From Eretmocerus hayati (taxonomy: Eukaryota > Arthropoda > Insecta > Hymenoptera > Aphelinidae), in NCBI GenBank assembly GCA_029851415.1, contig CM056743.1, forward strand, positions 28,656,405 to 28,720,404: 64,000 nucleotides of DNA, in the 5' to 3' direction. Below, piece after piece: positions 1-64,000 of this stretch. Both the position numbers and the translations under genes were made by a program. Position 1 is the first letter of the stretch. Each line of letters starts with the position of its first letter. The notes beneath the pieces were generated by a model. That model made no database searches. It was given only the letters and a program-made list of their open reading frames with translations, and was not told where the DNA came from.

Positions 1-2047
1 TCTGGCTACACACCGAGTTACACGCTGTCTCCGCGCTCGGTACGCGCTCAGCGTTCATCGCGAATTTGAGATAACTCCCCGGGGCCTTCAAGAGAAGCTC
101 CTGTGACGTCCGTTTGTTAGTGGGTCTAGGAAAAAGCTCTTATGAATGAATCTTCGAGTCAAGAACTTAATCTTATAGCTCAGGGATCCTGTTCAGTCGA
201 TTCAGCAATTGTTCATTCTCTGATGCCGTGGCAGTTTCGATTGCCGTAACTTTCATGATGAAGGAAGAACATACAGGGTTACACCCAGCAATGAACTGAT
301 TGGACGTACATTCAATGCAGGACGTGTATTGAACGCTTGAATAAAGCGTAGTTATTGTGATAATTTCATAATGAAGGAAAAATGCACGCCGGTGGATGAT
401 TGCTGTTGGTCAAGCGAAAAAGGTGCTTCGAATACAATGAAAAAGGTTGAAATGAAACCTTCTGATTAACGATTGGTGAGACTGTCGTGCCGAGGGAGAA
501 CTGATGAAATAAACAAGCGCGATTGGGTCTGGAGGTAGGAAAAAAGGGTGAAAAATGCGTCACCTCGTTTGTTCTTGGTAACGCGGAGACTTTTGGATCG
601 ATGTTGAATGAGATTGCGCGTGCGGTGATTGCGCGTGTGATACTACACTTAACTTGAGTAAAACAGAGACAAAAATTAGATGCGTGCGATGTTGAGTTGA
701 TTTTTAATGGAACAGAGATCAAAAGATTGATATTCGTGACACTGAGCCTGACTTTGATAAAGTAGAGACGAAAGAATAGCGATGCGGTGGCACTGAACCT
801 TATTTTTTTGTGCTAATTGAGAGTCCAAATTTGACCGTTGGACAGGCACAAATACGAGCTTTGAGCAGAAGAAAAATTGATAATGCAAAATTTGAATATG
901 AAACAGACCAAACTAAGAGAATACGACCTCTTGATATCAGCACAGAGAGGGGAACATTGGATGATTCGCCAACGAGACCTACAGCTTATACCAATGGATG
1001 CTCCATTGCTGAATGCCCAAAAATATTATTCTGGTGAACAAAATAATACACAAAATGGTCGAAACACAGAGGAAGGTGACCGTTGGAAACCAACGGGAAG
1101 TTGAGAGTCTCGTGGATCCTAGAAGAGGATCCAGCGGATGAGGGGAGCTGAAGAGAGAAACCAAAAGTACAGGTAACCAACTTCACTTACTATTTAAAAT
1201 ATAGGTCAATACACAGGTATGCGATAAAGATTGCGATGACCGCCACAGAAGCGACGGGAACAGCTGCTTGCTGCCGAAGCCGATATCCGAAGGCAATGAG
1301 GAGCAGTCACAATCACAACGAAAGACTCGACGAAGAGTCTGCACCGTGAAAGCGACGCCAACTCTACTTGCACCAGGGGTTTGGAGCACGAGCTGTTAGG
1401 CCAGCGGAGGAGCAACCATTGAAGAGCACTGCACGAGAGCGAGCGGAAAAGCAGAGTGGACGGGCGGCGCGCCAAACGGAATGACGCCTTTGCGGCGCTG
1501 GCGACGCTTGATGGCCGAGTGGGGGCTGCGCACGCGCTTGCGAGCGCGTGACTCCTGCTGTCCTGTGGCACGAGTTTTGAGCGGCGCTCGCGTGCGTAAT
1601 ACTTAATAGTAACTGGTAAGTTCTGATATAACCTTTGGGATCGTACATAATAGTGATCGGTTGTACTTAGTCCATAGTCTTATTTTTTGTGGGTAATAGA
1701 TTCATAGGTTAGCAGTCATAATATATAATACAAATAATTGATAGACGATTAATTCTAGTTGATAACTAATTCTAATTGACGATACAAATGGCTACCTCTT
1801 GAGGGAGATATTTCATCAACAGGAGAGAAGGAAGAAGTCAACAATTAGACGGAGAACGGACGTTACACTTGAATCGGCACTCAACGCCTACATAACTCAC
1901 GCATACACATGCAACCTCTAATTAGGTCATCTTTTGTTGTTTCTTAGATGTATAATGATTCTAGCGGTATAAAGGAAGATTCTAGAAATACCATATTATC
2001 GAAAGAATTTGAAGGATCAACGAATATTAATTCTCGAAAACATTTCC
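1..2047. other. No supported gene; possible transposon debris
   Basis: No gene can be supported in this stretch. Two overlapping short open frames lie on the plus strand at 810-1104; they end in stops, have no recognisable domain and could be remnants of a retroelement. Bases 1200-1600 are clearly more GC-rich than the surroundings, with many CG dinucleotides, and are open for about 120 codons on the minus strand. The composition (Ser/Arg/Ala-rich in every frame) looks like an artefact of GC-rich DNA rather than a protein. Confidence 0.4.
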
Positions 2048-2051
2048 TTAA

Positions 2052-2969
2052 CCCTTAGAGTACCGGCATTTTAGAAAATCAGAAAGCGCCGAAATCCCTA
2101 ATCAAAGTGCCTACATGACCCTTATGTATGTCCAAACCAAAGGTGGATTTCGGTCGATCAGACCATGACGCCATATGGCGTCATGCCGGTCTTCAGTGGT
2201 GGTGGCCCATGTTATAATGCACTGTATACTTTGGATGGCTCTATCTCAGGTCCCTATCAGTCGATTTTGACGTTCAAAAACGGAAATTGAAGGTTCTCCG
2301 AAGACAAACAAGATGTGATCAGTTGCATGAGTGAACTTGGCTTGATTTTGATATAGTGGCCTTCCGAAAATCACCCAAAAATTGGCCAATCTAGCGTGGA
2401 CAGGGGTGGCTCAGGGGAACATGCGCTGACTTTGAGCTGCTGAATCTTAGGTCCTCTTTGATGAGCTCTGGCTTTCAAAAACGTGAATTAGAAGTGTTTC
2501 AAACGGAGAAGGTAAAAAAAACTGCTTTGAGGAAGTTTGTCCATTTTGATGCACGAAAAATCGAACTCGCTCGGAAAATCACTCGACTTGCCATGTAGCG
2601 GCCGGTGTTGGAAAATTCTTGCACTCCGAGCAGCTTCGTCTGAAGCTTTCCTCGGTCAAATTATCATACTCTTGCACAAAATATAGAGATATCGCAGATA
2701 TAAGAAGGATGAATTGAATTACAGTGATAAATCCCAACCGATTGTCAGCTGTTCCAGAATCATGGATTTGACACACGTTTTTCCGCATAGATCGACTCTC
2801 TCTGCAATCACGGTTCCAACTTTGATAAAAATTATTCCAAGATTGATTTGGATTCCTCTTCCTAAGACGAATGGAAGTACCTAGATTGCATTGGAAAGTT
2901 GTCTGTTCTAGTTGAATGACCGGACCGTAAAGTCATGATGCCATATGGCGTCATACCGGTACTCTAAGG
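2052..2969. mobile_element. piggyBac-type MITE with TTAA at its left end
   Basis: A TTAA at 2048-2051 is followed by CCCTTAGAGTACCGGCA. The other end, 2955-2969, is the inverted copy (ACCGGTACTCTAAGG), followed by TTTGAA where a second TTAA would be expected. Ends beginning with CCC at a TTAA target are characteristic of piggyBac transposons. Just inside each end lies a near-perfect 22-bp palindrome centred on CATATG (2163-2184 and 2933-2954). There is no transposase frame, so the copy is non-autonomous; the mutated right TTAA suggests it is old. Confidence 0.65.
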
Positions 2970-4137
2970 TTTGAATAATATTCGAATCCTGAGATGTGTA
3001 ACATTGAATGGGACAATATCGAAAGATCAATCCTAGTGGGGAATCGAGAAAAGTTTATATGATATTACAGAATGAAGGTTCTTCAAACTATTCCGAATTT
3101 CTTTGACAGTTCGCCCCTCGAAGCCCCCGGGCGGGGGCCCCGCCCGGATCCCGACCTCACCACTCGTGACAATTAGTTTCTGTATATCCAAGGCGGCATG
3201 ACTAATATGGCACAGTCGTTACCGTGGCCGACTGCGCCACGAATGCGTGCTTGGATGCGTGCATGGATGGGGGAGGGGGCGTACTTTAGTCCTTTAGAAT
3301 GAGGAATAGCATACGCAACTCGGGAGTAAGGTCGGCTTCAATCTCCCGGGTGTCTCAGGCCGTGCGCGATTACGAAAGCTCACTGCGGACTCGACTCACG
3401 GTCGACGAATGAATGATAGATAGAGTCATGTAATAATATGATTTGGAATTCCCGCGAGCGATAAAGTTTCGATCGTTCATATCGATCGAGACAAAAATTC
3501 ATTCTAATTGAACGGATGATACTTCCACGCTATGCTTCGAAATCCAATATGGCGGGCCCGGTAGGCGCATGCTGATTGCTTGGTCGCTCATGCCACTGTT
3601 GCTGCAGCTTCAACGTAATTACTGCAGCAGAGTTGGAGTTTGTGCGATTTCATCACGCTGGGGTGATACTAATGTGCTCACGATTGATCTCAATCATATC
3701 TCAGTTGTCCTGTTCCCACTATTGTCCCTCGTAGAGCTCAATCCTACATCCGAAATCCTTCAGGGTTCGCGGCTAGAGATTCTCAGTTGTATCATGAATT
3801 GTAACAGTTCTGAGGATCTCATTATGCAACAGATTCACGACACTTGAGATAGAGTCCGATACCCAGAAAATGAAAATAATTGACACGATGTAGTCAAGAA
3901 ATAGTTTGCAGGAGAATTGCGAGATCCACATAATAGCCATACGTTTGTATTCTATAATTATATGAAACAAGGTACTATTGAAAACCGAATTCAATCTCTT
4001 GATGAGAATTCAACTTTATGGCCTTGCAATACATCTAACAAGGGCTATACAGCCGTTGTAGCAAAATTTCCGATAAATTGAACGGAGCAGAAATATTCTT
4101 GTTTTGTTTTGTTTTAGTACATTATGCGTCGAGTGAT
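2970..4137. other. Unassigned region with a possible tRNA-derived SINE fragment
   Basis: No gene is supported. Read on the minus strand, 3255-3180 contains TGGCGCAGTCGG, which fits a Pol III box A of a tRNA head, but no convincing box B follows, so only a tRNA-derived SINE fragment is suggested. Bases 3436-3495 resemble the arms of the foldback element at 61860-62687 (shared CCCGCGAG and ATATCGATCGAG words), so part of that repeat family is present here. Short open frames at 3569-3847 have no recognisable features. Confidence 0.35.
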
Positions 4138-4222
4138 GGAAACATTTTTTCCTTCGGGAAACCAAGCTGGACGTGGGCGATGGCACCGTCCAGTTTGGTT
4201 TCCCCGAAGGAAAAATGTTTCC
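4138..4222. repeat. Near-perfect 35-bp-arm hairpin
   Basis: Arms 4138-4172 and 4188-4222 are inverted copies with only one or two mismatches and enclose a 15-base loop. The surrounding 4080-4700 is rich in TTTCGTTTTG-like words on both strands, so the hairpin is probably part of a larger degenerate repeat. No gene is supported up to 5060. Confidence 0.75.
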
Positions 4223-5060
4223 GCACGAGACGCGTATGCAGTTTTATACGTCTGTACGCAGAAACAGCTTGTTTCCAGGCCTTCTCGCGACGCTGTTTCT
4301 ACGTATGGACGTATAAAATGACATTTTGTTTACGTTTAGTTCCGTTTACCCTCAACATAATCATACACAGTTCTGTTTGGTTACTTTTATTGCAACACAA
4401 TTATGAGTGATTTCGTTTATGTTTTGTTTCAAGAAACAAAACAAAACATATTTATCAGGAGATAGTTTTGTTGAATTTCGTTTATCGACAAACCCTAAAA
4501 AAATTATCCAGATCCGTTTATCTCGTGAATAAATGAAACTTAACAAAACATAGATACTAAAAACAATATTCAACAAAACTCAATACCAATCATTTCGTTT
4601 AGTGTCATCTTCAAAATAATTGAAAATGATTTTGTTTCGTTCTGTTCTTGATAAAATAAACGAAACAAAATTGAAAACCGCGTTTTGTTTCGTTTCGTTA
4701 TAAACCCTGCTTCTACCATAACACATAAAAATTTCACACGAAGGCGACCTTGTCTTCAACTATTGAATCAAAGAACATGGCAACCGCTCCAAGATGCCAT
4801 ACTCTCTGGATTGAGTCACATTCCGTGGCACGCATCATCATTGAATCAGCGCTGTAGTTTTTTTAGGCACTGGGAATGGCTCATGCCCCTTGGAGTATCT
4901 GATTTTAGGTACCAAAAAGGGTATACTTAACCACTGCTAGGCCGGATTTGGGATACTTTGACCACCGGACACTTTTGATGCCCAAATTGGCGGAATCACA
5001 CTTATAGTGAATCAGTAAAAGTTGAAAAAATTTTCAAAACATTTCCTTCGGCACGGAAAC

Positions 5061-5495
5061 TCATCTTGATGGGTTTGAACTATCAGGACATGTTCTTCTA
5101 CCTCCAAAATGAGTTCCTGGACACCTATATAGTGACTTGAGACCTTCCATATTTTTGGGCATCCATATTGAGCTTTCCGCGAGTACAAAGCTCCTGAGCA
5201 TGGGTCGAACAACTTTATCGCTAATAAACATCTCCCAATAGGTGCCCATGAGCACGCTTGTGAATTTTGAGAGTGATTGAACTTGATCTCGGGACTTGAT
5301 CCCACTTTTTAGGAATGTGCGCCGAAATTGGACCGTGTATTCGGAGAAAAAGCGTAACTGCATTCTTCGAGATTGCTGAAAAAAACTCAAAATCAAATTT
5401 TGTCCTCCCGGCTCGGGCAGGGCTATTCCGAGAATGTCATCTTCTTCGAAATAAATCAAATCAACTCGTCCAAATACGCCTCTAGCGGTTTTCAT
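5061..5495 (-). CDS. Unrecognised 144-codon open frame
   Basis: An uninterrupted minus-strand frame of 144 codons starts at an ATG with the first residues MKTARGVFGRVDLIYF. The composition is mixed and protein-like, with an acidic patch near residues 17-21 and several aromatic residues. There is no signal peptide, transmembrane segment or motif that I recognise. No plausible splice partners were found, and a polypyrimidine-AG lies within it, so it could equally be part of a larger exon or a transposon remnant. The flanks at 4930-5060 and 5500-5810 show nothing recognisable. Confidence 0.2.
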   Translation of the reverse strand: MKTARGVFGRVDLIYFEEDDILGIALPEPGGQNLILSFFQQSRRMQLRFFSEYTVQFRRTFLKSGIKSRDQVQSLSKFTSVLMGTYWEMFISDKVVRPMLRSFVLAESSIWMPKNMEGLKSLYRCPGTHFGGRRTCPDSSNPSR

Positions 5496-5818
5496 GAGGT
5501 ATTTATTGATTTTCTTGAAATGGCCTTTTTGTAGTTATGCCTTTCTTCCACGCGCCCCCACAATGTGATTGATTATGTAGAATGTAAATTGTTTCATACA
5601 ATGGGTGTGTACTGACTATATATTATTTGCCAAAATGTTATGAAATTTTCTCTCAATTGTAATTTTCATCAATAAATTTGACGCAATTGAAAAAGGTAGG
5701 AAAAACCACCGAAACGTCGTGCTGTTGAAACAGGGTATAATTGACTCATGCAGAACGATCAATAAGAATCTCATCCATTAATTTCAGTGAACAAACATCG
5801 ACGTATACAAAACTATTG

Positions 5819-6003
5819 TCATTCTGAATAGCTTACATCATCCTTTCCCTTGCATCGTTGCAGGTGTAACGTGTATTCAATTATCTCTGGATCTTGCTTT
5901 GTAGAATTCAGCTCATCTTCCGTATCAATCTCTGAATCACAAGTATTCAAGTTCTCGGTTCTCATCCTCAGTGGGTGACTGGCTTCTGAAGCAGATGTTC
6001 CCT
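5819..6003 (-). CDS. Orphan terminal exon, acidic tail, phase-1 acceptor
   Basis: On the minus strand a good acceptor (TCTTGTTATAG) precedes a 185-nt open stretch that ends at TGA (5821-5819). If entered in phase 1, as the last exons of genes A and B are, with a carried-in G giving Glu at the junction, it encodes 60 residues rich in Asp, Glu, Ser and Thr (GTSASEASHPLR... ending DDVSYSE). This resembles the acidic last exons of the zinc-finger genes in length, phase and composition, but the residues do not align clearly. No upstream exon was identified between here and gene A. It could be the 3' end of a third, decayed member or chance. Confidence 0.35.
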
Positions 6004-6238
6004 CTATAACAAGATAGGTATTATGAACTTCAACACTGACGGAAACACCGTTAGTCTTGAAATATTACTTGATCATGGATCAAAACTCTGCATTGGTCCA
6101 TACAGATGGAATGTGAAAGTACACCCGTAATCATCATTCTATCAAATTCGGTAGAGATTTCTTTGCAACATACCAACGCATATCGTTCCTACAACTTTCC
6201 ACACATCCCTCCACTAAGCTCACGCAGGTGTAGTTTCT

Positions 6239-7222
6239 ACGGTGGTCCTGAACCAAGTCTACCCTCTGCTGACGACAACAAGTGGGATTCTTGTTGGATA
6301 TGGTTCGGGGCATCTGTGGGATCACAATCTACTAAGAATCAAAATCGACACTTGGGCCGATTTTCAAAAAAGTCGAAAAAACGTCTTTTTTCGATGTTTT
6401 TCCTTTTTTCACCCTCGAAAACTCGAAAGGGACGTATTTTATCGAAAAATATGTAGAGCAACTTTTTGTAGAATTTAAAACGATGAACAAAAAAGGTCCC
6501 TACACATTTTCCCATATAAGACCTCCTGTTCCTGTAATAAACGTATTTTCGTCTGAAACTCGTATTCCATCTGTCCCTTTCCACGGTTCTGACCCCATAA
6601 CTGAAAGGCAACGCATTTTATCGAGAAAAGTGTACAGTTATCTCTTGTAGATCTTTGAAAAATAAATCAAAAAGGTCGATACACAATTTTCGATACAAGG
6701 TCATCCGTTCCCGTAATAAACGTATTTTTATCTGAGACTCGTATTAGAAACAGGAGACCTTACATGAAAGAATATGTATGTACATATGTTTCTTGTTTAT
6801 CCTTTGAAGATCTACAAATATTCAATGTACATATTTTTCGATGAAATGTGTTCCTTTTGAGTTATGGGGTCGAAACGGTGAAAAATGACAGATAGAATAC
6901 GAGTCTCAGACGAAATACGTCTATTACAGGAACAGGAGGTCTTATATGGAAAAATGTGTACAGACCTCTTTTGTTCATCGTTTCAAGTTCTACAAAAAGT
7001 TGCTCTACATATTTTTCGATAAAATGCGTTCCTTTCGAGTTTTTGAGGGTGAAATAGGGGAAACCATCGAAAAAACACGTTTTTCGCCTTTTTTGAAAAA
7101 CGGCTCAAGTGGCGATTTTGATTCTTAGTAGGTTGTGATCCCACAGATGTGCCGAACCATATCTAACAAGAATCTCACTTGCTGTCGTCAGCGGAGGATA
7201 GACTTGGTTCAGGACCACCGTG
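6239..7222. repeat. 984-bp foldback element
   Basis: The left arm begins ACGGTGGTCCTGAACC at 6239 and the right arm ends with its inverse at 7222. The arms stay similar almost to the centre near 6740, so the whole unit is one long palindrome. The open frames at 6339-6611 (minus) and 6946-7128 (plus) are the same sequence read from the two arms and are not counted as genes. No target-site duplication could be recognised, so the transposon superfamily is not assigned. Confidence 0.85.
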
Positions 7223-7687
7223 TTCCACCTCAGGTAGACTCTCCGCATAACACATGGTGTTATTTAAGAAAGCGTGACTAACCCGCACTATTATTCGGAA
7301 CCGCGTAACACTGTGCAACGCCACCCCCCTCCCAAGCAGTAATGGAAGCGTAACTCACCGTGCCTCGCTATTTGGAATCACGTAACGGACTTGGTCCCAT
7401 ATAACCCTATCGCTCCTCGTTCGTTCATCATTCTCCCGGACCCTTGTCCGGTGACGGTCCGCACCGGCTGGAGCAATAGCATTCAGTTTACCCAGAACCG
7501 TTGCGCTGCTTTGGTACCGTCACCGCGCTGCCTACACTAAATATCCGGAACCACTCCCCGGCAATTTACTATTTTGCTCTTGAACATCTCGCTTTGCTCA
7601 CCACCCAGGCGCCATCAATGCCAGATAACCCGATCTTCCAGTCGGATCCTTGCATCAGAATGCATCCACAAATGAAGCGTACGTCGT
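7223..7687. other. No gene recognised
   Basis: A moderately GC-rich stretch with no motif that I can assign. An open frame beginning at 7501 runs into the hAT-like element and is not supported as a gene. Confidence 0.4.
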
Positions 7688-9021
7688 TAGGGCTCCACTC
7701 GAGCGAGAATGACGAGAGATCAAAGCAATCTCGTATCGTTTCGTGCTTTATAAGCGTTCATCTAGTCTCGTATCGAGATCGCCCGAGAATGGAGAACTTT
7801 GATCTCGTATTGTCTCTATTCTCGTTCCGAGATCGAGACGAAAATATCGGTAATTCGAGATTTACTCTGAGCATCCTCTTCTGATCATTCGTAATTCCTA
7901 TCGAATAGCGTGACTCGGGCGCGGGACGCTTCCAAATTGTGCGCCACGTTCTTTGACAAAACTGTCAATGACGTATACATGGGTAAACTCGAATTCTATC
8001 GAGTCTATCGCCGATTAAGTGTGAATAGATTGGCTGCTTTTGTTGACGTTTGGAATCAGTTAGTCACCGCTCGATGTGAGGAATAGCTTGGAATAATTTA
8101 TAGCTGTATCATTTATCACTTCATCTCATTGTGGACTCCAGATTGGGAAGATTTTGAATGGAAAAATACATTCAGAATGTCCAGTAAGAATGAGAAAGGG
8201 GAAGATTACAATTATTATGATCACGGACATGATAAGGAAGGAAGAATCGGTATCTGCCTCATATGCCAGGGCAGAAAAATTACGGAAGAAATTAAACCGA
8301 AAGATAGCAATACCAGTGGTCTAAGGAGACACTTCGAAATTTTTCTTAAGAGAGAGTATAATCTCCTTTTTGATTCCAAACAGCTCGCCTCCAAAAAATC
8401 GATCCAGTCTCAGTATAATACTGCCAACGTCAGTTCCATCAAAAATGATCCCCTCGGAGGCATCTCATCATGACGACCACCGTCGCGTCGCCCACTTCCA
8501 GATGATTCTTCCAGAGCGCTCGTGTGCATCAATCGATGGATACGAAGCATTCTGGAAGATGTCATCGGCCAACTGCCTTTCACGTCCTAATTTGTATTAT
8601 ACTAGAATCTCATGTCCAACTCCGTTTGTAATATGCGATGACAGAACTTCATTTTGTATATTATTCCATATTAGTGACAGTGTCAGTTTCCTGTGATTCT
8701 CTGACGCTCGTTGTTAGTAAGATGTTTGGTTCACAGAATTGAAGTTCATTTGTCTACGTGATTGAATAATTGATTGAACTGTGTTTTAAGATCTCAGTTT
8801 CGTGGATGATTCACATCTATGTATATATATGAATATAAAATCTCGGCGAGATCTCGCTCGTCTCGGTATTCATTGATCTCGTATCGTCATGGAATCAGAC
8901 CACATAATCTCGTCTTGTATCGATCTCGGACCAAATCTCGGAGGGCACTGTATCGTCTCGAATCGCGCCGAAATCTCGAACCGAGAACGAGACGAGATCC
9001 AAGTGTCGGTGAAGCCCTATA
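7688..9021. mobile_element. Degenerate hAT-like transposon
   Basis: The left end, TAGGGCTCCACTCG at 7688, is mirrored by TGAAGCCCTA ending near 9019. The flanking octamers TACGTCGT (7680-7687) and TACGCCGT (9022-9029) match at 7 of 8 positions, fitting the 8-bp target duplication of hAT elements; two extra bases (TA) at the right end make the exact border uncertain. Subterminal regions at both ends carry many TCTCGTATCG and CGAGATC words, as expected of clustered transposase-binding motifs. The internal BED-finger frame supports hAT. Confidence 0.55.
8129..8473 (+). pseudogene. BED-type zinc-finger remnant of a hAT transposase
   Basis: The frame is 114 codons. Its N-terminal part has the layout of a BED finger: aromatic residues near the start (WTPDWEDFEW), then CLIC at about residues 43-46, and the signature NTSGLRRH at about 61-68. 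The distal His/Cys of the finger is replaced (FEIFLKREY), so zinc binding is probably lost. The frame stops soon after, with none of the hAT catalytic (DDE) core, so it is the N-terminal stub of a transposase inside the 7688-9021 element. Confidence 0.6.
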
Positions 9022-9026
9022 TACGC

Positions 9027-9258
9027 CGTGCTCACGGCTCACAACGCTTACGGTATACCCACGGCTCACGTGCCACGTGCGCTGCTCATCGGATTTTAGT
9101 CGATGTGATATGGATATCTCACGTTACCGACAGGATCCAAGAGCACTTGAGGTTAGCGAGCGAAGACGATCTCCTGGGAAATCCATATACCTCGCCGGCT
9201 AAATTTCAATGAGCAGCGCACGGCTCACGAGAGCCGTGGGTATGCGCTGTGAGCCATG
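9027..9258. repeat. Short foldback repeat, CTCACGGCTCA family
   Basis: Left-arm words such as GCTCACGGCTCAC, TACCCACGGCTCACG and GCGCTGCTCATCGG recur inverted in 9160-9258. A single arm of the same family lies at 61690-61777, showing that it is dispersed. It abuts the right end of the hAT-like element. Bases 9259-9660 hold nothing recognisable. Confidence 0.7.
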
Positions 9259-9841
9259 ACCACTGCACTAGCTTCATTTGTGGACACACTTCGATTGTTG
9301 GTGGAGAGAGGCAGAGTCAGTGACATTTCTTGGGGCTTCCATGGAACTCAGTCATAGTTTATAGAACTTGATGGATCTTCTTTCTTATCTCTCATGTAAT
9401 GTAAAGGAGAAGGCACTCAGAAATTGTATTTAGTCATGTGGAGGAGCTTGATCCTTCGATGACAAGATCATTAAATATGCGCAGAACTGCGAGTTTGAAT
9501 TCCGATTGTATGGAAAAGATATGGATAGATTCCACGCGATGTTGAAGTGAAACATGGCTCATCGGTCTTCCTAAGTCACATCCTTAGAAAATGTCCGATA
9601 CCTGTGAACGGAAACGACTATGTTTTCGTAAATTTCCCAAGCATTTGGTGAAAGCCTTAGGATGTGTACACAAATGATGCATGTGCAGCTCATCGAATTT
9701 GAGCAAAGACTGAAGGACTTGCATCAGAAAATTTCTGATTTGAATCGGTTTGTATCTTTTCTCCGTTGCCGGCCGATCCTGAGCTTCTGTCTGGTTTTGG
9801 CTAAAGTTCGACGAGCTGCACATGTGCACGTGCGCACGGCA

Positions 9842-11274
9842 TAAGGGTGCGTCCACAAATATGCATATGCATGCATATGCAGCGCACACTGCGCATATGC
9901 ACTGCACACGTGCACATGTGCAGCTCGTCAAATTTTAGCCAAAACCAGACGGATTCCGTCGAGTTCTGCTTTGGACCAACCATTAATGGAGCAAATTCTG
10001 GAACCGATTCAAATCTGTAATTCTTTGACGTGAGCTCTTCAATTTTTGCTCAAGGTCGATGAGCTGCACATGTGCATGTGCGCAGTGTGCACTGCATATG
10101 CATGCATATCGGGGTGGGCCGAAAAACAACTTTTCTTCGATATCGATACGCTTGGGGTCGGAAAAGTTGGGTTTCAACTAGTACATTTGGAAATTTCTTC
10201 GCTGGGCGCTGGGAAACCACATCTTCAGTTGCAGCAAGAGCCGTGAAGGTTTTTTCCAAATCAACACAGGTTTAAATGGGAAAGTACCTTTTTTGCTCAT
10301 TTTTTCTTCACTATTTAGCACGTATTCTTGACGCATCTTGACATTTTTCGACATAACTTAGCTCATTTTGAAGCTTGTTCCAAAACCTACAAAATGAGCT
10401 GAAGTACGTTCAATTTCGACTAATCCAAGCCAATCTATCTCAACTTTCCCAAGAAGTAATCATTATTAAAAATCCCAAAAATAGGGCGATTCTCCCTTCA
10501 AACTTTGCTTGTATTTCTGGTGCATCTGAACATTTTTCAACGTACTTTGGCTCATTTTAAAGCTTGTTCCAAAACCTACAGAATGAGCTGAATTATGTCC
10601 GATTTCGACTAACCCGAGCCAATCTATCTCAACTTTTCCATTTCGAGTTTTGAAAGGAGTGAGGTGGGAGGGGGAAGTCGCTTATTTTCGGATTTTTCAA
10701 AACTAATCACTATATAGAAAAATTGAGATAGATTAGCTCGGGTTAGTCGAAATTGGACGTACCTTAGCTCATTTTGTAGGTTTTGGAACAAGCTTCAAAA
10801 TGAGCTAAAGTACGTTCAAAAATGTTCAGATGCCCGGAAATACAAGCAAAGTTTGAAAGGAGAATCGCCCTATTTTTGGGAATTTTAATAATGATCACTT
10901 CTTGGGAAAGTTGAGATAGATTGGCTTGGATCAGTCGAAATTGGACGTACTCTAGCTCATTTTGTAGGTTTTGGAACAAGCTTCAAAATGAACTAAGTTA
11001 CGTCGAAAAATGTCAAGATGCGTCAGAAATACGTGCTAAATAGTGAAGAAAAAATGAGCAAAAAGGTACTTTCCCATTTGAACCTGTGTTAATTTGGAAA
11101 AAACCTTCACGGCTCTTGCTGCAACTGAAAATGTGGTTTCCCAGCGCCCAGCGAAGAAATTTCCACATGTACTAGTTGAAACCCAACTTTTCCGACCCCA
11201 AGCGTATCGATATCGAAGAAAAGTTGTTTTTCGGCCCACCCTAATGCATATGCATAATTTGTGGACGCACCCTT
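9842..11274. repeat. Nested foldback complex, TAAGGGTGCGTCC ends
   Basis: TAAGGGTGCGTCCACAAAT at 9842 is mirrored by ATTTGTGGACGCACCCTTA ending at 11274. The long inner arms (about 10110-10690 and 10700-11245) are inverted copies that account for all the open frames here. A second, overlapping palindrome at about 9785-9960, rich in ATGCATATGCA, shows that at least two related units are nested. No clear target duplication was found. Confidence 0.75.
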
Positions 11275-11286
11275 AGAGAAACCATG

Positions 11287-12308
11287 AGAATAGGGTGCTT
11301 GCATAAAAATGAAATATTAATTTTTATGTCTTATCTGAAAGCCCTTATTTTTTAATGAATTAAGGAGAAAGAATCAAAATTTTAGGATACATAGGAACGG
11401 AGAAATAATTTTTCGGAAACCGCAGCTTGGTGACACGCGTTCAAGCGACTTTACTGGCGCACACTCGCGCGCCACTCACATCTACATCGACGCATGACGT
11501 CACAGGTCAGCTCTGCAGACGAGCCGTATTGGAGATTTGTACGGGAATCTGCATTCTGCATGCCGAATTATCGTCCGTGAAAACTGTGTAACGAAGTAAA
11601 AAATTGGTGATGTGCCTTCTCACAGTGTTACACCTGGGTGATTAGTTGTGACCTTGCTGAGTGAGAAAGTACAGATACTTCGCGGTGATTGAGGGTACGT
11701 ATCGCGTGAGGAGTGTAGCTGATATTACGCCAGAATTAGATATGTTTTGGGCAAGGAGACGGTGCGCGATCTTCCAGAGACAAAATTGACATATTTCGTG
11801 AGAAGAAGACTCGTGTCTCAGAAGAGGAGAGCTGCCATGTAGCCAAGACAATCAACAACCCCTATCACCAACAGTTCACAAGCGAAACATAGTCTCGAAC
11901 CCCGCTATTTATCTAAACGTTTTGACTCAACGCGATCACTATGCACCTTGTTGTCACTCACCAGGTTTCGATTATCTATAATATAAAGGCACATCGTCAA
12001 TATTTTCCCCTTCACACAAAGTTTTCACGTAAAAGTTTGATAGAACGCGGACGCCTGTACAAATCTCATATGCCGGCTCGTCTGCAGCTGAACTGCGACG
12101 TCACGAATCTATGCGTGTGTTAGTGGAGCACGAAAAAACTCGTATGTGCGCGGGTCCACGCGGGCCCCTAAATTGCCATTTTCAAAAACTCATATCTCCG
12201 TTCCTATGCATCCTATGCATAAAATTGCACATTTTTTCTCTAAATTCATTATAAAATAAGGACTTTCAGATGAGAAATTGGAAAGTTTTCATGCAAGCAC
12301 CCTATTCT
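11287..12308. mobile_element. hAT-type foldback MITE
   Basis: The ends AGAATAGGGTGCTTGCAT (11287) and ATGCAAGCACCCTATTCT (ending 12308) are perfect inverted repeats, and similarity continues inward, for example around CTCCGTTCCTATG and the GACGAGCC words. The flanking octamers AAACCATG (11279-11286) and AAACCGTG (12309-12316) match at 7 of 8 positions, as expected of an 8-bp hAT duplication. No transposase frame is present. Confidence 0.65.
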
Positions 12309-12515
12309 AAACCGTGGCCGGGAATCGAAATGCTGGAATCAAATTCTCCCTTTGACAGAGTCCTACAATTTTTTACGTCATTTTCCATATTCAGTACGTC
12401 CTTACTACACATTAGTGGCTCTGTTTGGGCGTGGCGCCCAAACAGAGGCTGTTGCACTTATATCTTCCAGTTATGCACATGAGTATTGTGTGTGATATTC
12501 ATCTGCCATTAGTCT

Positions 12516-12736
12516 TTACTCATTACCATTCTGTGATCCAGAGAAGCAAGGAAGCATTCCCAATGCATCCCGCGATTCTTCAAACTTCTTTGATTTCTCC
12601 CTCTGTAACTGAATCTCTTGAATTTCCCTGAGATTTTTAATCACAGTCTCGCGTTCAGGCTCCTCCGATTCATTTGTGGGCTGCTGAGCTCCTTGATATT
12701 CTACGAAATCAATCAGTACTTTCTCCCGATCCAGCT
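12516..12736 (-). CDS. Gene A exon 4: acidic C-terminal tail of secreted zinc-finger protein
   Basis: The acceptor (GTATTTTCAG) lies just upstream on the minus strand, and the exon opens in phase 1, so the G left by exon 3 makes a junction Glu. It encodes 72 residues (LDREKVLIDFVEYQ... ending SGSQNGNE) and a TAA stop. The tail is rich in Glu, Gln and Lys and is probably helical or disordered. It aligns with gene B exon 4 at its start (E-L-D/N-R), in the AQQP segment and at its end (DALGM...C.SG.QNG), which confirms both splice models. Cysteine is otherwise rare and no zinc-finger motif is present, so the function of the tail is unknown. The matching phase and homologous partner make the exon call strong. 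Confidence 0.85.
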
Positions 12737-13084
12737 CTGAAAATACGAACAAACCACTTGAATATCCATTCATACTTGAATTCTCCAAAGGTGCTGATAC
12801 TTCTCCAATCGTTGTTATTTGTGGATAATGGATGCGTTATCGCAAGTAATAGTAATTTTTGTCGGATGTTACTCCGAATAAAATTTGAAATTGTTACGAT
12901 GAACTATCGAGCAATAACCACACCGCACAAGATTCTATGAGGATTATATTGCAAACGACATCTGGATCGAACGAACCAGACGAACCAAACAAGTTGGGCG
13001 AAGCAAACAATAAGCCGAACGAGGAAAATAAAGCAACGGCGGATACACGATTCGGATTGTGGGGGGGGGGCAGTCTCGCGCGCC

Positions 13085-13115
13085 GCGCGTGTATATATAT
13101 ACACACGCACACACA

Positions 13116-13157
<42 letters not shown>
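13085..13157. repeat. CA microsatellite
   Basis: A nearly pure run of CA dinucleotides, with ATAC interruptions and TATATATA flanks, inside gene A intron 3. The Cys-Val-rich frames across it are artefacts. Confidence 0.95.
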
Positions 13158-13160
<3 letters not shown>

Positions 13161-13439
13161 TTGGTTGTATTGTTGTTCTGACATCAAAATGTTATGAACA
13201 ATTTATAAGATGGAATCCGCTATAATCCGCTTTTAGTGGGGCCGAAATTCGAAGTTGTTTTCATTTCCCCATTTTCCTATACTAAATTTATTCCATGGGA
13301 GATAAATTTCCCTGAAAATCGACACAAAGGAAATTATTTTTGGGGGGGGGGTGGTTTGGACTTGGAAAGTGGTTTGGAGGGGGCGTCGCTCCCTTCGCCC
13401 CCCCCCTGTACCCCCGCTTGCCACCAAGTGAATCGGGCA

Positions 13440-14335
13440 AAGTGAACGAGTCAAACGCCCAAGCCGGGACAAATTTATTCGCTCAATTCATTCGGATCGT
13501 TCGAGCTTGTCCCGTTCGCTTCACCAGACTTGCTTGTTTAGTCCGAATCGCTCGAATCATTTATCCGTCTGCCTCATTCATGTAAGTTCGTATGGGAACT
13601 TGTATGGAAGCTTGTACATGTCATGACCAAGCAAAGCAACCATCTGATCGAAACATGCGAGTAGCGCTAGAAAGATGTGCGAACCGGGTAAAGCTTGCGA
13701 GGCAAACGGGCCGAACGAGTTGGCTCGAGCCGAACGAACCAAGCGAATCGGAGAAAGCGAATGAAACAAACGGGGCGAACAGCCCAAACCGAGCCAAACT
13801 ACCCGGACAAATCTACCAAATCAAGCTTACCGGACTATTCCCGGTTTGCTAGTTTACTCGCTTGCTTCTTTCAATTCACTTGGTCAATCCGGATTGTTCG
13901 GGACGTTCATCTCGTTCTCTCCGTCAGTTCGGGTGGTTAGTTCGGCTCAAGCCAGCTCGTTGGGGCCGTTCAGACCATTCGTCTCATGGGCTTCGCCCGA
14001 TTCGCACTGTTGGCTCGCGCGACTTGCGTGTTTCGACCGGGCGGTTCATTCCCTGAGTCGTGATACGTGCATGCTCTCGTAAGTATACGCGTCCGTACGC
14101 ATCCGCTTCGCCCGATTCTCTAGGCTTGGACAAGCCAGACGAACCAAGTGAATTATCACCGGGCGAAGCAAATGAGGCGAACGGAGTGAGCGGCCCAAAC
14201 GAGTCGGACGAACTGAACAAATTGAGCGATCTGGACTAGTCTCGGCTGTGTTTGACTCGTTCGCTTCGCCCGATTTGCACGTTTCATTGTTTGACTCGTA
14301 TGTTTTGATCGGGCAGTTTGCTCGCTAGCTCGTGT
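13440..14335. repeat. Degenerate short-unit repeat tract with strand switches
   Basis: The tract is made of variants of CGAACCAAGCGAA and its complement TTCGCTTGGTTCG, about 10-13 bp per unit. Blocks in one orientation (13440-13480, 13680-13830, 14120-14230) alternate with blocks in the other (13490-13560, 13850-14050, 14245-14330), so the region can fold back on itself many times. Frames across it are shadows. Confidence 0.75.
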
Positions 14336-15376
14336 AACGTACACGCTCCCGCAGTAACTCATACAAATTAATTTCTTGGATTTCCTTATTTTTTCAAACC
14401 AGTCACAGCTCTGGTTGTAACTCATCAAATCGACTCAATAAGAGGGTCATTTTTAAGGAAATCCCATCATCTGTCGATTGAAATTAGCTTTGAAGACATT
14501 AAACGATGAGCACCGGCGAGGGAGGTTGATGATTGAAGGAACATTTTGACTCAAATATCACGGAGAATGCAGTAATTCTTGTCCAACCACGGTTTGCAAG
14601 AGAATTCGCGAAATTTTTCTTGGCCACACTTGAATTTTTTATTTCCATTCCTATTCGTAAATCTTCTTATTGGTTGAAAAAGTCTATGGGAAAAATTTGG
14701 GAATCGACGCACACCCCAGAGTAGTTACTTACAATGATACTATCAACTCTACCTTGAAAGCGATTGGGCATGTGTACACTTACCGGACAAAGTATCTGCT
14801 CAAATCTCGAAGAGTTTTTTGTTCCTCGGCCGTTGTTTCCATCTCTATCAGACCGTTTTTGATGCTTTAATGATCGCAATCTCACCCTCAGAAATTTAGA
14901 ATTGGAATCTAGTATCAAAATTCAAATAGCAGTTGTGGGACGAAAAAGCTTTTTCAAATTTGAGCAGATATTATGTCCGTCGATTGTACATGTGGCCTCG
15001 GGTTTTCTCTTTTAGTAATGAATGAAAGTTGAACCCAAATTTTCTACAGAGTTCGTGTTCCATTATCGATTATCCGCGGAGTGGGAATCTCCCCAGAATC
15101 AATACAGAGAAGAATCTATTGGCGTTGAATACAAAACGACACCTTATGGGCCGATCTCGAGTACTAAAAAGGAGGTTCCTATAAGAATATCAAAAATCAG
15201 AGTCTTGTCATATTAGCCAATGATATAGTTGGATTGGTATCATTACTCGATTGCACCATTTGCATTTAGATGTGTCTTGATCATGCCTATGTCACCTTTC
15301 AAAGCTTGCTGAAAATTCTGCAGTTTGCGAGTACATTGCTTTGATATCAAAATACAAAAAATGCTGATATTCTCAC

Positions 15377-16240
15377 CTGCTGATGTCGAGTCTGCCTCAA
15401 TTCTAACTGGATTGTCAGAATGTTTACGTCTACAGTGTCTCTTCACATTGTCACGTGTCCTGTATCGATTGCCGCAGATCAAGCAAACAAAGGGCAGCGT
15501 TTTTCGGCAATCCATTTTGACATGTAATTGTAACTCTGCATCTTGGGCAAATTTTCTTTTACATAGCTCACAAGAGAATGGTTTTTTCTCGTGGCTTTCT
15601 ATGTGAAAAAGCAATGTGTACTTTGTGCTAAAGCCCTTGTGGCAAATTGGACATTTGAAGATCTTTTCATTAGTATGCTTCCGCAAGTGCTTGCTTAAAT
15701 CATATTTGAAACGAAATGTTTCATCACAAAGAAAACACGAGTAGCCTTTTTTGTTTGGATGGTAATTTCTCACGTGAGCAGCCAGGTTACTTCTCGTTTC
15801 AAACTTTTTGCCACATAGCCAGCATGAATAAGCGAACGGGTCGGTGTGAGTTTTTGTATGGGCACTGAGAGCAATGTTTGTCTTGAACGATGTGTGACAA
15901 ACTTTACAAGAGAAAACTCTTGTATCCAAATGAGTATTTGCGTGCCGTGACAGACTTTGACGTGTACTCAAGGTTTTTCCACAAATATGACACAAGAACG
16001 ATTTCTCATTCTTATGTTTCGACTGATGTCTGTTACTATTCGCTTTGCATTTGGTTCCGACGTCGTAATTTCCACAAAGAAGAGATTCTTGTCCTTTATG
16101 CTTTTCACCATAATCATCAGAGTAGCTTCTTTCATTGAGATTGATGATGGAGTCCTCACTAGGAATGACATCAGCATGTTGATATTCATAATACTGCACA
16201 TCGTTGTGTTGGCCTTGATGCCTGTTAGTTGACAAATCGA
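15377..16240 (-). CDS. Gene A exon 3: C2H2 zinc-finger array of a secreted protein
   Basis: The exon is 864 nt on the minus strand, bounded by an acceptor (GAATTTCCAG) and a donor (GCAG|GTGAGA), phase 1 at both ends. It encodes 287 residues. After about 80 low-complexity residues with one degenerate Cys/His cluster come seven C2H2 fingers (residues about 157-349 of the assembled protein), each with C-x2-C, a hydrophobic core and H-x3-5-H/C; the sixth ends Cys instead of His. Linkers do not follow the TGEKP consensus. C2H2 arrays usually bind DNA or RNA in the nucleus, yet the first exon supplies a signal peptide. Gene B exon 3 is colinear, finger for finger. The first TTG is an internal codon, not the start. 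Predicted full product: 436 residues. Confidence 0.93.
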
Positions 16241-17218
16241 CTGGAAATTCGAAAATTTCGAAATAGATTATAATAACCTAAGTGGAACGTGCTTGAAAGT
16301 TCTTCAATTCCATTTGATCGTCTTTGGTTGGCTTTTGAGTAGTTTTGAATGGAACTAGCGGCAAAAATTGATGTCTTGAGTTTTTTTCCTCACCTTTTTA
16401 TCCAATCTAATTACACGAATACGAAATTTGAAATTTCTTTTTGGACATTAAGGAATTCTTCAATACATTCGGTAATCTATTTAGTTTGAAATAGTTGGAG
16501 ATCTAGAATGCAAGAAGGTATTAAAATGCAGTTCCCAATCGAAAGATTTTCTTCATATTTCTAACCTAAAAATGCCACTTCCAAACGCGTAGGTGATACT
16601 GGGTTTGAAAATTTTCCTGACAGACTTGTAGCACTTTGGGGTTTTGATGATCATGCAAAGGAGAATAAAACAATCTATTCCTTAGAAGATATGAGATGTA
16701 GATATAGAAAATCAACAAGTTGCTCAAAACTACTCCAATTTGAAGCAAATCAAGTGTAAAATCAAGTGCAAAAGTAGTTTGGAGGACGAATGCAGCGATT
16801 CCTGGAAGTTACTGTCGTTCAACTTCACACTTGCGCTTATACACAATGTGATAATTCTATCATGAGGATCTTCAAAGAGGGACAGAAAATCAGATTTTGA
16901 CAAGAGTTTGACATGAACCTTTCCTGGATCATCGGAATTGGTCCAAATTCATATCCTGAGTCTTATATATCAATCATAAAGTCAAGTAAGAAAAGCCAGA
17001 TGGGAAAGACTTCGGTATATGGGGATATGCTAACCATGTATATTACGTGGGACTGTTTTTCCAACGCTTCCCCTTCGTTTCCTCTCTTCAGTGAAGGCAA
17101 TTTCACGGTCAGTCGAATCGTGGCAATGATTCATACAGAAATGAATCAGATAACGAATTTTCTTCCTATCGATAAAATTTGATTTCATTGATATTGTCAC
17201 TTGAAAAACTTCACATAC

Positions 17219-17362
17219 GTGGTTCATCCTGGAGAGGAAGAACTTTATCTTCAGGGTTCCAGAAGTCACAAACTTCCTCTCCTTCTACTTCGTAACACCG
17301 CAGATCTATGGCCGCGTATTCCTCTCTGGGGTCTGGTAGTTTTCCTTGACTTTCATGAATTC
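17219..17362 (-). CDS. Gene A exon 2: spacer between signal peptide and fingers
   Basis: The exon is 144 nt, exactly the length of gene B exon 2. The acceptor ends TGTTACAG and the donor is GATGAACCAC|GTATGT, both phase 1. It encodes 47 whole codons (IHESQGKLPDPREEY ... PLQDEP) with split codons at each end. Two Cys are present, at about positions 22 and 31 of the exon, and Tyr, the GEEVC-like turn and the closing QDEP are conserved with gene B. After cleavage of the signal peptide this would be the N-terminus of the mature protein. The first 50 bases of the following intron also align with gene B, evidence that the two loci are a duplication. Confidence 0.87.
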
Positions 17363-17574
17363 CTGTAACAGTATGCAAAGTATTTCGGATTTGAGACTCT
17401 ACAGATGGTATGGTTTTTGGAATCCTCTGAATTCCCGGAATTTTCCTGAAATTCGAGAGGGTTAATTGAAAAATTTTGAATTCTCCGAAGATATGTTCTG
17501 AATGAAACCCCACAGTCCAAACATTGAGTATCGTCTACATACTCCTTAATATTAATCTGCGTGATCATTTATCG

Positions 17575-18345
17575 TCCGGAATCACTAGATTCCGCCCTAG
17601 ATTAACTAACCTTACCTGAAAAAATCACTAGACCCCCCCCCAGATAAACTCACCTTACCTCAGCATTACTAGCTTTTTCCCACAGATCGCCGACCTTACC
17701 TCGAAATTACTAGATTTACGCCTATATCGACCAACCTTTTAAAATTACTGGATTTTTCAATATACCGACTAGCATTTTTTGGGAAATCACTAGATTTCTC
17801 CGTATGTCGACCAACCCTACCTTGAAATTACTAGATTTTACCCTATATTGACTAACTACACCGGCACACAAAATAAAAAATAGTATCTGTACTTTTGACT
17901 AGACCTACTTCTCTTTATGTATTTTGGCACGCTGAATCAGAATCCGAGGTCGGTTTGGCCCGACTACTTCTTGTTTTCGAGAAAATCCTGAAAAATATGG
18001 AAATAGCGCAGAATAGCACGATTTTCTCGAAAACAAGAGGTAGTCGGGCCAAACCGACCCCGGATTCGGATTCAGCGTGCCAAAATACATTAAGAACAGT
18101 AGGTCTGGTCAAAAGTACAGATACTTTTTTTTATTTTGTGTGCCGGTGCTATTCATCGGGGAATAATTAGAATTTCCCGTATATCGACTAACCCTACCCT
18201 GAAATTACTAAATTTCCCCCAGTATCGACTGAAAAAACACCAGATCTTCTTCTAGACTGACTGACTTTATCTGGAAAACTACTATATTTCGTCTGAATTG
18301 ATCAACCCTACCTGATAAATTACTAGATTTATCCTGGCGCTATTG
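17575..18345. repeat. Degenerate tandem array, unit about 40-48 bp
   Basis: The array is built from units of the form GAAATTACTAGATTT, then a C-rich run, then TATATCGACTAACCCTACCT. About ten diverged copies can be counted on either side of the MITE at 17859-18148, which interrupts the array. It lies in gene A intron 1. Confidence 0.8.
17859..18148. mobile_element. 290-bp MITE with CTA duplication
   Basis: CACCGGCACACAAAATAAA at 17859 is mirrored at 18148, and the arms continue inward (ACTTTTGACTAGACC against GGTCTGGTCAAAAGT, then copies of GTAGTCGGGCCAAAC). The trinucleotide CTA flanks both sides (17856-17858, 18149-18151). A 3-bp duplication fits PIF/Harbinger-type elements, but the superfamily is not proven. 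The tandem array resumes on both sides, so the insertion is younger than the array. Confidence 0.8.
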
Positions 18346-18599
18346 AAAAATTGACTAGAATTTAAATATATTCCTCAAAGTTTCTAGTCCCCTGTCTAGA
18401 GTTCGTCAGTGCGTCAGACTCCTTCCTTTGCATGAGAATCCACCAAATCCACTCAAGCACCTGCGTATGGTACATAGATTTAGTCCGTGGACTCTACTAT
18501 GTATGTCAAACAGGTGCAGGAAAGTGGCTTCATCACCTGATCCGGTCGTGAGTCTGTTCAGTCTGAGTCACTTCAGCCTGTGTAATGGTTAATGCGAGT

Positions 18600-19200
18600 G
18601 ATGGGATGTTAAAAATGATGAGTTATGAGATGATGATAACGTAGATTGATGAGATGTGCTTGATGGTTGAAAGTGTTGAATGAATGACCGCCTCTTCTTC
18701 TTGGAGACGAATTTGTACGCAGATCCTGCGCTGGAAGCTTATTTCTAAGAAGGGGATCATTGGCTTGGGGTGTGATGTGTTGATGGATGTGAGGTTGGTG
18801 AGTGTGAGTGAGGAGATGATAAAGATGTAGAGTGATGGGATGGGATTGTTTGATGTTTGAATGTGTGTTAGTGAATGCGATGGAGGAATGATGAACGGAA
18901 AGATGATGGATGTGTAGAGAGACGAGATGAGATTGTCCGATGGTTGTATGTATTTTGGTGAATGCAGTTGATAAATGAAGAGCGATAGAATGATAAAAAT
19001 GTGAGTGGAGAGATGATGGAAATGTAGAAAGATGGAATGAATATGTCTGATGGTTGTATGTAAATTGGTGAATGCAATGAATATAGATGAGTAACGAAAT
19101 GATCAAAAATGTCGAGACATGAAATGGTTTAATGGTTGAATGTGTGTTGGTGTAAGCGACGAATAAATGTAAATGGTGAGATGATGGGAATGTGGAGTGA
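18600..19200. repeat. Minisatellite, period about 120-135 bp
   Basis: At least four diverged units contain GATGGTTG(A)ATGT, TTGGTGAATGCA and AGATGATGG in the same order. Minus-strand frames rich in His/Ser/Ile come from this repetition. It is in gene A intron 1. Confidence 0.7.
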
Positions 19201-19208
19201 TGAAATTA

Positions 19209-20307
19209 TACAACATGTACCAGAAGGAGTGTACATACCAGTATCGGTGTGCTCGCTGAATTCTGTATCTTCAGGAGGCGTTGTCAAAATATTTTGTAAC
19301 CATTGCCTATTTTTGATCGGAAATATTGATTAAAAAATTACATTTGTCATGTTTAAAGCATCTTCACGAGCGTAATGATTTCCTGCTGACCATTACACTA
19401 GTGTTGTTTGTTTTCTGCGTAATGATTAGTAGACGGCTTTCTCACCCTGGTTAGGATGTGCGTGCTTTGGATTACATGAATGGTTAATCTCTGCATTGGA
19501 TTATCAATTCAATGTGGTTATTTCCCACACTTTAGTCCGGTCTGTGCAAATTTTTTATTGTTCCTGTCCTCGCGTACGCGAAGTTCAATGGCTCACGTAC
19601 GCGGAGACCACTCGCGTGCGCGAACACCATTTGCTCGCGTACGCGAAGACAAATTGATTGCGCACGCGAAATTTCTAAAAGTTTCTTTCGCGTTTTCGCA
19701 TATGCTGAGGTTCAAATATTTTGTGCAGGCGAGGGTTATGAAACGAGGGTATGCAGGGAATTCATGGAGTGCGAAACCAGCTCATTTTCAATACATTTGT
19801 GAAAAGATTCGAAATGCAGGCTGCGATGTTTTTGGGCTGTCCTGTACTTTCAATTTATGCGCTTCAGACACACGGAAAATTTGAACTCTAGCGTATACAA
19901 AAACTCGAAAGAAGCTTCGAGGAACGCGTGCGCGAGAGAATTAACATCCGCACACAATAAAAAATTTGCCCACATTGCACTACAAACTGGAGAAAGATCA
20001 CTCGAAATAAACGTCATCCGATACAAACGACACGAAATGGCATGATAGATTCATGAGGCCATAGCACGCACATTCTAACCTTGATGAGAGAACTGCTGTA
20101 ATCATTACACAACAAACACAGTAAAAAATCATGACGCATGTGAAGTTGATCCAAGCATTACAGATGGAACGTTTGAAGTCACATTCTTTATCCAAAGTTA
20201 CAAAAATAGGCGATCTTTACAAAAAATTTCGGCAACGCCTCCCGAAAATACAAAATTCAGCGAACACCCTGGTACCGGTATGTACACTACTTCTGGTACA
20301 AGTTGTA
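19209..20307. repeat. 1.1-kb foldback element with long arms
   Basis: The left end TACAACATGTACCAGAAG is mirrored by CTTCTGGTACAAGTTGTA at 20307. Further blocks also match inverted (for example GAGGCGTTG/CAACGCCTC and CGTAATGATT/AATCATTAC). The centre holds about five spaced copies of CTCGCGTACGCGAAG (19568-19675), itself palindromic at GTACGC. No coding capacity is recognised. It lies in gene A intron 1. Confidence 0.75.
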
Positions 20308-20720
20308 CGATTGTTTTGAAATTGTCAAAATTAGAGGAGTACTTTGAACATTGTGTCGTTTGCTAAAGACAGATGCAGTTATGTTCGGTTAAATGCAAAG
20401 TAATTTGTCTCTAGAATTATGCTATCTTCGTCTGCATAATCTAGAAATTTTTGACTAAAGTAAATTATTCGATCCCATATATTTACGTAACAAAAATTAT
20501 ATTTCAAAAGAAAATAAATACGATGTACTACGAATTTCATCTTTTGAATTTTTGCTGAAATCCTAACTCCATTATTATAAGATTCTGATTCTTTTCGTTC
20601 TTCCATTTGACAGAAATTTGTTCAAAAAAATCTTTGGGCAGTTGATTGCCTCATAATCTCATAACACAGAATGGAGCGAGCGTTAGCGAGCAATGATTCT
20701 GCTAGTAAATACATACGTAC

Positions 20721-20802
20721 CGTGAGAAGGGACAATAGTTGTTTCTTCGGGTAGAACATATCTCGATAGGATCGAGAGAACGAAACAGGCCAATAATTTC
20801 AT
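20721..20802 (-). CDS. Gene A exon 1: signal peptide
   Basis: The ATG at 20802 opens an 82-nt exon of 27 codons plus one base, ending at the donor CTCACG|GTACGT. The peptide begins MKLLACFVLSILSRYV, a basic start followed by a hydrophobic core, as in secretory signal peptides; the likely cleavage is before the LPEETT segment. Gene B exon 1 has the same length, phase and residues at many positions (MKLL, S-K/R-YV, EETT, P-x-H), so the start and donor are well supported even though the exon is short. The phase-1 donor joins exon 2 to give Gly. Upstream sequence (20803-20900) has no obvious TATA box. Confidence 0.85.
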
Positions 20803-20969
20803 ACTCTTGATACCTCAAGACTGATGAATTTTGTGATACGCTGTACGCCGAATACTTTATTTTGTTTCCTCAAATCTCCAGAATGAGACTCTACAATCGT
20901 TAGAATCTGAAAGATCATGCAAGAAGTATTTCTTATATTTCATTCAAGTTTTCACAACATAACCACCGC

Positions 20970-21045
20970 AGTCTCGGGGATAAGGTCCTTGTCTTCAACG
21001 CAGAAGTCTGGGGTTCGAATCTCGGCGAGCACTAGTATAAATGTT
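20970..21045 (+). repeat. tRNA-like sequence, probably tRNA-derived SINE
   Basis: GGGGTTCGAATCTCGG at about 21009 forms a T-arm with a 7-nt loop and a box B. The upstream half has an anticodon-arm-like block (CTTCAACGCAGAAG), but the 5' acceptor strand has no partner for CGAGCAC, so this is not a functional tRNA gene. Confidence 0.4.
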
Positions 21046-22049
21046 TAAGTAAGTGCCTTCCGGTGGCTTCGGTGGTTCGGCACCCGCTTGGGTTGATCTA
21101 ATAGAAAAGTTTCCGCAACACATCTCAGAATGTATCTACTTCTAGATCGAGTTGAATTGAGTGTACTTGGTGTAGATTTGCTGAACGAGGTGGCGTCAAA
21201 AAGGGAATCTGAACGAAAGTTGAAGAATTTCTGCAACTCCCTTATTCATGAATTTTCTATGTGAAAAACGCAATGCTTACCCAAAATACAGAAAGATATT
21301 TTCTCAATTATTCATGCTCTTTGATTGAGATAGAGAAGGATAATCAATAGCAATCCACAGCCATCAGTAGATAACGCATAGAAATGAGGATACTTTCTCA
21401 CATTTGTCAGAAGACTGACTACATTTATTTACTTTCCATCGGAGCCGCTTATCGCCGGGAAGATATTTCTTGCAGACATTAGATATGATTAATAGCTACT
21501 ATTCCTCAGAGACATCTGTCTTAGACTCACTTTTGAATAGGTTATTGTGGATCCAAAATCACCTTCAAACACTAAAATTCGAAATTCATGCTAATTCTCG
21601 ACGTGTCTCTTTCCTGCAAGACTCTCCATCTTCGAAAGTTTTCTCACACTTGGTTAAGTCCGACTGGGCACTGATTGAACCGACCATCCTTTAGCCATGG
21701 AAGCTATAACTTGGCATTTGGAATTCAACCAAGAAATTGCCGATCATAAAACTTTCGTCGTAATATCATTAGGTACAATGAGAGATATTGTAGATTTTTC
21801 GTCCTTGATGATAAATATTGAAGTTGGTGTCTTATCAATCTTGAAGGACGGTGGGGAATTAAATCAATTCTCAAAATTTCGTAATGGAAATTTTTATTAC
21901 GACGTTTTGTCTTCAAAGATTCGTGGACCTCATCAGGCTTGGGTTTTTCTGTTTTAACATACAAAGATAGAAAAAATTACATGATATATTGTGTACAACA
22001 TATGATTGATGTATACATTTAAAGATGCGCAACTCACGTTATTCTTTAG
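21046..22049. other. Intergenic; open frames of uncertain status
   Basis: A plus-strand frame follows an acceptor-like ATTTCTTGCAG and runs 21476-21694 (TLDMINSYYSSET... ending EPTIL), then a second frame runs 21697-21957. Codon content looks protein-like, but I recognise no family, and the two frames have no identified 5' exon. They may be a decayed gene. Confidence 0.25.
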
Positions 22050-22055
22050 ATCGTC

Positions 22056-22690
22056 ATGGTATATAAAGGAACGGAGCTGGTTAGCTTTGCGAACGATGCA
22101 GCGTTGGTCGTCGGCACTCAAACTGCATGGGAAGTGGAGTGTGTGACCAACAAACCCCTCTACCGCATTGGCCAGTGGTTCCCCGAGAACCAGCTAAAGC
22201 TTACCGAGCACAAGTGCAAAGCGATACCAGTTACCAAGTGAAAGAGTTTCGATACGCCCGTATTTACCATACACGGGGACGAAATACCACTCAAGAGGAA
22301 TCTCAAGCATCTCGGGGTGTAGTTCGATGACTAATGGAGTTACAAGGCTCAATTCAGGGAAGCAACGCTGAAGGCGGATAGGGCCGGTTGCACCTTCCAA
22401 CGGCTCATGCCAAACATTGGGGGACTCGAGGCCAACAGGAGAGCATTACTCAGAGCCGTGAGCTACTTTATAATTCTGTACGGTGCACCAATCTGGGTAC
22501 AAGATGCTAAAGAGTCTGTGATCGATGCGAAACTAGGCCTAATCCAGCGACGTTTCGCGCTCCGGACGATCAGTGCTTACTGCGCGATGTCTGGACGAGC
22601 AACATGTATGCTAAAAGGTACACCAACCATTCGTCTGCTAGTAGATCTGATCATCAATTCTCCTGAAACTTTGGGATATGTTCCCTTATA
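22056..22690 (+). pseudogene. LINE reverse transcriptase fragment (R1/jockey-like)
   Basis: The fragment corresponds to the C-terminal half of a non-LTR reverse transcriptase. The catalytic FADD box appears as FAND followed by AALVV. It is followed by a WF-x-N-x-LKL block and, after a stop and a frame shift near 22240-22330, by LLRAVSYFIILYGAPIW and QRRFALRTISAY, the thumb-region motifs of jockey/R1-type elements. The catalytic Asp replaced by Asn, together with the frame breaks, shows it is dead. The fragment ends where the foldback begins at about 22777. Confidence 0.85.
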
Positions 22691-22776
22691 CCAAAAAATA
22701 TGACTAACCACACATATAACTTGCTGATGCTCCCTTCAGTCATCCTGAGCACCAGGCTCATGTCCCATGAAATAGG

Positions 22777-24553
22777 ATGAATTCCACGTCAAAGCGACCT
22801 ACGAAAAGGGGTCATCTCTCAGATTCTTTTTTAACCTTTTTCATTCGATTCTATGGCCCAAAATAGGAACTTCTGACCACCTATGGGGCCAAAAAAAAAT
22901 TTCTCCTCTCCATTGCACGCACATCCGTCAACAGACCGAAAATTTATCGTATAAAAATCGATGCTCTTTTATTCACAAAAATGGGAATATTTCGAATTTT
23001 TGGATAGCTATCGATTTGCGGGTTGCGGCATCTGAAAGGGCATCAAAAAACCTATCGAAAACGTTGTTGGAGATTCCTTTTCTGTGATTTCGGGGCCTCC
23101 TGGAGGCAAAAGAGTGTTTTTCACTAAAATGTTGATTTCTCAAAAAGCCATTTTTTTTATTTTTTTAAAATCATATATTTGACGTAAAATTTTGCGTTCT
23201 TTTGAAAAAAATGGGTTTCAGAGAAGTTTGGGGCGATCCAAGTGACTTATGAGCCATTTTTTGGAAATTCGATTTTTTCGGTTTCAGAAAAAGGCGATTT
23301 TCTGCGCATACGCACAAACGTAGACTTTCGGCGCCACTTTCAATGGAAAGCTGACAAAATTTCCTATAAAATGACTACCTGCAAAGTTGAAATTCATGCA
23401 CTGAAACGCGATCTGCACGGATTAATTATGTCGAATCAAAATCACATGAAAATTCAGCCCATTAACCCCTAGTGGCGCCTGCTGAGATGACACATTCACG
23501 AGACCTTCTCGGGACTCAATGTTGAGTACGAAATTGACCCGAAAAAAAATTCGGACCACATTCAACGTGAAATTGTATGAACTTTCAAAATATGCGATGA
23601 AAAACCCCGTTTGAGGCGAACCAGAGGTGCTACATTCAATTTTTTGCCAGAAAATACGATATTTCACATTCAAAATTGCGAAAAATTGAATGTAGCACCT
23701 CGGGTTCGCCTCAAACGGGATTTTTCATCGCATATTTTGAAAGTTCATACAATTTTACGTTAAAACCATGTGGTCCGAATTTCTTTCAGGTCAATTTCGT
23801 ACTCAAAATTGAGTCCCAAGAAGATCTCGTGAACGTGTCATCTCAGCAGGCGCCACGAAGGCGTTAATGGGCTGAATTTTCATGTGATTTTGATTCGACA
23901 TAATTAATCCTTGCAGATCGCGTTTCAGTGCATGAATTTCAACTTTGCGGGTAGTCATTTCATAGGAAATTTTGTCAGCTTTCCATTGGAAGTGGCGCCG
24001 AAAGTCTACGTTTGTGCGCATGCGCAGAAAATCGCCTTTTTCTGAAACCGAAAAAATCGAATTTTCAAAAAATGGCTCCTAAGTCACTTGGATCGCCCCA
24101 AACTTCTCTAAAACCCATTTTTTTCAAAAGAACGCAAAATTTTACGTCAAATGTATGATTTTAAAAAAATAAAAAAAATGGCTTTTTGAGAAATCAACAT
24201 TTTAGTGAAAAACACTCTTTTGCCTCCAGGAGGCCCCGAAATCACAGAAAAGGAATCTCCAACAACGTTTTCGATAGGTTTTTTGATGTCCTTTCAGATG
24301 CTGCAACCCGCAAATCGATAGCTATTCAAAAACTCGAAATATTCCCATTTTTGTGAATAAAAGAGCATCGATTTTTATACGATAAATTTTCGGTCTGTTG
24401 ACGGATGTGCGTGCAATGGAGAAGAGAAATTTTTTTTGGGCCCCATAGGTGGTCAGAGGTTCCTATTTTGGGCCATAGAATCGAATGAAAAAGGTTAAAA
24501 AAGAATCTGAGAGATGACCCCTTTTCGTAGGTCGCTTTGGCGTGGAATTCATC
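22777..24553. repeat. 1.78-kb foldback with near-identical arms
   Basis: GATGAATTCCACG at 22777 is mirrored at 24553, and the two arms match over almost their entire length up to a centre near 23665 with only a short spacer. Paired open frames in the two arms are the same sequence read twice. A transcript across it would form a hairpin of roughly 850 bp. No transposase or clear target duplication is seen. Confidence 0.9.
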
Positions 24554-24639
24554 ATAGACCTTTTCCGCGGGCGGGTTGGCGCATCCATAGCTCTTCATGA
24601 TGGTTCCGCACCAACTACCCTGAGGCGTGGTACCACATG

Positions 24640-24850
24640 CTGCGGGTGATTAAGATTGAATGCATGAAATGAGGACTGTAAAGAAACAAATTCCAGCTAT
24701 ATGAGACTGACGAAGCATGTCATGACCAATAAACAGAGTTTAAAATTTGAAAATTGAGTTTCTTCGTAATGGAGTTTTGTAGTTGGGGGGGGGGGGATAT
24801 GAGAATTCTCAACCAGAGGACAATGATTAACATAATCTATCCGTATCCAG
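24640..24850 (-). repeat. Dispersed copy of the 29.1-29.8 kb repeat, inverted
   Basis: Read on the minus strand, this block carries the same ordered words as the tandem units at 29120-29775: CATTGTCCTCTGGTTGAG, ATTCTCATATCCCC, a TGGTCATGACATGCTTC block and TACAGTCCTCAT. It ends just before the TTAA of the piggyBac-like element. Confidence 0.8.
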
Positions 24851-25616
24851 AGACCATCATTTTCTCAATTAACCCGTAATCCCCCTTTGGGGTGAGCTAC
24901 ACCCCCAGACCATTTTCGACATTCAAATAAGTCGACCAAACGCTTGATGGCGTCATCTCTCGTCAGTTTGGACGTACTTCTATACAGCCGCGGTATATCG
25001 CTCCGAGACGCGCGCTTTTGAAATTCAAAACGGGCGATTGTGCGCGACCCGTGGCCACCGCATTCACTACAACTGGCGTACTGTGCAGCAGACGGCGAAT
25101 CTTCGTAAGGGTCAAACTCGAAAACCATCGCTCAAATGTGGCAACAATAAGCGAGAAAGTTGTAGAACTTGTAAAAAGGAAGAGTTTGAGTGCTCGTGAG
25201 CCTAAATCCGAGCAAATTTGAGCTAGTTGAGGCGATTTCGAGATTTGGCGTGCTTTCAGCATAGGCGTCGCAGCCGCCACTCAAGCCGCGGGCTCGCATC
25301 CATTCTTTCGAGCTCCGTGAATCTTTAAATATTGCTCTGATTGATATCCAGAACAGCTCAAAATCTTCGTAATTAAATTTCCAACAACTTTGTCGCTTAC
25401 TGTTAGCAGGTTCAAGCTACGGTTTTCTCCTAAATTCACGAAAACCCCGTCTGCGCCTATGCTGTGCTGTGCCTCGCTGTGCACGCTCAATATTGTCATT
25501 GGCATGGCGCAGCATGGCGTCACCCTAGTGTGGGGTACATAATACCTCACATGCGCAATAGATGGATGACAGATCCAGCTCCTTTCCCGCAATCGACGGC
25601 TCAAGACCTCGATTAG

Positions 25617-25624
25617 TATATAAG
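25617..25624 (+). promoter_or_regulatory. TATA box of the 5' LTR
   Basis: TATATAAG at 25617, conserved at 26225 in the 3' LTR. Its spacing of about 32 bases to the first ribozyme nucleotide suggests that a Pol II transcript begins at or just before the ribozyme. Confidence 0.6.
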
Positions 25625-25648
25625 AGCGCATAAGTGCTTCATCGCCAA

Positions 25649-25731
25649 GCGTCCAGGGCACCACCTGCAACTCCAGCCCTGCTGATGAGTCCGGTTACGA
25701 TGAACCATGTTGCAGGTGGGGGACGAAACGC
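25649..25731 (+). ncRNA. Type III hammerhead ribozyme, intact core
   Basis: Self-cleaving RNA motif. Stem III is GCGT (25649-25652) with ACGC (25728-25731); C17 is 25653, so the cut falls after GUC. Stem I is CAGGGC (25654-25659) with GCCCTG (25676-25681). The core CUGAUGA is 25682-25688. Stem II is GTCC (25689-25692) with GGAC (25721-25724), containing an inner GGTT/AACC helix. The core GAA is 25725-25727. All invariant core nucleotides are present, including G5, G8, A9 and G12. Loop I and loop II share an 11-bp perfect complementarity (25661-25671 with 25709-25719), which could form the tertiary contact that natural hammerheads need. Stem III has only four pairs. Open stem III makes it type III, the plant/viroid topology. 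Confidence 0.92.
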
Positions 25732-25804
25732 ATAAGAGCCTTCTGCTCAAAGCGTGTAGAGTCATTCATTTAGTAGTGAATAAGCCATCAGCTCATTCCT
25801 ACAT

Positions 25805-25848
25805 TGGTAACCCGCGTCGTGATTGAACGCAACTTTCATGGAGTCAGA
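25805..25848 (+). other. Primer-binding site complementary to a tRNA-Trp-like 3' half
   Basis: TGGTAACCCGCG begins two bases after the LTR. Read as its complement it gives CCA, a discriminator, a 7-nt acceptor strand, a 5-nt T-stem strand and a T-loop TTCAATC with correct tRNA spacing. Similarity to the complement of tRNA-Trp(CCA) appears to continue into the anticodon arm (GCAACTTTC, then TGGAGTCAGA to 25848), with small deletions. Primer identity is from memory of the tRNA sequence and needs alignment. Confidence 0.65.
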
Positions 25849-26117
25849 TCAGTCTGAAGCATATGCTCATTACGAGTACGCTCAGTAAAAGCCTTTCCTC
25901 ATTTACATTTGATCACTTGCTAAGCGCCGTTGTACCGCGACACGCAGTAGTAACCTAGAGGCATTGCGACTTCGGTTCTGCTGCGGCGCGAGTCGCGAAA
26001 TGCGATGTCACGATGAATTCGCTCTCGGCATTCGCAGCTATAGTGCGGTGTCATGTATATTGAGTGATAAGTGCAAAATTAATAATTGTAAAATCATCCC
26101 TTGAACGCTATGGCTCT

Positions 26118-26136
26118 GAAGCGGGGGGAGTGGCAG
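26118..26136 (+). other. Polypurine tract before the 3' LTR
   Basis: GAAGCGGGGGGAGTGGCAG immediately precedes the TG of the right LTR; 16 of 19 bases are purines. This is the expected site for plus-strand priming. Confidence 0.7.
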
Positions 26137-26410
26137 TGTGGGGTACATAATACCTCACATGCGCAATAGATGGATGACAGATCCAGCTCCTTTCCCGCAA
26201 TCGACGGCTCAAGACCTGGATTAGTATATAAGAGCGCATAAGTGCTTCATCGCCAAGCGTCCGGGGCACCACCTGCAACTCCAGCCCTGCTGATGAGTCC
26301 GGTTACGATGAACCAGGTTGCAGGTGGGGGACAAAACGCATAAGAGCCTTCTGCTCAAAGCGTGTAGAGTCATTCATTAGTAGTGGATAAGCCATCAGCT
26401 TATTCCTACA
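26137..26410 (+). repeat. 3' long terminal repeat
   Basis: This repeat is 274 bp and about 97 percent identical to the 5' copy. Its ribozyme has a mutated core (see 26257-26339). Its TATA box at 26225 is intact. Confidence 0.88.
26257..26339 (+). ncRNA. Type III hammerhead, G12 replaced by A
   Basis: This has the same fold as the 5' copy: stem III GCGT/ACGC, C17 at 26261, core CUGAUGA at 26290-26296, and the loop I/loop II complementarity kept. One stem I pair is now a G-U wobble. The catalytic GAA has become AAA because base 26333 is A; G12 acts as the general base in cleavage, so this copy should be inactive or very slow. Confidence 0.85.
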
Positions 26411-26425
26411 CTAGCAGTACGCCAG

Positions 26426-26854
26426 TTGTACTTCCAAAGTCAGCCACTACGTGGCGCTCCGCTGAATCTCGGAGCGAATAGCGCCTCAGTAAGCTGCGAG
26501 CAGCTGGTGAAAGCAACGCAGATTTTTTGTGGGGTGTATTTCACCCCATTTTTGTTTATATCCGACATTGTACATGTGCAGATGGCTTACAATTTGTGGC
26601 CTAGAAGTATAGCCGGTATGCGAACGCTCTTCTACATCTACTTGAAATCAGGTATAGGTTCTATCTTGAAAAATCACGTTGAACCTGCACCGATCCCTGA
26701 ACGAAGTAGGCCTAAGTTTGATGATCGAATGCGCTTCATACTGTGTCCGAGAGCAAGAGATTGTGAAACGAAGAATAAATGCCGATCCCGTCTACGTCCC
26801 ATGTGCAACGACTACCGTGCGTGGATTTGTAACGACTGTGGTGGTCAGGACTAA
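26426..26854 (+). pseudogene. piggyBac transposase C-terminal remnant
   Basis: The last 45 residues of this frame match the C-terminal zinc-binding tail of piggyBac transposases: a CP.ARD.ETKNKC segment, then RPMCNDYRAWICNDCGG, with the paired Cys that bind zinc. In typical tails the pattern is Cys-x2-Cys repeated with a His; here one Cys (FILC for FCxxC) and the His (NDY for NDH) are changed. Upstream residues (AYNLWPRS, YLKSG) resemble the end of the catalytic domain. The catalytic Asp triad is absent, and the frame begins only 16 bases after the retrozyme-like element, so the gene was truncated or broken. It lies on the strand and at the side expected for the 24873-27416 element. Confidence 0.72.
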
Positions 26855-27654
26855 CCCAATGAAAAAATATCGTCACTATTAGCAATTTTTTTACATCTTT
26901 CTTACGATTTTCCAATGTATATCATTGTGTGAAAAAACTTTCCTGCTATTTTTTCAACCCCAAACGTAGCCCCCTCGTGCGTATCAATCGTATTGTGCGT
27001 AGACATGGGCGATGATTCCTTGAATTTTAGCATTTTCCAATCCAGTCATTTTGAAAAATAAATGTATTCTTTCGCGAATCCATGTACCACATGATGAATA
27101 CCTTCTAGTGTATCATCATCCGAGTGTAACTCCACAAGATTTTCTGAAGAAGGTTGAAATTAGCCGTTTATATGTGATTTTTTAGTGAAAAAGCCAAATT
27201 TTTCGAAAAAGAACTTTCACTCAAATTGCTTTGCGGTAATGATCAAGTAGGTCATAAAAGTCACGACATACTTTGAAAATGATGTACAAGAACACGTGAG
27301 AACAAGATTTGGATCGATATCTTGGTTTGAATGTGAATGACAAATAATTTCCTGCGTGGGTGTATTTCACCCCATAGGGGGATTACGTTATTTTTCGGAA
27401 GTGTGGGGATTACGGGTTAATGGTGTCAAATAGCATTCCCACAGTGAAAACTGCAAGGCCATGTGGATCGAGTCAAACCTACAGCACACCAGCGGCTGAC
27501 CTGGAATAAATTTTCAACAAATAACCGTCTTCAACTCAGACGATGATAATCCATGATTCTAGTCACAGATTGAGTGTCGAAATCTAATTTGAACTGATCT
27601 CAACCAGCTCTGTTGGCACGAAGTTAGCCTTATCTTGGCCACGCTTGAAATGAT

Positions 27655-28033
27655 ATCACAAGCGAAATCCTACCCAGGATTTGAAATTGAATACTTATGT
27701 GAGAATCACGGATTGCAATTCATTCCCTACAGATTGTGGAGATATTTGTCGACAATTCAAGCCATGAAGAGGTGTGAGTTACTCTCAAGCAGGACAACAA
27801 TGTAAACGACAACAGCCACCCTGCAAGAATCTGACAGGTCCAGCAGAGCACAGAGCACATGCAGATGCAGACGACAGATATGCCAGCAAAAGTGTTATTC
27901 GAGTGAATCACACCCTTTTATTGCTAGAATTGTCGACGAGTGTCCCCACAATCCGTAGGAGATGAATTGTAATTCGTGATTCTCAGATGAATATTTAATC
28001 TTGAATGCTGGGTAGGATTTTGCTTGTGGTATT
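27655..28033. repeat. 380-bp foldback
   Basis: CACAAGCGAAATCCTACCCA at the left is mirrored by GGGTAGGATTTTGCTTGTG at the right, and the arms match inward (ACAGATTGTGG/CCACAATCCGT, TTGTCGACAATT/AATTGTCGACGA). Plus and minus open frames near 27720-27965 are paired shadows. Confidence 0.8.
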
Positions 28034-28065
28034 ATCAATCACGCCCGGACCCCGTGCCAGCCTAG

Positions 28066-28540
28066 AAATGCCCAATTACCCACCAAAAACTCCCAATAAA
28101 TAGACTGGTGTGCAAAATTGAAGATTGTGATGGATATGCAAACTCTTCATACGCATTTTCAAAAAGGAATCCAATGATGACTTTGGATTTGACCTTGAGG
28201 TCAAATTTTGAGGTTACACCGAGGTAATTTCAACTTTTTCGAGGGGTTTTTATGATTTTGACGACTCACATCAAATCATCCCATTGAGTTGAGAATTTGT
28301 CATTCCATAGCTCTCAAATAGGCGCAACGGGATGATTTGATGTGAATCGTCAAAATTATAATAAACCATCGAAAAAGTGGAAATAACCTCGGTATAACCT
28401 CAAAATTTGACCTCAAAGTTAAATCGAAAGTCATCATTGGATTCCTCATTGAAAATGCGTAGAGTCTACACATCCATCACAATATTCAATTTTGCAACCC
28501 AGTCGATTTATTGGGCGTCTTTGGTGGGTTTTCGGGCAAT
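28066..28540. repeat. 475-bp foldback with an extra half copy downstream
   Basis: The left arm (AATTACCCACCAAAAAC... TCAAATCATCCC) and right arm (GGGATGATTTGA... GTTTTCGGGCAAT) are inverted copies. A third copy of the right arm, in the same orientation, spans 28670-28840 (AATAACCTCGGTATAACC, GATTCCTCGTTGAAAATGCG). Bases 28840-29120 hold nothing recognisable. Confidence 0.8.
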
Positions 28541-29119
28541 ACTGGGCTGAAACGTGGTCCACGCGTCATTTCACCCAGTGGTGACCTCTGGAGGTGACTC
28601 GAGAAAATCCCTAAGATACATATCCGACGTTAAATGTAGCGCTCGCTCAGATGCTGAGGTCCAAATGATGATAAACCCTCCAAAAGAAGGAAATAACCTC
28701 GGTATAACCTCAAAATTTGACTCTCAGGTCAAATCCAAGGTTAACATGGGATTCCTCGTTGAAAATGCGTATAGTTTGTCTATCCATCGCCATAGTGAAT
28801 TTCGCTCCCCAGTCGATTTATGGAGTGATTTTTGCAGCTTTCGGTAAATTTGGCGCTTTACCGACACTCCCGTGTCTGCACGGGTCCAGAAGGCTCCCCA
28901 AAGGGAACGGATCCCAATTTCGTATGGTCTGATCATCAATTTGCGCTATTGAAAGTCTCCGTTGGATCCCGTTTTCGAGTGAGGTTCTTTACGCCCATCA
29001 GTGACCAACTTAGCCGCACTAAGCTGTGCGCTGGTGTATTGTAGGTTCGACAATTTTTGCACGGCCTTGCAGTTTTTACTTGAGAGCTGCTACATGATAC
29101 TATTGATTCGAAATTGATG

Positions 29120-29775
29120 GCTTCTGGATACAGGTAAATTGTATTCATTATTGTCCTCTAGTTGAGAATTCTCAAATTCCCCTACCCACATCATTCTATC
29201 ACTAAAAAAACCAATTTTCGAATTCTAAACTCTCTTCATACATGGTCATGACATGCTGCACCGGTCTTATATAGCTAGAACCTGTTTCCTTATAGTCCTC
29301 ATGTCATGTATTTAACCTCATTTGCCCACAGTAAAACCCCGTGCCATAGGGTATTCGGCGTGAGAGTCGTTGTGAAGAGCAAATTATCTTCATCATTCTC
29401 CTCTGGTTGAGAATTCTCTTATCTCCATGACCCCATCACTCGATCACTAAAGAACTCAACTTTCCAATTCTGAACTCTCTCCATTTATGGTCATGGCATG
29501 CTTCACCAGTGTCATATAGCTGAAATTTGTATCTTTACAGTCCCCATCTCATGTACTCAACCTTATTTGCCCACAGTAGAACCCCCAACATAGGGTAGTT
29601 GGCGTGAGAGCCGTTGTGAAGAGCAAATTGTCTTCATCATTGTCCTCTGGTTGAAAATTCTCATATCCCCCTAACCACATCTACCCATCACTGAGAAACT
29701 CAACTTCTGTAGTCATCTGTAGTCGAACCCCACGCCATAGGGTACTGGGCGTGGGAGCCATTGAGAAGAGCCATG
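29120..29775. repeat. Tandem repeat, period about 243 bp, 2.7 copies
   Basis: The landmark CATTGTCCTCTGGTTGAGAA (variants) occurs at about 29147, 29390 and 29633. Each unit also holds a TGGTCATG(A/G)CATGCTTCACC block and a CCATAGGGTA(T/C)T(C/G)GGCGTGAGAG block. A fourth, inverted copy is at 24640-24850. Confidence 0.8.
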
Positions 29776-31878
29776 GATGAGCTAACCCAACTCGAAAGAT
29801 ATTTCCTGGGATATCGACCCTGGTGCATGATGCTCCGGATGATTCAAGGAAGCTTTGGCAAGTTATAAGCGTCGTTTGTTACATGTTTTGGTATAAGGAA
29901 ACATATCCTAGAGTTTCAGAAGGATTGGTGATCCACAATTTTGGCATCATCCTTGTAAATTTAGCGGAATATACGTGGTTGGACTAGGGCACTGATCATC
30001 CACAACTTGAACAATTGTAGAAAATCTCTGTGGAACTGCAAATTACCTGGCGTGCGTGAGTAAACCGTTGTGAGCTACGCTACCCAAAGTGGTACTCACA
30101 AGTATGCCGTCGGATCGCAACTACTCCAAGTTGTGCTGAAAAGTGACCAAAGAGTAGCGCGCGGACCGTGTACAGAATTGCGTGAAGGGAAGTCAATGGC
30201 ACGAGCGGTAGGAAATCCAGAATTTTCTAGGATCATTCAAACTGAGAAGGCGCAAATGGCTTGAACAAAAAAGAAGTTAGAAAAGCAAACCTTTATCCAT
30301 TAAGGAGCATTGTCCATTCAGCACCAATGGATTCGAATGATATAAGAGACCTTATCTCTCATACGGTTCATCTGCCACTCTGTTTTCCGCTTTGTGCACC
30401 CAGGCTCGAACTTTGGGGACAACATTGTTCTTGAAATGATACATTTACATCTGTCAATTATACAGAATGCATCGCGCCCTGAAAATCCACAACTAGCAAT
30501 TGGGTCAAGACGAGGTTCTGAGAATTGTCAAATCTTGGGCTCCGATTCTGATGGCAGTCAAATTCATGATACCTACGATCTCAGAGTGGACTAAGATAAC
30601 TTGATTCCGAACTATTGATAACTCCTCGTCAAGTCTGCCAAAATCATAGTCTCAAATTTTTAAGTGCCTGAGACTGAGAATGTACTCCGGAGTTTTTATA
30701 CAGTGAACCAGCCTTCAATGCTTTCGATTCACGGGCCCGCTTTAGAGGTGAAGAGTTGTTTAATATGTATTGCCGCTTCGGTCATGGTAACTATTCGGTT
30801 GTTGTCTTCAACGCTAGGTCCATGACGTTCCTTGACCATCGATTTCACACCAAAAATTTTTCTGAGAGTGAATTTCTTGTTCGAATTTGAAATACAAGAC
30901 TCATGCTGATACTGCTCAGAATGTTGTTCTGTTGGTGGAGTCTGAAGAAAATTTTCAAAGGTAGAAATTCTCGCAGGTAAAATATACTTCGAGAATTTAT
31001 CATGAATTCTAAATTTCAGTGTGGCGTGCAATATTTCGAGGAGGCATTTGATCCATAACAACCCATTCGAACGTGAGCTGTAGTCAGATTATCTGTTTAA
31101 GGATAACTACGAGTCATAATAGCTAATGGCTACACAGAAAACGTTTTCTCGAAAGTACGTGACTTTGACGAGAAGTAAATTTAGACAGTCTTTTAACAGA
31201 TGTCAGTCAGTTATCCTGCGTTATCTATGAATGGCTATAAATTGATGCTCATTATTCTGGTTCACCGCAATTTAAGAGCATAAATTACTTCGGATGAATT
31301 AAAAAGCAGGTATAATCTCTGCAAGTCCATAATCACAAATTAGAGAGAGGGAATTTTGAACATCTGCCTATTTGCGTAATCTAGAACTTGGCGGGGTTTG
31401 TTGAAGACATAGTGATGATGCGATGAATGACAGTATATAGTGAAGATTTGAAGTTGAAATTGTTGAATAGACTTCTCTACATTCTGAGTTTTTAACAAGG
31501 TTCATGAACTAGCGAGCCCTAGAAATCTTTCAATTCTTACACCATTTCCTCTTTCGACGACGCCGAGTTAGCAAAACAACTTTCTATGTTTGTCATAGAT
31601 TTGAACGAAGAATTAATAGTACTCATGATGGGTTTATTCTAAAGAATCCAAATGCTATTGCAAAGAAAACGATTATCTTATTCTGTTGCTCTATAATCAC
31701 ACCGTCGTATCAGATTGACGATCAATAGCTACGATAGGCAGGTACTCATGGTAACGTTGCTGATTTTTCAGATTCTTCAACTTTAAGGAGTCATGTGCTG
31801 GCATAGCACGGAGAGTTAAAAGAAATTATCGCACATATAGCATATTTCACAATTTAGCAGTTCTTAGATTGCTAGAAA
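29776..31878. other. Upstream region of gene B; no gene confirmed
   Basis: Open frames at 30070-30264 (plus) and 30729-31061 (minus, 110 codons, Lys/Thr/Glu-rich) show no family I recognise. The last 150 bases before gene B are AT-rich, without a consensus TATA box at a convincing distance. Confidence 0.35.
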
Positions 31879-31960
31879 ATGAAGTTGTTGACTATTCTCC
31901 TTCTCTGTATCTCGTCAAAGTACGTTTCACTTGAAGAAACAACTACTTTCCTCCCTCACG
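31879..31960 (+). CDS. Gene B exon 1: signal peptide
   Basis: The ATG at 31879 opens an 82-nt exon ending at CCTCACG|GTAAGC, phase 1. It encodes MKLLTILLLCISSKYV followed by SLEETTTFLPH, a typical secretory signal peptide with a ten-residue hydrophobic core and probable cleavage around the SKYVS segment. Length, phase and residues match gene A exon 1. The exon is too short to stand out alone; its support is the paralogous exon, the strong donor and the correct phase into exon 2 (junction Gly). Gene B is divergent from gene A, with about 11 kb between their start codons. Confidence 0.85.
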
Positions 31961-32383
31961 GTAAGCATGTGTGGATCCTACATAATCCTTGGATTATGAA
32001 GTTTTATTCCGAGTATATAATATGGATTTAGACTTATGAAAATTTATTATTCTCTTTTCGATTGAGTATTTTTCTTGATGTGTGAATGAAAGATTGTTAG
32101 AAAGTAGGATGGTCAGACTAAAAATTCAAACGTGTGTGATATTTTGTAGGGTATAATGATCTAGAATTTTCACTGTTGTTTTCATCCAACTTATGATTGA
32201 ATAGAATCATTTTCGACTGAAATTTAGATTCACTGGGATGTGGTCAGCTCAGTGGAGGGATTCTAGATGTTTCAATGTACCCACTTAATCTAAAAATTTG
32301 AAAGATGGGCTTCCTGTTATACGTTAAATCACTTTTCTAGCTATGAAGTATCGATTCTCAAAACCCTTCGCGTACAGTTGCAG

Positions 32384-32527
32384 GTACTGATGGAAATGCA
32401 GAGAGACTATCAACTTCCGAAATTGAATATATACCTGTAGTTCCGGAATACTGCCCAAGAGAAGGAGTGGGAGTTTGTGTTTTCTTAAATAATGAAGATG
32501 AATTTCCCTTCTACCAAGATGAACCAC
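32384..32527 (+). CDS. Gene B exon 2: spacer
   Basis: The exon is 144 nt, equal to gene A exon 2. It has acceptor ACAGTTGCAG, donor GATGAACCAC|GTAGGT, and phase 1 at both ends. It encodes TDGNAERLSTSEIEYIP... ending FPFYQDEP. An EY at exon positions 13-14, Cys at 20 and 27, the GVGVC turn, NEDEF and the final QDEP correspond to gene A (EEY, Cys, GEEVC, PEDK, QDEP). Entering in another frame meets a stop within 20 codons, so the phase is fixed. The start of the following intron is also alignable to gene A intron 2. Confidence 0.87.
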
Positions 32528-32709
32528 GTAGGTCTAGTTTTTCTAGTGTCAATCTCCATGAAATTTATCGAAAGAATTTGTGGTGTGATCGATTTTTCAA
32601 GTCAAACGGTGCATTACCATAAAAAATTCGATCAATGTGATTCGACCACCCGTATGAATGCATCCATTCAAGATGCGATATGAGAAAGAAATATTAGAAG
32701 AATAATTAA

Positions 32710-33218
32710 CCCGCTCACTATTTTGTTCCCTACAGGGGATACTTTTTTTAAGTCTAATTTTAAAAAATCCTGGCATCCTGATGAGAGTAATTCAATGGTA
32801 CCAAACTCATTCTAGAGGCTTGAATGTCAAGAAAAAATTGTTCCCATGCCCATGAATTGCCCAAGGACCTTTTGAAAGTGATTTTACTGAAAGCTCTTCG
32901 TGTAGCACACATGACCTCCAACTATATTTATTGAATAAAATCATGAATTCTCTTCAAATCAATCGAAATGGTATTGCATATTTTCTTGAAATTCAAATGC
33001 ATTGAACTCCGATATTATCAGCCCTTGAAATTAGTAAAGGAAAGAAGAAAACCATGAGATTGGATTTTCCAAGAATGTGATTTCTTGGTTTAAAACTTTT
33101 ATTCCATATATCGTGGGATGTTACATCTCCATTTTAGTATTTATCCTTCAAGATATCAACAATTCCTCATTGTTCTGACGTCTAGGGACTGAGTTTCAGA
33201 AACTCTGTAGTGAACGGG
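32710..33218. mobile_element. piggyBac-type MITE, 509 bp, TTAA both sides
   Basis: TTAA (32706-32709) plus CCCGCTCACTA, and TAGTGAACGGG plus TTAA (33219-33222). Inside the ends the similarity is weak and no transposase is present. It lies in gene B intron 2. The TIR differs from those of the elements at 2052 and 24873, so at least three piggyBac-type families are represented. Confidence 0.85.
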
Positions 33219-33859
33219 TTAATAGGTAAGATATGAGTGCAAGATGCCATTTTGACAGATCTGAAAAATATAAGAATTGCTGGTTTGTCGTCACCACCCA
33301 AGTCGATTTTCATCAAACTGACAAGGAGAGGTCCAACCTTGAGGATCCTGGATTCGTCCCAAACTCTGGGAATCACCTTGTTTTGGTGAGGAATCAAGGT
33401 ATCCCAAAGAATTTAGTTCCATTGGCCTCCTATTCTGAGATAAAGGTGTGGAGGTTAGTCATTTTCAGTATATCTATATACAAGGTTTTTTAGCACGAAC
33501 CTATATGATCAATGCTGATATCGACAACTATATCTCAGGATAGAAGGCCCATGGGACTGAATCCTTTGATATACCTTCATTTCCCGTCAAAACAAGATTA
33601 TTACCAGAGTTTGGGAGGAATCCAAGACCTACAACACTGAACATCTCCTTGTGAAGGCAAGCACATCTCCTTGGTGTTTACACGGGGATCCCCAACACGC
33701 GGGGGTCTCTCAAGGTATTTATCAATGGAATACTTTGACCGACAATCGAATTCTGATGTTTTATGGCATTCTAGAAGTATAATGATTTCAAACTGAATTA
33801 TAATAATTAAGGAGCCAGGCAAATTTGTCCGTCCACACACTGCATATCGGGTCGCCTAT

Positions 33860-35000
33860 GCGGAAGGGGTGAGGTGTGATGGGTGGGTGGATGGGTCATA
33901 GTGGGGTCTTAGGTTGGTAGATGGGTGGGTGGGTGGGTTGTTGGGTGAGTGGGGTTTCTGATCAGGTGGAAGGGTTGGTGGATGGATGGATGTACTTAGA
34001 CTTTAGTGATTTCGGCTGAAATCATTGAGGTCGAGACTTTTCACTAACACTGGTATTCATAGCCATTATAACCCCAAAGTTGAGAATTGATCCGCGGGTT
34101 AGGCGCTGTCATTGGAGAGGACAAAAAATGAGTTCAAGTCTGTGCTGTTCTGCTGCATTGGGACAACGTGAGCTGAATGATCAGACCATGGTTTATTCTT
34201 CTGCCACGTCGATAACAGTGCCTAATCCGCGGATCAATTCTTACCTCTCGAGTTACAACGACTATGAATACCAGTTTAAAATTCCAACTTTCACTAACGT
34301 TTTAGTGAAATTCTCATTTTCACTAAAACTTCAGTGGAATTTTCACTAAAGTTTCAGTGGAATTTTCACTAAAGTTTTGGAATTTTCACTAAAGTTTCAG
34401 TGAAATTTTCACTAAAGTTTGAGTAAAATTTTCACTAAAGTTTGAGTGAAATTTTCACTAAAGTTTCAGTGGTATTTTCACTAGAGTTTCAGTGGAATTT
34501 CCACCATAGTTTCAGTGCAATCCCTCCGAAATTCCAGTGAAACTTTCACTGAACTTCCAGTGAAAAATAAAAAAGTTTCAAATCTTTTCATTTGAGTCAT
34601 CTCAAGCCCATTTTCACTATTTCGTATTCCAACTTTTAAACCTTAAATTTCTAGTCTAGTTTCGTCCAATTCAATCTACTTCAATCTAGGTCGATCTAGT
34701 TCGGTCTACTTCTGTCTAACTCGGTGTAGTTGGGCTTAGACCAAGCCAATTCGTTTTAATTTGACCCAGCTCAGTCTGATTGAGTCTAGCTCATGATGAT
34801 TAGTTTTCGTTCGGTCTAATTCAGTCTAGTATGATGTACTACCGTCTAGATCGGTCTAATTCGATTTAGACCAAAATAGGCCGAAGAAGACCGGACTAGA
34901 CTTAATTGGACCAAACCAAACCGAACTAGATCGACCTATAGATTATAATAAACTGAATTGGACTGTACAAGACCATATTAGACTCCACTAGACTGAACTA
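33860..35000. repeat. Cluster of simple and degenerate repeats in gene B intron 2
   Basis: Four blocks follow one another. Bases 33860-34010 are GGTGGGTGGATGGGT-type repeats. Bases 34050-34272 are a small foldback (CTGGTATTCATAG and TTGATCCGCGG inverted). Bases 34280-34570 are about twelve copies of a 24-bp unit TTTTCACTAAAGTTTCAGTG. Bases 34660-35000 are 10-12-bp units of AGTCTAGTTCGGTCT that switch strand at about 34865. No gene is present. Confidence 0.75.
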
Positions 35001-35268
35001 GACTGAACCAAAGGTCAACTTATGCACACTGCACGTTAATTTGATATGACCTCGCTTTGATTACCCCTTCAGATATATGCCATGTAACAGAAGTTTTCCA
35101 GCCTAATCGATTAAACAATTATATACTAACTCAGCTAATTGCAAAGAAACTATACAACTCCTCAAAATTCATTATTGTTTACTGGAAGTTATATCTCCAC
35201 CATTAGCCAGTATAATTCAACCCGTGGCGTTCCTAGAATTCGACTTGGGGGAGGGGGGATTTAAGCTA

Positions 35269-35598
35269 ACCAGGAGAGGTCATCACATCCGGATCACGGA
35301 TTTGGCTGAAACTTTGGGAAAAGTCTTCTTTTCGTCCCAAAAGATGTAACCCAAAATTATAGACCCTAACGCTCAAGCGTTTCCGAGCTACAGCCATGGA
35401 CATTAGCATTGCAGGTATACCTATATGTATGATTTTTAACACGGGCCTATATGGGCAATGCTAATGTTCTTGGCTGTTGCTCGGTAACGCTTGAGCGTTA
35501 GGGTCTATAATTTTGGACTCCATCTTTTGGCGCCAAAAGAAGACTATTTCCAAAGTTTCAGCCAAATCCGTGATCCGGATGTGATGACCTCTCCTGGT
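35269..35598. mobile_element. 330-bp palindromic MITE, CTCAAGCG family
   Basis: ACCAGGAGAGGTCATCAC is mirrored at the right end. The inner blocks GGCTGAAACTTTGG, CCCAAAAGATG and AACGCTCAAGCGTTTCCGAGC recur inverted, around an AT-rich centre. The same internal blocks occur at 47371-47679 and in the interrupted copy at 56818-59222, defining one family. Confidence 0.85.
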
Positions 35599-36119
35599 AA
35601 GTAGGAGGTGGCGCGCGCTAATTCCTGCGTTTTCTTATATCTCACTTGTTCAAAATTTTTAGTTTTGGGGAAGGGGGTCGCCCCCATCACCCCCCCCCCC
35701 TGCTGCGAACGCTCATGAATTTAACACAACACGAATTTTGCGGACTATTTCAAAAACTTTATTTGGACACCTTGAATTGATCAGCAATCATTATTTTACA
35801 AATACTACTATTGAACTATAAAAGCATTTCTGGTGCCTATGACTTATCAAAAACATTTACAAGCCAAACGAGCGTTAGCGAGTAAGGCAAAAACGCTAGT
35901 AGTATACTAAAATTACAGAAAAATTTTATAGGATGCGAGTAGTAATCCCGAGCTCATGTTTTGAGCCATGGAACCAAATTACAAAGCCAGGGGAATGAAT
36001 TTGGTGATGAATTTCTGCTGTTAGGTCTTCATGAAATGACTCAAAAGATAATTGAGGGCGTTTCTGATGAAATTGAGAAACTCTAATATATATCTGACTT
36101 GATGATTTAAAATTTTCAG
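35599..36119. other. End of gene B intron 2
   Basis: Contains a run of about ten C at 35690, a GAGCGTTAGCGAG word shared with 20670, and the AT-rich acceptor region of exon 3. No gene is seen. Confidence 0.5.
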
Positions 36120-36986
36120 TTGATTTGTCAGTTAAACACCGACAGCAGGATCAACCTGATGAGATCCAGTGTAATGAATTTCAACCAATTGAAGGCATTA
36201 CGTGTGGAGGCACCTATAACATTCTTAACCAAGAAGTTCGCTCTGATGATGTTGATAGGGATCATGAAGACCAGGAAGCTGTCGTTTGTGAAATTTGCGG
36301 TGTCAGCATCAAATGGAGAGCAAATTATTGCAGGCATCTGATGAAACATACGGATGAGAGACGTTTCTTGTGTCATTTTTGTGGGAAAATGTTTAAAACC
36401 GGTCAAGGTCTGTCACGACACACAGAATCTCATCTGGATAGGAGACTTTTTACTTGTCAGATTTGTCACAAATCATTCAAAACAAGCAATGTTTTCAGTG
36501 CTCATGTAAGAACACACATCAATGAGTTTGCTTTTTCATGCACGTTATGTACCGAAAAATTCAAAATGAAAAGTAATCTCAATGCTCACATGAGAGATTC
36601 TCATCCAAACGAAGGACGTTACATATGTTCCCTTTGTGATGAAAAATTTCGTTTCAAATGTAATCTCAACAAACACTTGCGAAAGCATACAAACGAAAAG
36701 CTCTTCGAGTGTTCAGTTTGCAATAATTACTTCAGTACAAAATATACGTTGATTTCTCACATCAAAATTCACGAGAGAAAATCACTCTCTTGTAAGCTGT
36801 GTAACAAAAAATTTAGCTATGGTCCAGATTTGAGATTTCATGTTGAAAGTCATTACAAAAGACCGTCATCCTTCATTTGCTTGGTCTGTGGTAATCGATT
36901 CAAAACGCGCTACAATTTACGGAGACATTGTGAAAGCAACCACCGAGTTAATACAGTTGGAACTGAGGCAGACTCGACATCAGCAG
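36120..36986 (+). CDS. Gene B exon 3: eight C2H2 zinc fingers
   Basis: The exon is 867 nt between acceptor AAAATTTTCAG and donor GCAG|GTGAGG, phase 1 at both ends, and encodes 288 residues. After about 50 acidic residues come eight C2H2 fingers (residues about 130-350 of the assembled protein), all with C-x2-C and H-x3-4-H. The first is VVCEICGVSIKWRANYCRH-type; the last is FICLVCGNRFKTRYNLRRH-type. Fingers 2-8 align one to one with gene A; finger 1 matches the degenerate cluster there, so gene B is the better preserved copy. The DNA-contacting positions differ between the paralogues, suggesting different targets or none. With exon 1 the product carries a secretion signal; nuclear action would require uptake by another cell or use of an unseen start. 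Full product: 455 residues. Confidence 0.94.
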
Positions 36987-37922
36987 GTGAGGATACCAAC
37001 ATTTTTTGAAGTTATTTTTAATTCATTAATGTTAACTGGAAATAGTATCATTTCAAGTGACGATACAAGTGTATGCCCGAAAAGTTAGACTTACAATTGT
37101 TTGATTTCGATATTGGAGCACCACTTTCATCGGTTGCACTATATTCTGTAATATTAAAAACTGACCCGGGTACAGTCAAGACAAGTGCAAATGGCAGATT
37201 TAAAAGGGATAATACTACTTCAACACCATTTTTGGGCTCCCATGGGAAAATTAGGGTTTGTTGATCCTGTTAGGCTCAAAATTGTAGGTCCCCCTCAACC
37301 GGAGTGGAGGCGGAAGCTGGGCACCCGGGATATAAAAGTCAAATTCCTATAGGTCCCCCTCATGAAGGTGGATTTTGGTTGTTAGCAGCACGCTGCCACG
37401 CTGGCTCAGAGTATCTCAATTATACGGACAGGGTTCCATTCAGGCCGTCAAATTGTTGGATTGGTTACTGGGCATCAAAATAAAAACATTTGTCTGCTGA
37501 AACATTACTAAACAAATGAGCAAGTCCAAGAGGTTTCACACCATATATTTTTGACCATCCACTGACTTCCAAGACCGATCAAAAACCAAAATTTACAGAA
37601 ACAACTATCATCTCAAAACCATTTCCTACCAAATACATTCGTGATACCATACATTCGGGGAATCGTCTTTCGAGGAATAGGTGTTCACAAAAAGTACTCT
37701 CTGGGAAAATGTCCAACCGGGAAATAGAATTCGGGACAATGGTCGAAAACGCCGGGTACTGTCCCCTTTTATCAATATAACATGGAGTTCAAAGCCACAC
37801 TCGCAAATGCCCAATTACTTTTGAACTACAGCACGGACTATTAAGATTGCCGATTTGGACTTATGTTAAATAGTGATATATATTGCAATGCCGGCGTCAT
37901 TTGCTGTCGGCATTGCAAAATA

Positions 37923-38694
37923 CCGTCAAATTGGGTAAATTTGGTACGATTCCGTTACTTTTTATTTTCTTCGGCTCGGCATCTCAACATACATTGACAA
38001 AACCCACTTCTATTAGTGGTCAATCTCAAGCTTACAGTTTCAGCTTTCAATTGACGGGTTACAAAGTTCAATTTGATGAGTTTAAGCCGGAGCTATTAGC
38101 AGTTGAAGAAGTGTACCAAAGTTAGACCCCGACTGGGCAACTTTGGTACACTTACAAAATATTTCAACTCTACCGAGCACCATGTGAAGGAACTAATTTT
38201 AATCGTTTAGAAGTCTTATTTTAAGCTGTTTGAAACATTCTAAAACCTCGTAGACTATCACTCGACTCAAGGCAAAATTTCTAGAAGCTGTCATAGGAAG
38301 TTGTACTGGAGTTACCCTATCCTCATGCTTCTTACGGAGAGTGGGGTAACTTTGGTAAACTTTTTCATGGGTTTTTTCCCTGTTTTTCATTCATTAAAAT
38401 TCGCAATGCTATAAATACCCCAATATAACGATGGTTTCTTCAATATGATGATATATGTGGTCGAAATGTAGCATTATTCATCCGTAGATCGTTCCCGAAG
38501 AGCTTCAATAAACGAGTACAATCGTTCACGCGGGATCTACGGTGGCTCAAAACATTGTTTATGCGTGTGCCAAGAGGGGAGAATAGGTTTCGGAGCGATA
38601 GAATCGTTTACCTTGCCGAACGCAGCCCTGAAAGTCATTTTTTAGGGGTGTACCAAAGTTGCACCCACTGTACCAAAGTTACCCAATTTGACGG
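37923..38694. mobile_element. Tc1/mariner-type non-autonomous element, 772 bp
   Basis: TA (37921-37922), then CCGTCAAATTGGGTAAATTTGG; at the right end CCAAAGTTACCCAATTTGACGG, then TA (38695-38696). A TA duplication and long simple TIRs fit Tc1/mariner MITEs. Additional copies of TACCAAAGTT lie subterminally. No transposase frame. Inside gene B intron 3. Confidence 0.8.
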
Positions 38695-39122
38695 TAATTA
38701 AAAAAGTAATCGATACCCGCTGTGCAGAAAACTTTTTGAGGTCCTAGGACCGTTCGTTCATCATATTTTAAGGAATACAATTGGTAGAAAATCATTGAGG
38801 AAAGATTTTGAACACCATATTCAATGGACTATTTATTCCATGTGAAATAACACCACAGTCAAATTTTTAACCAGTAGTTGAATTTGGAAGACGGTACGAT
38901 TGATGATTGGTACGGTTTTCAACTAGGTAATTGATGAATTAGGCGCAAAGCGAGGCGGAAAGCCAACCAATAATCTACAATGGACATTCAACGTCACTCT
39001 GTAAAAGTAAACCAGTGGAATCACACTAGAAACCACGTCAGATCCACTCATTGAACGAATCTGGATTGTATGAACCAGGACCGGTATGAGTGAGTTTCAC
39101 TGTTTAACTTTCACAGAGACTC

Positions 39123-40520
39123 ACAAGAGGAGTCCGGGGGGCCTGGGTCACCAAATCTTGCCAAACTTTTTCCACTGTCTCGCATCACCTAGAATATGAA
39201 GAATCCAGAGTAACTCCATCGAATGGGCCTTCTGTCCAGAGCTACAAGCAAAAACGATAGCATTGTCAGTATATCTATACCACGTGGCCACGATATTTCT
39301 GGCAAAATTTGGAGGTTATTCCCAAACCCTGTGATTGTGCATGTATGTTTTGTCAGAAATATTGTAGTCACATTGGATATGAGTGACTCTGCGGAAAGTG
39401 GGATTTTTCGGGGCCAAAAATCGTCACCGGAGGTGATTTGGGCCAAAATAATTATTTCAGCCCCAAACGAGTTTCATTGGGCCGTTGCAGTTGGTTTCCA
39501 CTTGTTTTGGCACACAAAAGGAGTACCTAGAGTTACGTAGCTCAAAATTGAAGCCGGCCAAAGATATGTCGAGTTTAAGGGGTCGCGGAGGGGGACGGAA
39601 AGGACAGGGACGGAAAGGACATTTCGCCACTAAAATTATTCCCACGGCTCGACAACCACTCGTACACTCTTTTCCACATAGATTTGCTCTAATGCAAACG
39701 AACAAGTACTTCAAGAAAATGTGTTCCACAAAGGGATATAGCGCGTTGGGGAGGAGCACAACATGGGGACGGAAAGGACAGAAAACGTACGCCATTCTGA
39801 AAACACGTTTATGTGGTGCGCCTGGGTGCGGATTCGAGTTTTCGGCTACTGTTGCACACGAATGAGGTGTATTTGGTTATCTAGAAATCAACGTCATTGG
39901 TTAGAAAGGCTCGATAGACGATCGGGGACTTTGCCGACCTAATTAGTGTTGTGCGAGCAGATTTGGTGTAAACCTGTCTTCAAAATGTCGGATGTCCGTG
40001 CGCGAATCAAGCATGTAATTTTGACTCGCAAAGTGGCGGAACATATTATTTGAACTATAACAAATTAAAGTCCATAGCTACATATAGGGATTTTTGACTC
40101 TGCATATGCGACGTGATGAATTCAAAAGTTCAAGTTCGGTTTACTACAGGGGTTTACGGAAAGGACATTTGGACCCTTTATCAGGTACTACAAAATACAG
40201 GAACGTTACGGTCATCTCCAAAACTATCAACATAGCTGCTCACCAATAGAATACACCCTAGAAAATTGCTACAGTGCACATCCCGACCCTTAGGAACTCG
40301 GAGGAAAATGGAACACGGAAAATCCCACTTTCAACGGAATCACTGATATAACACTTCTTCAAATGGTCCTATGTAGGTAATGCTAATGACATGGGTTGTA
40401 GCTCTGTACAGGGAGCCCATTTCACAGAGTTACTCTGGATTCTTCATATTCTAGGTGGTACGAAACTGAAAAAAAAGTTTGGTGAGGTTTGGTGACCCGG
40501 ACCCTCTGGACTCCCCTTGT
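39123..40520. repeat. 1.4-kb foldback with ACAAGAGGAGTCC ends
   Basis: The left ACAAGAGGAGTCC and right GGACTCCCCTTGT are inverted, and the arms continue (GGTCACCAAA/TTTGGTGACC, GAATATGAAGAATCC inverted at about 40440, AAAGTGGGATTTT inverted at about 40320). Its middle, about 39680-40280, recurs in direct orientation at 44000-44580. The ends resemble those of the MITE at 47371. Confidence 0.75.
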
Positions 40521-40613
40521 CAGTGTTCATCAATACATTTTATTGGAAGAGTATTGGTTGATTTCGAGACTTCAAGTCTGATGGATGCTTAAAGAATCTA
40601 TTTATACTTCCAG

Positions 40614-40888
40614 AGTTGAATCGGAAGAGAATATTCAACTATCCAATGGAGTGTGAAAGAGCGCAGCAGCCAATGGTGGAAATAGAGGATCTCAAGCATG
40701 AGACTATGGATGAAAATGCTACAGGAGTTCAAGATCCTCAGCACCTCGAAGGAGGATCGGAAAATATCGAGGAAAACCACCAGAAAACCGAATTATCTAA
40801 GTCTGGTCGATTGTACATGGAACAATCCCTCGATGCATTAGGGATGCCTGCTTGCTCTTCAGGATTACAAAATGGTGATGATAAATGA
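40614..40888 (+). CDS. Gene B exon 4: acidic C-terminal tail
   Basis: Acceptor TTATACTTCCAG; the exon is entered in phase 1 (G plus AG gives Glu). It encodes 90 residues (LNRKRIFNYPMECERAQQP... ending SSGLQNGDDK) and a TGA stop at 40886-40888. It is rich in Glu, Gln and Asn. It aligns to gene A exon 4 at both ends (ELNR/ELDR, AQQP, LDALGM, C.SG.QNG), with a central segment about 18 residues longer. Intron 3 before it is 3.6 kb because of the mariner-type and foldback insertions. Confidence 0.88.
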
Positions 40889-41240
40889 ATATCGAACCAT
40901 AATATGGATTCGCGTATAAGAACGATGCGATTGCAACGTACGTGGCAACGCACATGAAATGATACCAGGGATTCCTGTTCATACGCGGTTGACTCATTAC
41001 AAGGAGTTGCCAGTGATGAAAATGTGCGGGAAGAAATAGGGCATCGGAAAGGGCGAAGTTCCGTTCCAGTCTTGGATTTTTCATGAAAACTTCAAGGAGC
41101 TTATTTAAAATCGACTGGGATCCCAGTGTATACAGATGACATTCATAAAAAAATTCTCCCGGACGAAGTTTCTATGGATAACTCAAAGAAACGGTTAATT
41201 ATGTTTTATACGACTCGTTTCCTCGCCGTATAAAACGGCA

Positions 41241-41344
41241 TATGCGTCTCGTGCCAAAAACCTTGTTCTTCACGATAACCTTGTTGAACACGTCCAACAA
41301 AGTTATCGCAAAGAACAAAGGTTTTTGGCACTCGACGCATAATA
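41241..41344. repeat. 104-bp hairpin
   Basis: TATGCGTCTCGTGCCAAAAA at the left arm pairs with TTTTTGGCACTCGACGCATA at the right; the arms are about 48 bp with a loop of a few bases. It lies between gene B and the foldback at 41469. Confidence 0.75.
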
Positions 41345-41468
41345 TACTATTTATTGACACGTCACGTGAAATCTTCTCATTAAATGCTCTTGACATCAAA
41401 GAGCCGAGCTTCTACATACGTTTACTAAGATGTCTCCATTTGTTAACAATTTTTTCGTTAACACTACT

Positions 41469-42942
41469 ACATATCGACGGCTTCTCGAAGAGTAACACCG
41501 AGCCACTTATGAATGCCGAAGACTAGCGTATTCTATTATCAACAACGAAGAAAAATACTTTTACTCATCAACTACGAAGACTAACACTTTTTCTCATGAA
41601 CGACGGAAAGTAACGCATTTTAGTATGAACGACGAAGCGAGTTGCCTGTCCTGCAGGGGCCAGATACAAGTCGTGAAGCTGTATGAATGTAAGTCTTCGT
41701 CATTGATAAGAAAAAAAGCACATTTTCTTCACAACGACGAAAGCTAACACTTTTTTCTTACCGAGGACAAAGACTAACACTTTTTCCTTGTGCCCGGTGA
41801 AGAATAGCACATTTTTCTTGTCAACGACGATGAGTAGCACAATTTTCTTATCAACGACAGAGTATAACACTTTTTCTTATGAACGACGAAGAGTAGCACA
41901 TTTTCGTATGGACGGCGAAGCGGATTGCTTGTCCTGCAGGGGTCAAATACAAGTCGTGAGGCTGGGTAGACGGATAGATGGACGAATGGATAGATGGATG
42001 AATGGATAGATGGACGGATAGGGTGGGGGGTTGATGGGATGGATGGATAGGATGGGTTGATACCATATCATCCATCAATCCCATCGAACCACGTACTACA
42101 TCCATCCCATCCGTCACATCCATCCATCCCATCCGTCACATCTTTCCATCCATCTTTTTCATCCATCCCATCCACCCATCCAGCCCATTCATCCATCCAC
42201 CCATCCACCCATCCAGCCCATCCATCCATCCTTTCCATCCACCTATCCAATCCACGCATCACATCCATTTCATCCATTCATCCCATCCATCACATTCATC
42301 CATTCATCCATGAATTCCATTCCATCCACCCATATAAACTATCCAACCATCCCCCTCAACCATCCCATCTATCCCAACCATTCATCCATCCCATCCATCC
42401 ACTCATCCACCCATCCCACCCATCCACTCATCCACCCATCCCACCCATCCATCACATTTATCACATCCATTTCATCTATCCAACAATCCATTACATCCAC
42501 CTATTTATCCAACCATCCACTTCAACCACTCCATCCATCCCATCCAACCATCCACTTCAACCGTTCCATCCATTCCATCCATTTCAATCATTCATCCATT
42601 CCAATCATTCACCCATCCCATCCATCCATTCTCCCATCCATCACATCCATCCCACTATCCACCCCATCCATCCATCTCATCCACCCCATCCACCCATCCG
42701 TTCATTCATCCAATTAATCCATACATGCATCCCACTCGTCCATTCCATCGATTCGCATCTCCCCATCCGTCCATTCATCCATTCATATAGCTTCACGACT
42801 TGAATCTGACTCCTGCAGGACAGGCAACCCGCTTGGTCATTCATACGAAAACGTGTTATTCTCCGTTGTTGATAAGAAAATGTGTTAGTCTCCGTCGTTC
42901 ATAACCGTCTCGGTGTTATACTTCGTAGGAGCCGTCGATATG
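41469..42942. repeat. Foldback enclosing spaced 30-bp repeats and a CCATC simple-repeat core
   Basis: ATATCGACGGCTTC... AACACCGAG at the left is mirrored by CTCGGTGTTA... GCCGTCGATAT at the right. The left subterminal zone (41520-41940) has about nine units of the type TTCTTATCAACGACGAAGACTAACAC. The block TGTCCTGCAGGGG(C/T)CA(G/A)ATAC occurs twice in direct orientation (41647, 41929) and once inverted (about 42810). The core is simple repeat. No gene. Confidence 0.8.
42057..42790. repeat. CCATCCATC simple-repeat core
   Basis: About 730 bases made of CATCC, CACCC and CATTC words. The long Ser/His/Pro/Ile frame across it is a consequence of the repeat. The preceding 41965-42056 is GATGGATGG on the same strand, so the core itself begins with a strand switch. 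Confidence 0.9.
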
Positions 42943-43999
42943 AGGTTCAGAGATTGGAAATCTTTACCAGAAATTTCGTGTGATGAGTCGGTGTAGAGAA
43001 ATTTTGTTTCTTTTAGTAAATTTTAATCAGAAGAAAATATGTATCTATAATTGATAACAGAACAATTCTATGAATCAGAAGAGAAGAAAGTGTCCACCGA
43101 TTCAAATGTAAGTGGACAAGAATTTCCATTCTGCAGCGAATAGACAAATAAGTTCATCTTCTCGTCCGTTGATAGTCAAATCGTTAGTCCACGAGGAAAG
43201 AGCAATAGGATTAATTGTTGGTCCGCTGCTACTCAAGTCACGGAGCTAGCTTGTACATGAACACGATCACCTGTATCTATAATGATCATGGTCATAGAGT
43301 TCTTCCCCTGTCTGAGAAACGTCCCATTCCTGTCCCGGAAACATTGCAAAAGTTTGGTCAAAATAGTGATATTTAGAGAATTACGACGTTTCAGTTATTA
43401 CTGATGCTGATTATATCTTTCATTACACAGGTCACTCATACTGAAGAAGCTCTCTCCGAGAATCCAGATACTTATTATTGAGAGACAGGTATCAGGGAGC
43501 GAGAACGAGAGAATACTGAATACACGTTGGACATAAGTACAAGGATGTAGAGCAAAGGATCGTATGACCTATTCAGAATGAAAATAGCCGCAGTTACGTT
43601 TCACACCAAATTGCATCGAGTGTACAACTATCATTTTTTTTCGATAATAAAAGTCGCATTCCACAACGACTAAAGTTCGTGTCAATTCCAACAGGAGACC
43701 GTTTTAGGAAGATCTTATACGAGTAAACGCAGATACTCGAGTCCGGGGATTAGATTTATAGGTAATTCTCACAACTCGTTGAAATCTGCCTAACAAAAAA
43801 TATTCTCAGGCATACATCTCAATAGGTAGATCCTGAAACGAAATTTATAAGACTCGATTCTTACCATTCGCGTGGAGTTACCCGTACGTGGTTTTGGTTT
43901 TGGCTCGGGTTTTGGCTTCTCCAGCCCCTTTCTCCAGAAACCTTATCTCATAAATGGTTCTAAGCCATGTGAATACATTTATGTATAGATGTACACAGA
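42943..43999. other. No gene recognised
   Basis: AT-rich DNA without recognisable frames, repeats or RNA genes. Confidence 0.45.
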
Positions 44000-44580
44000 A
44001 TAATGCTACCAAATACAACAAGAGAATGGGTTTCACAAAGCGATACAACGCATTAACCAGGAGTACAACATGGGGACGGACGGGACAAAAAATTTCGTAC
44101 GCCATTTTGAAAACACGGTTATGTGGTGCGCTCGGCTGCATAGATTCGAGTTTTTGGCTACTGTTGCCCGTCGACTAGGTGTATTTGGGTATTTGGATGA
44201 CAACTTCGTTGGTTGGAAAGGCTCAATAAGCGATTGGGGACTTTGCCGACCTTATAAGTGCTGTGCAAGCAGTTTTGGTTCAAACCCGTCTTCAAAATGT
44301 CGGATGGCCGTGCGCGAACTAAGCAAGTAATTTTGACCCACAAAGTGGTGGAATATGTTGTTTGAAGTATTACAAATTGAAGTCCATAGCTACATATAGG
44401 GATTTTTGACTCTGCATATGCGACGTGATGAATTCAAAAGTTCAAGTTCGGTTTACTACAGGGGATGGAAAGGACATTTGGACCCTTTATCAGGCACTAC
44501 AAAATACAGAAATGTTAGGATCGTCTACAAAACTATTAACATAGTTGCGGATCAATAGAATACACCCTAGAAAATTGCTA
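44000..44580. repeat. Direct duplicate of the 39680-40280 segment
   Basis: Colinear blocks include ACAACATGGGGACGGA, ATTTTGAAAACACG, GGGGACTTTGCCGACC, TCAAAATGTCGGATG, CTCTGCATATGCGACGTGA and ACATTTGGACCCTTTATC. Divergence is visible by eye but moderate. This copy lacks the outer arms of the 39123-40520 foldback. Confidence 0.85.
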
Positions 44581-45062
44581 TAAAGTCCATGCCAAGTCGT
44601 AGAAACGTGGGGGAGCTTGAAGCAGATACATCCAACTTTTGGCAGAATCACTCACATTTAAAGTCAGGAAAATACAGATTTTTTGCGATATGAAGTATGT
44701 GTGCATGAGTGGGAGCGTATTTTGTTCGCAGATTTTCTATGTTCGGACGAGATGATAAAAGTTGGCACGGGAATACCCAAAACATCTTTCGATGCTATCG
44801 GAGAGATATCAGTATCGAGGTCTCGAATCGTTGAGTACTGCTCGAACATATTTATTTCAAATATATCTAGGGGGCGTTCTGTAGTAGGGAAACCACAGCT
44901 CACTTTCAAGATTAATATATTCGGGGGACGAGAAAATGTTTTGTATAATACAGGGAACCATGGCACAGGCATAACACAGATGATCGAGCAATCTTCCTAC
45001 GTACAAGTGCTACATTTCTCACCATCAATCCAATAGTTCTACGTAGAACTCATCTTGTCGGG

Positions 45063-45138
45063 ATGAAGTTACTTCTACTCCTGTATTCGAGTCTACTCGT
45101 AGCTGCCATCGTTCACGCAGTACCTCAGAGTGGAAATG
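45063..45138 (+). CDS. Gene C exon 1: signal peptide
   Basis: The ATG at 45063 opens a 76-nt exon (25 codons plus one base) ending at GGAAATG|GTAAGA, phase 1. It encodes MKLLLLLYSSLLVAAIVHA then VPQSGN, an excellent secretory signal peptide with the likely cut after the HA. It shares the MKLL start and the phase-1 donor with genes A and B but is otherwise different. Linking it to exons 2-4, nearly 10 kb downstream, rests on phase and the absence of a better partner. Just upstream is an unassigned open frame (44683-45036) with no recognised domain. Confidence 0.7.
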
Positions 45139-47370
45139 GTAAGAATTCATTATCAAATTTTACATTGTCGGGTATATTTTAGGTCACGCTTCATACTATG
45201 GTATAGCTCTCAGTCTCGCTAAAATGACTCCATTACAAAACTAGGGTTACTTTCAAGTGCAAAAAAGAATACGTGGTTTTGTGAAGACTTCAGAATCAAT
45301 GGCTCAGTTTTCAAGTAGATAATGTGCGAAACAAAGTACAGATATAGATAAGTTTGGATAACTATTTTTGGAGGAGAAGGCGGGGTAGGATGAACGAATG
45401 ACTGATGGGTCGCGATCAATTCTGCTCCAAGTGGGTCTTCACTTTACGACATTTCGACCATTGCTAGCAGCTCTCGATAAATCAACTGGGGAGCATTTGG
45501 TAGTGCAATTCTGATAGGAGTTGAGATAAGGAGATAATGAGAGAAGGTCTTGGTAGAGAATTTGAAGCTTTGTTTATTTTCTTTTCGTTTTGATGCGACA
45601 CTATATTTACCCGACCACAACAGAAAAGTACGGGTATATCTGTAAAGAATCAATACTGCGCAGAACTCTCTATATTATCCCAAGGAATCTGGAGCCGTGT
45701 TTAGCCATAGATGGATAATGACTTATTCTTTTACTTACATAGTGGCGAAAGAGTAATAGGAAGAAAACACTAGGCTGCAAAGCTTTAAAACATTAAAAAC
45801 TATTCGAGTGAGCTGGTCTTTCGATGGAGAGCCAAAAAAAATTGTTACTTTAGATCATATTCGTATAATAGAGCTTGTAGATATTATAGGCGCATGAATT
45901 ATCAATCGCATGAGAAGAGTTATCGAATATGATCTGATAGCGGAGTCTGCGGGAGGATCAATCTGAATAAATTGGTAAAAACGTGTTTAAGAAATCGCTC
46001 TTAATGGTAGTAAAATAATTGAGCAAAAAACCAATAGATAAAGCTCGAGATAAAAATACTCGGGGAATACGATCTCTTCTTTGATTTCAATCGTTTTCAA
46101 TTTAATTATTGACTGAAATCACACAAATAGTCTCCGAGATAGTCTCTCCAATACTGCACCTTTTAGGAATGCCGAAAAAAAACGTGGAGTATTGCACGGG
46201 GCATTTGCTAATTTGTGTACGTATTGTGACAACAGAGCGCGAAAGAGTTCGGCGCTCTGATTGCGGTCGAAACGATCTGAAATGTTTGGAGATCAATGAT
46301 GCCACCGCGCTTCTTGAAAAGCTGATGATATGTGCATTCCTTACTCTCTTACTACGATCGCTAATTACTACTTGCGACGATGCATCAGGTTTTGACAAGT
46401 TTGACAGGGGGTGAGGTGACCACGGGGAATCGAGGTGTGCAGCAAATTACCCTCAAGGCCGCATCAAGTGCCGCAGATTTCCCATAGAAATAAGGGTAAA
46501 GACCCTCCTACACTGCTCACACGGACACTCATTATAGCACAAACACATGTCCGGTATTCAAACTTTTACTGAAAATAACGCCAAAATTCGAGGGCGATCC
46601 CAATTTGAGTCCCTAGACTCACCCACTCCCGTGGTGCCGGATGGAGATGTGCGGTCTCCTCGCTCTGGCGGGCGGTAACTGGGGCCGGAGGGTCGTCACA
46701 CCCCAGGGATGAGGCGCCATGCCCCAACCCCCGTTGCGGTTTCCGGGAGAAGTCAAAGCGCCGAGCACCGGTCTCGGAGCCAGTCTTCTCCCTACCGGCT
46801 TCGGGCCTAAGCCCGGGTACGGTGTCCCAGTAACTGGGACCGGAGGGTCGTCACACCCCAGGACATGGTGTCCCCCTTGCGGTAAGTGAGATTTGGGAGG
46901 CGGTATGCTAGCTGAACAACTTATAAAATTCCAATAAAAGCGTGTAATAGTACATTTCGATACAAGGCGGGAATGTTGGTTTCCGCACAACGAGTGATAT
47001 TTTCCGGCTCGAGCCAAAGGCGAGGGTCGGAATTATCACGAGAATGCGGAAACCACCCCGTCCGAGTGTCGAATACTATTTTTCCATCTTCTGTGTGGGA
47101 AACAAAATCAAAAAATCCGTGCGGAACAGTCATTTCCCGCACAGAAGATGGAAAACAATAATTCCGCTCTCAGAGTCATTGCGTGTAGCCGCAACCTGAA
47201 ATTACGTCGGTGCGTGTCGGGTTGCAGTTTTGCGGGATAGGGGCGATAGCGAGGATACATAGAGATACGCTGTTTCTTCGCTGACTGATAAAAGAGATCC
47301 TTGGCTTCGCATTTTATGGAAGAACGATCCGTTTATAGCTGATCTGAGCTTGAATTATCAGTCTAATCTA
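45139..47370. other. Gene C intron 1, proximal part
   Basis: No second exon is obvious. A plus-strand frame at 46109-46414 (TEITQIVSEIVSPILH..., about 100 codons) is protein-like but unrecognised and lacks clear splice sites. Bases 46620-46900 are GC-rich and contain a 32-bp direct repeat (GGAGGGTCGTCACACCCCAGG at 46688 and 46842), reminiscent of a LINE 5' region. A small hairpin (TTTCCATCTTCTGTGTGGGAAA and its inverse) lies at 47077-47158. Confidence 0.4.
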
Positions 47371-47679
47371 ACAAGGGCAGTCCAAGGGGTTCGGGAGCTG
47401 GATCTGGCTGAAACTCTGGGAATCATCTCCTTTTGGCACCAAAAGATGATACCCAAAGCCGCAGAATCTAACGCTCAAGCGTTTTCGAGCTACAGGCTAC
47501 AACCCATGTGGTAAAATGGTATATATAGATATACTGTAATGCATGGGTTGGGGCCTGTAGCTCGGGAACGCTTGAGCGTTAGACTCTGCGGCTTTGGGTA
47601 TGATCTTTTGGTGCCAAAAGGAGACGATTTCCAGAGTTTCAGCCAGATCCAGCTCCCGAACCCCTTGGATTCTCCTTGT
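47371..47679. mobile_element. 309-bp near-perfect palindromic MITE, CTCAAGCG family
   Basis: ACAAGG at the left and CCTTGT at the right enclose arms that match almost base for base to the centre near 47530: GGGAGCTGGATCTGGCTGAAA, GCACCAAAAGATG and AACGCTCAAGCG each recur inverted. AATCTA is found on both flanks, so a short target duplication is possible. Same family as 35269-35598. Confidence 0.88.
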
Positions 47680-47847
47680 AAATCTAATTGAGCTTTTTCG
47701 AATTTTTTTTTCGGGTGACGTCATTAGCGCAAGCTTGATGCGCGCTCTCTTTCAAACTATCGAACGTGCTTCCATTGGAATGTGAACATAACCCTTCCTA
47801 TACCCTCGAAATGTATGATTATCAAGCTCGATATCTCTGCTGCAGTA

Positions 47848-48285
47848 CTATCTCCGAAACCACCAGTGAGAACTCACTGAATTTCAGTTAGTCTGGGAAC
47901 AACTCTGACCGAAGACTTCAGTGACCTTAGTTGGTAGGATGAGCCCCCATCACTGAAGTTTCAGTGAGCACCTCTGAAATCTCAGTGACCATTGGAGTCG
48001 GGCGGGCCATCGTCACTGAATTTTAAGCGCTGCTCACTGAAACTTCAGGGACAATGGCCCGTCCGACACCAAAGATTACTGAAATTTCAGGTGGATGGTC
48101 CGACTGAAATTTCAGTGGTGCTCACTGAAACTTCAGTGATGGGGACTCGTCCGAATACCCAAGGTCACTGAAGTTCCAGTGCGACTTCAGTGGATACTCA
48201 TTGAAACTACTCACTGAAGTTTTCAGTCAGAGTTGATCCCAGACTAATAGAAATGAGTTCTCACTGATGCTTTCGGAGAGAGTAT
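47848..48285. repeat. Foldback built from CACTGAAATTTCAGTG motifs
   Basis: The ends (CTCCGAAACCACCAGTGAGAAC and GTTCTCACTGATGCTTTCGGAG) are inverted. The interior repeats short palindromes such as CACTGAAATTTCAGTG and CACTGAAACTTCAGTG about ten times on both strands. The motif is close to the 24-bp unit at 34280-34570. Confidence 0.75.
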
Positions 48286-49164
48286 ATTTTCGCTCTTCGG
48301 CCCCATTTGATTTCTTGATCGCAGCGTTTCATTCTATAAGATGCAAGAGTTTTATAAAAAATTACCGGGATTCAAAATCACTGTTCTTAGCGCAGGGTCC
48401 TTTAGCCTTGCCTTTAGCTCATTCTATGCACGAATGAGTTTTGACTAGGGGAGACTTATACGCCCAAGTCATTACTTAGACTTACATGATTTGAAATTTC
48501 CGCGAGCAGAATATCACGATTGTTCATATGGATGGCGGTCTGAGATGATTATCGCGCCGCGCCCAGCGGAGGTTAGAAACTACCCGTCTCTGTTTTGAAA
48601 TGAAGCGCCACGCCGAATTTTTCTGAACTAACCCTTGATTTTCCGTGCGGGGTTGTCTTTTGTCCGACGAGAAGCAAACAATATGCGCCGGGTGAGAAAA
48701 AATCGCCGCTGCGCCTAATAGATTTTAAGGGGCGCTCTCAATTGACCGACGCGAGAGCGTGGCTATTCACATTATGCTCGTATGTAACGCAGAAATTCTC
48801 AATTATTGCTCTGGCATATGTAGTATATGGCAAAAAGTTGCCTCGAGAAATCAAGAGCATAGGAGTGCACGATTTTGGTGCAATACTTTTTTTCTCATCA
48901 CGTAAAATCCTGTAATGCAGCCTTGAATACGAGAGGTTCACATGACAATTACCTACAAGTCGCTATTTAATTTGGTGCAAATTTGAATGAATTTTATTGT
49001 CCATTTAATTAATACCTTTGCTTAACTGCATAAAATACGAGGCTCAATTTCAAAAATTTCAAGAGCGACTGATGACACGAATTATCAAATCCGTATGTTA
49101 TCTGTAAAACATGATATACCTCATGGGCTCTTACTTTATATACAAAATCTCAACAAATCATTGT

Positions 49165-49242
49165 GAGTAGCATGGTAGCTTGGGGGGGGGGGGGCCAAGT
49201 TCCGGACTCACACGTGAAAGGTCAAGGTTCGAACCCCGATCA
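49165..49242 (+). repeat. tRNA-like block in left arm
   Basis: GTAGCATGGTAGC resembles a D-arm/box A, and AGGTTCGAACCCCG a T-arm/box B, followed by a run of T. A run of twelve G after the D-arm and a missing acceptor stem rule out a functional tRNA. The inverted partner is at 50093-50170. Confidence 0.55.
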
Positions 49243-50092
49243 TAGAATTTTTTTTTCTCTTCTTCAAAAATCTCTCCTCGAAAAATGGCAGACTCATACT
49301 CCTATATACTCTGGTCAGAATCGAGAGTGAACTCAAAAACCGCACAATCACATGAGCCGTGAGCTGGAGATATACAGTTAGAAAACTATAAATTTTGCTC
49401 TAGAGCTCATAATTTTCAAATGAGAATACTCAAATCTAACACGAGCTTGAGAAGGTTTTGGTTAGTTCAGAAGAAATGGTGTCTGTTTGAAAGTATATCC
49501 ATCAAATTTTAGCGCGATATGGGAATATACCATGGAACTGAATTCACAGAAAAACTCGCTATTTCTCGTAAGTATATGAGAGGTTGACGAAAGATAGGCC
49601 GGAGATTCGAAGAAAGACTTGGATTATCGCTCAAGATACTTCCTCTTCGAAGGATGAACAATAATTATTATACATAATTATTGATTATAATCATTAATTA
49701 TGTAATTATGAATAATATAAATATGATTGATTATGATTATTCCCCTACAATACGTCTCTCAGACACTCGTGAATTCGTAACTTTTTCAGATGTTTCTAGA
49801 AATCGACGACCGCAGCACAAAGTGTTATTACTCGATCCTCCATGATTCAACATGATCACTCAATGAGGTCTTTGAGGACCGACTCAGACTTATTGATATC
49901 CCATGAAATAACCAGTAGTTTTAGCACAATATTCATTATTTTAAATGCGCATATCTCGAGGCATATCTCCAACTCACGGCTAATGTGATTGTGCGATTTT
50001 TGATTCCACTCTCGATTTTGACAAGAATATATGGGAGTATAAATTTCCCATTTTTCAAGGAGAGATTTTTGAAGAAGAGAAAAAAAAAATTC

Positions 50093-50170
50093 TATGATCG
50101 GGGTTCGAACCTTAACCTTTCACGTGTGAGTCCGGAACTTGGCCCCCCAAGCTACCATGCTACTCTCAAT
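50093..50170 (-). repeat. tRNA-like block in right arm
   Basis: Inverse copy of 49165-49242 (GGGGTTCGAACC, GCTACCATGCTAC), with a shorter C/G run of six. Confidence 0.55.
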
Positions 50171-51914
50171 GATTTTTTGAGATTTTGTATATAAAGTAAG
50201 AGCCCATGAGGTACACTTGGTAGAAACAAATACTTTCCGAATGTGTTGAACCTTACCCCTGCCAAACCACGTGACTTCCGGTAATTTTGATCGGAGGTTA
50301 GACACGTGGAACATGTTGTTGTTAACCAACACAGGTGGATACATTTTTGCGTTTTTTTGATATTAATATCACCGAACTTAGAAAACACGAAATCGTCTGT
50401 TTCGTAAGATTCGTTGTGCACACGAGATGATGATATGATTTCGAATTTTCATGGATTGATGATGTGGTCAATTCCTGGGACCAAAAATGAATAAACTCGA
50501 AGCTTGCGTAAATTTTAAAATACTCAAGCTAAAGGATGAATGATATTTGGATCAATTTCATTGCTCTTATTAATTTTAAGATCGATATCAAATTCAAGAA
50601 CTCTCCATTTTTTCGAAAAAGAATGAGATATAGATATGCCTGTTTCATTTGAATTTTTGTTCTTATATTGAGGGCAAAAATTGTCAAGTATTTAATAACG
50701 TTGTAGTTTTGAACTTCAACGATGAGTCGATTAGTTCGGTTATTTTGGGTCCCAAAGTGAAAGAAATGTTGGCATCTTGAGACTTGCGTTAATTCACTTC
50801 ATTCAAGTGGAATGAGTGATATTTCTTCGAATTTTCTTACTTGTATTAATTTTGAATTCTCGAACAGTTTTGCTCTCAATGTAAGAACAAGAACTCAAAT
50901 GAAACAGACTACACATGAGAATATCTACATCTCATTATTTTTTTAAAAAATCGGGAGTTCTTGAATGTGACATCGATCCTAGAATTGATAAAAGCCACGG
51001 AATTGTTTAGAATATCATTCATCCTTTAGCTTGAGTATTGTGAAATTCACTCAAGATTCAAGTTCATACATTTTTGGCCTGAAAAATCGACCAAATCATC
51101 AATTCATGAAAATTCAAAATAATACTATCAACTCACGCCCACAACGAATCTTACGAAACAGACGCTTTCGTTTCTCCAGAAACGCAAAAATGTATTTACC
51201 TATGTGGTCAACAACAACATATCCCACGTGTCTAACCTCCGATCAAAATTACCGGAAGTCACGTGGTTTGGCAGGCGTAAGGTTTGACACATTCGGAAAG
51301 TATTCGTTTCTACCAAGTGTATATCATGCTTTACAGATAACATACGGATTTGATAGTTCTTGTCATCAAAACGCTCTTGAAATTTTTGAAATTGAGCCTC
51401 GTATTTTATGCAGTTGAGCAAAGGTATTAGTTAAATGGACAATAAAATTCATTCAAATTTGCACCAAATTAAATAGCGACTTGTGAGTAACTGTCATGTG
51501 AACCTCTCGTATTCAAGGCTGCATTACAGGATTTTACGTGATGAGAAAAAAAGTATTGCACCAAAATCGTGCACTCCTACGCTCTTGATTTCTCGAGGCA
51601 ACTTTTCGCCATATACTACATATGCCGGAGCAATAATTGAGAATTTCTGCGTTACATACGAGCATAATGTGAATAGCCGCGCTCTCGCGTCGGTCAATTG
51701 AGAGCGCCCCGTAAAATCTATTAGGCGCAGCGGCGATTTTTTCTCACCCGGCGCATATTGTTTGCTTCTCGTCGGACAAAAGACAACCCCGCACGGAAAA
51801 TCAGGGGTTAGTTTAGAAAAATTCAGCGTGGCGCTTCATTTCAAAACAGAGACGGGTACTTTCTAACCTCCGCTGAGTGCGGCGCGTGAAATATATCCGC
51901 TCATTTCTCTCTGT

Positions 51915-52965
51915 GCGGTGGAACATAATGCCCAGATCTTCTGGGTATGATTTTTCACCGATTTTATATCTCAAAATGTGATGAAACACCGACCGCTTGG
52001 GATATTTTACGTGGTTGGTGAGCATATTGGATCAACTTTTGATTTCATTCGATGAAAATGCACTGACTTCACCACGTAAAAACAACTATCGCTCTAGAAT
52101 GGGACAAGATATCGACAAGCGATTCAGCGCATTTGGAAGCCAAGACAGAAACTTATCATAGTATACTTCAAAATATATTGTATAAGGTCACTGGGCTTGT
52201 ACATAGAAGCTTTCTAGAAAGCCGCCATTCAGGTTTTCTTTCAGAAGATATTTCCAAAAAATTTTGAAAACATAAGTGTTAAAGGTTCAGTTTCGACTCT
52301 GATATCCAATAGCAGAGATAGTTTGTTTGAGTTTAATGCTATATATGGACTATATATTTCATACAGTTCGTGGTCAGAAACGATTCTGAAGGAGGCCTTA
52401 CGGGCTATGAGAAGCAGGATCTGCACTAGGTTCCACCTCCGAGGGGATCACAAAACACCGCACCTACGTGCATAAGTCCTAAATCTTAAGCTTTTTTTAC
52501 ACTTGAATCTCTCGTTCCCATTTCAGATTTTAGAATATTTAACCTGAAGAAGGGCATAGTTAGATGCCCGAAACGCGTCGTTTCTGACCACGAACTGTAT
52601 GAAACATATAGTCCATATATAGCGTTGAACTCAAACAAACTATAAGTGTTAAAGATAAGTGTTATCAGAATTTTTTCAGAACCCGGTTTTGGATAATGAA
52701 ATTGAGTAGCAATTTTGACGGAGTTTTCAAGTGCGCTAAACTTAACGTCGATGTCTCGTTCCGCTTCAGAGCTATACCTCTTTTGATGCGAAGACGTCAG
52801 AGCTTCGTGTCAGCTCTTTTTCATCAAAAAAATTAAAAGTCAAACAAATCTGCTCACCAAGCTGGACAAAAAATTTTCTGGGGTCCCGACGGTCGGTTTT
52901 TGATCACGTTCCACGATATAAAATCGGTGAAAAACCATGCGCAGGAGATCTGGACATCATGATTT
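51915..52965. repeat. Inverted repeat enclosing a Penelope-like fragment
   Basis: The outer blocks (CCAGATCTTCTGGG and TTTTTCACCGATTTTATA at the left; TATAAAATCGGTGAAAAA and GAGATCTGGACATCA at the right) are inverted. Within, 52285-52385 and 52583-52660 are a second inverted pair (AGTTTGTTTGAG, CAGTTCGTGGTCAGAAACGA). Between them is a hammerhead-like motif of the sort found in Penelope-like elements. Confidence 0.65.
52544..52579 (+). ncRNA. Hammerhead-like motif, probably Penelope-type, degenerate
   Basis: CTGAAGA (fits CUGANGA), then a six-pair hairpin GGGCAT/ATGCCC (52552-52557, 52564-52569), then GAAAC and GCGTC. This is the order of hammerhead core I, stem II, core II and a very short stem III, as in Penelope-like elements. 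One extra A sits between the first core and stem II, and stem I is only about three pairs, so activity is doubtful. Confidence 0.4.
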
Positions 52966-54629
52966 ACCAATCATTTATTTCACGTGTAATTACTCATCTG
53001 TCATTCCTTATATAGATTATTCTCATTACCTCAGTTTCACAAGCTCAAGTTCACGAACCTAACGCCAAATATCGAAAAGTGCAAGTTTCAATATGAAAAG
53101 GCTGCGCTCGATCCGCCGTTTGACCAAATGGCTGGGGTACGGTAGCCGTTTGACCAAAAGGCTGGTTTTAGCCCGTTCGATTGTAGAATCAATCTTTTTC
53201 AAATGAAAAGGCGGCGTTTGGCCAAAAGGCTAGCCTTTTGGTCAAACGGCTGACTCTGTCAAAAGGCTATGCGACATACTTACGTCGCGAGTGACGGGGT
53301 GCAGCGAAGATGAGAGAGAGGAGACGCCGATAACGGCATAAACCTATAGTATTCACGTTTCTCGGCAGATAATCTTCATTAATCAGCTTTGAGTCGATGA
53401 ATCTGCATAATTCTGGAGATATGCACCCTTGAGTATGTCCCAAGCATGTGGGCAGAATTTGGTAAAGATTGGTTCGGTAGTTTCATCAAATAAAGGTGCG
53501 AAAAAGCTGGCTCGGGTCGCGGTGAGGAAAGGGGCTTCGCCCCAAATATGTTACTGATCATCCATGTCAGAGCCTATCAAATACTCTCCAAGGTTCCTGG
53601 AAATCAACCGTTGTATAGTTGGATATTGAAGAGAAATTATACAATTCGATTACTGCAAATCCGCATATCTGAATTAGTTTTTATTTTGTTAATACATACG
53701 AAAAATACAAGTGTGTTTTGTTAGTATCCAAAGGCTTGCAATTTGTCATCCACTGTCTATTCTAACATCCATAAACGTCCTCGCTCAATCATACAATTCA
53801 TGTTGGAGGTCGTGGCATATCTACATACAGTCAACTCATGTGCGATTCGTTCAGCAAATCAATGACCTGCACTCCTGACATCCTCGTCATTGGCCATGAT
53901 TTCTGAGCAAAATTTCAGTGGTTACCGTGCACTTCAAAGATATACCAAAATATTAAATCACCTAGCGGATTCTGCGGTAACATCGGTTGCCGAAATAGAC
54001 GTACAAATTTCTAGATGGATTTTGAGATGGATTATAATTTAATTAATGCTGGAATCCATGGAAACTGTCAATGGCAGACGTATCCAACCACCGCTTGCAA
54101 ATTTGACTGCAAATTTTTTACCGTGCAGAATACGTGACTTGGGCGAACATTTCGAGCTTTTACGTTCTGAAAGGTTTGGAATTCAAAACGTTTGAATTGG
54201 GAATCAAAAGATTCTTTTGCATTCGAACGTAAAAGTTTTGTCGGATCTAATGATATTCATAGATTGTATTTGTAATGCTGAAATTTCTCGTCTGTAACTG
54301 AAACTAGGTCATTCGTGGATTGGGCATTTAAATCCTGAATTTTCCATTTGCTAAAAGGTACGGAAAGATAAAAGAAACCGAGCAAAATTCGTGCGATGGA
54401 GACTACATTTTACACGATAGGAATTTGATTGTTAATTTTTTTACGGAATAACTTTCATGAATCATGGCAAGTTCCAGCCGTAGCGTATACATGCAATGTG
54501 CCGTGCTGGACCACCATGATTGAAACATTGTTTGCAAGGTTGGAGTTCCGGTACTCAAGTCCTTCCGTTTCAATTATTACGGAGATATATTGACTTGACA
54601 TTGGTAATCAACACTCAATTTGTCCTTAG
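52966..54629. other. Gene C intron 1, distal part
   Basis: Contains an inverted pair AGCCGTTTGACCAAAAGGCT (53144-53163) and its inverse at 53231-53251. Otherwise AT-rich, with no gene recognised. Confidence 0.5.
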
Positions 54630-54770
54630 CTTCGGGTACTGGGAAGATAGCTTCCAAAAGTAACTGGCTGCAAAAACTCTACGAGGAAGATGATGCACAG
54701 CTGCAGGAGTTCGTTGTGACCTTCAAGTGGCAAAGAGCATTCAAGATATGGATTTTGAGGAGATTAGCAG
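54630..54770 (+). CDS. Gene C exon 2: small phase-1 exon
   Basis: The exon is 141 nt. Acceptor TTGTCCTTAG; donor TTAGCAG|GTACTG; phase 1 at both ends, so it can be skipped or duplicated without frame change. It encodes SGTGKIASKSNWLQKLYEEDD... ending RRLA, a mixed-charge segment with three Trp and a predicted amphipathic helix in the second half. No domain recognised. It joins exon 1 through a junction Gly/Ala codon (G plus CT). Confidence 0.6.
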
Positions 54771-55912
54771 GTACTGTTAGCAATTTCACTTTCTCAACAA
54801 CATATTATCCGAAATCGAAAGATGATAGATCTCCAATGCGTGACTCCATGCCCAATGAAACGTTGAAGTAACCAAAAGTTTAGGGTCAGTTTTTATCAAC
54901 GACGATTCGTATAATTGTAGGTGAATCTGCCTAATCATAAAGTACCTCGTTATTCGTGTGTTTAATGAAGATTAATACCAAGTGTGTTCTGACAGATCTC
55001 GTAGACATTATGAGTCAGATTTTGGATTTCTGATTAGGCATACCATCATACAAAATTAATAGAATACCAGATTTACTAACCGATGCTAGTATTTTGGGCG
55101 TAAATTTGCTAACAATAGTTCAAGGCTCCAGAACAATAGCCAACTCTTTGGTAACAAAATTTCCAATATTGGTACTTTCCGTGTTTTGACAGAATCTATC
55201 GTATGTATGTACCAATTCCAAGATTGTTGAATTCAATTCTCTCCACAATATCAATGGAATACTCAGCACCTCGTCAACAAAATAAAAATGCCCAATTTTG
55301 ACTAAATTGTCTCAAATCGAGTTCTAAAAATTTGATTGAAGTCTACTTGTGATCCGAGGATCATATTCCAAGCGAGCTACATTCAACATGGTCTTCTCAG
55401 CGCTTGTATAATTTTTGATGACCTAGAATAATAGTCCACGATACATCAATATGAATGCGAGGTTGGATTTTGCTTCTCGAGAGACTTCCGTGTCGCAAGC
55501 CGCAAGCGAGGCTCAAAATTGTTACGAGGAACCGAAACCTGAGTCCTTTTGACGCCAATTATCTTTCTGGCAAACTGCGAGTAAATGTATAAAATACGTG
55601 CAGAATGGACAATCTTGCGCATAGGATGTCGAAGCAATGACTGAACACTACTTTTTTGTAATCCACAAGAACATGAGGTGTATATAATACCGTAGAAGAA
55701 AAGATTTATGTTTATCGAGTATGGTTAGATTGTACATATGTGATACTTATACGTCATTTCCTCATAACAAAATCGAGGTGAGAAAGTAATTACCGTATGT
55801 AATGTGTGCCATTTGGCCCTCGTTGGGTTGGAGCGAGAAGGAACTTTCCCAGGATAACTCAGGATTGAACTAAAACACTTTTAGATATCTAATTTCAATT
55901 TAATTTCTATAG
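54771..55912. other. Gene C intron 2
   Basis: AT-rich with no recognised repeat, apart from short minus-strand frames without features. Confidence 0.45.
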
Positions 55913-56062
55913 GAAACTATACGCCAGTCGATGAACTCTCTCAAGGATCAAAAGGGAACGTCACTATTATTGATCTTCTTAAACAAGTTCATTGGCAGAA
56001 CGTAACAGAAACAATGTTGGAGGCACTCGGACGATATCTTTTGCCACCAAACTCTTCGGTTG
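55913..56062 (+). CDS. Gene C exon 3: small phase-1 exon
   Basis: The exon is 150 nt. Acceptor AATTTCTATAG; donor TCGGTTG|GTGAGT; phase 1 at both ends. It encodes NYTPVDELSQGSKGN then VTIIDLLKQVHWQNV and a leucine-rich helix-like end (LEALGRYLLPP). Three potential N-glycosylation sites (NYT, NVT twice) suit a secreted protein. The core V-x2-VHW-x-N resembles the I-DW-S segment of exon 4, suggesting that exons 3 and 4 are duplicates of one module. Confidence 0.65.
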
Positions 56063-56359
56063 GTGAGTCAAATACTATCGAGTAATAAAATCATGAGACA
56101 TAATGCGCATCACTAAATACTCAATGAAGTTCGTGGTAAATGGAGTAGATGATAAGTGCTAACGCAAGCGCTTTCGTCAATTTGACACGAACCATAGAGA
56201 TTTATTCACCATCTCATGGTGTAGGCGTTGGAAGATCGTTGGAATTATTATGATGCATTATAACTTGACTGGTTGACTTGTGAAATCACTTGCCATAGTA
56301 GCATTATTATTGTCATTGATTTATAATGATCTTCATGAAAAATTTTGATCCTTTTGTAG

Positions 56360-56515
56360 GTGTAATTCCAGCCCTCAATACTACCACTCAGAGGCCAAAC
56401 ACTGATGCTTACATCGATAATATAGTCGATACATTAACTAGCCAAGTGAAACTATCCGTAGACAACATTGACTGGTCTCAGGCCGCTAAGTTATTCCAAG
56501 AAAAAGTAGAAGGAG
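56360..56515 (+). CDS. Gene C exon 4: small phase-1 exon
   Basis: The exon is 156 nt. Acceptor CCTTTTGTAG; donor GAAGGAG|GTAAGT; phase 1 at both ends. It encodes VIPALNTTTQRPNTDAYIDN then IVDTLTSQVKLSVDNIDWSQ and AAKLFQEKVEGG. Like exon 3 it has a polar N-terminal half and a helical half with a conserved (I/V)xW. No known family. Confidence 0.65.
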
Positions 56516-57855
56516 GTAAGTCAGTAGTCTGGAATCCATGGGACCCTCCTGTGTTTCTTGAGGATAAAAAATTATGATTATGAAATTCTTTAGTGATATA
56601 TCCATACTACTCTTACTATTTACTGATTCATCAATACTCTTCTTTCATCAAGAGGATGTCGGAAAGTATGCAATTATGGGATAGGACTCCGACATCCCCT
56701 TGAAAAGTCTTGAAAGTACTAAGAATCTTAAATATAATTAATTTCTAAGCAATTGATTTTGCACAGTTCCTTTTGTGCACAGTAGAGGTAGAGGTAGCCA
56801 AATGATTCTTAACTGATGAGGAACCCCCACGAATTGTGGAACACGGATTTAGCTGAAATTCTGGGGATAGTCTCCTTTTAGCACCAAAGGATGAAACCCA
56901 GAGCCACACTTGCAAATGCCCAACCCGCTTTCCGAGCCGCAGATGATAACATTAGCATTACGAGTATATCTATATATATATATATATATATCAGTAGATC
57001 CGCGGAAAATTGCTCGGAACAAACTCAAAAATGGACGAAAGACAAAAGTGAGCTTCTGGGCTCGCAAGATGGTTTTTTTTACTCTTTATCTCATCTATAT
57101 TCAGGATCAAAACTCAAACATATAGAAAGTTGAAAAAAATGTTTACGTGTTGAATCCCATAAGAGCTCAGCTCGAAATCGCAAATTGGCCACGGAATTGA
57201 CGGCCATGGAATTGACATTTCATGTTTGATCAGCGAAAACGGATCGGATCGCTTTTCCCGCTTAGATGAGACTTTGGTATACCAAATACTTACGAAAAGT
57301 CGAGCGAGATGCTGGATTCTCGATCTTTGAGACGTGTTGGTAGGTGGCCACGTAATTGACACTCTTATTTACCCCGTCGTTTTTTCGAAGAAGAGCACGA
57401 ATTGAATGCCAAATTTAGGGGTGCGGACAGGCCACGGAATTGACATTTCGACCCATAATTCGCACTTTTCAACACTTAAACATCCAGCTACACGGAGAAA
57501 CCAAAACGCACTCGCGGGGACGTCGCGCGACCCCGCGTCTGGCTTTGCATGATCGCGTCGGGCAGCGCACGAGATCGGAGCGTCTAACCCGCCTCGGTGA
57601 TGTTGTGCACGTTACCGTGGTGACGCGCAGGACAGCGATGTGACCGGCTGCTCGAGACTGTTTTGAGAGCCGCAATGATGTCTTGACTTCCTTGTTCTCG
57701 TGCCAATATTATGAAAATGGGACCGCGTGTCTTTATCTCGATAATTGATCCCTTATTAGTTTCAGCGCTCCTCACGAGCGGAGAGAATAAATCGGTTTGA
57801 TGGCACTCCAGTGGGACTACTGCTTATGTTTGACATTCAAAATCATTTTTGCAAC

Positions 57856-57925
57856 CTGTCAATCAGCTTAATGGTACAACACAAGCTTCGTAATCCGAAG
57901 ATCTTGGGTTCGAGACCCACTTACG
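57856..57925 (+). repeat. tRNA-like block in left arm
   Basis: TCAGCTTAATGG (box A-like), an anticodon-arm-like CTTCGTAATCCGAAG, and TGGGTTCGAGACCCA (box B and a T-stem). The acceptor strands do not pair, so it is tRNA-derived rather than a tRNA gene. Confidence 0.6.
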
Positions 57926-58483
57926 ATGAATTTTTTTTTTTCTAATGTAAGGTTTACAAGTATGCCCTGAATTTCTAAATTTTCCATTTTTTTATCATTC
58001 GGTGATATATTCTCTATCCAAGAAAAACGTAGAGATCACTCCACTATAGATATATCAAGCATCGAATTTTTCGTTATTCAATGTTAGAGCCGTATATGAA
58101 ATTAGCTTACGTTAGCTATGAGGAATTTTATCGACCTTTTGACTTTAAGCGAGATGAGTCAAGCCCAGATGACTATCCGTAAGGCTTTGGAATTGATCTG
58201 CGTCGGACAATACTCTTCACGCAATTTGAAAAATTGGTTTTTCAAACGAATCTTCAAACGCAGTGGTCAGAGGAGTATATAATAAATTTTGCAGGACTGA
58301 GGAGATTCAATGCATGATCTATCCATCGTGGAATGGTATCTAAGTTTTTTTGTTGGAAGAGTATATACCCAAAAATTGTAACAGGCTCTAGAGTACTGTA
58401 TTTTCATTCTACAAGAAATAGAAAATTTAGAAATTCAGGGCAAACTTGTAAACCTTACATTGAAAAAAAAAAAAAAATTATTA

Positions 58484-58556
58484 TTGGTGGGTCTTGAACC
58501 CACGATCTTCAGAATACGAGGCTTGTGTTGTGCCATTGAGCTAATTAACAAGTTAC
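58484..58556 (-). repeat. tRNA-like block in right arm
   Basis: On the minus strand: TTAGCTCAATGG (good box A), an anticodon-arm-like block with ATTC in its loop, and GTGGGTTCAAGACCCAC, a perfect 5-bp T-stem with a 7-nt loop. The acceptor stem is absent. It is better preserved than its partner at 57856. Confidence 0.65.
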
Positions 58557-59980
58557 CAAAACGATTCTGAATGTCATATATAAACAATAGTCCCACTGGA
58601 GTGCCATCAAACCGATTTATTCTCTCCGCTCGTGAGGAGCGCTGAAACTAATAAGGGATCAATTATCGAGATAAAGACACGCGGTCCCATTTTCATAATA
58701 TTGGCACGAGAACAAGGAAGTCAAGACATCATTGCGGCTCTCAAAACAGTCTCGAGCAGCCGGTCACATCGCTGTCCTGCGCGTCACCACGGTAACGTGC
58801 ACAACATCACCGAGGCGGGTTAGACGCTCCGATCTCGTGCGCTGCCCGACGCGATCATGCAAAGCCAGACGCGGGGTCGCGCAACGTCCCCGCGAGATCG
58901 TCATGGTTTCTCCGTGTAGGTCTATTCTGACTTTTTGCTAAGAAAGAGCACAAAAAAATACAAAGGAAAAGTGTTCCGCCCGATCGATTGAAAACGCGTA
59001 GATGCGGCAACAGGCGGGAACACATTGCGAGCAACTTCCCGCGGATCTACTCATATATTTCTTAAACTCGGGCCCATATGGGCAATACTCATGTCATAGG
59101 CTATAGTTTGAAAACGGTTGGGCATTTGCAAGTGCAGCTCTGGGTTTCACCTTTTGGTAGCAAAAGGAGACATTCCCCAGAGTTTCAGTCACATCCGTAT
59201 CCCACAACCCCTGGGTGCTCCTTGTGAGCTAGATTGGAACATCTTCATAGCAGTGAATAATTCCATCACAATCAGATTCGAACGCTGCTGTTTCAACGAT
59301 TACGATCATCAATATATTAAGTAGGTGGTGATCTTTTCTCCTTTACGTTGAATTTCCATTAAAATCGTTTGCATTATTTAACACGACTTGACGAGGTTGT
59401 ACCGATTTATCCATGATAATTGAAGAATATGTATATCGATATACCCCACGAAGGAATCACGCCCTCTCACAGGCACAAAGATCAATACTTAACCCCTGTG
59501 AACCTGGCCCGCCAAATTGGGCCAAGATATGCTCGTGGTAGGCCCTCAAATACTCGAAATACTCGTCCAAGTCCCAAATTTTGGCCAGGTTTCCTTTTTG
59601 AGAAAATCGCCCTCAAAGTAGCCCGATTTCACCCCCCCCCCCCCACTCCTCCTACCCGCACATCACAAAAATGCTCAGATCGCCACGAATTCAACTGCTA
59701 GAGGGACGTACTCGGGCTCAAATTGAAGCTCTGGTTTGGGCAACCATGAGCAGTTGTCAAAAACCCGAAGTAATTACGTTAAAGTACCAAAAAACTTCTA
59801 GCAGCGTCCCCGTGTATCAGCATACGGGCGGGCAGTTGGCGGAGAGGGGAGAGTCGAGGGGGAAGAGGAGAAGCCGCGCGCAGACGCACCATCGTTCAAA
59901 GAACTTGTCTGGTGCGCTGATGTGCATCTGATCTGATCGTCGTCGTCGTTTATCCATAGAGATAGTTTATCACGCTGAGT

Positions 59981-60422
59981 TTACACCGGTACCGAGGTCG
60001 ACGAGCACCCTGGGCACTGGCCCTGGACTCTCGGTGCTCTTTGGATGAATGCGTGTGTTACAGGGAGAAACTGCGTGTCATACTGGATGACGTCGCCAAC
60101 ATGAGCTGTGGGCCTGTGCACCACGACGCCCGAGGCTCCACGCCCGACCTGGTGCACCGGTGGTGGTCCTCTTGCCCAGTCCTCTATCAAGCTACGTCTT
60201 TTCATGCACCTTGCGCTCTAAGCCAATATTCGGTGGATGTAGATTGAGCAAATAAGATTCAATTCGAAGGCCTGGGAGCTTCAGAGTCAAATTTTTATCT
60301 TTCCGATATTGGGAAATTGTCATCCAAGTTCCTGGTGTTAGAACTCTGTCGCATACTCTTCCAAACAAGGACGCAGGAATTCCATCACTTAAACCTGTCA
60401 TCTCATCATGCATCAATAGCAT
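59981..60422 (-). pseudogene. Unrecognised gene-like fragment inside the long-TIR element
   Basis: Two minus-strand frames in different phases follow each other: 60422-60192 (MLLMHDEMTGLSDGIP... ) and 60205-59981 (MKRRSLIEDWARG... ). They overlap by 14 bases. The region is more GC-rich than the TIRs and protein-like, which suggests a captured host sequence that has since been frameshifted. No family recognised. Confidence 0.3.
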
Positions 60423-60509
60423 TTCAATGGGAAGAATAACCCACCACTTGATCGTTCAATCAGTTTGAAGTGTGAGTGATGCATAAGTTGAGTGACTCAA
60501 TATTTTCAG

Positions 60510-60659
60510 AAGCGCTTTGACTCCTACAATTTCCAAGATGAAGATCTGCTTGGAGTTTTGTCAACGCTTGAAAATGAGGAATTGTCATTGTTAGATAGAG
60601 ATCAGATCATCTTGCCAAATTTGGATGTTCTGATATTGGTTAATTCAATTCTACAGTAA
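60510..60659 (+). pseudogene. Exon-like fragment inside the long-TIR element
   Basis: After a good acceptor (AATATTTTCAG) a 49-codon open stretch (KRFDSYNFQDEDLLG... ending VNSILQ) ends at TAA. It has protein-like composition, acidic and Leu-rich. There is no upstream exon on this strand, and the gene-like frames beside it read the other way, so it is either a captured exon or chance. Confidence 0.3.
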
Positions 60660-60922
60660 ACGCTATATCAATTCACTCACAGTTCTCATTTGAGTGTCTC
60701 ATCTATCGTTTTGTAAACTGATATCCGATCTGAGCATTTTTGTGACGTGCGGGTAGGATGAGTGGGGGGGGGGTGAAATCGGGCTACTTTGAGGGCGATT
60801 TTCTCAAAAAGGAAACCTGGCCAAAATTCGGGACTTGGACGAGCATTTCGAGCATTTGAGGGCCTACCACGAGCATATTTTGGCCCAATTTGGCGGGCCA
60901 GGTTCACAGGGTTCAATACTTA

Positions 60923-61689
60923 CTCCTTACTGACAAAAAACTAACCTATTTGGAAATCTTCTCCACAACGGTACAAAGACTAAGAATTTTTTCTCAACGG
61001 CACGAAAATTGACACATTCTCCTCAGTGGCACAAAGACGAAAGCATTCGTTTGATTGAGGCCGATGAAACAAGTCAATTACCCGCAACAGCACCGAGAAA
61101 CTCATTGTGCGGAGGAACATTCCGGCACAGCGCCGGAAAAGTCACGGCGTAGCACCGTGAAAGCATCGCGGAGCTGTGCCGAGGCTAGTGTCCCGGCGCT
61201 GAGCCCGTATTTTCTTCTCAGAGTGTGTTAGTCTTTGGCTCGCGAAAGCATTAAGTAAGTGTCAGTCTTTGCATCGTCAGAAAGAAAGTGTTACCCTTCA
61301 TAGGAGATATCAATTTGCTGACGCGTAAGAGTCCTGCAGAAGCTATATTATAACCGGGTGGCTATAAAATTTATTGAGGCTTCTGAGATTTCGAGATTTT
61401 TCGAGTTATCTGGATGAAGATTGAGTTAAGATTTCAGATTTTTTTCAAAATGACAAATCTCGACGAGATCGGAACTTTCGATACAAAATCCCGGAAACCC
61501 ACGGGAATCTTGCTGTTACTCGACTAATGAAATTACGAATCCTGTGTCATGGTAATTATACCAAAAAGCCACTCGATTACATCAATAATTACGTTGTTTA
61601 TTTCCTTGATGAATACAATCTGTAGCATCATTATCGACAAGAATTACGAGCATTCTCATTTCTTTTTGATTCCACAAATAGAGCATACG
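60923..61689. other. No gene recognised; short spaced repeats
   Basis: Bases 60955-61060 hold about four spaced units of the type CTCAACGGCACAAAGAC, and 61100-61200 repeats AGCACCG/GCGCCGG words. The style recalls the subterminal repeats at 41520-41940, although the sequence differs. Confidence 0.4.
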
Positions 61690-61777
61690 CACTGCTCACG
61701 GCTCATACCGCATACCCACGGCTCACGTGTGCCCTGCGCTGCTCATCGGATTTTAGCCGGCGAGTGATATGGATTTT
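61690..61777. repeat. Single arm of the CTCACGGCTCA repeat
   Basis: Matches 9027-9115 in the same orientation (CTGCTCACGGCTCA, TACCCACGGCTCACGTG, GCGCTGCTCATCGGATTTTAG). Confidence 0.8.
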
Positions 61778-61859
61778 TTAAGAGATTTTCTATCATTCTC
61801 GGACGCTAAACTTGAGTCCTGTATTAGATCCAGCCAGTAACGTGGAAAATTTATTATTT

Positions 61860-62687
61860 GTAATTAATTTTGACACTCGATTGATATGATCGGATATCGT
61901 ATTTATCACTCGCGGGAATTTCAAATTATGAAGACGTAATTTTTTCGGTCTTTGCGAGTTAAAGTCAGCAGATATTGCTGACGTTTTTGGCATCAATCGA
62001 GAATGGATTTTACTCTACTCTCGATCAATGCACCTTTAGAGCCTCGTATGGTTCCGAGGATGCATCCAAAGGATTTTGATGGAAAGGAATGAAAAGTGAA
62101 GATGAGAAATGAGAAACTTTATGAAAAAATTTTTTTGGATTCTACGCTGATGTTATGCGTGTTTCGCCCTTCTTTCATTGCTCGGGCTTTTCAAAGTGGT
62201 GGAAGAGTAATGAAAGTTAAATGGAAATAGCGGGTTAAAATGACCTTTCTCGCGAGCGCTTAACGAAGACGAACTTTCGTATATGAGGGCGTCCAGACCA
62301 TCGAACATTCGGCCACTTGAGCCGCGTGTCAGTGGTAAACTTTCATTGCTCTTCCACCACTTTGAAAAGCTCGAGCAATGAGAGAAGGGTGAAACACGCA
62401 CAATATCAGCGTAGAATCCAAATTTTTTCATCTCATTTTCTCATCTTTACTTTTCATTCCTTTCCATCAAAATCCTTTAGATGCATCCTCGGAACCATAC
62501 GAGGCTCTAAAGGTGCATTGATCGGGAGTGGAGTAAAATCCATTCTCGATTGATGCCAAAAACGTCAGCAATATCTGCTGACTTTAACTCGCAAAGACCG
62601 AAAAAATTATATCTTCATAATTTGAAATTCCCGCGAGTGATAAATACGATATCCGATCATATCGATCGAGTGTCAAAATTAATTACA
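61860..62687. repeat. 830-bp foldback
   Basis: The left TGTAATTAATTTTGACAC is mirrored at the right end, and the arms match closely through GTATTTATCACTCGCGGGAA, CAGCAGATATTGCTGACG and GAGGATGCATC to a centre near 62270. Related fragments are at 3436-3495 and around 48490-48530. Confidence 0.85.
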
Positions 62688-62833
62688 TATAAGAACCGGA
62701 TAAGTTTGTTGGGCTGTGAGCACTTTGGAATACCTAATCGAATCATAGTCTAATGAGAGTCGTATAGTTTTCCAATAATCTAATGAGTATATGTAATGCA
62801 AAAACTTGAGAAACATCTGTTTGACTTACACAG

Positions 62834-64000
62834 AATCCGGACCATCAAATAAGGAGCGAGGCGTACAAAAACTGCAAGCAACAATGAACGGTTTTCTGAA
62901 TACGATTAACTTGATGAGTGGCTTCAAGAATTGGCGTAAGAAGCAGAAACTGCAGGTGATAGAAAGAGAAAGGAACTTCATAGAAGGAGAAATACTAATT
63001 TTCGAGGAAGTGGAGCGACTAAGATTGGGAGAATTGATAAGAAAACGAGATGAGGAATTGAGGATGGCGGAGGACCGAACAGAAAAAGAACGAAAAAAAC
63101 GACAAATTGCGCGAGAACAAGCATTCAGGAAGCATGAAGAACCAATCGAAAAATTGAAAGAAGAACGAGGGCTGATAGAGAAAGAAGAAGAGCGGTTGCA
63201 GGCAATACGAAAGATTCTGCGAGAGCAGGAGATGAAAGAGCTAGAAGAATGGCTAGAACAATGTCGAAGAGCTTCGAAAGAGGCATGGGAAAGAACCAAA
63301 ATCGAGCGATTACAAAGGATAAAAGAAGATAAACAACAAGTAGATGAGGCATTAGGAAGAATGAAAGAGTCAAGAGATCAATTTGGGACCAATCGAGAGC
63401 AAGAAATGAGAGAACGAAAAGAACAGAAAGCACGACGTCGAAGAGGAATAAGAGAAGGAGAGGAACATGAAGAATCGCAGCGAGTACTGAAAAAAGAAGG
63501 TATCGAACAAGAAAAAGGACAGGCAGAAAAACGACGAGGAGAATTGGCAGAAAAAAGGAAGCAATTCGAAATCGAGCGATTACGAAGAGTAGAAAAATAT
63601 CGACAACGAGTGCGAGAGATAGAAGATCGAATACGAGAAGGGAGAGAAAAATACGAGGATTGGCGAGCGCAGGAAATGAGAGAACGAGAAGACCGGGAAG
63701 AAAAACGTCGTCAAGAAGAGAAAGAGGATCAGGAACAAAGACAGTTGGAGCGATTACGAGAAAAACAAGATTACGAACAACGAAAACGAGTGGAAGAAAA
63801 ACGACGAACAGAAGAGAGAGTTCGATTTGAACAGGAGCAAGAAGCGAGAAAAGAAGCACATCTACGAACAATGGAAGAAGAGCGACGTCGGTTAAAAGAC
63901 CAAATTGAGGAGCAAAGACGAGCTCAGGAAATAAGCGCTCAAATATCTCGAGACCAACAACGATGGGTCACCCAGGTAGCTGAAGAACACCGTGCACGAC
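62834..64000 (+). CDS. Gene C exon 5 (partial): long Glu/Arg/Lys coiled coil
   Basis: Acceptor TTGACTTACACAG; entered in phase 1 (G plus AA gives Glu) the frame is open for 388 codons to the end of the window without a stop. After about 45 mixed residues (SGPSNKERGVQKLQA..., FLNTINLMSGFKNW) the rest is dominated by Glu, Arg, Lys and Gln with heptad-spaced Leu/Ile, typical of a long single alpha-helix or coiled coil. A segment around IERLQRIKEDKQQ (nt 63299) recurs 91 codons later as IERLRRVEKYRQR (nt 63572), so the coil grew by internal duplication. CGA and GAA codons are strongly preferred. Assignment to gene C is by phase and position; it could begin a different gene. The minus-strand hydrophobic frames opposite are shadows. 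Confidence 0.75.

Follow-up and report, generated by a model that had tools for sequence, protein, structure and literature searches.

Long terminal repeat (LTR) retrozymes with type III hammerhead ribozymes have been assigned to plants, and the retrozymes of animals have been described as LTR-less and of type I (PMC7229834, PMC7761336, PMC4918200; all papers cited by number are represented by the portions of their text that were available). The element described here lies in the genome of an insect, the parasitoid chalcid wasp Eretmocerus hayati, and agrees with the described plan of plant LTR retrozymes in its type III hammerhead within the LTR, 4-bp target-site duplication, primer-binding site, polypurine tract, non-coding centre, monomer of ~600 nt, concatenated copies and LTR promoter (PMC4918200, PMC9695139, PMC12029980). 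Concatenated retrozymes have been reported in Nicotiana benthamiana (PMC9695139). The element departs from the plant descriptions in its insect host, in a primer site resembling tRNA-Trp rather than tRNA-Met, in ribozyme loops of 16 and 28 nt joined by an 11-bp helix where plant loops are small, and in a GC content of 49% as against >55%. The plant unit is described as 600-1000 nt in length, whereas two of the insect families treated below have units under 600 nt (family B, 517 nt; family D, 478 nt).

Metazoan non-LTR retrozymes resemble the element in their animal hosts, lack of coding sequence and delimitation by hammerheads; the circular RNA that is inferred here was shown directly there (PMC7229834). 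In the available description they are tandem repeats of type I motifs giving RNAs of ~170-400 nt, without LTRs, primer site or purine tract (PMC7229834). The present element has a type III motif and true LTRs in place of a type I motif in LTR-less tandem repeats.

Its ribozyme is like the pseudoknotted type III hammerheads, which also have long helices and loops 1 and 2 joined by Watson-Crick pairs and also occur in insect DNA (PMC7936874). Long-helix type III ribozymes with loop pseudoknots are described there from termite and toad HDV-like RNAs and from termite and dipteran genomes, and of the hammerheads that Perreault et al. examined, about 40% are likely to form a pseudoknot linking stems I and II (PMC3088659). 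The pseudoknotted type III examples from HDV-like RNAs and insect genomes belong to HDV-like agents or are isolated motifs (in termite genomes) with a 4-nt loop consensus, whereas the pairing here extends over 11 bp and the ribozyme resides in LTR elements (PMC7936874). Terminal-repeat retrotransposons in miniature (TRIMs), including Helenus and Cassandra, are likewise short and non-coding, have a primer site and purine tract and occur in Hymenoptera, and animal Helenus elements share the 4-bp duplication; the LTRs of Helenus and Cassandra carry tRNA- or 5S-derived sequence, with no ribozyme reported in the text available, in contrast to the LTR hammerhead found here (PMC10886601). The element is also like Penelope-like elements in being an animal retroelement with hammerheads in its terminal repeats. 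To our knowledge, Penelope-like elements are without TG...CA LTRs, a primer site or a purine tract. The hammerhead that they carry is a minimal type I motif (PMC7229834, PMC7761336).

No description of animal LTR retrozymes was found in the open-licence literature searched, a body of work that excludes subscription papers and preprints. Type III hammerhead elements in insects are mentioned with a citation of work in preparation (PMC7761336), and such insect elements may be known to others.

Organization of the Element

The window, a stretch of 64,000 nt, contains four direct repeat pairs by scan, and TG...CA ends are absent from three of them. The remaining pair bounds the element at 25529-26410, where the TG...CA repeats, the CTAG duplication and the lack of coding capacity claimed in an earlier sequence-only reading are all present. 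A primer site and a purine tract were found as that reading had proposed, with corrected positions. The features of the window element are as follows.

25525..25528: target-site duplication, 5' side, CTAG
25529..25803, + strand: 5' LTR, 275 nt, TGTG...TACA; other genomic copies are up to 98% alike
25617..25624, + strand: TATATAAG box of the 5' LTR, beginning 36 nt upstream of the cleavage site
25649..25731, + strand: type III hammerhead with intact core; predicted cleavage after 25653
25661..25671, + strand: loop 1 strand of the 11-bp loop-loop helix
25709..25719, + strand: loop 2 strand of the 11-bp loop-loop helix
25804..26136, + strand: non-coding internal region, 333 nt
25805..25833, + strand: primer-binding site, tRNA-Trp-like, 1 spacer nt after the 5' LTR
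26118..26130, + strand: polypurine tract GAAGCGGGGGGAG, 6 nt short of the 3' LTR
26137..26410, + strand: 3' LTR, 274 nt
26257..26339, + strand: hammerhead of the 3' LTR, with a core G-to-A change at 26333; expected to be inactive in the window copy
26411..26414: target-site duplication, 3' side, CTAG

With a length of 882 nt, the insertion also has the TRIM character of a non-coding LTR element under 1 kb. Its LTRs are 97.5% identical, differing by six substitutions and one indel. Open reading frames (ORFs) contained within it reach at most 64 aa, longer ones entering from the flanks, and a spurious ORF in the LTR yielded no protein candidates.

The Hammerhead Ribozyme of the Window Copy

The sequence-only reading assigned type III hammerheads to both LTRs and proposed a covariance comparison with the Rfam type III model. 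In a scan of 1,180 bases the 5' LTR matches RF00008 (Hammerhead_3) over 25646-25734 with 33.5 bits (E 4.4e-5), so that this ribozyme, whose core is intact, is upheld, yet with a score under the curated Rfam gathering score of 48.5; a gathering-level Rfam scan of the whole window lists nothing. A custom type III descriptor gave a single match when both strands of the window were searched, and no match in 100 shuffled 64-kb sequences searched on one strand each. The LTR hammerhead is very likely a self-cleaving ribozyme.

The 3' LTR reaches only 20.3 bits (E 0.24), and in its ribozyme the GAAA box reads AAAA (26333). A G-to-A ribozyme change significantly inhibited cleavage in the plant retrozyme NbRZ1, at a position that the available text does not name (PMC12029980). 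With its 3' core mutated, the window copy is not expected to give off the 608-nt monomer that had been predicted for it and is probably half-dead; intact copies exist elsewhere in the genome.

Distribution of the Element in the Eretmocerus hayati Genome

A search of 692 Mb in 17 contigs with an 888-nt query gave 331 candidates, and among the 40 that were scored there are 71 matching pieces and 27 full-length rows, two of which (L017 and L018) are one trimer, leaving 26 distinct insertions of the same structure. The concern that no other such copies might exist is thereby answered, and many copies of one architecture in an insect host bear out the proposal that an animal genome carries a retrozyme-like LTR element with type III hammerheads. 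The existence and anatomy of this family (family A) are near certain. Exact 4-bp duplications flank 20 of the 26 insertions, the exceptions being L009, L017, L020, L021, L023 and L024. LTR pairs are identical in six (L002, L005, L006, L007, L008 and L014), and 11 of the 26 have pairs with 99% identity or more, which indicates recent activity of the family. One copy has in its vicinity an ECSIT gene (L067:4042-5247; Pfam ECSIT_N, E 7.8e-66), whose product is 100% identical to an E. hayati protein over 94% of the query.

The CTGANGA core, the GAAAC box and the cleavage triplet are present together in 49 of 62 distinct LTR pieces that cover the ribozyme, a count (52 of 65 if one trimer is counted twice) that scores core motifs and triplet and not helices. 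Genome-wide, a gapped ribozyme-core pattern finds 202 sites (104 + 98) and its reversed control none. Four genomic sites read individually are a solo LTR bounded by CCAG at either end (L073), an LTR with adjoining internal sequence (L072), and two truncated LTRs in the same context (L070, L071). Among eight loci compared with Rfam at E <=0.1, RF00008 was matched in five (L002, L014, L017, L023 and the family A copy in L044) and was unmatched in L006, L025, L069 and both family B ribozymes of L044, even though the L069 ribozymes are of the family A type letter for letter. The model was built for short loops and is for that reason a weak detector here, although its failures to match still count; none of the copies scanned attains its gathering score, the window 5' LTR remaining the best. 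RF00008 is the sole Rfam family matching inside the elements scanned, and flank matches to mir-498 (L069) and MIR1507 (L006) were set aside as chance, with sub-gathering scores and positions outside the elements.

Conservation of the ribozyme in family A does not clearly exceed that of U3 (0.028 vs 0.030), and two young subfamilies differ more in the ribozyme than in U3 (0.012 vs 0.007); selection on the ribozyme relative to U3 is not apparent in this family. The LTRs of L014-L017, L019, L020 and L025 match those of the window element at 96-98%, as against 68-83% for the internal regions, which suggests exchange of internal regions. Unit length is 595-635 nt across family A rows and 622 nt in L069.

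At least three LTR families (A, B and D) carry the ribozyme. Family B (L044, minus strand) has two 250-nt LTRs with three differences, a GTGG duplication and a period of 517, and a second B-type pair with the same spacing occurs at C2:20828143/20828660 among the sites listed. Family D (L074/L075) has two 235-nt LTRs with four differences, a GATG duplication and a period of 478; its 5' LTR ribozyme has CTGCCGATGAG in place of CTGCTGATGAG, and its 3' LTR ribozyme is intact and matches RF00008 with 28.9 bits (E 8.2e-4). The A and B ribozymes are 86% identical (73 of 85 columns), as compared with 55% for U3, 51% for U5 and 49% for the internal region, for which shuffled means are 43-46% and maxima 48-50%.

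Two loci (L069 and L017) are trimers of the form LTR-INT-LTR-INT-LTR. The first is bounded by GCGT on both sides, its LTRs differing at one or two of 274 sites and its internal regions at one of 348; the LTRs are those of family A, and the internal region is different, being common only in its last 60 nt. The second is flanked by TTGT and CTGT. Trimers are consistent with reverse transcription around a circle, and only consistent, because unequal LTR recombination explains them too.

The Loop-Loop Helix

Loop 1 of the hammerhead comprises 16 nt and loop 2 comprises 28 nt, including a hairpin of its own. Eleven nucleotides of the two loops are perfectly complementary, a length equalled in 2 of 20,000 shuffles of both loops, and the small loops with non-Watson-Crick contacts of the plant ribozymes are accordingly not what is found here. 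Pseudoknot-free folding of the ribozyme segment favours a long hairpin (-34.6) over the bare hammerhead (-18.0), and the loop-loop helix alone contributes about -19.6. The minimum energy of the segment is not unusual relative to shuffles (z -1.3). In folds of the growing transcript helix I pairs first and the long hairpin appears only once loop 2 has been made, so that docking of the loops on already formed helices is plausible. Folded as a circle, the 608-nt unit has an energy below that of shuffles (z -2.2), and its pairing is no higher than theirs (63% each).

Covariation was assessed in an alignment of 11 rows from families A, B and D, which omits the window 3' copy, the family D 5' LTR copy, rearranged or decayed pieces in L038, L049, L031 and L042, and most near-identical copies; the loop 2 hairpin was dropped from the structure because family D does not align there. 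In this alignment 98.5% of cells pair. Five pairs are changed on both sides, against a shuffled mean of 1.0 with none of 500 shuffles reaching five, and sliding of the strands leaves zero or one. Four of these compensatory changes fall in the loop-loop helix and one in helix III. When A and B alone are considered, with the hairpin included, two pairs are changed on both sides, a number reached by 18 of 500 shuffles. In family D loop 2 was found first, and loop 1, retrieved later, proved to be its exact 11-nt complement. The compensatory changes are strong evidence from sequence for the loop-loop helix, although not independent evidence pair by pair, since the rows are few and related.

Primer Site and Promoter

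The primer-binding site resembles the sequence assumed to pair with the 3' terminus of animal tRNA-Trp. When the 1,882 TGG positions in the window are scored against this assumed complement, the site at 25805 ranks first (16.5, next 10.0), and of 16 tRNAs compared with it tRNA-Trp fits best (next 7.5). A plant-like tRNA-Met primer was not found there, initiator Met scoring 2.0 with a shorter end sequence. The primer site of copy L016 has one mismatch to the assumed 29-nt tRNA-Trp complement, and that of family B reproduces its first 18 nt exactly.

No host tRNA-Trp gene was found with the 29-nt pattern, which at <=3 mismatches finds five sites (control 0). The only exact match, C3:114568046, was rejected as a tRNA gene, since ARAGORN makes no call there and an encoded CCA follows; it looks like the primer site of another element. 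The site with one mismatch is the L016 primer site itself.

The distance from TATATAA to the cleavage site is 36, 35 and 37 nt in families A, B and D, respectively. In the window element the TATA box lies at LTR position 89 and the predicted cut after LTR position 125, a spacing from which transcription would begin a few bases before the cut. Transcription of NbRZ1 starts at LTR position 116 (PMC12029980).

Proposed Life Cycle and Alternative Explanations

The favoured interpretation, with a probability of roughly 0.78, is that the element belongs to an insect lineage of LTR retrozymes, short and non-autonomous, with a type III hammerhead that cuts their transcript. Transcription would start at the TATA box, a few bases ahead of the cleavage site, so that the cut would fall near the start of the R region of each LTR. 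Cuts by the 5' and 3' LTR ribozymes would free a unit made up of exactly one LTR and one internal region (608 nt in the window element), and ligation would turn this unit into a circle. A cut in each LTR leaves a unit without a terminal R repeat, and circularization would allow such a unit to be copied in full, as has been argued for plants (PMC4918200). A circular RNA route is likely. From a tRNA-Trp-like primer a Gypsy-type reverse transcriptase (RT) would copy round the circle, giving cDNA of one or several units, and an integrase would insert it with a 4-bp duplication. Docking of helices I and II while the RNA is being transcribed is probably the work of the 11-bp loop-loop helix; once the circle has formed, the competing long hairpin may keep the ribozyme inactive.

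An ordinary TRIM moving as linear RNA without a circle, its hammerhead trimming the cap or tail or limiting translation, would equally possess every LTR-element part and LTR-to-LTR identities of up to 100%, and TRIMs are reported from hymenopteran insects (PMC10886601). Such a course is unlikely, given that double cutting removes the terminal R repeats needed for conventional first-strand transfer (PMC4918200) and that the ribozyme is kept from A to B while other LTR sequence is near chance level. It is very improbable that the hammerhead is a chance, non-catalytic resemblance within a TRIM. Scores below the Rfam gathering level, a minimum-energy fold that is not a hammerhead and the failure to detect family B at E 0.1 are what such a resemblance would produce, but the empty shuffled and reversed controls, the compensatory changes and the cross-family conservation all speak against it.

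The short elements might alternatively be internal-deletion derivatives of an undiscovered autonomous Gypsy-type element with LTR hammerheads, the ribozyme serving the cycle of the large element. At L032/L061 an LTR of 83% identity followed by ~35 nt of internal sequence gives way to unrelated sequence, with a Retrotrans_gag ORF ~6.2 kb further on, and L062 has Gypsy-type RT and RNase H domains. Yet the ribozyme core of L032 is itself broken, and L062 was rejected as the gag-pol partner because its RT and gag ORFs lie outside the repeat common to L062 and L063. All 30 primer-site loci retrieved, of 42, carry LTR and/or internal sequence like that of the short elements. This derivation is slightly less probable than movement as an ordinary TRIM. 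The sequence-only reading had named membership of the LTR pair in a larger coding retrotransposon as counting against its own proposal, and in the loci read this did not prove to be the case. Gypsy-type RT and gag ORFs are present in the genome, and no Ty3/Gypsy partner was identified in the loci read. Viral contigs gave no match to the ribozyme, primer-site or tRNA-Trp patterns and GTDB genome contigs none to the ribozyme or tRNA-Trp patterns, both collections being poor in animal DNA. Horizontal transfer, from plant LTR retrozymes to insects or the reverse, as opposed to separate assembly, would explain the common plan (4-bp duplication, type III LTR hammerhead, primer site, purine tract and unit of ~600 nt) and the resemblance of the NbRZ1 start to the insect position; it is a slimmer prospect still, in view of the different loops with their 11-bp Watson-Crick helix, the tRNA-Trp-like rather than tRNA-Met primer and the GC content of 49%, plants being judged by published description.

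The interpretation of an insect LTR retrozyme lineage may be extended, tentatively and at somewhat under even odds, to animals at large. They would have an LTR retrozyme lineage of their own, independent of plants and built around the pseudoknotted type III hammerhead of arthropods, that spreads through small circular RNAs, Gypsy RT and a tRNA-Trp primer. Internal regions would be traded between its families, LTR and ribozyme staying in place, and the 11-bp loop-loop helix would be a conformational switch between cutting in the course of transcription and a stable circle.

Implications

A recently active insect lineage of this kind breaks the division between plant elements with type III hammerheads and LTRs and animal elements with type I hammerheads and no LTRs. 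It makes the question of whether LTR retrotransposition draws on circular RNA templates open to study in an animal, and it has a bearing on the origin of the hammerheads in ribozyme-bearing circular RNAs of animals, such as the HDV-like agents of termites.

Arrangement of the retrozyme and its copies

The predicted type III hammerhead ribozyme carried by each LTR of the retrozyme is bracketed by a short direct repeat, CGCATAAG, which in the window lies at 25627-25634 and 25729-25736 (spacing of approximately 100 nt). This repeat is present on both sides of the ribozyme in both LTRs, and might be a trace of ribozyme acquisition.

Elsewhere in the Eretmocerus hayati genome, retrozyme copies occur as head-to-head or inverted partial pairs at three loci (L005, L024, and L028), with further such pairs in regions C4:35675058, C3:88824292, C1:128191440, and C4:64630256. 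Judged by match coordinates, several of these paired arrangements appear alike across different chromosomes.

Other repeats and open reading frames of the window

The window is rich in long inverted repeats with short spacers, which are foldback-type elements. Two oppositely oriented zinc-finger ORFs are 71% alike in their DNA.

15243-16277, minus strand, C2H2 zinc-finger ORF
22773-23470 / 23859-24556, inverted repeat with 698-nt arms, 97% complementary
36098-37009, plus strand, C2H2 zinc-finger ORF

Possible relationships to other mobile elements

A palindromic piece of the retrozyme LTR is found inside both copies (L062:78-4656 and L063) of a repeat of approximately 4.6 kb with inverted internal segments, possibly reflecting capture by another mobile element. 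At L076 (C3:114568046-114568077, minus strand), 32 nt are exactly complementary to the tRNA-Trp 3' end, CCA included; flanked on both sides by GAGCCCACA, this stretch is probably the primer site of a different LTR element. A possible lead towards a partner element is L061:2976-9900, in which a retrozyme-like LTR and primer site give way to unrelated DNA that contains internal repeats; a Retrotrans_gag ORF lies a further 6.2 kb along.
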